Shown piece by piece: positions 1-36,776 of a stretch of DNA of 36,776 bases. This DNA comes from an uncultured bacterium (lineage in GTDB: Bacteria > Desulfobacterota > BSN033 > UBA1163). Position 1 is the stretch's first letter. Every line of letters begins with the position of its first letter. Both the position numbers and the translations under genes were made by a program. A model generated the notes under the pieces. The model was not told the DNA's origin, made no database searches, and saw only the letters and a program-made list of their open reading frames with translations. Location of the stretch: contig CALIBK010000033.1 in the NCBI GenBank assembly GCA_938045955.1, positions 1-36,776 on the forward strand, given 5' to 3'.

Positions 1-159
1 GAGGAGGGGATCAGGATCTGTGTGGAGACGATCCAGAGGCTCCGTGAGATTCCCGGGGTTCGGGGGATCCATATCATGGCCATAGAATGGGAAGAGAAGG
101 TCCGGGAGATCGTCGAAGCCGCAGGACTCCTTCCCAGACCCAGCCTTGGAGAGGCATAG
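1..159 (+). CDS. metF: methylenetetrahydrofolate reductase, C-terminal end (partial)
   Basis: The open frame enters from the left edge and ends with TAG at 157-159, so only the last 52 residues are present. They contain a segment reading GVRGIHIMAIEWEEKV followed by AGLLPRP near the end. This is the usual C-terminus of MetF-type methylenetetrahydrofolate reductases of acetogens and sulfate reducers, which reduce methylene-H4folate to methyl-H4folate in the Wood-Ljungdahl methyl branch. The hdrC and hdrB genes 2 kb downstream fit this, because MetF is often coupled to Hdr-like electron-transfer subunits in such organisms. The identification rests on a short tail, so it is good but not certain. 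Confidence 0.72.
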   Translation, partial: EEGIRICVETIQRLREIPGVRGIHIMAIEWEEKVREIVEAAGLLPRPSLGEA

Positions 160-238
160 GGCAAAGCGCTTAGGGCAAAGAACTTTCTCTATGCGCTATA
201 CTTAATGGGCGATGCCTTCATAAAAAAGGAGGACGAAG

Positions 239-622
239 ATGCCAAAAAAGATCTTAATTGTGGATGACGACCCTGATTTAGTCGAAGCAGTGTCCATGAT
301 CCTGGAATCGAAGAACTACGAAGTGGCTGCAGCCTATGGAGGAATCGAGGGACTCCAAAAAGCAAAAACAGAAAATCCTGACCTCATTGTTTTAGACGTG
401 ATGATGCCGGATAAGGATGGATACGCTGTTTGTAAGGAATTGAAAGCAGACCCGGAACTCAGAAAGATCCCTGTGCTGCTTCTCACCGCAGTGGTCTCAA
501 AGATAGCAACCACCCGTTATACCCAGGCTGCGGGACTTGAAACAGAGGCGGATGACTATATTGATAAACCCGTTGAACCCGAAGTCCTTGTCAGAAGAAT
601 TGAAACTTTACTCTCAAAATAA
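239..622 (+). CDS. stand-alone response regulator receiver protein
   Basis: A 127-residue single-domain CheY-like receiver. The acidic pocket is Asp9-Asp10, the phosphoacceptor is Asp53 in VLDVMMPDKDG, and the conserved lysine is in DDYIDKPVEP near residue 110. There is no output domain, so it should act by protein contact or phosphotransfer. A GGAGG ribosome site lies just before the ATG at 239. It follows metF by about 80 bases and precedes a receiver-PAS-kinase by 40, so the two signalling genes are probably co-transcribed and may form one phosphorelay (inferred). The stretch TTRYTQAAGLETEAD before the lysine is longer than in CheY and resembles receivers of the PleD/DivK type. Confidence 0.9.
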   Translation: MPKKILIVDDDPDLVEAVSMILESKNYEVAAAYGGIEGLQKAKTENPDLIVLDVMMPDKDGYAVCKELKADPELRKIPVLLLTAVVSKIATTRYTQAAGLETEADDYIDKPVEPEVLVRRIETLLSK

Positions 623-662
623 TCTTAGCAATTAAGGAGATTCCTCCCGTAGGAGACCTGAA

Positions 663-2168
663 TTGGAACGGGCAAAGATTCTTGTGATTGACGACGAACA
701 GATTATGCGGGATGGGTGTACGCGGATCCTCACCAAGAATGGGTGGGAGGTCCTTACAGCCGAAAATGGAAAACAAGGGTTAGCACATCTTCAGTCCCAT
801 TCCGGGGAAACCGATGTCATTCTCCTTGATCTCATGATGCCAGGAATGAGCGGGATGGAGGTCCTTGAACAAATCCGTACAAATTATCCGGACCTTCTTG
901 TGATCGTGATTACGGGTTATGCCACGGTGGAATCGGCTGTGGAGGCAATGAAAAAGGGAGCCTATGATTTTATTCCCAAACCATTTACTCCCGATCAGCT
1001 CCGGATCGTGGTCCGGAGGGCCTTAGAGAAGAGGACCCTCCAGAAAGAGGCTGAATTCCTTCGAAGAGAGAGGGAAAGGTCACTTAGAGATATTGCCACA
1101 GAAAAATCAAAACTCAAAACAATTATCAACTGCATGGGGGATGGGGTTCTCGTTTGTGATCGGGAAGGGTGTATCGTTCTCTCCAACCCAGCAGCAAGCC
1201 GATTGTTAAAAATCCCGGAAGAGTCTTTGATCGGAAATTACGTTTCCCAATGCCCTTTAAACCCGGAACTTCTTCGAACCATCGAAGAGAGTCTAAATGT
1301 AAAAGACCGGAATTATATCTCTATCTCTCAAGAGTTAAGCGTTGGGGAGACGGGGGAAACCTTTCTGAGAGCCCACACGGCGCCTGTGAGAAACGATCTG
1401 GGAGAAACAATCGGTTCGGTCACGGTCCTTCAGGATATCAGCCATCTCAAGGAGCTCGATAAGATGAAATCGGAATTCATCGCAATGGTGGCCCACGAAC
1501 TCCGGGCCCCTCTGGCCGCTGTGGAGCAGCAACTCACCGTCATTCTTAATCGAATGGCCGGAGAGGTCACTGAAAAACAGGAGCAACTCCTCTCCCGGGC
1601 CAAGGAGAGAACCAAGGGACTTCTGGACTTGATTCGAGACCTTCTCGACCTTTCAAAGATTGAGGCGGGAAAGATGATCCAATACAAGGAACCTCTTACC
1701 CTTCGAGAGGTGATCGAGAAAGTGGTCGAATTGATGAGGACGGAGGCAGAACAAAAAAAGGTGGATCTTCAATTCTTCCCTCCTGCCCAGAACCCTATCG
1801 TTCACGCCGACCGAAGCGGGATGGAAGGGGTCTTTACCAATCTCATTTCCAATGCGATTAAATATACCCCGGAAGGGGGAAGGGTTCGGATTACCCTCAA
1901 CGAGGAGGGTGGATTTGCGAAGGTCACGGTTTCAGATACAGGAATTGGGATTAAAAAGGAAGATCTCCAGAGAATCTTTGATAAATTTTATCGAGTGAAA
2001 ACCCCACAGACACGTCAGATCGTGGGCACAGGGCTCGGGCTTTCAATCGTGAAGAGCATTATCGATGCTCACCTGGGTTCCATCTCTGTGGAGAGTGAGG
2101 AAGGAAAGGGAACGACCTTTACCGTCCTCCTTCCTAAAGAGACCGGGACCGACTTTCATCCATGTTAA
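663..2168 (+). CDS. hybrid receiver-PAS-histidine kinase
   Basis: A 501-residue soluble signalling kinase with no membrane segment. An N-terminal receiver (about 1-120) has Asp10-Asp11, phospho-Asp56 in LLDLMMPGMSG and Lys106. A coiled linker (120-150) leads to a PAS domain (about 150-260). The HisKA dimerisation domain carries His278 in AMVAHELRAPL, and the HATPase domain has an N box (FTNLISNAIKYTPEGG), a G1 box (DTGIGI) and a G2 box (GTGLGLSIVKSI). The start is TTG at 663, with AGGAG at 651-655; no ATG fits better because the receiver begins immediately. Having the receiver in front of the kinase suggests that an upstream signal gates it. No DNA-binding partner is encoded nearby. Confidence 0.93.
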   Translation: MERAKILVIDDEQIMRDGCTRILTKNGWEVLTAENGKQGLAHLQSHSGETDVILLDLMMPGMSGMEVLEQIRTNYPDLLVIVITGYATVESAVEAMKKGAYDFIPKPFTPDQLRIVVRRALEKRTLQKEAEFLRRERERSLRDIATEKSKLKTIINCMGDGVLVCDREGCIVLSNPAASRLLKIPEESLIGNYVSQCPLNPELLRTIEESLNVKDRNYISISQELSVGETGETFLRAHTAPVRNDLGETIGSVTVLQDISHLKELDKMKSEFIAMVAHELRAPLAAVEQQLTVILNRMAGEVTEKQEQLLSRAKERTKGLLDLIRDLLDLSKIEAGKMIQYKEPLTLREVIEKVVELMRTEAEQKKVDLQFFPPAQNPIVHADRSGMEGVFTNLISNAIKYTPEGGRVRITLNEEGGFAKVTVSDTGIGIKKEDLQRIFDKFYRVKTPQTRQIVGTGLGLSIVKSIIDAHLGSISVESEEGKGTTFTVLLPKETGTDFHPC

Positions 2169-2198
2169 TGCATCAAGAAGAAATCAAGAGAGGAATTG

Positions 2199-2771
2199 AT
2201 GATGAATATCGTGCTATCCAGAGATACTCTTAATCTGGTCCATCAGCTTCAACGGATGACCGGTGAAAATGTCATGCTCTGCTACCAATGTAAGAAATGT
2301 ACGTTGGGTTGTCCCTCGGCTTATCGAATGAGAATGAAACCCCATGAATTGATGCGAGCCATTCAACTGGGCCAGGAAGAAGAGATCTACTGGTCAGGGA
2401 CCATCTGGATCTGCCTTTCGTGCGAGACCTGTAATACCCGCTGCCCACAGGGGATCAATATCCTCAGGGTGATCGATGGGTTAAGAGAAAGATCCAAAGA
2501 GGTCAATTACTACAATCCTTACCCTGTCATCCCTGCATTTCACCGTATCTTTCTCAGTTTAGTTGAACGATTTGGAAGGATTTACGAGCTGGGTTTGGCC
2601 GTTCTTATCAACCTGAGAATGCTTTCCCCTTTCAAAGATATGGACATGGCCTATCCCATGTTCATTCGTGGCAAAATGAAACCCCTCCCTCATCGAAGCC
2701 AGGGAGTCAAAGAACTCCAGCAGGTAATGGAAAGGATCAGAAAGTTAGAAGAATCAAAATTAGAGAATTAG
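2199..2771 (+). CDS. hdrC: heterodisulfide reductase subunit C-like Fe-S protein
   Basis: About 190 residues with two ferredoxin-type 4Fe-4S sites, CYQCKKCTLGCP around residues 26-37 and CLSCETCNTRCP around 70-81, followed by a helical tail. This is the HdrC layout: it passes electrons from the flavin subunit HdrA to HdrB. The frame opens with TTG-ATG-ATG at 2196-2204; AGAGG at 2189-2193 favours one of the ATGs (2199 or 2202). The stop is 16 bases before hdrB. No hdrA is in the window, so it presumably lies upstream of metF or elsewhere. The MetF neighbour suggests Hdr-linked electron delivery to methylene-H4folate reduction, but other disulfide or quinone partners are possible. Confidence 0.9.
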   Translation: MMNIVLSRDTLNLVHQLQRMTGENVMLCYQCKKCTLGCPSAYRMRMKPHELMRAIQLGQEEEIYWSGTIWICLSCETCNTRCPQGINILRVIDGLRERSKEVNYYNPYPVIPAFHRIFLSLVERFGRIYELGLAVLINLRMLSPFKDMDMAYPMFIRGKMKPLPHRSQGVKELQQVMERIRKLEESKLEN

Positions 2772-2787
2772 ACCGAGGAGAGACGCG

Positions 2788-3657
2788 ATGCGATATGCCT
2801 ATTATCCAGGATGTTCCCTCAGTTCTTCAGGAATTGAATTTCATCTCTCTTTTCAATATGTGGCACGTGCTTTAGGAATCGAGCTCGTCGAGGTGAAAGA
2901 TTGGGTCTGTTGCGGGGCATCCTCTGCCCATGCCACCTCCCATCTCCTTTCAATTGCCCTTCCCGTGCTTAATCTCTCCCATGCAGAGAAAGAGGGTTTC
3001 GATAGACTGATTGCCCCCTGTCTGGCCTGTCTCTCCCGATTCAAGGCCGCCAATGTGGAGATGAAGAGTAATGACCCGTTGAGGAAAAAGATCCACGAAC
3101 TCTTTGACTACCCTTACCAGGGGAAGGTGAGGGTCTATCACCCCCTGGAAGTCTTCTTAGAGTTAGGACTGGATCAGATTCGAGCAAGGGTGAAAAAGAA
3201 ACTAAAAGGATTAAGGGTCGCCTGTTATTATGGATGTGTGCTTACCCGGCCTCCAAAAATTGCTCAATTCGATGATGTCGAAAATCCCCAGAGTATGGAC
3301 TCCATTATTCAGGCCTTGGGGGGCGAAACCATTGACTGGTCCTATAAGACGGAATGCTGCGGAGTTTCGATGACTCTTACCTTTTCGGATATTGTTCTCA
3401 AACTCTCCAATGAGATCCTCAGGGAGGCCAAGGAAGGAGGAGCCAGTGCGATCATCGTCTGCTGTCCTCTCTGCCAGGCCAATCTGGACGGGAGACAGCG
3501 ACAGATTGAAGAAACCTACCATGCTCGTTATGGACTCCCTATTCTTTATATTACCCAGATCATGGGGCTTTCCTTTGGGGCTTATCCAAAAGAGGTGGGA
3601 CTGGAGAAACTGATTACCAGTCCAAAAGAGGTATTGGGTCCTCTCGGGTTGATGTAA
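2788..3657 (+). CDS. hdrB: heterodisulfide reductase subunit B-like protein (two CCG domains)
   Basis: A 289-residue protein with two cysteine-rich CCG domains. The first runs from YYPGCSL through WVCCGASSA to CLACLSRF. The second runs from CYYGCVLTRPP through ECCGVS to CCPLCQANLD. In HdrB these bind the non-cubane 4Fe-4S clusters that reduce a disulfide. All the expected cysteines are visible, so an active subunit is likely. It directly follows hdrC, with a GAGGAGA ribosome site before the ATG at 2788. The native substrate in a bacterium without CoM-S-S-CoB is unknown; for MetF-associated Hdr modules a role in electron confurcation has been proposed. Confidence 0.9.
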   Translation: MRYAYYPGCSLSSSGIEFHLSFQYVARALGIELVEVKDWVCCGASSAHATSHLLSIALPVLNLSHAEKEGFDRLIAPCLACLSRFKAANVEMKSNDPLRKKIHELFDYPYQGKVRVYHPLEVFLELGLDQIRARVKKKLKGLRVACYYGCVLTRPPKIAQFDDVENPQSMDSIIQALGGETIDWSYKTECCGVSMTLTFSDIVLKLSNEILREAKEGGASAIIVCCPLCQANLDGRQRQIEETYHARYGLPILYITQIMGLSFGAYPKEVGLEKLITSPKEVLGPLGLM

Positions 3658-3715
3658 AGAGCTGCCCCTCTACCTCGTCTATGTCCTTACTGACTTCTCA
3701 ACACGATCTCAACTT

Positions 3716-4369
3716 CTACTGAAATTGTTCCTCTTTGAGGAGACGAAGAAGCTCCAGATGGTTCTCAATGTGAAAATCTCCTGATAGATTTCTATTTTTG
3801 TAAGCCACAAAGAGGACTCCGGCGGCTCGAGCGGATTGCTGATCGACCTCTGAATCTCCTACAAAAAGAATCTCATGGCGCTCAAGCTGAAAGGAAGAGG
3901 CAATCTTTTCAATTGATTCGGGATGAGGTTTGGGATGCTTTACATCGAGAGCGGTCACCACCATATCGAAATAAGGCCAGAGATGAAATCCTTCCATAAT
4001 ATATTTCATCGAGGTCGTCCGGTTGGTACAGATCGATCGGATGAAACCGCCCTCCTTAAGTTTCTTCAGGGACTCCAGCAGGTAGGGTTCCATCTTTAAA
4101 TAGACAATATATTTCCGGAGATCCAGTTGCTTCATAAATTCAAGAGCCCTTCTCTCCAATTCCTTATCCCTGCCAAAGAGAAAATGGATGGCTTCATAGA
4201 CGGTGTGGGCGTGAACATATTCCATTTCTTCTTTTTTTAAGGGCTCCCTGCCTACAGAAAGACAGATATCGTTGTATAATCGTGTATTCGCTTCAAAGGA
4301 ATCGAAGAGAACTCCGTCACAATCATAGATGACACAACGAACCTTTCCTTTCAGAGTCTGGTCCTCCAC
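3716..4369 (-). CDS. HAD-superfamily phosphatase (phosphoglycolate phosphatase-like)
   Basis: A 217-residue HAD hydrolase. Motif I is IYDCDGVLFDSF (nucleophile and acid/base Asp near residues 15 and 17), motif II is the Thr in ICTNRTTS, motif III is the Lys in ALDVKHPKPHPE, and motif IV is FVGDSEVDQQSA. The insert between motifs I and II is the helical C1 cap seen in Gph/beta-phosphoglucomutase enzymes. The substrate cannot be told from sequence. The start is GTG at 4369 with only a weak G-rich ribosome site. It is the last gene of the hemL, histidine phosphatase, HAD set and converges on hdrB. Confidence 0.85.
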   Translation of the reverse strand: MEDQTLKGKVRCVIYDCDGVLFDSFEANTRLYNDICLSVGREPLKKEEMEYVHAHTVYEAIHFLFGRDKELERRALEFMKQLDLRKYIVYLKMEPYLLESLKKLKEGGFIRSICTNRTTSMKYIMEGFHLWPYFDMVVTALDVKHPKPHPESIEKIASSFQLERHEILFVGDSEVDQQSARAAGVLFVAYKNRNLSGDFHIENHLELLRLLKEEQFQ

Positions 4370-4384
4370 AAATGTTTTACCCCT

Positions 4385-5020
4385 TTAAAGAACTTTTGCC
4401 TCTGCTTCTATTAGAAGACCTTCTACCATGGTCCCATCCTGTGGATAGTAAACCTTTATCTCCCCATCCTTTTCAATTAAATATAGCCTTCCATTGTCCT
4501 GTTTTACCTTCGGGATTTCTTCCAAAGGATACCGGAGAAGGAGAGCAAGAATCATCAGATTGACGACCCGATGCCCGACGATAAGGATCTCCTGATTTTG
4601 ATGGTTCCGAAGGACTTCCTCAATAAAGGGCGAAACCCGGTGAATGACATCAGTATAGTTTTCTGCCTGAGGAAGACGATAGGTGAATCGCGCTTTCTTA
4701 AATCTCTCCCATTCTTCGCGCAGTCCATCATCCAGACAAAGGATCCTTTTCCCCTCTAAAATTCCAAAGGCCATCTCGTCCAATTCAGCACGCTTGTGGA
4801 TGGGGAGTCCAGAGTAACGGGAAATAGGTTGGGCGGTCAGAATCGATCTCTTGAGGGTACTGGTATAGATCGTTGAAAGAGGTCGATGTTTAAGAAGTTC
4901 AAGCAGGGCTAAACTCTGCTCAATTCCTCGTGGGGAGAGTTCTGGATCACTTCTTCCCTGGATCCTTCCTTCTACATTCCAGATGGTCTCTCCGTGCCTT
5001 GCTAAATAAATTCGAATCAT
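4385..5020 (-). CDS. histidine phosphatase family protein (phosphoglycerate mutase-like)
   Basis: A protein of 211 residues. The branch-1 histidine phosphatase signature is [18 protein letters not shown] near the N-terminus, with the catalytic His in RHGE. A second Arg is in [15 protein letters not shown], the Glu is in [12 protein letters not shown], and the second catalytic His is in [12 protein letters not shown]. The family covers cofactor-dependent phosphoglycerate mutases, CobC alpha-ribazole phosphatases and broad phosphatases. At this length a phosphatase is more likely than glycolytic mutase. The ATG at 5020 is chosen over one eight codons upstream because it overlaps the hemL stop as ATGA and has AGGAG immediately before it. 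Translation is probably coupled to hemL. Confidence 0.86.
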
Positions 5021-6300
5021 ATTCTCCTGAAAGCTATCTCGCAAGCCTCGATCGTCCGATCCAGATCCTTCTGGTTATGAGCGGTGGAGAGAAACCAGGC
5101 CTCGAATTGAGAGGGGGGGAGATAGATCCCCTGGTTTAGCATCTCGTTAAAGAATTGAGCGAACCGTTTGGTATCGCTCATTTTTGCAGTAGAAAAATCT
5201 TTTACCGGTCTATCGGTAAAGAAGAGGGTCAACATTCCCGTGGCTTTATTCAGGGTGACCGGTATCCCCCGGTCTTCCGCACATTCAAGAATTCCCTCTG
5301 CGAGATAGGAAGTCTTCCTTTCCAGTTCTCCGTACACTTTCTGGGACTTCAGGGTATCCAGAGTTTCAATTCCTGCTGCCATGGCCAGGGGATTTCCTGA
5401 AAGGGTTCCTGCTTGATAAACTCCTCCTAAGGGGGCAACCTTCTCCATAATCTTCTCCTTCCCACCATAGGCCCCTACAGGGAGTCCCCCTCCAATAATC
5501 TTCCCCAGGCAGGTCAGATCTGCTTTAATTCCATATAACTCCTGCACCCCTCCATAGGCTACCCGAAACCCTGTGATGACCTCATCAAAGATCAGAAGAA
5601 TCCCATGTTCATCACATATTCTTCTCAATCCTTCCAGGAATCCTTTTTCCGGAAGCACCACCCCCATATTTCCTGCAATGGGTTCTACAATTATGCAGGC
5701 AATCTCCCCGGGATATTGTTTGGCCAGACCCTCCACTTTCTCTAAATCATTATAAGGGGCACAAAGGGTGTGCTTTGCCAAATCCTCCGGGACCCCGAGG
5801 CTATCTGGAATACCGAACGTAGCTCCCCCTGAACCTGTCCTAACCAAAAGGCTGTCCCCGTGACCGTGGTAGCAGCCTTCAAACTTAATGATCTTATTTT
5901 TTCCTGTATAACCTCTGGCTAACCGGATGGCACTCATAACTGCCTCTGTCCCTGAATTCACCATTCTTATTAATTCTATCGAAGGGAAGGCCTTTTTAAT
6001 TCGTAAAGCAAGTTCGATTTCGAGAGGCGTAGAGGCTCCAAAACTTGTTCCCCTGGTAAGAACCCTCTTTAATGTAGCGATGACTTTAGGATGAGCATGA
6101 CCCAATATCATGGGCCCCCAGGAACACACATAGTCAATGTATTCATTCCGATCCACATCCCATACCTTCGACCCTTTCGCACTTTCAATAAAAATGGGCG
6201 AAAGTCCCACAGCTTTAAAAGCCCTCACGGGGCTGTTTACTCCTCCGGGAAGAAGCCCTGAGGCCCGACGATAAAAGCTCACCGATTTTTTCCGATTCAT
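5017..6300 (-). CDS. hemL: glutamate-1-semialdehyde 2,1-aminomutase
   Basis: A 427-residue class-III PLP aminotransferase-fold enzyme, the usual HemL length. It converts glutamate-1-semialdehyde to 5-aminolevulinate in the C5 pathway of tetrapyrrole synthesis. Landmarks are [11 protein letters not shown] near the start, [43 protein letters not shown] with the PLP-pyridine Asp, and [17 protein letters not shown] with the Schiff-base lysine, all diagnostic for HemL rather than acetylornithine aminotransferases. The ATG at 6300 is preferred to a GTG at 6318 because GGGGGAG sits just upstream and HemL normally begins near RKKSVSFY. It is first gene of a three-gene minus-strand set, divergent from ilvC. 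Confidence 0.95.
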
Positions 6301-6562
6301 CTTCTTTCTCCCCCTCACAGAGTTTTATAAGAAATTGGCTCAATATATATAACCTATATTTTTCATTTTTTCTTCTGAAAATTACCACCTCCATCCTTCA
6401 TCGGTGATGAGGGGTTCAGCGTTCTCAGGGTTTCAGAAATACTTCTGTCAGGCCAAAATGACCCCACCCTTCATCGAGGGATGATTGCGCTGGGGATTTC
6501 CATTCGCTTGATTTTTACTTCTTCATCCATTATATAGATAAAAAATTTAAGGAGAGTTGACC
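6301..6562. other. divergent intergenic region between hemL and ilvC
   Basis: A 262-base gene-free stretch between divergent genes. It contains the ilvC promoter near its right end and an AT-rich tract (6340-6375) that could hold the hemL promoter, although no clear -35/-10 pair is visible there. Weak GC-rich inverted repeats around 6392-6410 and 6468-6485 (CCTTCATC...GATGAGG type) may be protein-binding sites or chance. No small ORF with a ribosome site was found. Confidence 0.5.
6508..6536 (+). promoter_or_regulatory. sigma-70-type promoter of ilvC
   Basis: TTGATT at 6508-6513 and TATATA at 6531-6536 are separated by exactly 17 bases. The predicted transcript begins near 6543, giving a short leader with the GGAG site at 6551-6554. 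It matches the form of two other promoters in this window (TTGATT/TATAAG for the PHP gene, TTGACA/TATACT for the sigma gene). No leader peptide or T-box-like structure fits in the short 5' untranslated region. Confidence 0.6.
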
Positions 6563-7621
6563 ATGGCGATTATAAATTTCGGTGGAGTGGATGAAAAAGT
6601 AATCACCCGGGATGAATTCCCTCTTTCAAAAGCAAGAGAAGTTCTTAAAAACGAAACGATTGCTGTCCTTGGATACGGAGTCCAGGGCCAGGGTCAAAGT
6701 TTGAATATGAGAGACAATGGATTTCGAGTCATTATCGGTCAGAGAGAAAACACGTCATCCTGGGATAAGGCAATCAGAGATGGCTGGGCTCCAGGAGTAA
6801 CCCTCTTCCCCCTGGAGGAAGCCTCCAGAAGAGGAACGGTTATTCAATATCTCCTCTCGGATGCGGGACAGAAAGAATTCTGGCCATTCCTTAAGCCCCA
6901 TCTCACGGAGGGGAAGACCCTCTTCTTTTCGCACGGGTTTTCAATTACCTATCGACATCTCACGGGAGTCATCCCGCCCCCCAATATTGATGTCGTCATG
7001 GTCGCTCCAAAGGGTTCCGGGCTCTCCGTCCGTCGCAATTTTCTCGAGGGAAGCGGAATCAATAGCAGTTATGCCATCTTTCAGGATTACACCAAAAGGG
7101 CTGAGGAAAAAGTCCTGGCATTGGGGATTGCCATTGGATCAGGATATCTCTTTGAAACGACGTTCGAAAAAGAAGTCTTCAGTGACCTTACAGGAGAACG
7201 AGGGGTCTTAATGGGAGCCATCGAAGGGATCATGGAAGCTCAATACTATGAGCTCCGAAAACATGGCCACTCCCCCAGCGAGGCCTTCAACGAAACGGTG
7301 GAAGAATTTACTCAGAGCCTGATCCGACTGGCGGCGGAAAAGGGAATGGATTGGCTATATGCGAACTGTAGCACCACCGCACAACGAGGGGCCTTGGATT
7401 GGAAAGGAAGATTTCGAAAGGCTGTGGAACCTCTCTTCGCAGAACTTTACGAAAGGGTGGCCGATGGAACTGAGGCAAAAATTGTTCTTGAGAAGAATAG
7501 CCAGCCTGACTACCGAGAAAAACTAAACGCCGAGCTTGCCGAGATGGCGAATATGGAGATGTGGAAGGCAGGTGAAAAAGTAAGGGAACTCCGCCCCGAA
7601 AACTGGAAACGAAGGGATTAA
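6563..7621 (+). CDS. ilvC: ketol-acid reductoisomerase (NADP-dependent), eukaryote-like form
   Basis: A 352-residue acetohydroxyacid isomeroreductase, second enzyme of valine, leucine and isoleucine synthesis. The dinucleotide loop is VLGYGVQGQGQSLNMRDNG. The catalytic acidic residues are in FSDLTGERGVLMG and the following GHSPSEAFNETVEE. The conserved run VMVAPKGSG...GINSSYAIFQD, the segment ACSTTAQRGALDW-like near residue 275 and an ending NSQPDYREKLN...LRPENW resemble the mitochondrial/fungal type much more than the common 330-residue bacterial IlvC. The ATG at 6563 is chosen over the in-frame TTG at 6557, because the TTG lies only two bases from GGAG (6551-6554). It stands alone, without ilvB or ilvN, and converges on the FAH gene. 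Confidence 0.92.
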   Translation: MAIINFGGVDEKVITRDEFPLSKAREVLKNETIAVLGYGVQGQGQSLNMRDNGFRVIIGQRENTSSWDKAIRDGWAPGVTLFPLEEASRRGTVIQYLLSDAGQKEFWPFLKPHLTEGKTLFFSHGFSITYRHLTGVIPPPNIDVVMVAPKGSGLSVRRNFLEGSGINSSYAIFQDYTKRAEEKVLALGIAIGSGYLFETTFEKEVFSDLTGERGVLMGAIEGIMEAQYYELRKHGHSPSEAFNETVEEFTQSLIRLAAEKGMDWLYANCSTTAQRGALDWKGRFRKAVEPLFAELYERVADGTEAKIVLEKNSQPDYREKLNAELAEMANMEMWKAGEKVRELRPENWKRRD

Positions 7622-7655
7622 TATTTCTGCCCTCTGCCTCCTGGCATAGTCTTCC

Positions 7656-8414
7656 TTACTCTCCAATAACGGTATTCAATAAATTTCCAATTCCTTCAAT
7701 CACGACCTCTACCCGATCTCCAATATTCATCGGTCCTATTCCAGAAGGAGTCCCTGTAGCAATCACATCCCCCGGTAAAAGGGTCATTACCTGAGAAATG
7801 AAACTCACCAGATAATGGGGACCGAAAATAAGATTCTTCGTGTTTGAATATTGACGCCTCTCCCCGTTCAAATAGGTGGAAATCTCTAAATGATAGGGAT
7901 CAAGATCTGTTTCAATCCACGGTCCGATGGGCGCAAACGTATCAAAACTCTTTGAGAGTGTCCATTGCCCATCCTTGGGTTGAAGATCTCTCGCTGTGAC
8001 ATCATTGAAACAGGTATACCCGAGGATGTATTCCCCTGCCCTCTCTTCTGGGATCGCTTTAGCAACTTTTCGAATCACAATGGCCAGTTCACCCTCATAA
8101 TCAATCCGTTTAGACATTTTAGGATAGACGATCCCTTCTCCCGGTCCGATCACAGAGGTTGAGGGCTTCATAAAAAGAAGGGGTTTCTGAGGAATGGGTA
8201 ACTTTACCTCTTCGGCGTGATCCCGATAATTTAACCCCAAAGCTACAATTTTCGAGGGAAGACAGGGAGAAAGAAGTTTAACTTCTTTTAGGTCCTTTTT
8301 TACAGGCTTCAAAGAAAACTCTACGAAAGGATTACCTTCCATCTCTTGGATTCTATCTCCATCAATGATCCCCCATTTGGTTATTGAACCCTCCTGGTAT
8401 CGTGCAATCTTCAT
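7656..8414 (-). CDS. fumarylacetoacetate hydrolase (FAH) family protein
   Basis: A 252-residue FAH-fold enzyme. A short N-terminal domain precedes the core that starts at VALGLNYRDHAEEV. Metal ligands are visible in KRIDYEGELAIVI and GYTCFNDVTARDLQ, and SKSFDTFAPIGPWI plus the end GDVIATGTPSGIGPM are family hallmarks. Members act as acylpyruvases, oxaloacetate decarboxylases/tautomerases or 2-keto-acid hydrolases; the substrate cannot be fixed here. The AAGGTGAT site lies directly before the ATG at 8414, 4 bases after the dapB stop, so it is the distal gene of the lysA-dapF-dapB group. A housekeeping repair role against oxaloacetate enol is plausible but inferred. Confidence 0.9.
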   Translation of the reverse strand: MKIARYQEGSITKWGIIDGDRIQEMEGNPFVEFSLKPVKKDLKEVKLLSPCLPSKIVALGLNYRDHAEEVKLPIPQKPLLFMKPSTSVIGPGEGIVYPKMSKRIDYEGELAIVIRKVAKAIPEERAGEYILGYTCFNDVTARDLQPKDGQWTLSKSFDTFAPIGPWIETDLDPYHLEISTYLNGERRQYSNTKNLIFGPHYLVSFISQVMTLLPGDVIATGTPSGIGPMNIGDRVEVVIEGIGNLLNTVIGE

Positions 8415-8418
8415 AGGA

Positions 8419-9225
8419 TCACCTTAACCCTAAGACATCCTGCATGTCATAGAGCCCATTGGGTTGATGAATAATCCATAGGGCAGCCTTTATAGCTCCC
8501 CGGGCGAAGTTGTCCCGGCTGTGGGCTCGATGGATGATTTCCAATCTCTCCCCTACCCCTCCGAAGAGGACCATATGTTCTCCCACGATGTCCCCTGCCC
8601 GAATGACCTGCATCCCGATCTCCTCCCGGGTTCTTTCGCCAATCATCCCCTTCCGGCCATAAATCCCTACCTGATTGAAATCTCTCCCGATCGTCTCGGC
8701 GATGAGTTCCCCGAGTTTGATCGCGGTTCCACTGGGAGAATCTTTTTTGAGTCGATGATGAGCCTCAAGGATTTCGATATCATAGTCCTGTCCCAAAACC
8801 CTCGCCACATCCTGAACAATCCGAAACATCACATTCATTCCCACACTCATGTTGGGGGCGAGCACACAACGGACCTCCTTCGAAAGTTCTTTGATCCTCT
8901 CCATCTGCTCTGGACGAAACCCTGTCGTTCCGATCACAATCGCAACTCCATTCTCCCTTGCAAACTCGAGACTCTCAAGAGAAGCCTGGGGGGTAGAAAA
9001 GTTAATAATGACCTCTCCCTCTCCCTTTCTTATTCTTCCCTCCAATGGAATTCCTGATCTTCCCAGCCCGACGATCTCTCCCACATCTTTTCCAAGAGAA
9101 GGATGATCAGGTCTCTCCACCGCCTGAACCAATCTCATGGATGGGGTCTCATGAAGGACGTGAATGATTCGGGTTCCCATTCGACCTGCTGCACCAACTA
9201 CAATCACTCCGATCTTTTCGCTCAT
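8419..9225 (-). CDS. dapB: 4-hydroxy-tetrahydrodipicolinate reductase
   Basis: A 268-residue DapB, which reduces hydroxy-tetrahydrodipicolinate to tetrahydrodipicolinate in lysine and peptidoglycan synthesis. The nucleotide loop is VVGAAGRMGTRI, the central nicotinamide region has IGTTGF and APNMSVGMNV, and the substrate signature EAHHRLKKDSPSGTA carries the catalytic His and Lys. The ATG at 9225 overlaps the dapF stop (ATGA) and has GGAGG seven bases upstream, so it is preferred over a start six codons earlier. The reverse order dapF then dapB after lysA shows a compact pathway operon. dapA is not in the window. Confidence 0.95.
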   Translation of the reverse strand: MSEKIGVIVVGAAGRMGTRIIHVLHETPSMRLVQAVERPDHPSLGKDVGEIVGLGRSGIPLEGRIRKGEGEVIINFSTPQASLESLEFARENGVAIVIGTTGFRPEQMERIKELSKEVRCVLAPNMSVGMNVMFRIVQDVARVLGQDYDIEILEAHHRLKKDSPSGTAIKLGELIAETIGRDFNQVGIYGRKGMIGERTREEIGMQVIRAGDIVGEHMVLFGGVGERLEIIHRAHSRDNFARGAIKAALWIIHQPNGLYDMQDVLGLR

Positions 9226-10043
9226 AAGTAAGCCTCCTCCCATATCTCTCCTTCATAGACGATGTGAACCTCTCCCTCAAAAAATAACCTCTTGATTTGA
9301 TCCCTTTCTATCTCGAAATAGACGTTCAGGATCTCTCCTCCTCTCGTCCTGACAGAGACAGGGGATTTTACAAACCCTTTTATGGCCGAAATGAGAGCAG
9401 AAGCCACCACCCCTGTCCCGCAAGCTAAAGTCTCATCCTCGACTCCTCGTTCATAGGTCCGCACAGAGAGGCTGGAATCCCCTTCTACCTTAACAAAATT
9501 TGCATTAACTCCTGAGGGGGCATAGTGTGGATGAAAGCGGATGGCCCTCCCCATCTCGACCACCTCCATCTCATCGATCTCTTTTAAGAACAAGACCGCA
9601 TGGGGAACACCGGTATTAATCCTTGAGATGGTCAATTCTTTTCCTTCAATAAAAATCCTTTCATCCATCTTTAAATCATGAGGCTTTGGCATCTCTAATT
9701 TGACCCGCTTTCCCTCCACCTGGGCATGAATCATCCCTGCGAGGGTTTCAAATTGAAGCTGAGCCGGAGCAATTCCTTTCACAAAAGCAAACCGGGCGGC
9801 ACATCTTCCACCATTGCCGCACATTTCGGCTTCACTTCCATCGGCATTGAAGAACCGCCACCTGAAGTCTGCTCGGGTTGAGTTTTCTATAAGGATCAGT
9901 CCATCTGCACCGACAGAAAATCTTCTCCGGCATACTTTTCGGGTAAATTCCTTTATCCGGTCTTCGGATAAAAAAGGGCTCCGATGATCAATCAGAATAA
10001 AATCATTTCCACTTCCACTCATCTTCGTAAAAGGAATCTTCAT
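9222..10043 (-). CDS. dapF: diaminopimelate epimerase
   Basis: A 273-residue cofactor-independent epimerase interconverting LL- and meso-diaminopimelate. Both catalytic cysteines are visible, in SEAEMCGNGGRCAA (N-terminal half) and DETLACGTGVVASA (C-terminal half). The start FTKMSGSGNDFILID is typical. The ATG at 10043 gives the family length; an in-frame ATG at 10067 would add eight residues. Neither has a convincing Shine-Dalgarno site, so the start is uncertain. It sits between lysA (56 bases away) and dapB (4-base overlap). Confidence 0.95.
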   Translation of the reverse strand: MKIPFTKMSGSGNDFILIDHRSPFLSEDRIKEFTRKVCRRRFSVGADGLILIENSTRADFRWRFFNADGSEAEMCGNGGRCAARFAFVKGIAPAQLQFETLAGMIHAQVEGKRVKLEMPKPHDLKMDERIFIEGKELTISRINTGVPHAVLFLKEIDEMEVVEMGRAIRFHPHYAPSGVNANFVKVEGDSSLSVRTYERGVEDETLACGTGVVASALISAIKGFVKSPVSVRTRGGEILNVYFEIERDQIKRLFFEGEVHIVYEGEIWEEAYL

Positions 10044-10098
10044 CTCGAACTCTTGCTCATTAGCCATCAGGGGTAAGGCGTCGGGCGAAAAATAATCC

Positions 10099-11358
10099 TT
10101 ACATCAATAGAAAGTCCGGTATCCTCTCTTTCCTTACCAGATCCTCATAATCCTCTCTTTCTCGAATGATAAACATCTCGGTATCTCGAACTAAAACCTC
10201 CGCCACTCGAGGCCGTGAATTATAATTCGTAGACATTGAAAACCCATAGGCTCCAGCACTCATCACGGCAACGAGCTCTCCCGGTTGAAGTTCCTGTAAG
10301 GTCCGACCCTTTGCAAGAAAATCACTTGACTCACAGATCGGGCCCACAATATCTACCACCCGGGTCTTTCGCATCTCCTCTTTCACAGGAAGAATCTGAT
10401 GATAGGATCCATAATAACTCGGTCGAACCAGATCATTCATCCCTGCATCCACAATGACGAAACGCTTCTCCTCATTCTCCTTTGTATAGAGAACCTTCGA
10501 AACCAGGATCCCTGCATTCCCAACAATAACCCTTCCCGGTTCTAAAATAAGGGTGCAATCAAACCCTCTAATCTCATCCAGAATGTTTGCGGCATACTCA
10601 ACCGGATGAGGGGGCTCTTCATCTTCGTAAGTGATTCCTAATCCCCCACCAAGATCCAGGTACTGGATCTCCATTCCCTCTTCTCTCAAACGCTCCACCA
10701 GAGTTTTCAATTTTCTTAATGCCTCCACGATCGGTTCAACCTCGACCAGTTGCGATCCGATGTGACAATCAATCCCGATCACCTTTAGATGAGGCAACCG
10801 GAAGGCAAGCCGGTAGGCCTCTGGGGCTTGAAGAATATCAATCCCAAACTTATTCTGTTTTAAGCCGGTAGAGATATAGGGATGGGTCTTGGGATCGATG
10901 TCAGGATTGACCCTTATGGAAAGTGGAGCTTTCTTCCCCATTCTGCCAGCAATCTCATTGATCTTCTCGATCTCCTGAAACGACTCTGCATTAAAAAGGA
11001 GAATCCCTGCTTGAAGGGCAGATTCAATCTCCTCTTCTTTTTTCCCGACCCCTGAAAACACGATCTTCTTAGGGTCAGCTCCGCTTTTCAGGGCCCGGTA
11101 AAGTTCTCCTCCAGAAACCACATCTACCCCTCCTCCTAAATTCACAAAGAGACGAAGCAGAGCCAGATTCGAATTGGCTTTGGCTGAATAACAGATCAGG
11201 TGGGGAATCCCATCGAAGGCCTCGTCAAATACCCTGAAATGTCTAACCAGCGTATTGTAGCTATAAAGATAAAATGGCGTCCCGATCTTTTCGGCTATCT
11301 CTCTGATGGGAAGCCCCTCGCAATAGAGCTCCCCATTTTTATATTCAAAATAATGCAT
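10099..11358 (-). CDS. lysA: diaminopimelate decarboxylase
   Basis: A 419-residue PLP enzyme of the alanine-racemase/ornithine-decarboxylase fold that converts meso-diaminopimelate to lysine. The PLP lysine is Lys60 in ICYSAKANSNLALL. The barrel has IDCHIGSQ and a glycine-rich phosphate loop (DLGGGLGITY), and the C-terminal barrel contributes GPICESSDFLAKGR with the active-site cysteine and AGAYGFSMSTNYNSRPR. GGAG lies six bases upstream of the ATG at 11358. It follows the lipoprotein gene by 62 bases and begins the lysine block lysA-dapF-dapB. Confidence 0.96.
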   Translation of the reverse strand: MHYFEYKNGELYCEGLPIREIAEKIGTPFYLYSYNTLVRHFRVFDEAFDGIPHLICYSAKANSNLALLRLFVNLGGGVDVVSGGELYRALKSGADPKKIVFSGVGKKEEEIESALQAGILLFNAESFQEIEKINEIAGRMGKKAPLSIRVNPDIDPKTHPYISTGLKQNKFGIDILQAPEAYRLAFRLPHLKVIGIDCHIGSQLVEVEPIVEALRKLKTLVERLREEGMEIQYLDLGGGLGITYEDEEPPHPVEYAANILDEIRGFDCTLILEPGRVIVGNAGILVSKVLYTKENEEKRFVIVDAGMNDLVRPSYYGSYHQILPVKEEMRKTRVVDIVGPICESSDFLAKGRTLQELQPGELVAVMSAGAYGFSMSTNYNSRPRVAEVLVRDTEMFIIREREDYEDLVRKERIPDFLLM

Positions 11359-11420
11359 CTTATACTCCTGCCTTCTTAGTCCCTTTTTTCTTGTTTCAAG
11401 ATTTTAAAATTCGATCCTTT

Positions 11421-12494
11421 TTAATATAGATACCTCACCCTGACTTCTTCGGAAAAAGGACTTTCATTTCTTCTCGGAGAATGATCAATCGCAGTGACCA
11501 CATATTCGTAATCTTGTCCTATTTCCACATCAGTATCAAGATAGAGTTCCTTGGTGAGATGGACCGGTGTTAATCTTTCAAATTTTATCTCCCCTGCTCT
11601 TCTCCGATAGACATAGTATCCTAATAGATCCGGTTCTAAATTTCTCCTCCAATGGAGCTCAATCCCATTCTTCAGGGGAATAGCCACCAATTCCGAAGGG
11701 GCACTGGGCGGAACCAGATCTGTTGGAATGACCGGAGGGGTCAGAGTCCCCTTCCCTTCGATATCCGTTTTTACGACTCGCCTTAATGCCCTTATGGAAT
11801 AAACATATCTTTTCTCATTCTCAACACTGAAGTCGGTATACTGGTTGAGAGTAAGAGGTTCACGATTCAAGGGGTGGGGGAGAAAATCCTTTCCTTCTTC
11901 CTTTCGATAAATGTTGTAGCCAGTGGCTTCCGGAACAGGCTCCCAGGAGATATCCACTCGTTTATCCCCACCTTCTACTCTTATCAATTTAGGCATGGGA
12001 GGGGGTTCATCCCAAAAGAGGGTGACCGGGTTTGAAGGAGAACTCAAATCCCCCCTTCGATTCACGGTGATGACCTGAAACACATAGACTTTTTTTGGGG
12101 TGAGATCCTCAAGATAAAAGGACATCCTCTTTCCCCTGTCCTCTGAATTTAATTTTCCTTCGTAGAAGACTTCTGTCTTCTCCCCGCAACCCCTGCATGC
12201 CTCGCCAATCAGGTCTCCCACTGAGCTCAAGATCTTAAATCGAGATAAATCGGTCAGAGGAGACTTATCGGTATTCTCTCTGGGAAGGGTCCATTCTAAG
12301 AGAACCCCTCCTTCTCTTGATCTTGCTTCAAGGTCAACAATCCTCTTAGGAACAACGGTCGACCATGGGACCGGAGGCCCTTTCTTCCCGCATGCCCCTC
12401 CCAGAAAGAAGATAAGAGACAATAAACAAGATAATTTAAATATAAAAGAATAATTTTTGGATTTCGAATTTCGAGCTTCGAATTTATTCGTCAT
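11421..12494 (-). CDS. probable lipoprotein with fibronectin type III domains
   Basis: A 357-residue exported protein. A basic N-region, a hydrophobic core (about residues 17-33) and LGGACGKKGPP form a lipoprotein-like signal, with the likely lipidated Cys35; the -3 position is Gly rather than Leu, so the lipobox is not ideal. The rest holds about three FnIII-like beta-sandwich domains (roughly 45-150, 155-245 and 255-355) with repeated patterns such as VDISWEPVPEATGYNIYRK and IELHWRRNLEPDLLGYYVYRR. The ATG overlaps the yggS stop as ATGA. The first 14 residues are encoded by a palindromic TTCGAA-rich repeat that looks inserted. The role is unknown; cell-surface binding or an envelope scaffold is inferred. 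Confidence 0.8.
   Translation of the reverse strand: MTNKFEARNSKSKNYSFIFKLSCLLSLIFFLGGACGKKGPPVPWSTVVPKRIVDLEARSREGGVLLEWTLPRENTDKSPLTDLSRFKILSSVGDLIGEACRGCGEKTEVFYEGKLNSEDRGKRMSFYLEDLTPKKVYVFQVITVNRRGDLSSPSNPVTLFWDEPPPMPKLIRVEGGDKRVDISWEPVPEATGYNIYRKEEGKDFLPHPLNREPLTLNQYTDFSVENEKRYVYSIRALRRVVKTDIEGKGTLTPPVIPTDLVPPSAPSELVAIPLKNGIELHWRRNLEPDLLGYYVYRRRAGEIKFERLTPVHLTKELYLDTDVEIGQDYEYVVTAIDHSPRRNESPFSEEVRVRYLY
12455..12491. repeat. TTCGAA-rich palindromic repeat in the lipoprotein N-terminus
   Basis: The plus strand has GGATTTCGAATTTCGAGC followed by TTCGAATTT. It includes TTCGA-GCT-TCGAA and overlapping TTCGAA palindromes. Similar small intergenic repeats are known to me from many deltaproteobacterial genomes, but I cannot verify that here. 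It encodes the basic N-region of the lipoprotein signal, residues about 2-14. Confidence 0.45.
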
Positions 12495-13174
12495 TTACTA
12501 CGGGGTCCGAAAATGGCCGTTCCCACCCTTACATAGGTTGCGCCTTCTTCAATGGCAATCTCAAAATCGCTGGACATCCCCATCGAAAGTTCTTTTAGAG
12601 GAATCCCTTCTTTCTCCAATCTTTCTTTTAACTCACGAAGTTTGATAAAATAGGGTCTGCTTGCCTCCGGAGAATCGAAATAAGGAGGCATGGTCATTAG
12701 TCCCACAAGTGAAAGATTCCTTAACTCAAATATTTTTTTGGCCAATTCAAATGCCTTTTCTTCTTCGGTTCCGAATTTCGTCCTCTCTCCTGAGAGATTG
12801 ACCTCCATCATCACCTTGATGACCTGACCTTCCTTCTCAGCCCTTCGATTGAGCTCTTCAGCCAGGGAAAGACTGTCCACTGAATGGATCATATCGAAAA
12901 GGCGAACCGCATACTTTGCCTTATTCGTTTGAAGATGGCCGATGAAATGCCACTCTACCTGTCTTCCAATCTCTTCGATCTTTCTCTTGGCCTCCTGGAC
13001 ATAGTTTTCGCCAAGGATTGAAATCCCTGCAGCAATGGCTTCCTTGATTCGATTAACCTCTACGGTTTTGGAGACCGCCACCAGTTTCACCTCTTTCGGG
13101 TCTCTTCCGACCCTTCGGGCAGCCTTCTCTATCCTTTCCATCACATGGACCAAATTTTCCCTGATCGTTGACAT
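12491..13174 (-). CDS. pyridoxal phosphate homeostasis protein, YggS/PROSC family
   Basis: A 227-residue single-domain alanine-racemase-like barrel. PLP is held by the lysine in VKLVAVSKTVEV (near residue 36). Other marks are LGENYVQEA, WHFIGHLQTNKAKY, VMMEVNLSGERTKFG and the C-terminal phosphate-binding part LSMGMSSDFEIAIEEGATYVRVGTAIFGPR. The family buffers free PLP and affects amino- and keto-acid balance. It lies 29 bases after maf and overlaps the lipoprotein gene by four bases. Placing a PLP chaperone before PLP-dependent lysA is suggestive but may be coincidence. Confidence 0.95.
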   Translation of the reverse strand: MSTIRENLVHVMERIEKAARRVGRDPKEVKLVAVSKTVEVNRIKEAIAAGISILGENYVQEAKRKIEEIGRQVEWHFIGHLQTNKAKYAVRLFDMIHSVDSLSLAEELNRRAEKEGQVIKVMMEVNLSGERTKFGTEEEKAFELAKKIFELRNLSLVGLMTMPPYFDSPEASRPYFIKLRELKERLEKEGIPLKELSMGMSSDFEIAIEEGATYVRVGTAIFGPRSK

Positions 13175-13203
13175 TCTAATATTCTATTTGAAGATTCCTT
13201 CTT

Positions 13204-13809
13204 TCAATTGATCGTTCTGATGCCGGATTTTGAAAATTTTATAGCCCCTAAATGAAGAAGCATCTGGATCACCTCACAGAGAGGTAGACCAATCACATTG
13301 GTGTAAGATCCTCTGATCGATTCGATCATAAACGAACCCATGCCCTGGGCTGCGTATCCTCCGGCTTTATCATAAGGCTCCCCTGTTTGAATGTACCAGT
13401 CTATTTCGGAAGGAGCAAGCTTTTTGATCCTGACCAGACTTCTAACGACCTTTCGATCCATCTTTTTCCTTTTCAGGTGTTTTATGGAAACCCCTGTAAA
13501 AACCTGATGTTCCTTCCCACTGAGTTGACGAAGCATGGATCGGGCTTCTTCTGAATTCTTTGGTTTTCCCAATATTTTGTGTTCGATGTAGACGATGGTA
13601 TCTGCCCCAAGAACCCATCGATCAGGATATCTCTCTGCAATTTCCGAGGCCTTCGCTTCAGCTAATCGAAGGACATGATCTCGCGGGGATTCTTCTGGAA
13701 GAAAATCCTCTTCGACCCTGCTTGGAATCACATCAAACTCGATGGCCAATCGCTTGAGCAACTCATATCTTCTCGGAGATGAGGAAGCGAGGATCAATCT
13801 CTTTGACAC
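13204..13809 (-). CDS. maf: Maf family nucleotide pyrophosphatase
   Basis: A 201-residue Maf/HAM1-fold protein that hydrolyses non-canonical or UTP/dTTP-type nucleoside triphosphates. The N-terminal signature LILASSSPRRYELLKRL, the acidic residue in WVLGADTIVYIEHKILGKP and the Arg/Lys patch in SGKEHQVFTGVSI are present, as is the TGEPYDKAGGYAAQGMG motif. The start is GTG at 13809; there is no Shine-Dalgarno site, but a promoter lies so close that the transcript would begin at or near the GTG. It is the first gene of a seven-gene minus-strand run down to the FAH gene. Confidence 0.94.
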   Translation of the reverse strand: MSKRLILASSSPRRYELLKRLAIEFDVIPSRVEEDFLPEESPRDHVLRLAEAKASEIAERYPDRWVLGADTIVYIEHKILGKPKNSEEARSMLRQLSGKEHQVFTGVSIKHLKRKKMDRKVVRSLVRIKKLAPSEIDWYIQTGEPYDKAGGYAAQGMGSFMIESIRGSYTNVIGLPLCEVIQMLLHLGAIKFSKSGIRTIN

Positions 13810-13815
13810 CTTAAA

Positions 13816-13844
13816 AAACTAAGTGAAAACCGAAAGTTTGTCAA
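13816..13844 (-). promoter_or_regulatory. promoter of maf, probably giving a leaderless transcript
   Basis: Read on the minus strand, TTGACA (13844-13839) and TAGTTT (13821-13816) are 17 bases apart. Only six bases separate the -10 box from the GTG start, so transcription would begin at about the first base of the codon. This explains why maf has no ribosome-binding site. The promoter would serve the whole maf-to-FAH gene run. Confidence 0.5.
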
Positions 13845-14093
13845 GTTGAAAGGAATTTACCCCTCTCTCGGCTTCACACATCCTTCCCATTAAGTGCTTC
13901 CGTCAGAGGCCCACCCGACTCAGGCTGAAGAAGATACCTCTTTCATTTAGGAATTAATAAGAATCAAGGGGTCATGATATTCTACTTAAGAAGTGAATAT
14001 GAGGTTCAAAACAATTCCCCTGATAATGATATGAAATGGGGGGATGAATTAGTTAAAACTTGAGCCCTAGGCTGAGAAAGAGGGAATGGGATT

Positions 14094-14306
14094 ATGACGA
14101 TGCAGGAGAAAGTGATTAAGAGGAAGGTTGGGCTTTTGAGGTTAACCAGGGAGTTGGGAAACATTTCCGGGGCCTTCGGACCATTGGTTATTCACGGGAT
14201 AGTTTTTATCGTTTCAAGGAGCTTAATGAGAGGGGAGCTTGCGCTTCAGGAGCTTAGTCGTCGTAAGCCTTGTCCGAAGAATCGGGTGGGTCTGGGGGTG
14301 GTTTAA
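14094..14306 (+). pseudogene. IS481-family-like transposase N-terminal remnant
   Basis: The frame starts MTMQEKVIKRKVGLLRLTRE, like the N-terminal helix-turn-helix of IS481-type transposases. From about 14183 the homology moves one frame over: that frame reads IGYSRDSFYRFKELNERG, the expected helix-turn-helix continuation. It then returns to the first frame with LALQELSRRKPCPKNRV. Two compensating single-base indels therefore break the gene. It stops after about 70 codons, before any DDE catalytic domain. This is a dead fragment; no terminal inverted repeats were recognised. It marks a former insertion between maf and the HEPN/MNT pair. Confidence 0.75.
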
Positions 14307-14345
14307 AGAACTTTTAATCTTCTTGGAATGCATGATAGATAAATC

Positions 14346-14534
14346 CTATCCAAACGAAATGTATGATAACTTCTCCTCCCCAAAAACTCCATTATTCATA
14401 GAGAGTATTATTTTTGATAGAATTTTTACCATCTTTTCACTTAATTCAATGACTCCTTTAGCTTCTTCTGGATTGATTTCAGAATGGAGATCGTGATGAG
14501 CCTCCCATGTTTCTTTTGCTTCTTCCTCAGCGAG
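14346..14534 (-). pseudogene. unidentified remnant reading frame downstream of the MNT gene
   Basis: On the minus strand, directly after the MNT gene and shifted by one frame, a stop-to-stop frame of about 62 codons reads LAEEEAKETWEAHHDLHSEI and continues with NPEEAKGVIELSEKM, then ends at TAG (14346-14348). The composition is protein-like (acidic, helical) but there is no usable start codon or ribosome site. It could be the tail of a lost neighbouring gene or a frameshifted extension. I do not recognise a family. The rest of 14307-14345 shows nothing. Confidence 0.3.
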
Positions 14535-15006
14535 TCATTCCTCGATAATCCACCACTACATATCCCTCTCTGATTGCCTCCATCACCTCTTGATGAAAGC
14601 GATCTACTTCGAACTTCCAATCGGGGGCATATTTCAAGACATGCTCCACATAGTCGGAAAGAGAAATATCATTCTCTTTGAAGATATTTATCCCCCTGAT
14701 GGCTTCATATTGAATCAAGTAGCTTGTCTCTTCCAGAAAGACCAAATCCAACTTAAAAATGGAGAAGAGTGCTGACAGATCATCAAAAAGATAGCCATAA
14801 AGCTTAAGCTTCTTTCTCGTGTTTTTTAAAATCTCGGGGTTCAAGAATACTATCCCCAGGTCAAGGTCGCTATAAGGATCTAAAGGAGAGACTTCTCCTT
14901 TTTGTTGGAGGAACTTATAACCAGCTTCTGCCAGAGATCCAAATAAGAAGGCTAACCGAACACCATAGCCTTTGCAAACTGTTTCAAACCTCTCTCGTCT
15001 CGTCAT
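14527..15006 (-). CDS. mntA: MNT-type nucleotidyltransferase, antitoxin of a HEPN/MNT pair
   Basis: A 159-residue minimal nucleotidyltransferase. FLFGSLAEAG supplies the Gly23-Ser24 motif, Asp47-Leu-Asp49 in YSDLDLGIVF is the metal pair, and KLDLVFL (Asp87) supplies the third acidic residue. In characterised type VII systems MntA adenylylates a tyrosine of the HEPN toxin and so neutralises it. The loop between GS and DxD is 22 residues here, against about 10 in the classic motif. AAGGAG overlaps the HEPN stop, and only 14 bases separate the genes, so the pair is co-translated. Assignment to the family is firm; the functional class is inferred from pairing. Confidence 0.85.
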   Translation of the reverse strand: MTRRERFETVCKGYGVRLAFLFGSLAEAGYKFLQQKGEVSPLDPYSDLDLGIVFLNPEILKNTRKKLKLYGYLFDDLSALFSIFKLDLVFLEETSYLIQYEAIRGINIFKENDISLSDYVEHVLKYAPDWKFEVDRFHQEVMEAIREGYVVVDYRGMTR

Positions 15007-15020
15007 ATTTGCAAATCTCC

Positions 15021-15461
15021 TTACCGATTTGCTTTCAAAAAACCTTCAATCTCTGTAATGAATTCTTCTATATCCTGAAGGTTGCTCTGGATAATCTCAT
15101 AAAGTTCCTCAGGGGTAATCTCGTGGTAGAAATGGACCAGCCGATTGCGATAACCAGCGATGGGGATCAATTTCTCTGCCATTTTCTGGGAAACCACTCC
15201 TTTAACCTCCAGCCCTTTTGCGATCGATTTATATTCAAAACCTAACTCAAATCCACCAATCCTTGCCAAAATATGTCGGGCAATGTCAAACATATCTTCC
15301 AAGGCATGACGTAAGAAGGTCTCGCAAGCAGCCCAATTCCTCACGTCGGATAAAAATTCATCCTTGGAAAGTCTGGCAAATTTGTTCATCTCAATGAGAT
15401 TATTCCGAATGTTAGTAAGCCGATTCTCTATCATTTCCCTATTCAATGGCAATCTTGCCAT
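15021..15461 (-). CDS. hepT: HEPN domain RNase toxin (HepT/DUF86-like)
   Basis: A 146-residue all-helical HEPN protein. The active motif is Arg105-Asn-Arg-Leu-Val-His110-Phe-Tyr112, a clean Rx4HxY, where Arg and His form the RNase site and Tyr112 is the predicted AMPylation target. The preceding region (VVSQKMAEKLIPIAGY) matches the HepT pattern. It is first in the two-gene unit, followed by the MNT antitoxin. All key residues are present, so the toxin should be active. AGGA lies close to the ATG at 15461, with GGAG farther upstream. Confidence 0.87.
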   Translation of the reverse strand: MARLPLNREMIENRLTNIRNNLIEMNKFARLSKDEFLSDVRNWAACETFLRHALEDMFDIARHILARIGGFELGFEYKSIAKGLEVKGVVSQKMAEKLIPIAGYRNRLVHFYHEITPEELYEIIQSNLQDIEEFITEIEGFLKANR

Positions 15462-15586
15462 TTCCTGCTACTCTCCAAAGGATCAATTCTGTAATTTCTT
15501 TGCTTTATTCTGGTTTAGACCCAGAGTGATTTACCCTTCCAATTATCATATGAAATTTCTATGATTTTATTCTTTCCGAGAAAAAT

Positions 15587-15790
15587 TTAGGAATCGATTC
15601 GCCTCTTATTCAATAGCGAAATCAATCGATGAACATTTTTCAGGCAGAAGTTGACGTTGACATTCCCACTTACGGTGGTAATGGCAATAACCTCCAGCTC
15701 AGGAGATCGCAAGGCAAGAATAATTGCCATTGCATCATCAACGCCAGGATCGGTATCCAGGACTACTTTTTTCTTGTGCATCTCCTTCAT
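15587..15790 (-). pseudogene. truncated inosine-uridine preferring nucleoside hydrolase
   Basis: Only 67 codons. The start KKVVLDTDPGVDDAMAIIL is the calcium-binding DxDxxxDD motif of nucleoside hydrolases, and the following SPELEVIAITTVSGNVNV also fits. The full family is 300-plus residues, so about four fifths is missing; the frame stops just after LISLLNKRRIDS. A remnant, not a working enzyme. Its surroundings (HEPN/MNT, transposase fragment, MITE) are consistent with decay in a variable region. Confidence 0.8.
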
Positions 15791-16295
15791 TTAAAAATTG
15801 GGGATGAATTAAATAAATCAAAAAGCGCAACCTTTGTCAACAATTTTTTGGGGAAGGGTTACGTAACACTCGTTTAAAAATTGACAAGAAGGATTAAAAA
15901 TGATAGAAACTAAAAACCTAAAATGGTTTTTGATCCCAAATTGAGCGATTCTTAGTATTATTTAAAGTTAAACCCCTTCTGGATTCCCGTTTTCACGGGA
16001 ATGACATTTTCCTTCATTATGGGGTAGTCATCATTTCTGCGGAAGCATGAATCCAGTATCTTTGATTCAATTAATGACGGAAAATCGCTCAATTTAGGTT
16101 GATGTTAAGTGCCCCACGATGAATTCGATTTAGGTCTTTTCCCATATGAAAAGGAACTCTACCGAATCCGACAAATGCCAACATGCCAACCCTTCCAATG
16201 AATGGATTGAGTTTATCCTTGAAAGGAATTTTGGATAATTGAAAAGATCGAATTGGCTGATCGATTGAAAAAAATAGGAAAAAAGGAGCGAAGCG
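15791..16295. other. gene-free stretch upstream of fadN, with a MITE
   Basis: About 505 bases without a credible gene. The central part is the 164-bp MITE described separately. The left part (15791-15929) is AT-rich and shows nothing. The right part (16104-16295) should contain the fadNAE promoter; several TTG and GATAAT-like words occur near 16205-16240 but with poor spacing, so I do not call one. No fatty-acid regulator operator could be recognised with confidence. Confidence 0.5.
15935..16098. mobile_element. MITE, copy 1 (16-bp inverted ends, 5-bp target duplication)
   Basis: The left end CCCAAATTGAGCGATT (15935-15950) and right end AATCGCTCAATTTAGG (16083-16098) are inverted repeats with one mismatch. 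Direct repeats TTGAT flank both sides (15930-15934 and 16099-16103), the mark of transposition. Inside is a hairpin, ATTCCCG-TTTTCA-CGGGAAT, near 15990. At 164 bp with no ORF it is non-autonomous. The left part recurs at 36700-36776. No transposase carrying these ends is in the window. Confidence 0.82.
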
Positions 16296-18698
16296 ATGAA
16301 TCCGAGGATTCGAAAAGCCGCAGTGTTAGGGGCAGGGGTGATGGGAAGCGCCATTGCGGCCCATCTGGCCAATGTTGGGATTCCAACCTTTCTCCTGGAT
16401 ATGGTTCCTCCTCAATTGACCGATGAGGAAAGAAGGAAGGGGTTGACCTTTGAGAGCCCGGAGGTGAGAAACCGGTTCTCTCTTTCGGGGAAAAAGAGAG
16501 TCCAGGAATCAAGGCCTGCTTCATTCTATTTAAAAGAAGATGCTGAGCTCATTACCACTGGAAATTTTGAAGATCATCTTTCATGGGTCTCTCAAGTGGA
16601 CTGGGTGATCGAAGCGATCATTGAAGACCTGGAAGCCAAAAGAGCCCTGTTAAAAAGGCTCCTTCCCTTTCTAAAGGAAGGCACGATGATCAGCTCCAAT
16701 ACCTCCGGAATCTCTATTCGAAAGATAATCGATGGTTTTCCTAAAGACTTCCAAGAGAGATTCTTAGGAACCCACTTCTTCAACCCCCCTCGATATATGA
16801 AACTCTTAGAAATCATTCCCTCTCCCTCAACCAAAAAGGAAATAATAGATAGGGTGGCTCAGGTCGGAGAGAGGTGGCTTGGAAAAGGAATCGTCTTTGC
16901 CAAAGATACTCCTAACTTTATTGCGAATCGGATTGGAGCCTTTGCAAGCGCTATCACGATGCGAATTATGATGGAAGAGGGATACAAGATTGAAGAGGTG
17001 GATCAGATCACCGGACCTCCGATGGGAAGACCCAAGCAGGGGACCTTCAGACTTGCCGATCTGGTGGGTCTGGATGTGGTCTCGATGGTCTCAAAAAATC
17101 TTTACGAGGCCCTCCCGGAAGGAGAAAGGGAGTACTTTTTGCCGGTCCCCTTTATTCAGACGATGATTAAGAACCAATGGTTAGGGGATAAGACCAAACA
17201 GGGCTTCTATAAGAGGATCAAGAAGGAAGGAGAAGAAGAAATCTTGGTCTTCGATTATGAGCTAATGGATTATCGCCCTCCGATGAAAGTGAGTTTTCCC
17301 TCCATCGAGATGGGGAAAAATATTGAGGATGTGGGAGAACGGATTAAAGCCCTGGTCACAAGCCCTGATCGCGGAGGTCAATTTGCATGGAAGGTTTTAA
17401 AAAAGATCTTGATATACTCTGCGGAAAAGATTCCTGAAATCTCAGAGAATGTCGTGAATGTGGATCGGGCCATGAGATGGGGATATAACTGGGAACTTGG
17501 TCCTTTTGAACAATGGGATGCGATTGGGTTGGAGTCTTCGGTCAGGAGGATGGAGAAAGAGGGCGAAAGGATTCCTCCCCTGGTGGAGGCCCTTCTTCGA
17601 AAAGGATATACCTCCTTTTACGAAAAGAAAGAGGGACAGCACTTCTACTTTGATCTCCATAGGGACCAATATCAGCCGATCGAAGAAAAACCCCAGATCA
17701 TTCTTTTACCGAGTTTGAAGGAACGAAAAAAGACGATCCTTTCAAACCCAGGGGCCAGTTTAATTGATATAGGGGATGGAGTCGCCTGCCTTGAATTCCA
17801 TTCTAAGATGAATACGATCGGAGCGGACACGATTAAAATGATGAGAGACTCGTTAAAAATAGTGGATGAAAAATTTGAAGGGTTGGTGATTGGAAATCAA
17901 GGGGAAAACTTCTCCGCAGGGGCAAACCTGATGCTCATCCTCTTTGAGATCCAGGATGAAAACTGGGATGAACTCGAGGCCTCAGTGAAAGCCTTCCAGG
18001 ATACCCTCATGGGAATCAAATATTTTGAAAAACCCATTGTGGCTGCCCCATTCGGCCTTACCCTGGCTGGGGGTTGCGAAATCTGTCTTGCAGCTTCAAG
18101 GATGAGAGCCTGTGCAGAAACTTATATGGGGTTAGTGGAGGTCGGGGTCGGTTTGATTCCGGCTGGAGGGGGGACAAAGGAAATGCTCCTGCGTTCCATC
18201 GAAGCTATTCCCCCGGGGATGGAGGTAGATTTCCTTCCTTTTGTCAGGAGAGCTTTTGAAACGGTCGCCATGGCCAAGGTGTCGACGAGTGCCAGGGAAG
18301 CTCAACAGTTAGGTTATATGAGAATGACGGACCAGATCACGGTAAATCGTGATTACCTCCTTTATGATGCAAAACAGACGGTTCTAAATTTAGTTCAGGA
18401 GGGGTATCGGCCTCCCAGGCCTAAAATGATAAAAGTGATGGGAGAAAGAGGATATGCCCTTCTTCAGATGGGGCTCTTTTATATGAAAGAAGGAGGCTAT
18501 ATCAGTGCGTATGATCAACATATAGCCAAGAAGATTGCCTATATTATGACCGGTGGGAATCTTCCTGATGGAGCAGAGGTGACCGAACAGTACCTTTTGG
18601 ATTTAGAGAGAGAGGCTTTCCTGAGTCTCTGCGGAGAACCCAAAACCCAGGAGAGGATCGAATATATGCTCAGGAGAGGAAAACCCCTCCGCAATTGA
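16296..18698 (+). CDS. fadN: 3-hydroxyacyl-CoA dehydrogenase / enoyl-CoA hydratase fusion (FadN-like)
   Basis: An 800-residue bifunctional beta-oxidation enzyme. The NAD loop AAVLGAGVMGSAIAAHLANVG is at the N-terminus; HFFNPPRYMKLLEIIP contains the catalytic His. C-terminal dehydrogenase domains follow (about 190-420). A crotonase domain occupies the last part from about 490: SAGANLMLI shapes the oxyanion hole, and Glu in AGGCEIC and Glu in LVEVGVGLIPAGGGT are the two hydratase acids, both present. This order, dehydrogenase first and hydratase last, is that of Bacillus FadN and opposite to FadB/FadJ. AAGGAG lies eight bases before the ATG. It is followed by a thiolase and an acyl-CoA dehydrogenase. 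Confidence 0.92.
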   Translation: MNPRIRKAAVLGAGVMGSAIAAHLANVGIPTFLLDMVPPQLTDEERRKGLTFESPEVRNRFSLSGKKRVQESRPASFYLKEDAELITTGNFEDHLSWVSQVDWVIEAIIEDLEAKRALLKRLLPFLKEGTMISSNTSGISIRKIIDGFPKDFQERFLGTHFFNPPRYMKLLEIIPSPSTKKEIIDRVAQVGERWLGKGIVFAKDTPNFIANRIGAFASAITMRIMMEEGYKIEEVDQITGPPMGRPKQGTFRLADLVGLDVVSMVSKNLYEALPEGEREYFLPVPFIQTMIKNQWLGDKTKQGFYKRIKKEGEEEILVFDYELMDYRPPMKVSFPSIEMGKNIEDVGERIKALVTSPDRGGQFAWKVLKKILIYSAEKIPEISENVVNVDRAMRWGYNWELGPFEQWDAIGLESSVRRMEKEGERIPPLVEALLRKGYTSFYEKKEGQHFYFDLHRDQYQPIEEKPQIILLPSLKERKKTILSNPGASLIDIGDGVACLEFHSKMNTIGADTIKMMRDSLKIVDEKFEGLVIGNQGENFSAGANLMLILFEIQDENWDELEASVKAFQDTLMGIKYFEKPIVAAPFGLTLAGGCEICLAASRMRACAETYMGLVEVGVGLIPAGGGTKEMLLRSIEAIPPGMEVDFLPFVRRAFETVAMAKVSTSAREAQQLGYMRMTDQITVNRDYLLYDAKQTVLNLVQEGYRPPRPKMIKVMGERGYALLQMGLFYMKEGGYISAYDQHIAKKIAYIMTGGNLPDGAEVTEQYLLDLEREAFLSLCGEPKTQERIEYMLRRGKPLRN

Positions 18699-18804
18699 TG
18701 GATTCCATCATCTCAAATAAGTTATGATTCCCTGAATTCAGAGGAGGGATGAAAAATTTATCCCTTTGAAATATCCTGATTCTTAAGAAATGGAGGACTC
18801 TACA

Positions 18805-19992
18805 ATGAAAGAGGCAGTGGTGGTTTCTGCTGTAAGAACTGCTGTAGGAAAGGCCCCACGGGGAATCCTCAGGGATACTCGACCTGATGAGATCGGAGCC
18901 ATCGTCATTAAAGAAGCCGTCCACCGAGTCCCTGGCCTCAAAATGGAAGAGGTGGATGACGTGGTCATTGGTTGCGCCTTTCCCGAATCGGATCAGGGGC
19001 TCAATCTCGCTCGAGTCATGACTTTAAGGGCAGGATTCCCCTATACGGTACCTGGACAAACCGTCAATCGCTTTTGCTCCTCTGGCCTTCAAGCGATTGC
19101 GACAGCGGCTTATGAAATCATGTTAGGAGCAGCAGAGGTGATGGTGGCAGGAGGCGTCGAATTTATGAGCCAGGTTCCCATCATGGGACTCACCCCTTCT
19201 CCCAATCCATATCTTGTGGAGCACTATCCCCAGGCCTATATTTCGATGGGACTCACTGCTGAAAATGTGGCCGAGAGGTTTGGGATTACAAGAGAGGATC
19301 AGGATCGTTTTGCCCTGCTCAGTCATCAGAAGGCAGCCCGTGCCATCCGTGAAGGTAAATTCAAGGAAGAAATCATTCCCATTCCGGCAAAGGTCAAAGA
19401 GATCGGAGAAGATGGAAAGGTGATTGTCAAAGAAGTTCCCTTCGATACAGATGAAGGGGTCCGCTTCGATACCTCTCTCGAGGCTCTGGCTGCTCTGAAA
19501 CCTGTCTTTAAAGCAAAAGGAACGGTCACCGCAGGGAATTCCTCTCAAACGAGTGATGGAGCCGCGGCCTTAGTTTTGATGTCCCGAGAAAAGGCGGAGT
19601 CGTTAAATGTAAAACCCCTGGCAGTCTTTCGAGCCTTTGCGGTCGCAGGGGTCCCACCGGAAATTATGGGAGTGGGTCCTGCCTATGCGATTCCTAAAGT
19701 ATTAAAGAAAGCCGGGCTTACCCTCAACGAGATCGGTTTAATTGAATTAAATGAAGCCTTCGCCTCCCAGGCCCTCTATGTGATCCGTGAATTAGGGTTA
19801 AATCTTGAAATCGTCAACGTCAATGGAGGGGCGATTGCCCTTGGACATCCTTTGGGATGTACCGGAGCTAAATTGACCACCACGCTCCTCTATGAAATGA
19901 AACGAAGGGGAGTTCGCTATGGCCTGGTGAGTATGTGTATTGGTGGAGGAATGGGAGCGGCGGGTATTTTTGAAAACCCTGAGGCTAAATAA
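18805..19992 (+). CDS. fadA: acetyl-CoA C-acyltransferase (3-ketoacyl-CoA thiolase)
   Basis: A 395-residue thiolase cleaving 3-ketoacyl-CoA in the last beta-oxidation step. The acyl-enzyme cysteine is in [14 protein letters not shown], the catalytic His is in [15 protein letters not shown] and the second cysteine is in [14 protein letters not shown]. The ATG at 18805 is preferred to one five codons earlier because GGAGG (18792-18796) is spaced eight bases from it. It lies 106 bases after fadN and 23 before the acyl-CoA dehydrogenase, in the same operon. Confidence 0.95.
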
Positions 19993-20015
19993 ACTTCTAA
20001 AGGGAGGAGAGGACG

Positions 20016-21794
20016 ATGGAAGAATTCATAAAAGGCGGAGCATTTCTTATTGAGTCCATTTCCCCGGAGAAAATCTTTACTCCTGAAGAGTTCAGTGAAG
20101 AACAGAGATTGATCGCTCAGGCAGCGACAGAGTTCGTCACGGGTGAGGTGCAACCGGTGATGGAAGAGATTGAGGCCCAAAAAGAAGGCCTTCTCCCAAG
20201 TCTGGTCAAAAAGGCAGGGGAATTGGGACTCCTTTCAGGAGATATTGAGGAAGAATATGGAGGTCAGGGACTGGACAAAGTGAGTGCCCTTCTATTGATG
20301 GAGAAGCTTTCCCAGGGAGGGGGATCCTTCATGGTCGCCTATGCGGTCCATACAGGGATTGGGTCCCTTCCGATTATCTTCTTTGGGAATAAAGAGCAGA
20401 AAAGACGTTACCTCCCGAAAATTGCAACCGGAGAGATGATCACGGCCTATGCTCTTACGGAACCTGAAGCAGGCTCTGATGCTTTAAACGCAAAGACCAT
20501 TGCTACCCTGAGTCCGGATGGAAAGTATTATATTCTAAACGGTCAGAAACAATTCATCTCCAATGCAGGCTTTGCTGATCTTTTTGTCACTTATGCAAAG
20601 GTCGATGGAGAGAAATTTACCTCTTTTATTGTGGAAAGAAACTTTGAGGGAGTCTCTTTGGATGAGGAAGAAAATAAGATGGGGATGAAGGGATCTTCTA
20701 CCCGAAGTGTCATCTTTACAGATGCTAAGGTCCCGGTAGAAAATGTCCTGGGTGAAGTGGGAAAGGGACATATTGTGGCTTTCAATACCCTCAATATTGG
20801 ACGCTTCAAATTGGGAGGAGGCTGTCTGGGTTCCTCAAAGAGTGCCCTCCAGGATGCCGTGAGCTATGCCAAGCAGAGGGTTCAATTTGGAAAACCGATT
20901 GCTGAATTTGGTTTGATCAAACATAAGATTGCAGAGATGGCCATCCGTACGTTTACAATGGAAAGTATGGTCTATCGGACAGCAGGAATGATTGACCAGA
21001 TTCTCAAACGAATTGACCCCCATGCAGAGGATGTTGGAATGCAGATGGCCAATGGAATAGAGGAATATGCCATTGAGGACTCCATCAACAAGGTCTATTC
21101 CTCTGAGATGTTAGACTTTATTGTGGATGAAGCCCTTCAGATTCACGGAGGCTACGGATACATCCATGACTATGCGATTGAACGGGGCTACAGGGATTCT
21201 CGAATCAATCGAATCTGGGAAGGGACAAACGAAATCAATCGTCTTCTGATTATGGATATGCTGACCAAACGGGCCATGAAAAATCGTCTCCCTCTTCTTC
21301 CCGTAGCCCAGAGGTTAGCCGGTGAACTCCTTTCCCTTCGGCCAACGGTTGATTCAGACGATGAGGCTCTTACCCTTCAGAAAGAGATGGTTGAGATGGC
21401 GAAAAAGATCACCCTTCTGGCTGCAGGGGCAGCCGTCCAGAGATACATGATGAAACTGGCCGAGGAGCAGGAGATCCTGGGATGGCTCAGTGATATGGTC
21501 ATTGAGATTTTTGCGATGGAGAGTGCACTCCTCCGGGCGAAGAAAACGATGGATCGTTTTGGGGACGAGAGGGCCGAGATCCAGAAAGCCATGGTCAAGG
21601 TTTACGTCAATGATGCTTTTAATCGAATTGAAAATTTCGCCAAGCAGATCTTTTCAGCCATCTCTGAAGGGGATACTCTCCGGACACAACTCTCTGCCCT
21701 GAAAAAACTCACGCGATTCAATCCGGTCAATACCGTTTCTCTCCGGCGACAGATTGCAAACCATGTGATTAAAGTAGGGAGGTATCCATTTTAG
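20016..21794 (+). CDS. fadE: acyl-CoA dehydrogenase, long form (FadE-like)
   Basis: A 592-residue flavoprotein. The acyl-CoA dehydrogenase core covers about 30-410, with FAD/substrate motifs AYALTEPEAGSDA and GMKGSSTRS. The motif RDSRINRIWEGTNEINR near residue 400 holds the likely catalytic Glu. About 180 further helical residues follow, as in VLCAD-type enzymes and Bacillus FadE (about 594 residues). It probably oxidises long-chain acyl-CoA. GGAGGAG lies before the ATG at 20016. Its TAG stop overlaps the azlD stop on the other strand by three bases. An electron-transfer flavoprotein is not encoded here. Confidence 0.93.
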   Translation: MEEFIKGGAFLIESISPEKIFTPEEFSEEQRLIAQAATEFVTGEVQPVMEEIEAQKEGLLPSLVKKAGELGLLSGDIEEEYGGQGLDKVSALLLMEKLSQGGGSFMVAYAVHTGIGSLPIIFFGNKEQKRRYLPKIATGEMITAYALTEPEAGSDALNAKTIATLSPDGKYYILNGQKQFISNAGFADLFVTYAKVDGEKFTSFIVERNFEGVSLDEEENKMGMKGSSTRSVIFTDAKVPVENVLGEVGKGHIVAFNTLNIGRFKLGGGCLGSSKSALQDAVSYAKQRVQFGKPIAEFGLIKHKIAEMAIRTFTMESMVYRTAGMIDQILKRIDPHAEDVGMQMANGIEEYAIEDSINKVYSSEMLDFIVDEALQIHGGYGYIHDYAIERGYRDSRINRIWEGTNEINRLLIMDMLTKRAMKNRLPLLPVAQRLAGELLSLRPTVDSDDEALTLQKEMVEMAKKITLLAAGAAVQRYMMKLAEEQEILGWLSDMVIEIFAMESALLRAKKTMDRFGDERAEIQKAMVKVYVNDAFNRIENFAKQIFSAISEGDTLRTQLSALKKLTRFNPVNTVSLRRQIANHVIKVGRYPF

Positions 21795-22108
21795 AAAATC
21801 AGTCCTAACCCCCAGTAGATCAACATTCCAAGGAGGACCGATCCCCAGAGGCTCTTTACCTTCCACGCGAATAGAAAGACCGGGAACGAAGAAAGAAGAG
21901 GATGAAGTTGGATCTCTATTTCCCCTTCTCCATTGAAGAAAAATAGAGGAAAGACGATGGAGCTTAAAATCGAAAGGGGAATATATTCCAACCCTCTCTT
22001 AATCTTTTCCGGAAGGGCCCATCGGGTCAAAACTACCATGGGGGAAATTCGTGTCAGGAAGGTTACGATCCCCATTCCAAGGATAAGAAAGAAAATATTT
22101 AATCTCAA
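21791..22108 (-). CDS. azlD: AzlD-family branched-chain amino acid transport subunit
   Basis: A 105-residue membrane protein with about four hydrophobic segments (IFFLILGMGIVTFLTR, IPLSILSSIVFPLFFF, a third near SSFPVFLFAW and a fourth at the C-terminus), the AzlD layout. With AzlC it forms a branched-chain amino acid exporter. The start is set at a TTG (22108) overlapping the azlC stop as TTGA, with GGAGG nine bases upstream; a longer frame to 22213 would only translate azlC sequence out of frame. The length then matches the family. Confidence 0.85.
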   Translation of the reverse strand: MRLNIFFLILGMGIVTFLTRISPMVVLTRWALPEKIKRGLEYIPLSILSSIVFPLFFFNGEGEIEIQLHPLLSSFPVFLFAWKVKSLWGSVLLGMLIYWGLGLIF

Positions 22109-22821
22109 TCTCTTCCTATCCCTCCTTTCAATCCTTCTCTGGAAGGACCCATCTTCTTTTCCATCATGACCCCCAGTCCGGAGGTGATGAGGGCGGTCAG
22201 GACTATATACCAATTTCCCGGTAGAAACGATTTGAAAAGTAGGGAGAGGACTCCAGCCATTCCTATGAGAGAAAGATGGAGAAGATTATGAACTTGAAGC
22301 ATGAGGAGGCAGATAAAGAGAGCCGGTAGGGCAAATGGGATCCCATAGGATTGGGGGTGAATCAATCTTCCGAAAAAGGCTCCGAGGACTGAACCCGTGA
22401 TCCAGGCAAGATGGGAGGTGCCCTGAAGTCCAAAGAGATATCGAGGTCGGTTCTCAATCTTGGCGGGATTGGACATAGCCATTGCGAAAGACTCATCGGT
22501 AAGCTGGGTGGAGAGAAGGATAAGGATCCACGGTCGATGTCGAGTAAAAAAGAGGGAAAGGGTTGAGCTCATAAGAAGATGTCGGAGATTGATGAGGAAG
22601 GTGGTAATGATAATCGGAGCCCACTGAATTCCCTTCAATATCATTTCCACGGCAATGAATTGGCTAGCTCCCGCATAAACGAGAAGGCTCATCAGTCCAA
22701 TCTCCATCGGGGTAAGCCCTGCCTGTCGAGCCAAGAGTCCAAAGGCGATTCCCACCGGAAGGTAACCTAAGACAATGGGAAGAGCGTCGATCATTCCATT
22801 CTTCACTGGAGGATCCTCCAT
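22105..22821 (-). CDS. azlC: AzlC-family branched-chain amino acid permease
   Basis: A 238-residue integral membrane protein with the AzlC start IDALPIVLGYLPVGIAFGLLARQAGLT. Other family marks are LLVYAGASQFIAVEMI, TFLINLRHLLMSSTL and LTDESFAMAM. It is the large subunit of a branched-chain amino acid exporter with the adjoining AzlD. The ATG at 22821 has GGGAGG five bases upstream and is preferred to a GTG at 22839. Location 15 kb from ilvC means no operon link, although both concern branched-chain amino acids. Confidence 0.9.
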   Translation of the reverse strand: MEDPPVKNGMIDALPIVLGYLPVGIAFGLLARQAGLTPMEIGLMSLLVYAGASQFIAVEMILKGIQWAPIIITTFLINLRHLLMSSTLSLFFTRHRPWILILLSTQLTDESFAMAMSNPAKIENRPRYLFGLQGTSHLAWITGSVLGAFFGRLIHPQSYGIPFALPALFICLLMLQVHNLLHLSLIGMAGVLSLLFKSFLPGNWYIVLTALITSGLGVMMEKKMGPSREGLKGGIGRD

Positions 22822-22839
22822 TTTAACCTCCCTTACCAC

Positions 22840-24138
22840 TTAGCCGATGGATTCGAAACAGTTTTCTTTGGTTCGATTAAAGTAACCGAATTGAAGGCGA
22901 GGAAACTCACTTTTTAGAATGTCCATCATTCTTCTTATTCCTATCCCCTCTCCCTTTCCCATGGCCTTCAGATAGAGATCAGGATCGATATTAAGATTCC
23001 TCATTTGAATGAGATCGACCTCCGTTTCCTGGATAAACCGGATCAATCTTTCAATTTCCTTTTCTCTATCACTCACTCCTGGGAAGATCAGGAGATTGAT
23101 GGAAGTATAAATCCCCCTTTCCTTGGCAATCAGAAGAGAGTCCTTTACTTTTCTGAAACGGTATCCTCTGGGTTGATGGTACAGATGATAATATCTTGGA
23201 TTGGCACTATTGAGAGTGATCCGAATACTATCGAGCCCAGCTTCACAAAGTTTTGCTACCCGATCTGGAAAACTACCGTTAGTATTGAGATGGATCGTCC
23301 CCCGGTCGGTCTTTTCTCGAAGCTTTCTGATCGATTCTTCAAGGAGTGAGGATTGGAGGAGGGGTTCTCCCTCACAACCCTGACCGAAACTCACAATGGC
23401 ATCCTCTGCTTTTTCTAAATGAGGGAGAGCAACCTCTAAAATTTCTTTGACTGTGGGAACAAAAGAAATCCTTTCCATGGAGGCCGGGCAACACTCGGAG
23501 GGTTGGAGGGAAATGCAACCGAGACAGCTCGCATTGCAGGTGGAAGAAGTGGGAAGCGGACATTCCCATCTCCGAAAGAAGAGATTTTTTGCAGCAAAAC
23601 AGTGGTATTCCAGGGCACATCTTGAAAGATGCCTCAATAATCGATTGGTCGGATTTCGTCTTAAAAAGGAACTCACCCTTTTGCTCAATCGCCGATCATT
23701 TTTAAAATATTTTGGATTCCAATGAGGATTTGGATCGAGAAGGAACGCAGCAACCCAAAACCTTCCATCCTTCCATCCCGCTGCAGAATAAGCCCAAAGG
23801 GGAAGGGTAGGGGCTTTTGGTTCAATTCGGGTAGCGGGTAAATGAGTCCGAACATAACCCGGGGGGAGGAAAGCAGCTACCCCTACGGGTTGAATCTCTT
23901 TCCCCCCTATTCTTACTCTTTCTAAGGGAGTAAAATTCCCCTCCTCTTCATCCCATCCGATGGGAACTCTTCCAGGAAGGCTAAAGAGTTGACTTCCTTG
24001 GGGTAAGGGAAGGATCTCCGAGGACTCTGGGATCGAAATCTTATCCCCAGATTTTACAGCCATTCTCAGTGAAGGGTGATTAAAAATACGACCCGACGAA
24101 TCAGAAAAAATAAGGTAAGGGGTCTTCCCATTTATCAT
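22840..24138 (-). CDS. radical SAM protein with an N-terminal domain of unknown function
   Basis: A 432-residue protein. Residues 1-170 form a beta-rich domain I do not recognise. The radical SAM core starts with Cys201-x3-Cys205-x2-Cys208 (TCNASCLGC), which binds the SAM 4Fe-4S cluster. GQGCEGEPLLQ supplies the GGE-like element, and later ITLNSANP and INLLIFPGVSD are barrel strands. Five more cysteines (174, 180, 193, 216, 217) cluster around the core motif, so an auxiliary Fe-S site is possible. The substrate is unknown. The ATG has no clear ribosome site. It lies 27 bases after the 34-residue ORF and 18 bases ahead of azlC. Confidence 0.85.
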   Translation of the reverse strand: MINGKTPYLIFSDSSGRIFNHPSLRMAVKSGDKISIPESSEILPLPQGSQLFSLPGRVPIGWDEEEGNFTPLERVRIGGKEIQPVGVAAFLPPGYVRTHLPATRIEPKAPTLPLWAYSAAGWKDGRFWVAAFLLDPNPHWNPKYFKNDRRLSKRVSSFLRRNPTNRLLRHLSRCALEYHCFAAKNLFFRRWECPLPTSSTCNASCLGCISLQPSECCPASMERISFVPTVKEILEVALPHLEKAEDAIVSFGQGCEGEPLLQSSLLEESIRKLREKTDRGTIHLNTNGSFPDRVAKLCEAGLDSIRITLNSANPRYYHLYHQPRGYRFRKVKDSLLIAKERGIYTSINLLIFPGVSDREKEIERLIRFIQETEVDLIQMRNLNIDPDLYLKAMGKGEGIGIRRMMDILKSEFPRLQFGYFNRTKENCFESIG

Positions 24139-24165
24139 AAATGATGGATAGGGAAAAAGAGGAAA

Positions 24166-24270
24166 TCAGGAAGGATATTTCCTTTCCCCCTTCGATTTTC
24201 TTAAGGACCTCCTGATATTCTTATGTTTAAGAGCAGCCTTTAATCGGTTGGTCTTATTTCGCCTCCTCAT
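24166..24270 (-). CDS. 34-residue highly basic small protein
   Basis: A short ORF, MRRRNKTNRLKAALKHK at the N-terminus, then NIRRSLRKSKGERKYPS, rich in Arg and Lys. It has a strong ribosome site, AAAAGGAG, nine bases before the ATG, and lies between the EamA gene and the radical SAM gene on the same strand with short gaps. Both the site and the codon use look genuine. I do not know the family; the charge suggests RNA or ribosome binding (inferred only). It is too short for standard gene calling. Confidence 0.6.
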   Translation of the reverse strand: MRRRNKTNRLKAALKHKNIRRSLRKSKGERKYPS

Positions 24271-24313
24271 TGAAGATATCTCCTTTTATATTTTTTCCAA
24301 AACCAATGAAGAA

Positions 24314-24727
24314 TTACTTAACCAGCCAGATCCCTATGACAATGAATGCAGTACCGATTGCCCTCGTGAGAGTGACCCCTTCTTTTAGAATCAACAAACT
24401 TAGAAGGGTAGTCACCAAAGGATAACTTGCTGCAATCGGAACAATCTTAGAGGTGGCCCCTATTTTCAAGGCCGAATAATAGGTCCACATTCCAAGAAGT
24501 CCTGCCATTAGACCACTCAGTCCGAAAAGGAGGATACTCTTTCCATCGATAGATCCTAATTCCCTTCCCTTGCCTAATAAAAAGGTTAAGAAAAAAAGAC
24601 CGACCGTGACGATAAAACTTCTTACGGTGACCCCAATCAATGGATCGACTCGAGCAAGCCCTATTTTCTCAATAATTGGAGTCGCCCCCCATAAAAGAGC
24701 TGTGGCAATTAATAGAGATTCAACCAC
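24314..24727 (-). CDS. EamA/DMT-superfamily small membrane transporter
   Basis: A 137-residue protein with four to five hydrophobic helices and one EamA domain: ATALLWGATPIIEKIG at the start, SGLMAGLLGMWTYYSALKIG in the middle, and PLVTTLLSLLILKEGVTL and GTAFIVIGIWLV at the end. Single-domain members must form dimers, as in EmrE. The substrate is unknown. The start is GTG at 24727, overlapping the PHP stop by eight bases, with AGGAGG five bases upstream. Confidence 0.85.
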   Translation of the reverse strand: MVESLLIATALLWGATPIIEKIGLARVDPLIGVTVRSFIVTVGLFFLTFLLGKGRELGSIDGKSILLFGLSGLMAGLLGMWTYYSALKIGATSKIVPIAASYPLVTTLLSLLILKEGVTLTRAIGTAFIVIGIWLVK

Positions 24728-25595
24728 TTCTACCTCCTGAATCCTTACAGGAATTTCGAACCTCTTTTAGAGCTTCGACCATTGAATAAGGGAGTCTCAT
24801 CTCTCCTTTACCAATTCCTAAGTCTACTCCATTCTTATCTATTCCATGATAATCCGTTCCCCCTGTAATCACAAGCCCATACCTTTCGGCAAGGGATTTA
24901 TATTGAGCAGTTTCTGCAGAGGAATGCTCAGGATAATAGACTTCAATTCCTCTTAAACCTTCTTGAATCAGATTGATAAGAAGTTGCTCCAGGTCGTTCG
25001 GCCCATTAAGACCCAAGGTATTTGGATGACCGAGTACAGCCACTCCATTGGCTTCTGTAATAAATTTGATCGCTTCTTTTGGTGTAAACCTGAATTTGTC
25101 TACATAGGCAGGTGCCCCTTTTTTTAAATAACGCTCAAAGGCTTCTTGAAAGGTTCCCACATAATGTTTCTCAAGCAGAACCTGGGCGAAATGGGGTCTT
25201 CCAACCTGGCCACCTCCGGAAACCTTAAGAACTTCTTCATAAGTAATTGGAATTCCTAATTGATTCAATTTTTCTATCATTTTGGGGTTCCGCTCTGCTC
25301 TTGCCTTTTGTAACTCTTTTAATTTTTCATTCAGAAGGGGATGATGGATATCAATAAAATAACCCAGAAGGTGCATAGAACCGTGATGATATTCTACACT
25401 CACTTCAATGGCAGGAATCACCTCGAGCCCGATCTTTTTTCCTTCCTCCAATCCTTCTGAGACCCCATCAATCGTATCATGGTCTGTAATTGCAATTGCC
25501 TGAAGTCCCTTTGATTTAGCATATCTGACAATCTCGGAAGGAGTCATCACTCCATCTGATGCAGACGTATGAATGTGAAGATCCACATAGCCCAT
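24720..25595 (-). CDS. PHP-domain phosphoesterase (TrpH/YciV-like)
   Basis: A 291-residue PHP metal-dependent phosphoesterase. The N-terminal motif YVDLHIHTSASDG carries His7, His9 and Asp14; AITDHDTIDGV carries the next metal-binding pair. Later metal ligands are in VIPAIEVSVEYHHGSMHLLGY, VAVLGHPNT and ITGGTDYHG. Relatives dephosphorylate 3',5'-nucleoside bisphosphates or oligonucleotide 5' ends. The ATG at 25595 has no clear ribosome site. A TTGATT/TATAAG promoter lies about 40 bases upstream. It heads the run PHP, EamA, 34-residue ORF, radical SAM, azlC, azlD. Confidence 0.9.
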   Translation of the reverse strand: MGYVDLHIHTSASDGVMTPSEIVRYAKSKGLQAIAITDHDTIDGVSEGLEEGKKIGLEVIPAIEVSVEYHHGSMHLLGYFIDIHHPLLNEKLKELQKARAERNPKMIEKLNQLGIPITYEEVLKVSGGGQVGRPHFAQVLLEKHYVGTFQEAFERYLKKGAPAYVDKFRFTPKEAIKFITEANGVAVLGHPNTLGLNGPNDLEQLLINLIQEGLRGIEVYYPEHSSAETAQYKSLAERYGLVITGGTDYHGIDKNGVDLGIGKGEMRLPYSMVEALKEVRNSCKDSGGRSG

Positions 25596-25633
25596 TTTTC
25601 GACCAAGTTTTAATTTTTTAAATATTTTCTTTT

Positions 25634-25662
25634 CTTATAAAAGATATGAATATATAAATCAA
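25634..25662 (-). promoter_or_regulatory. promoter of the PHP-to-azlD gene run
   Basis: On the minus strand, TTGATT (25662-25657) and TATAAG (25639-25634) are separated by 17 bases. Transcription would begin near 25627, some 32 bases before the PHP start codon. Confidence 0.5.
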
Positions 25663-25911
25663 CCCTGAGATTATGGTCTCCTGAACCCATCAGCCATTAG
25701 TGATGAATAGGCATATAGGGTATACTTAATTCAAACGCTGTAGAGGAATAGAAATATTCTCTGAACATACATTGAAAGGAAATTATTATTGTGTATTTTT
25801 TCACAAAATAGATGAAAATAAACTTTAGTAATTCCTATCTGAATTTAGGTAAATTAATCAGTAATATTATAACTATTTGAAATTATTTAATAATTTTAAT
25901 AAAAAAATTTC

Positions 25912-25940
25912 TTGACAAATAATAATATATTGAATATACT
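25912..25940 (+). promoter_or_regulatory. consensus sigma-70 promoter of the sigma factor gene
   Basis: TTGACA at 25912-25917 and TATACT at 25935-25940 with a 17-base spacer, in very AT-rich DNA. Transcription should begin near 25947, leaving a leader of about 118 bases before the GTG start at 26065. This is the best promoter match in the window. Confidence 0.75.
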
Positions 25941-25998
25941 ATTATTAGGTTTTGGAAATTTAAAAGTGATTTAAAATCTCTAAAATATTTTGGCTTCT

Positions 25999-26034
25999 TC
26001 CCCTTTCCATAATTTAAAAAGATGGAAGGGGTTT
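25999..26034 (+). terminator. terminator-like hairpin in the leader of the sigma factor gene
   Basis: CCCCTTTCCAT pairs with ATGGAAGGGG (one bulged T) around an AT-rich loop, and the stem is followed at once by TTTTTT. This has the form of an intrinsic terminator. It lies between the promoter and the likely GTG start, so it could act as an attenuator. If translation instead started at the TTG at 25990, the hairpin would be inside the coding region. Confidence 0.6.
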
Positions 26035-26064
26035 TTTGTTCTAAAAAGAAAGGAGATTATTGAA

Positions 26065-27345
26065 GTGAGGCAGGGAAAGGTAAACGGAAAGAAAAGAGAA
26101 GAACTCATCCTCGAACCTTCTCCTTCTTTCTTAGAAGAAACAGATTCTTCTTTTTCTTCATTGGATCCAATTCTTTATAATCCTAAAGAATTGGATGAAG
26201 CATTAGAGGATCTCGAGTACCATATTCCTGAAGAGAAGGTTGAGATTGAGGATAAGGAGGATTTTCATTCTGATCAAGGTCTCGATGAAGAAACCTTCTT
26301 TACCAACGATATTACCTTAGAATATTTAAAGGGTCTTGAAAAGATTTCCCTTCTAACCCCTGAGCAAGAGGTTGAACTTGCTAAAAGAATCAAAGAAGGG
26401 GAGAAAGAGATACGGAGCCTTGAGCTTAGGGCTCAGAGACTGAAAAATCAACTTTTTCCAGCCCAAGGGCCTAAGAACGGGAAGAAAAAGACTGATTCTC
26501 GAAATGGAAACAAAAGCAAAGGGAGGAATGGGAAAAAGTCAAAACTCACCCTTTCTGAAAGAAGGGAAAAGGCTCGACTTTATAGACAACTCCTGAATCG
26601 ATATCAACAGGCTGTGATTGAAACCCAACAGGCTAAAAATGAGTTGATCCAGGCCAATTTACGGCTTGTCGTCAGCATTGCCAAACGGTATGCCAATAGA
26701 GGACTCTCTTTTTTAGATCTCATTCAAGAGGGGAATTTAGGTTTAATGCAGGCCATGGCTAAATTTGACTATACAAAGGGATATAAATTTAGTACCTATG
26801 CCTCCTGGTGGATTCGAGCAGCCATCCTCAGAGCTTTTGCAGAGAAATCGAGGACCATCCGAATCCCGAATTATCTTTTTGAAATTAAGGGAAAGATGAT
26901 GAAGTCTTTTAAGGACCTGGTGAAGCGTGAAGGTCGGGAACCTACCTCCCAGGAGCTTTCAAAAGATAGTGGGATTCCACAGCATGATGTTGAGAAGATT
27001 CTCAATCTGATTGAAGAACCTATCTCTTTAGATATGCCTATTGGTGACGAGGATAGCACCCTGGAAGATCTCATCCCTGATGAAAAGAGCCTCTCTCCGG
27101 CCGACGCTTTGCTTGAAAAGGATCTCATCCACCAGGTGAATAAAATGCTTTCCACCCTTTCCCCGAGGGAAGAGAAGATCCTTCGGCTTCGCTTTGGAAT
27201 CGGGGAGGACGGGGAGTGTACCCTTGAAGAGATCGGGAGACAATTTGGTCTGAGCCGGGAGCGAATCCGTCAAATCGAAGCCAAAGCCCTCGAGCGATTG
27301 AGGGATCCAAACCGTTATAAGGAGATCAAAGATTACTTAGATTAA
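26065..27345 (+). CDS. sigma-70 family RNA polymerase sigma factor (RpoD/RpoS-like)
   Basis: About 426 residues. An acidic N-terminal part precedes region 1.2 (LEYLKGLEKISLLTPEQEVE), a Lys-rich insert (around KNGKKKTDSRNGNKSKG) and region 2, with NLRLVVSIAKRYANRGLSFLD, LIQEGNLGLMQAMAKFDY and the -10-recognising FSTYASWWIRAAILRAFAEK. Regions 3 and 4 follow (SPREEKILRLRFGIGEDGE and the helix-turn-helix LEEIGRQFGLSRERIRQIEA). The divergent end of region 2.4 (EKSRTIRIPNYLFE) suggests a secondary (group 2) factor rather than the main RpoD. The GTG at 26065 has AAGGAG nine bases upstream; the frame is open back to a TTG at 25990. Confidence 0.9.
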   Translation: MRQGKVNGKKREELILEPSPSFLEETDSSFSSLDPILYNPKELDEALEDLEYHIPEEKVEIEDKEDFHSDQGLDEETFFTNDITLEYLKGLEKISLLTPEQEVELAKRIKEGEKEIRSLELRAQRLKNQLFPAQGPKNGKKKTDSRNGNKSKGRNGKKSKLTLSERREKARLYRQLLNRYQQAVIETQQAKNELIQANLRLVVSIAKRYANRGLSFLDLIQEGNLGLMQAMAKFDYTKGYKFSTYASWWIRAAILRAFAEKSRTIRIPNYLFEIKGKMMKSFKDLVKREGREPTSQELSKDSGIPQHDVEKILNLIEEPISLDMPIGDEDSTLEDLIPDEKSLSPADALLEKDLIHQVNKMLSTLSPREEKILRLRFGIGEDGECTLEEIGRQFGLSRERIRQIEAKALERLRDPNRYKEIKDYLD

Positions 27346-27377
27346 AATATGAAACTAAATAATTATGGTTACAGGTC

Positions 27378-27416
27378 AAAGGGGATATCCTCGTGAAGGG
27401 TATCCCCTTTTTATTT
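27378..27416 (+). terminator. intrinsic terminator after the sigma gene
   Basis: AAAGGGGATATCC (27378-27390) pairs with GGGTATCCCCTTT (27398-27410), 13 pairs with one G-U, and a 7-base loop. T-rich sequence follows on the plus strand (TTTTTATTT). It lies between the sigma gene and the convergent ferredoxin gene; on the minus strand the U-tract is poor, so any action there would be weaker. Confidence 0.85.
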
Positions 27417-27423
27417 CTGCAAA

Positions 27424-27612
27424 TTATTCCTCGATCTGGATCGCCTCTACTGGACAGTTTTCAGCCGCTTCTCGACATGAATCGATTAGGTCTTCAGGAA
27501 CCACTTCCACCTTCACATGAGCTTTGTCGTCCTCCATTTCGAAAACCTCTGGACAGGTATCTACACAGGCCTCACATCCAATGCAGAGTTCTTCATCTAA
27601 GTCCACTCTCAT
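27424..27612 (-). CDS. single-cluster 4Fe-4S ferredoxin
   Basis: A 62-residue ferredoxin. The first three ligands are in LCIGCEACVDTCPEVF (Cys10, Cys13, Cys16) and the fourth is in AENCPVEAIQIEE near the C-terminus. Two further cysteines (about 20 and 46) could form a disulfide, as in Desulfovibrio/Thermotoga-type single-cluster ferredoxins. It is an electron carrier for the low-potential metabolism implied by Hdr. AAGGAGGAG lies just before the ATG. The DedA gene precedes it by 39 bases. Confidence 0.94.
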   Translation of the reverse strand: MRVDLDEELCIGCEACVDTCPEVFEMEDDKAHVKVEVVPEDLIDSCREAAENCPVEAIQIEE

Positions 27613-27651
27613 GAGTCGCTCCTCCTTTCCACTTGGAAGATTGCTCTTTTT

Positions 27652-28338
27652 TTATCCCCTTTCTTGTCTCTTCCTTATTGAATGAAATGGGGTCCACCTA
27701 AGTTTATAATAAAGATATACAAATACCGCACCCATCCCCATGAGCATTAAAATCGAAACGATCGTCTCTATGGAATCCAAATGGGTTGCAGCCTTTACAT
27801 AAGTGCTTCCCATCCACCACCCGAAAAAACCAAGAAAAAGAGATCGAAAGATTGACCCCAGGAGAGTATAAATCGTGAAGGGTCGAATTGGAATTCTTAA
27901 TAATCCTCCAAAAATGGAGATCAAAGAAATCGGAAAGACGGGAATCGCTCGGGTAAGAAAGATACTCCAGGCCTCTTTCTTTCCACGGAAACGTCGCTCT
28001 AAGGCCTCGATCTCTGCCCACTCCACCCTTAAGAAATGTTGAAATCGAAGGACCAGTGCTTTCCCACCATAATAGCTGATCAGATACCCTATATAAGAAC
28101 CTAAAGTGGAAGCGATGGTGCCAGGAAGGACGATAATCCAGAGAATCTTAACAAAGGCTTGAGGGGTGGAAAGTTCAGAGGGAATGAGGATGGCCCCAGC
28201 TCCCATGATGATTAATGGAGATGGGATAGGAACGATGATCTGTTCAATCATCACTCCAATGAAGACCGAGAGCTGCCCGTGGGCCCTCATGAGATCCATA
28301 ATCCACTGAGTAATTTCTGAAACCAAAGAGACCTCCAA
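27652..28338 (-). CDS. DedA / SNARE-associated (VTT) family membrane protein
   Basis: A 228-residue multi-pass membrane protein. The VTT-domain signature is visible: the EQIIVPIPSPLIIMGAGAIL helix-loop, then GSYIGYLISYYGGKALVLRF with the conserved glycines, and the basic RAIPVFPISLISIFGG motif (Arg and Pro). DedA members act as undecaprenyl-phosphate or phospholipid flippases, driven by a proton gradient in characterised cases. It lies between the ferredoxin and polB genes on the same strand. Confidence 0.9.
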   Translation of the reverse strand: MEVSLVSEITQWIMDLMRAHGQLSVFIGVMIEQIIVPIPSPLIIMGAGAILIPSELSTPQAFVKILWIIVLPGTIASTLGSYIGYLISYYGGKALVLRFQHFLRVEWAEIEALERRFRGKKEAWSIFLTRAIPVFPISLISIFGGLLRIPIRPFTIYTLLGSIFRSLFLGFFGWWMGSTYVKAATHLDSIETIVSILMLMGMGAVFVYLYYKLRWTPFHSIRKRQERG

Positions 28339-28410
28339 AAATTTTTTATTTCATAACCTTGAGGATGAATTCCGTCAAGAGATTTTTTATCCGGGAAGTC
28401 ATTATCCCGG

Positions 28411-30633
28411 TCATGAGGAATTCTCGAGGAGTTGGGTTGTATCATACCCGAAGTGGATCAGGAGCTCTTCGGTGGCCTTTGCGAGCATCTCCTGATATTT
28501 TTTGACATCGTGGGGATCTTCGGGTCTCACGAGGGGGAAAGCCCTTACTCTCTGGGATTTATCTTTTGACGCACCGTCCCTGATCAGATAGCGAATCCTC
28601 TCCCCGGGATGAGGTGGCATACCCACATCTTCCAGTTGTTGTGCAGCCAGGGCGGTGAGACTATCTACCTTGTAGGCACTGGGTTCCTGAGAAATCCTCT
28701 TCGAAATGAGGAGATCCTCCTGATCGATCTTTCCGCTCTTTAACCTCATTTCGGTCTCGAGAAAGATCTCTAACACCTCGGGGACCTTCGATCGATATTC
28801 CTCTACATTTTTTGCCTCCGAGAGGATCTCGAGCATTTGAATCTGGGCCTTCTGGATCAGCGGAGGAACGTCAGTCCTTCGAAAGGCCAAACCTCTCGCC
28901 TTGAGCTTTCCATCTTTGAAGAGGCCAAAATAGCGATTAGCTACAGGGCTTTCTCTGTTCCCTTTGGAAGGAAGAAAGGCGATCCATTGATAAATCCCTT
29001 CAAGAGTCATCGTCACCCCTGTGGCTTTGCTAATCCTCTCACAGAGTTCGAGAACCTCTTCCTCTTTCAGTCCCCTTTTCTGGATCCAGAGAGAATCCGT
29101 GATGGCATGAAGGAGTTCGAACCCTTCTTCTTCACAGATCTCTTTTGCTCGAAGAAGCTTCTCCCGACCAAAGGCCGTGACGGCTTCATGAGCCTCGATC
29201 CTTCCAAACCGTGCATTGCGATAACCTAAATATCCAAAGCAGGTCACAAGCATCCACTTCAGTGCGGTCTGCTTTCGGTTATAAATCTCCCGCTTCCCCC
29301 CTTCGGCCTTCCCCTCTCCAATCCCCATTTCGTGATCATACGCTTTCATCCTCCCCTTCAACCACGCCCTCCTTTTTAGGATCGGTTTAAGCGTCTTGGG
29401 AACGATCCCCTCCCGTTTTTCACAGATGGTATAACCTACTTCTGGAACCCTGTGATTCTCGCAGCATCGACAGAGGACCGTCTCTGGAGAAATATTATGA
29501 AGAACCATAATCGTGGGATACATCGATGTGAAGTCGATCTCTGCTACCTCCTCAAAGACTCCCAGTTTGGGCTGAAAGACAAGACCTCCTTTGTCGGAAA
29601 CGAGGAGATCCCATGCGCTCTTAAACCGCTCCGGTTCTCCTTTTCTCCAGGGGATAAGAATCCCTTCTTGAAAAGCCCTATCCAGCTGCATGGAGGTAAT
29701 GGCTGTCCCCGGTGAGGTGCGGGCCATCCGCTGAACGGGAATTTTGGCGAGCCGCGCAAGTTCAATCACTCCCTCCATCCCTGACTCTCCATAGACGAAG
29801 GAGTTTCGGCGATCGATGTGCCATCTTCCGAATAAAAGATGAGCGGGAGCCTGATAATAGGTCCGACCATAGGAAAAATAGGAACGCCCTTCAGACCGAA
29901 TCGACCTCTGGAGAGGATGGGGCTCGCGATCCCATGGAATGGACCTCTTCCATCTTTTCTCGAGTGAGAGGAGAAGAGGAAAGAGCGAGGCATCCCCATC
30001 TTCGGTCAGGATCACGTCAGGGTCGAAATGTCTTAAGAGTCTTACAATCTCTTCGATATCTAAAACATCCATCTCCTCCCGATATCCTTCACACTCGATT
30101 CCGAGCGAGGGATTCGAACCATTCTGATTCACAATTAGAAGTTCCATGACCCGAAGATCAGGAAAGGGTTCGTCCTCTTCCCAGACCGACTCCCCGGGAT
30201 CAGGATGGATTTGAATGAGGCAACTCTCTTCGCACTCCACCCGGCATCGACCTGTGGGAAAGACCCCTTTTTCATAAAGATAAAGCTGAGCGACTGGAAT
30301 GTCACAGTTGTAGAAGTTCAGTCTCTCCTCCCAGGGAGGAAGCAACCTTGGAAGTTGGGTGTATCGCTCCGGGGACACGATCTCTATCTCCATGACCTCA
30401 ATTTCTTCCCCGCTCCAGAACTCTCTCTTTCGGATCCATTGATACCCCGAAGCGAACCGTCTCTCTTGAAGAAAGCGAAATAGAGAAAGGAGGGTTCCTT
30501 TCTTCCCCTCGGCATAGAATCGTGGTTGGAAAGGGTCTTGAAGACGGTGAAGCCTCCCATCTTCACCTCTCACCCATAAAATCATTACCGAATCCAGGGG
30601 ATAGAGGTCGAAAAGCCAGCCCTGAAATTCCAT
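28411..30633 (-). CDS. divergent family-B DNA polymerase, exonuclease-deficient
   Basis: A 740-residue PolB. Motif A is intact: Asp367 in EIDFTSMYPTIMV. Motif B is altered: KWMLVTCFGYLG has the Lys but Val, Thr and Phe replace the usual Asn, Ser and Tyr. In motif C, AITDSLWI, the first Asp of DTD is Ile511, while the catalytically essential second Asp (513) is kept. In the N-terminal half none of the three 3'-5' exonuclease motifs can be found where expected (ELLIVNQNG in place of DIE). Proofreading should be absent; polymerase activity is still possible. It resembles archaeal PolB2 in this respect. No ribosome site precedes the ATG, which lies 12 bases after the stop of the small ORF. It is the last gene of a lexA-led operon. 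Confidence 0.88.
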   Translation of the reverse strand: MEFQGWLFDLYPLDSVMILWVRGEDGRLHRLQDPFQPRFYAEGKKGTLLSLFRFLQERRFASGYQWIRKREFWSGEEIEVMEIEIVSPERYTQLPRLLPPWEERLNFYNCDIPVAQLYLYEKGVFPTGRCRVECEESCLIQIHPDPGESVWEEDEPFPDLRVMELLIVNQNGSNPSLGIECEGYREEMDVLDIEEIVRLLRHFDPDVILTEDGDASLFPLLLSLEKRWKRSIPWDREPHPLQRSIRSEGRSYFSYGRTYYQAPAHLLFGRWHIDRRNSFVYGESGMEGVIELARLAKIPVQRMARTSPGTAITSMQLDRAFQEGILIPWRKGEPERFKSAWDLLVSDKGGLVFQPKLGVFEEVAEIDFTSMYPTIMVLHNISPETVLCRCCENHRVPEVGYTICEKREGIVPKTLKPILKRRAWLKGRMKAYDHEMGIGEGKAEGGKREIYNRKQTALKWMLVTCFGYLGYRNARFGRIEAHEAVTAFGREKLLRAKEICEEEGFELLHAITDSLWIQKRGLKEEEVLELCERISKATGVTMTLEGIYQWIAFLPSKGNRESPVANRYFGLFKDGKLKARGLAFRRTDVPPLIQKAQIQMLEILSEAKNVEEYRSKVPEVLEIFLETEMRLKSGKIDQEDLLISKRISQEPSAYKVDSLTALAAQQLEDVGMPPHPGERIRYLIRDGASKDKSQRVRAFPLVRPEDPHDVKKYQEMLAKATEELLIHFGYDTTQLLENSS

Positions 30634-30645
30634 TGTGATTACAGG

Positions 30646-30939
30646 CTACGGCTCAGTAGCAGTCGTCTGGAGGTTCTCTCTCGGCGCTTTTTCAAGGGCC
30701 CTTATCCTTTCCTTCAGTTCCGCAAGAGCCTTCTCATGTTCCAGGAGAATGGAGATCAGGATGGTCTCAAAAGGCCAGGGTCTTGAAGCGTAGACTCCTG
30801 CTTGAACATGAAGTCTTGCCTTTTCGAAGAGACGGTCGAGAAATAGTTGATCCTCTTTTCTCAGACCTCTTCGAAACTTCTTCCACTCCTCAAACTCCTC
30901 CTCCAGAATTTTGCTAAAAGGAAGAACCGTCCGGCCCAT
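30646..30939 (-). CDS. 97-residue protein of unknown function in the lexA-polB cassette
   Basis: A small, mostly helical protein. It begins MGRTVLPFSKILEEEFEEW and ends in a charged coiled-coil-like helix (HEKALAELKERIRALEKAP). A conserved-looking core is AGVYASRPWPFETILISIL. No known domain is recognised. AAGGAG lies five bases before the ATG, and the gene overlaps the RecA-like gene by 26 bases. It precedes polB by 12 bases, so it is very likely translated with both. A bridging or clamp-binding role is conceivable but pure inference. Confidence 0.7.
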   Translation of the reverse strand: MGRTVLPFSKILEEEFEEWKKFRRGLRKEDQLFLDRLFEKARLHVQAGVYASRPWPFETILISILLEHEKALAELKERIRALEKAPRENLQTTATEP

Positions 30940-31603
30940 AGAGCTCCTTCAATGCAAACCCTTTTACGAGAGTCACCCGAAACTCCTGATCCTCGAGAGA
31001 GATCTTCCAGACCAGATCGGAAAATTGGAGGAGTCTCTTCAGAAGTCGTCTTTCCCTCGATTCTACTCCTCTTCCCGTTCTCCCTTTCCGAAAAGAGAAA
31101 CTGAAGGCGAGAGAGGGCTGAAACAGAAAAAGAGAAACCCCTTCTCTCCCGATCTCCCCTATTCTTTTCAGAGATCTTTCAAAGAGAGGCCAAACCTCCC
31201 TCTCAGAGACATCTTCATCCAGAAAGGGAGTGATTGGCCCAAGAAGAATGACATACGGTTTTCGGAACGGAGGGTCATGAATCTCTCCCCCGAGGGAACT
31301 CAATCTTTCTATCAGGGTGGCCATCTGGTAGCAGGTAAAGGCCCTGGCAATAAGAATCCTCTTAAGGATCCTCTCCGGAGGAATCACTGCCCTTCTGGCA
31401 AAAGAAGAGGCCATATAAGGATCGAACCGATTGGCCCCATCTAGGATCCTGACCTGCATTCCATTGCCTGCCATCCAGCCTGCCATATAAGAAGCAATCC
31501 CTCCAACTCCTTCTCCCCAAAAGAGAATCTTCTTGGGGAAGGAACCTTTAAGATTCAGCTTCACCAAAACCTCATCAAACCAACTCTTTATGGGTGGGTT
31601 CAT
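30914..31603 (-). CDS. RecA-like (ImuA-type) protein with a degenerate P-loop
   Basis: A 229-residue protein with the RecA/RadA core order. After KILFWGEGVGGIAS, where a Walker A would have GxxxxGKS but the Lys and Ser/Thr are missing, comes QVRILDGANRFDPYMASSFA, then ARAFTCYQMATLIERL, then a Walker-B-like hydrophobic strand YVILLGPITPFLDEDV. The rest (FERSLKRI onwards) looks like the RecA core's C-terminal half. It is therefore probably not an ATPase and resembles ImuA of the SOS mutasome in general design. It follows lexA by 42 bases. A GGATGAGAG ribosome site is weak. I infer it helps to position the downstream polymerase. Confidence 0.72.
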   Translation of the reverse strand: MNPPIKSWFDEVLVKLNLKGSFPKKILFWGEGVGGIASYMAGWMAGNGMQVRILDGANRFDPYMASSFARRAVIPPERILKRILIARAFTCYQMATLIERLSSLGGEIHDPPFRKPYVILLGPITPFLDEDVSEREVWPLFERSLKRIGEIGREGVSLFLFQPSLAFSFSFRKGRTGRGVESRERRLLKRLLQFSDLVWKISLEDQEFRVTLVKGFALKELYGPDGSSF

Positions 31604-31645
31604 CTCTCATCCGAAAGACTTGATTTCCTATGTTCTATGCCCTTT

Positions 31646-32269
31646 TCAGCACTTCCGAAACACCCCGATGACCTTCCCAAGGATCTGAATCTCTCCGTCG
31701 CCCTCTTCAAACCGAATCGTCTTCCATCGCTCGTTATCGGGCCTCAGCTCGATCCTATTCCCCTTTTTAAAAAACCGCTTTACCGTCGCCTCCTCCCCCA
31801 TCAGCACCACGACTACATCCCCATTGTCTGCTGTAGATTGAGAGCGAACAATGACCACATCGTCCGGAAGAATGTAAGGGGCCATGCTATCCCCCTTCAC
31901 CCTCAGAAGGAAGACCTCCTTCCCTTCGATCCACTCCGCGGGAAGTGGAAGGCTCCCCTCAAGATGCTCCACCGCTAAGAGAGGCTTCCCTGCAGCCACC
32001 CTCCCCAGAATCGGAACCTCCCGGATCGATGGCTTTTCTTCTCCGTATCCCCTCCCCTCCCGAAAGACAAGGATCTCGAGTCCCCTCGACATGGTCCCCC
32101 GTCGTCTCAAATAGCCCTTCCTCTCCAATGCCCTGAGATGGTCTAAGACTGCTCGAGGATAGATATGAAAGGAAGCCCCGATCTCCCTGATCGAAGGGGG
32201 GTACCCCCTCTCTTTGATAAAGTTTGTAATGAAACTGAAAATCTCTCTCTGTCGATCCGTCAATTCCAT
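31646..32269 (-). CDS. lexA: LexA-type SOS repressor
   Basis: A 207-residue LexA. The winged-helix N-terminal domain (LTDRQREIFSFITNFIKERG through RALERKGYLRR) is followed by the S24 self-cleavage domain. The cleavage site Ala93-Gly94 is in GRVAAGKP, the nucleophile Ser128 is in KGDSMAPYIL and the general-base Lys164 is in EEATVKRFFKKG; all are intact, so RecA-stimulated self-cleavage is expected. The recognition helix (ASFHIYPRAVLDHL) departs from the enterobacterial one, in line with a different operator. It leads the operon lexA, RecA-like, 97-residue ORF, polB. GAGAGG lies before the ATG. It could be the only LexA or a second, dedicated one. Confidence 0.95.
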   Translation of the reverse strand: MELTDRQREIFSFITNFIKERGYPPSIREIGASFHIYPRAVLDHLRALERKGYLRRRGTMSRGLEILVFREGRGYGEEKPSIREVPILGRVAAGKPLLAVEHLEGSLPLPAEWIEGKEVFLLRVKGDSMAPYILPDDVVIVRSQSTADNGDVVVVLMGEEATVKRFFKKGNRIELRPDNERWKTIRFEEGDGEIQILGKVIGVFRKC

Positions 32270-32346
32270 GGGTCCCTCTCACTTTAAGCTCGTTATGTTT
32301 TTTAAATTACTTTCCGAACCCCCTAACTCCACTTCGAACTGAGTAA

Positions 32347-32375
32347 TATATACTATACATTTGTTTAGTTGTCAA
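32347..32375 (-). promoter_or_regulatory. lexA operon promoter
   Basis: On the minus strand, TTGACA (32375-32370) and TATATA (32352-32347) are spaced by 17 bases. The start of transcription would be near 32340, giving a leader of about 70 bases before the lexA ATG. The only strong promoter seen upstream of the four-gene cassette. Confidence 0.7.
32352..32369. promoter_or_regulatory. candidate LexA operator (18-bp dyad)
   Basis: ACTATACATTTGTTTAGT: arms ACTATACA and TGTTTAGT are inverted with one mismatch pair around TT. It fills the spacer between the -35 and -10 boxes of the lexA promoter, where a bound repressor would block RNA polymerase. It does not match the enterobacterial CTGT-N8-ACAG, Bacillus GAAC-N4-GTTC or alphaproteobacterial GTTC-N7-GTTC boxes. 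Confidence 0.6.
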
Positions 32376-32521
32376 GTGAAATTTTTGATAGCTCTGAAAA
32401 ATTAATTTAAACGTCCGCGTTCGAAGGGTTTGGAACCCTACCCCTCCAGTCTTCCAGGGACCTTTTCAGACCTCTCTTTTCAGAATCTCTGAGCTTCTCT
32501 ACCCAGCGGTGTGAGAGTTCG

Positions 32522-32537
32522 TTGTATTTTGATACAA
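32522..32537. promoter_or_regulatory. operator-like dyad upstream of cysE
   Basis: TTGTAT-TTTG-ATACAA, six-base arms that pair perfectly. The left arm could also serve as a -35 box with TATTAA (32545-32550) 17 bases on. Only about 14 bases would then separate the transcript start from the cysE ATG, which lacks a ribosome site. Confidence 0.4.
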
Positions 32538-32570
32538 AATATCTTATTAAAAACTATTGAATCCTGATTT

Positions 32571-33257
32571 ATGTTTGAACGGTTGAAAGAAGACATTCGA
32601 ACGATTAAAGAGAGAGACCCCGCGGCAAAAAACATGATAGAGATACTCCTCTGTTATCCGGGTCTCCATGCCCTCTGGTTCCATCGGATCGCCCACTATC
32701 TTTATCAGCGGAAATGGTACACCATCGCTCGGTTGATTTCCCATTTCAATCGCTGGATCACAGGAATTGAAATTCACCCGGGCGCAAAGATCGGCAGACG
32801 CCTTTTTATCGACCATGGAATGGGAGTGGTCATTGGAGAGACAACAGAGATTGGAGACGATTGTCTGATTTATAAGGGGGTGGTCCTCGGGGGAACCACG
32901 CTGGAAAAGAAGAAAAGACATCCAACCATAGGAAACCGAGTGATCATAGGGTCCAATTCGACCGTCCTCGGGGCGATTACCATTGGCGATGGGGCAAGGG
33001 TGGGTTCGGGGTCGGTGGTTATCAAATCTGTGCCTCCCGGAGCCACGGTGGTGGGAGTTCCAGGACGAATCATCGAAACTCCAACTCCAGAAAAAGAAGA
33101 GCTTGACTTTGAACACGGGAATCTTCCTGACCCCCTCTCAGATATTATGAAGATGCTTCTTCAACTTCATCAGAAACTGGAAGAACGGGTCAAACGATTA
33201 GAAAACCAGGTTTACAACGCCTATCAGGAAAGGAATGAAGATGGCAAAATATCCTAA
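32571..33257 (+). CDS. cysE: serine O-acetyltransferase
   Basis: A 228-residue enzyme of the EpsC/CysE type, making O-acetylserine for cysteine synthesis. The helical N-terminal domain ([28 protein letters not shown]-like, in two parts) carries the catalytic region. Left-handed beta-helix hexapeptides follow: [20 protein letters not shown] with the catalytic His, then [20 protein letters not shown] and [22 protein letters not shown]-terminal coiled coil ([18 protein letters not shown]) extends beyond the acyltransferase fold. Its 3' end overlaps the start of the NifU-like gene by about 17 bases. A functional link cysteine-to-Fe-S assembly is likely. Confidence 0.93.
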
Positions 33258-33663
33258 ATTCCTAATGGAACATTTTCAGAATCCGAAAAATGTGGGAGAG
33301 ATTCCGAATGCCGATGGAGTGGGAACGGTAGGAAATGCCTCCTGCGGGGATATCATGCAAATGTTTTTAAAACTTCAAGAGGGTAAGATCCTGGATGCTA
33401 AATTTAAGACCTATGGATGTGGTGCAGCCATTGCAACGAGCTCCATCCTAACCGAACGGATTAAAGGAGCCACTATTGAGGAGGCTTTAAAGATCTCAGA
33501 AGAAACGGTAAAAGAGATCCTCACTCAACTTCCAAAAGAAAAAACTCCCTGTTTCACCATTGCTGCCGAAGCCCTCAAAATGGCCCTCGAGGAGTACCGA
33601 TGTAAAGTTTCAGGGATCCAGGAGAAAGGGGGATTTGATTCCAAAGGAATGGAGAAGCAATAG
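33241..33663 (+). CDS. NifU/IscU-like Fe-S scaffold protein
   Basis: About 140 residues. The IscU core starts [18 protein letters not shown]; the three scaffold cysteines are in [10 protein letters not shown] (about 35), [14 protein letters not shown] (about 60) and [11 protein letters not shown] (about 103), where most relatives have a HCSVLA-type sequence. A 20-residue tail follows. It holds nascent Fe-S clusters. An ATG two codons earlier (33235) is possible; AAAGGA favours 33241. The gene overlaps cysE. The usual partner, a cysteine desulfurase, is absent from the window. Confidence 0.88.
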
Positions 33664-33673
33664 GGAAAAGGGG

Positions 33674-34582
33674 ATGAGAAAAGAGGAGAAAGTCAGCTTC
33701 CTGAAAGATCCCAATCATGTCCTCGAGCAGGTCATCAAAAACTTTATTCAAGAAAGTCAGTATAATCAGAGAACCGAGCTCGATAGGGGGCGATACTGGG
33801 AAGAACCCCTTGTCGGATTTGCCTCAGGAGCAGATCCCATTTTCTACGAACTGAAGAGCATCATCGGGTCGTTTCATCTTACTCCGAGAGAGGTCATCGC
33901 AACCTCACTGAGAGAAAAAGGGAAAATCTCTCTCCTTTCGGAGATTAACGATCTCAGCGTGATTTCATGGATTCTTCCGGCCTCCGAGGACACCCGAAGA
34001 AGTAATCGAATGGAAAGCGAGTATCCATCTAAATTCTGGGCCTACACGAGAGATTATGGAGAGGCCTGCAATAACGCCCTGAGGGCCCACGTGGTTCAAT
34101 TTCTGAGGAATCTGGGCTTTGAGGCGGAAGCCCCCCTTCTTCTTCCCTCTTACCAATTTTTTCGTGACCATAAGGTGGGTTGGGCCTCTCTATGGTCAGA
34201 GCGTCACGTCGCCTATGTCTGTGGCCTCGGCACGTTTAGTCTTAGCGATGGTCTAATTACCCCAAAAGGAGTGGCCGTTCGAATTGGAAGTGTGGTCACT
34301 ACACTCAAATTAAAACCAACGGATAGAAGATATCGCCATCATAAAGAATATTGCCTACAATTTAGAAATGAGAGGTGCGGAAAGTGCAGGGATCGATGTC
34401 CAGCCGGGGCAATCACAGAAAAAGGACACGACAAGGATAAGTGTTATGAGTATATCCATTCCGAACCCCTTAAGGCTAAGCGGGTGGAATATGGTTTAAC
34501 CGATCCACCTCCTTCCTGCGGTCTCTGCCAGACGGGTGTTCCCTGCGAGCACGAAATTCCAAGACCTGACCTGATCGCCTGA
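33674..34582 (+). CDS. QueG-like 4Fe-4S protein (epoxyqueuosine reductase family relative)
   Basis: A 302-residue protein. The middle region (WASLWSERHVAYVCGLGTF, then LSDGLITPKGVAVRIGSVVT) matches the pattern of QueG, where it follows the cobalamin-binding domain. Two 4Fe-4S sites lie at the C-terminus: CGKCRDRCPAGAI and CGLCQTGVPCEHEIP. QueG reduces epoxyqueuosine in tRNA, but this sequence is divergent, so a related cobalamin-dependent reductase is equally possible. The ATG at 33674 follows AAAAGGGG; a longer frame from 33560 only translates NifU sequence out of frame. Confidence 0.72.
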   Translation: MRKEEKVSFLKDPNHVLEQVIKNFIQESQYNQRTELDRGRYWEEPLVGFASGADPIFYELKSIIGSFHLTPREVIATSLREKGKISLLSEINDLSVISWILPASEDTRRSNRMESEYPSKFWAYTRDYGEACNNALRAHVVQFLRNLGFEAEAPLLLPSYQFFRDHKVGWASLWSERHVAYVCGLGTFSLSDGLITPKGVAVRIGSVVTTLKLKPTDRRYRHHKEYCLQFRNERCGKCRDRCPAGAITEKGHDKDKCYEYIHSEPLKAKRVEYGLTDPPPSCGLCQTGVPCEHEIPRPDLIA

Positions 34583-34610
34583 AGGTCCTTTGGTCTCCTC
34601 TCTGAAAGGT

Positions 34611-34639
34611 TTGACGATTCGAATGCTTTCATATATAAT
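34611..34639 (+). promoter_or_regulatory. promoter giving a leaderless AAA ATPase transcript
   Basis: TTGACG at 34611-34616 and a perfect TATAAT at 34634-34639, spaced by 17. Only eight bases separate the -10 box from the ATG at 34648, so transcription should start at or within two bases of the start codon. No Shine-Dalgarno site is present, in keeping with this. Confidence 0.65.
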
Positions 34640-34647
34640 TTTTGAGC

Positions 34648-36153
34648 ATGAATGAGATCTCTAAGAAGCAACAGATCCTTCAAGATTTAAAGAAACTTGT
34701 TCTCTCCAGGGTTTCTATTGTCTATATCGTCTCGGACGAAGAGGATCGAGTAGAAACCCTTCTCAAAGAATTATCCGCCACCTTTCAACCACGGCCAAAA
34801 TTCTTCATCTGGAATCCTTTTCAGGGTCTTACAGGAGAAGAGGAGACCATAGAGAATTCAAGAGATCCTTTTCAGGCTCTGGATCAGGTGATTCGACGGA
34901 GCGATCAGGCCTTCTATCTTTTTGAAGGGATTCACTCATTTATGAAGGATGATCCACTTCTGGGAAGAAAAATGAAGGATGTGCATCGGGCTCTTAGGAA
35001 TCGATACTCCACCCTCTTCATCATCGCTCCGGTCATCATCGTCCCAGAAGAACTTTTCCGTGATATGATTATCTATGAACTTCCCATGCCTGACGCCACC
35101 GAGGTAGAACGGATTTTAGACCATGTCCTGAGGAGTTCTCCTCAATTCCCTAAAATGGCTGAATCTCTTACACCAGAATTGAAGGAACGGATGATCAAGG
35201 CGGCCTTAGGGCTCTCGCTCGATCAAGTCGCTCGTGCTTTTCGAAGTGCCCTGATTGGAAGGAGTAGTCTCGATCCTACGATCGTGGATGCCATTATCGA
35301 AGAAAAAGGACAGCTCATAAAGAAATCAGGAATTCTAAAACTTATTACCGACCGACCCAGCCTCGATGAGATCGGGGGACTTGAAAATCTAAAAGACTGG
35401 TTGAGAAAGAGGGCGGGGGTATTGAGCCAGAATGGAAAGAGCCAGCGGATCCCACTCCCCAAAGGGGTGCTCATTACGGGGGTCTCGGGATGTGGGAAGA
35501 GCCTCTGCGCCAAAGCCTTCGCCTCCTTCTGGGGAATCCCTCTCCTTCACCTCGATATGGCAAGACTTTACGATGGCACAGCAGGAGAACCTGAAAAGGC
35601 GTTACAGATTGCCCTTCAAACGGCAGAGACCGTAGCTCCCTCGGTCCTCTGGATTGACGAGATTGAGGCAGGAATCAGCATCCAGAGCCAGAAGGCTGGC
35701 GGAGGGACCCAATCCCGGGTCTTCGCTTCATTTCTCACCTGGATGCAAGAAAAGAAGGCCTTCGTTTTTATTGCGGCAACGGCCAATGTGATTGAACTTC
35801 TTCCTCCTGAGGTCTTAAGAAAAGGGCGTTTCGATCAAATCTTCTTCGTCACCCTCCCCAATCCTCAGGAAAGGAAATCCATCCTCTCGATTCATTTAAA
35901 AAAGAACGGGGTGGATCCCTCCAGAATGAACCTAAATATGCTTGCCAAAGTGACCGAAGGATTTAATGGGGCTGAGATTGAACAGGCAGTCAACGGGGCG
36001 ATGATTGAAGCCTTTCATGAGGGAAGAACCCTTACGGAGCAGGATATTGTGATTGCGGCCGGAAATATCGTTCCTCTTTCGGTCACCATGAAGGAGGAGA
36101 TAGGGCGAATGGAGCGCTGGGCCTATCATCGAGCGATTCCTGCTTCAAAATAG
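34648..36153 (+). CDS. AAA ATPase of the Ycf46 type
   Basis: About 501 residues. A degenerate N-terminal AAA-like half (to about 230), with an exposed FYLFEGIHSFMKDDPLLG segment but no P-loop, precedes an active AAA module. There the Walker A is LITGVSGCGKSLCAKA, the Walker B is SVLWIDEIEAG, and sensor 1 (AATANVIELLP) and the arginine finger (RKGRFDQIFFV) are present. This is the arrangement of Ycf46/ClpC-like AAA proteins of cyanobacteria and bacteria, whose role is unclear but linked in cyanobacteria to CO2 use. The ATG at 34648 is preferred to TTG at 34642. Confidence 0.88.
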   Translation: MNEISKKQQILQDLKKLVLSRVSIVYIVSDEEDRVETLLKELSATFQPRPKFFIWNPFQGLTGEEETIENSRDPFQALDQVIRRSDQAFYLFEGIHSFMKDDPLLGRKMKDVHRALRNRYSTLFIIAPVIIVPEELFRDMIIYELPMPDATEVERILDHVLRSSPQFPKMAESLTPELKERMIKAALGLSLDQVARAFRSALIGRSSLDPTIVDAIIEEKGQLIKKSGILKLITDRPSLDEIGGLENLKDWLRKRAGVLSQNGKSQRIPLPKGVLITGVSGCGKSLCAKAFASFWGIPLLHLDMARLYDGTAGEPEKALQIALQTAETVAPSVLWIDEIEAGISIQSQKAGGGTQSRVFASFLTWMQEKKAFVFIAATANVIELLPPEVLRKGRFDQIFFVTLPNPQERKSILSIHLKKNGVDPSRMNLNMLAKVTEGFNGAEIEQAVNGAMIEAFHEGRTLTEQDIVIAAGNIVPLSVTMKEEIGRMERWAYHRAIPASK

Positions 36154-36164
36154 AAAGACGATCG

Positions 36165-36485
36165 TTAATAATCCTCTTCATCTTCATCCTCGTAATAGTC
36201 CTCTTCCTCCTCTTCGTATTCCTCATATTCCTCTTCCTCTTCTTCCTCTTCGACCTTCCTCCTTCTTCTCAATTTCAGATCGATCTTTTCTAAACTTTCG
36301 TCGCCAAGGTCATCGATCACCTCGTTAAAAAAGAGAGCCAGAGAGACCAGATACTCTTCAGGAAGTTCTCTGAACCATTCGAGAATCCTCTCAGCCATCT
36401 CTATCTTTTCACTTGGGGAAGCCCTTTCAATCAGATCGATTGCCTTTTTGTAATGTTTATTGAATGCTCGAATCATAAAAGGCAT
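36165..36485 (-). CDS. small protein with an extremely acidic C-terminal tail
   Basis: A 106-residue protein. About 75 residues form a helical domain (YKKAIDLIERASPSEKIEM, EWFRELPEEYLVSLALFF), followed by RRRRK and a tail of almost only Glu, Asp and Tyr. The tail is encoded by a near-repeated CTCTTCC run on the plus strand. AAGGAGG lies two bases before the ATG at 36485 and eleven before an ATG at 36476, so either start is possible. Family unknown. It converges on the AAA ATPase gene. Confidence 0.65.
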   Translation of the reverse strand: MPFMIRAFNKHYKKAIDLIERASPSEKIEMAERILEWFRELPEEYLVSLALFFNEVIDDLGDESLEKIDLKLRRRRKVEEEEEEEEYEEYEEEEEDYYEDEDEEDY

Positions 36486-36776
36486 AACCTCCTTGGAATG
36501 AAATGATTCCTTTTTAACCCCCTAAAGAATGATACTTAATTCTTTTTTTGTCAATAGTTTATTCATCTCCCCTTTTACGGGATTAGACCTAAAATCATTC
36601 TTTCCTATCCGTTGAGGATAACCACTCACCAAAATCCTTCAATTAATCATTTTGGCCCGACTGGTATATCTCTCAACCATGACTGAGGAATTATTATTAC
36701 CTAAATTGAGCGATTCTTAGTATTATTTAAAGATAACCCTTCTGGATTCCCGTTTTCACGGGAATGACGTTTTCAT
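36486..36776. other. gene-free right end of the window
   Basis: AT-rich and without a credible ORF. The right part holds a partial MITE copy (36700 to the edge). The rest shows nothing I recognise. Confidence 0.5.
36700..36776. mobile_element. MITE, copy 2 (cut by window end)
   Basis: CCTAAATTGAGCGATT starts the element. The next 60 bases match copy 1 closely (same CTTAGTATTATTTAAAG, then a two-base deletion and the same ATTCCCG/CGGGAAT hairpin). Here the left inverted end equals the reverse complement of copy 1's right end exactly, showing that copy 1's left end carries the mutation. The right end lies outside the window. Confidence 0.82.

Follow-up and report, generated by a model that had tools for sequence, protein, structure and literature searches.

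To date, the closest described relative of the operon found in the window (the whole stretch of DNA analysed here, 36,776 nucleotides from an uncultured member of the Desulfobacterota) is that of Leptospirillum ferriphilum. In this bacterium, LFML04_0990-0993 were recognised as PolB2, arCOG07300, an inactivated RadA and lexA (Makarova 2014, PMC4104785). The parts were later named PolB2, PPB2 and iRadA, and were modelled as a "PolB2 mutasome" in which one PolB2 is joined by three PPB2 and a single iRadA (Timinskas 2025, PMC11791011). In the latter study, PPB2 is a helical protein of about 90 amino acids that starts with MGRT and is modelled as a trimer. It was also found that lexA is enriched beside bacterial PolB2 operons, the bacterial order was reported only as iRadA-PPB2-PolB2, and the tree derived the PolB2 operon from archaea. 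The operator was analysed in neither account.

The Dpo2/PolB2 operon of Sulfolobus islandicus holds PolB2, PPB2 and iRadA together, as in the window (PMC7390963, PMC8764526). This system is archaeal, however, and the enriched neighbours and DNA-damage regulators in archaea are Orc1/Cdc6 homologues, not LexA. The P. putida operon lexA2-imuA-imuB-imuC (dnaE2) is a damage-inducible mutagenesis operon controlled by its own LexA2, beside another regulon that is run by LexA1 (PMC3901139, PMC5261740). Its products include a C-family polymerase, an ImuB that resembles the Y family, and an ImuA with kinship to RecA/SulA/LexA; the window locus has none of the three. A further parallel, drawn in PMC11791011, is Escherichia coli Pol V (UmuD'2C-RecA). 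This mutasome, too, is regulated by LexA and has several subunits, one of them a RecA-family protein, but it differs in its Y-family catalytic subunit, its UmuD' dimer and its active RecA.

The four genes of the window locus all lie on the minus strand between 28411 and 32269, with spacings of 42, -26 and 12 bases. They are a cassette-linked lexA (31646-32269, 207 amino acids, TIGR00498), a RecA-like gene that encodes iRadA, an inactivated RadA/Rad51-fold protein (30914-31603, 229 amino acids), a small open reading frame for PPB2 with an N-terminal MGRT arm (30646-30939, 97 amino acids) and the gene for the PolB2 polymerase (28411-30633, 740 amino acids, PF00136). The layout agrees exactly with that given in the first-pass annotation, which had also proposed a single promoter with a dyad in its core. 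This promoter was recovered on the minus strand as a -35 hexamer TTGACA (32370-32375) and a -10 hexamer TATATA (32347-32352), with the dyad filling the 17-base spacer. The same annotation had suggested that no system of this form was characterised, which cannot be upheld, since PMC4104785 and PMC11791011 describe the operon. The MGRT arm of PPB2, the Rad51/RadA fold without Walker A in iRadA, and the ITDS and D(K/R) loop motifs of PolB2 fit the published PolB2 operon. The locus is a bacterial PolB2 operon, lexA-iRadA-PPB2-PolB2, of a type already in print and not a new system. With the L. ferriphilum operon it shares the gene order, the MGRT arm, the inactivated RadA, a PolB2 that has lost the initial Asp of DxD, and the DK motif. 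No difference in content was found; what the window locus adds is a conserved operator and the evidence for a dedicated LexA. We are highly confident in reading it as a PolB2 mutasome operon that follows the published type and is under LexA control. Searches of the whole window against Rfam and for tRNAs gave no matches.

The identity of the two middle genes relies on fold and motif. By sequence only, the RecA-like protein gave a sub-threshold match to Rad51 (E 0.024), while its predicted model (pLDDT 84.6) had RadA/Rad51 ATPase domains as the best PDB matches (E 1.8e-11). The protein has the Rad51/RadA ATPase fold without the N-terminal domain, and the Walker A pattern GxxxxGK[ST] is absent from its 229 residues. 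The 97-residue PPB2 starts with MGRTVLPFS, and family searches with it gave no match. Its MGRT is aligned in the relatives, where only the first residue varies, being M or V. A clamp-binding motif in PolB2 or iRadA has been published as present in part of the PolB2 complexes; by eye, no clear QLxLF-like motif was found at the C terminus of the window PolB2 or iRadA.

PolB2 matches were obtained in 47 of the 297 genomes of the phylum, and about 40 of these are PolB2 proper. Seven matches shared only about 30-34% identity; they were taken for other polymerases of family B and left out of the count. The gene order, on whose conservation the first-pass annotation had made its reading depend, recurs: 25 loci of the phylum, the window included, carry all four genes on one strand in the window's order, and most of the remaining loci of the phylum are cut by contig ends. 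It also recurs in many other phyla. Among the best 80 of at least 535 GTDB loci, iRadA, PPB2 and PolB2 occur together in 68, and lexA is present too in 28; the titles of their records name Deltaproteobacteria/Thermodesulfobacteriota, Methylomirabilota, Nitrospirae, Chloroflexi, Acidobacteria, Ignavibacteria and others.

Several loci depart from this arrangement. In L051 (G064:C7, 8347-11156), polB2 directly follows lexA, and neither iRadA nor PPB2 was detected in 16 kb. In L190 (G142:C222), about 10 kb of intervening DNA separates PPB2 from polB2; in L057 (G214:C1), iRadA and PPB2 are likewise set about 4.3 kb apart. In L183 (G192:C68), of the window's family, the operator and lexA are intact, but the iRadA match is shortened and neither PPB2 nor PolB2 was detected; the cassette is apparently decaying. 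A seemingly split PolB2 gene in G257 proved to be a contig-end artefact. Two IMG/VR contigs (L200, L201) encode PolB2 relatives of 35-36% identity. A viral carrier of the cassette was considered and set aside, as these two distant matches were the only ones.

The near-consensus promoter of the cassette contains the candidate LexA operator, an 18-bp dyad ACTAAACAAATGTATAGT (32352-32369, minus strand) in which seven of the nine positions pair. Dinucleotide shuffles of the window promoter equalled this pairing in 33 of 200 cases, and the significance of the dyad in the window alone is therefore not relied on. The dyad is convincing because its offset from TTGACA is constant in five families, its arms change symmetrically and one exact copy occurs per genome. 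The form ACTAAACAAATGTATAGT belongs to the window's family, and the arms covary across families to give ACCATACAAATGTATGGT and ACTCATCAAATGATGAGT in others. Changes on both sides were seen in four dyad pairs, and the covariation clearly exceeds that of slid controls. It amounts to 0.195 against 0.100 ± 0.024 in shuffled sets, none of 500 being as high, but the sequences compared are kin, with a left arm that is degenerate in two families, so that these shuffle counts are not to be read as probabilities. In L049 (G247:C108, 5743-9644), polB2 is divergent from lexA-iRadA-PPB2 and the two units have in common one intergenic region with the dyad ATATGTATGTTAGCATACATAT; such a head-to-head placement of polB2 and lexA across one dyad is expected if the dyad controls both.

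The cassette LexA scores 206.7 bits against TIGR00498 (cut-off 110.95). Its DNA-binding domain, its Ala-Gly cleavage site and its Ser/Lys dyad are all present, with the motifs AAG at 92, GDSM at 126 and TVKR at 162 intact. A second LexA followed by DinB is encoded in the window's genome (L081, G000:C65:7670-8745) under its own 22-bp dyad TAGGTAAACATATGTATACCTA. In the LexA tree, the cassette LexAs of the window's family stand apart from the dinB-linked LexAs (support 0.785 and 1.0); the deep split is weak (0.569), and no claim is therefore made on the number of lexA recruitments.

The question is whether the cassette LexA acts on its own operon or on a wider set of genes. Nine genomes of the window's family each contain a single exact copy of the operator ACTAAACAAATGTATAGT, which in every case immediately precedes the cassette lexA (in the tenth, G237, the contig starts inside iRadA). 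Since this operator is unique and conserved and the second LexA with DinB lies under a different dyad, the cassette LexA is probably a private switch. In the window's family, we lean toward its being a dedicated repressor with the PolB2 operon as its sole target, insulated from the LexA-DinB circuit of the same cell. Such an SOS circuit, self-contained and serving a B-family mutasome, would be convergent with that of P. putida LexA2-imuABC. Alternatively, the cassette LexA may belong to an ordinary SOS regulon that spans the genome and includes recA, uvr and other genes, which we consider doubtful. This alternative draws on the core TAnACAnnTGTnTA that is common to both LexA operators of the window's genome and permits cross-talk, and on most other families, in which the cassette LexA is the sole LexA found and may act as a general LexA; for the latter reason, a private circuit is not to be generalised beyond the window's family. 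However, when up to two mismatches are allowed, further matches to ACTAAACAAATGTATAGT are no commoner than those of a reversed-pattern control, and the near-matches in the window's genome adjoin genes without a link to DNA repair. The core TAnACAnnTGTnTA occurs four times in this genome, at the two lexA promoters and at two sites without a repair gene. Neither of the two operators was found in the 8 kb around recA in the window's genome, which speaks against the ordinary regulon and makes the wider SOS link of the preferred explanation tentative.

The PolB2 protein matches DNA_pol_B (PF00136, E 8.7e-37), and its predicted model (pLDDT 88.1) matches PolB structures from archaea. The D(K/R) loop motif (D347-K348) is invariant in 26 PolB2 sequences. 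When PolB2 is aligned with the B-family enzyme of P. abyssi, the ExoI D/E and ExoII D positions are seen to be replaced, but the ExoIII Asp seems kept (D274). The exonuclease site is thus not wholly erased, and the loss of proofreading, as read from this alignment, is likely rather than proven. The first proposal for the family was a catalytically dead PolB2 that acts at forks as a structural or regulatory factor. An inactivation was inferred in PMC4104785, and the first Asp of DTD is indeed replaced in all 26 aligned members, the window having ITDS where DTDS is expected. However, the motif A Asp, the motif B Lys and the last Asp of DxD are kept, with D367, K459 and D513 invariant in the same 26 members. 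Moreover, the Sulfolobus Dpo2/PolB2, which has lost this first Asp as well, is active as an extender polymerase and has no exonuclease (PMC8764526); it is also damage-inducible, mutagenic and needed for targeted mutagenesis (PMC7390963). A dead window PolB2 is therefore quite improbable.

Only one replicative DnaE was detected in the window's genome (92% complete). ImuB was not detected there, the sole Y-family match being the DinB at C65, and the signature of a lexA-imuA-imuB-dnaE2 cassette is lacking, as both ImuB and DnaE2 are absent from this genome as searched. ImuB is a Y-family polymerase homologue. The first-pass annotation had described the locus as an analogous mutasome with an ImuA-like RecA-like protein and a small protein in place of ImuB. 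The general analogy survives in a LexA-linked B-family polymerase, a RecA/Rad51-like partner, a small protein, a single DnaE and no ImuB. The analogy with ImuA and ImuB fails, as the former protein has a Rad51/RadA fold and the latter is the helical PPB2; no profile or fold match of either to ImuA or ImuB was found. A true kinship to the imuA-imuB-dnaE2 cassette, with a family-B enzyme in place of DnaE2, would account for the same logic of lexA first, a RecA-superfamily protein and the polymerase last, but it was rejected on fold and family searches and is extremely unlikely, since iRadA matches RadA/Rad51 structures, PPB2 is without a Y-family (IMS) domain and the published tree places the origin of the PolB2 operon in archaea (PMC11791011).

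Taken as a LexA-controlled PolB2 mutasome, the operon very probably supplies the cell with a DNA polymerase complex for emergencies upon DNA damage, as judged from its genes and promoter. In the undamaged cell, a dimer of the cassette LexA would occupy the promoter dyad and block RNA polymerase. Damage would lead to RecA filaments and to self-cleavage of LexA at the Ala-Gly bond, for which the motifs are observed. LexA, iRadA, PPB2 and PolB2 would then be made together, and PPB2 and one iRadA would assemble on PolB2 as in the published model. The complex, probably without proofreading, would carry synthesis past lesions by extending mismatched primer ends, with mutations as the price, a function transferred to the window PolB2 from Sulfolobus Dpo2, a distant archaeal relative. 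We infer damage induction and mutagenesis for the window operon from its sequence; very likely it encodes a mutasome that DNA damage induces and that functions in the manner of lexA2-imuA-imuB-dnaE2.

Among the papers searched, we found none in which a bacterial PolB2 mutasome had been put to an experimental test. The conserved operator and the probably dedicated LexA offer a ready handle on bacterial PolB2 as a possible inducible mutator. The question concerns those lineages that are without ImuB-DnaE2 or Pol V, in which bacterial PolB2 may be the inducible mutator.
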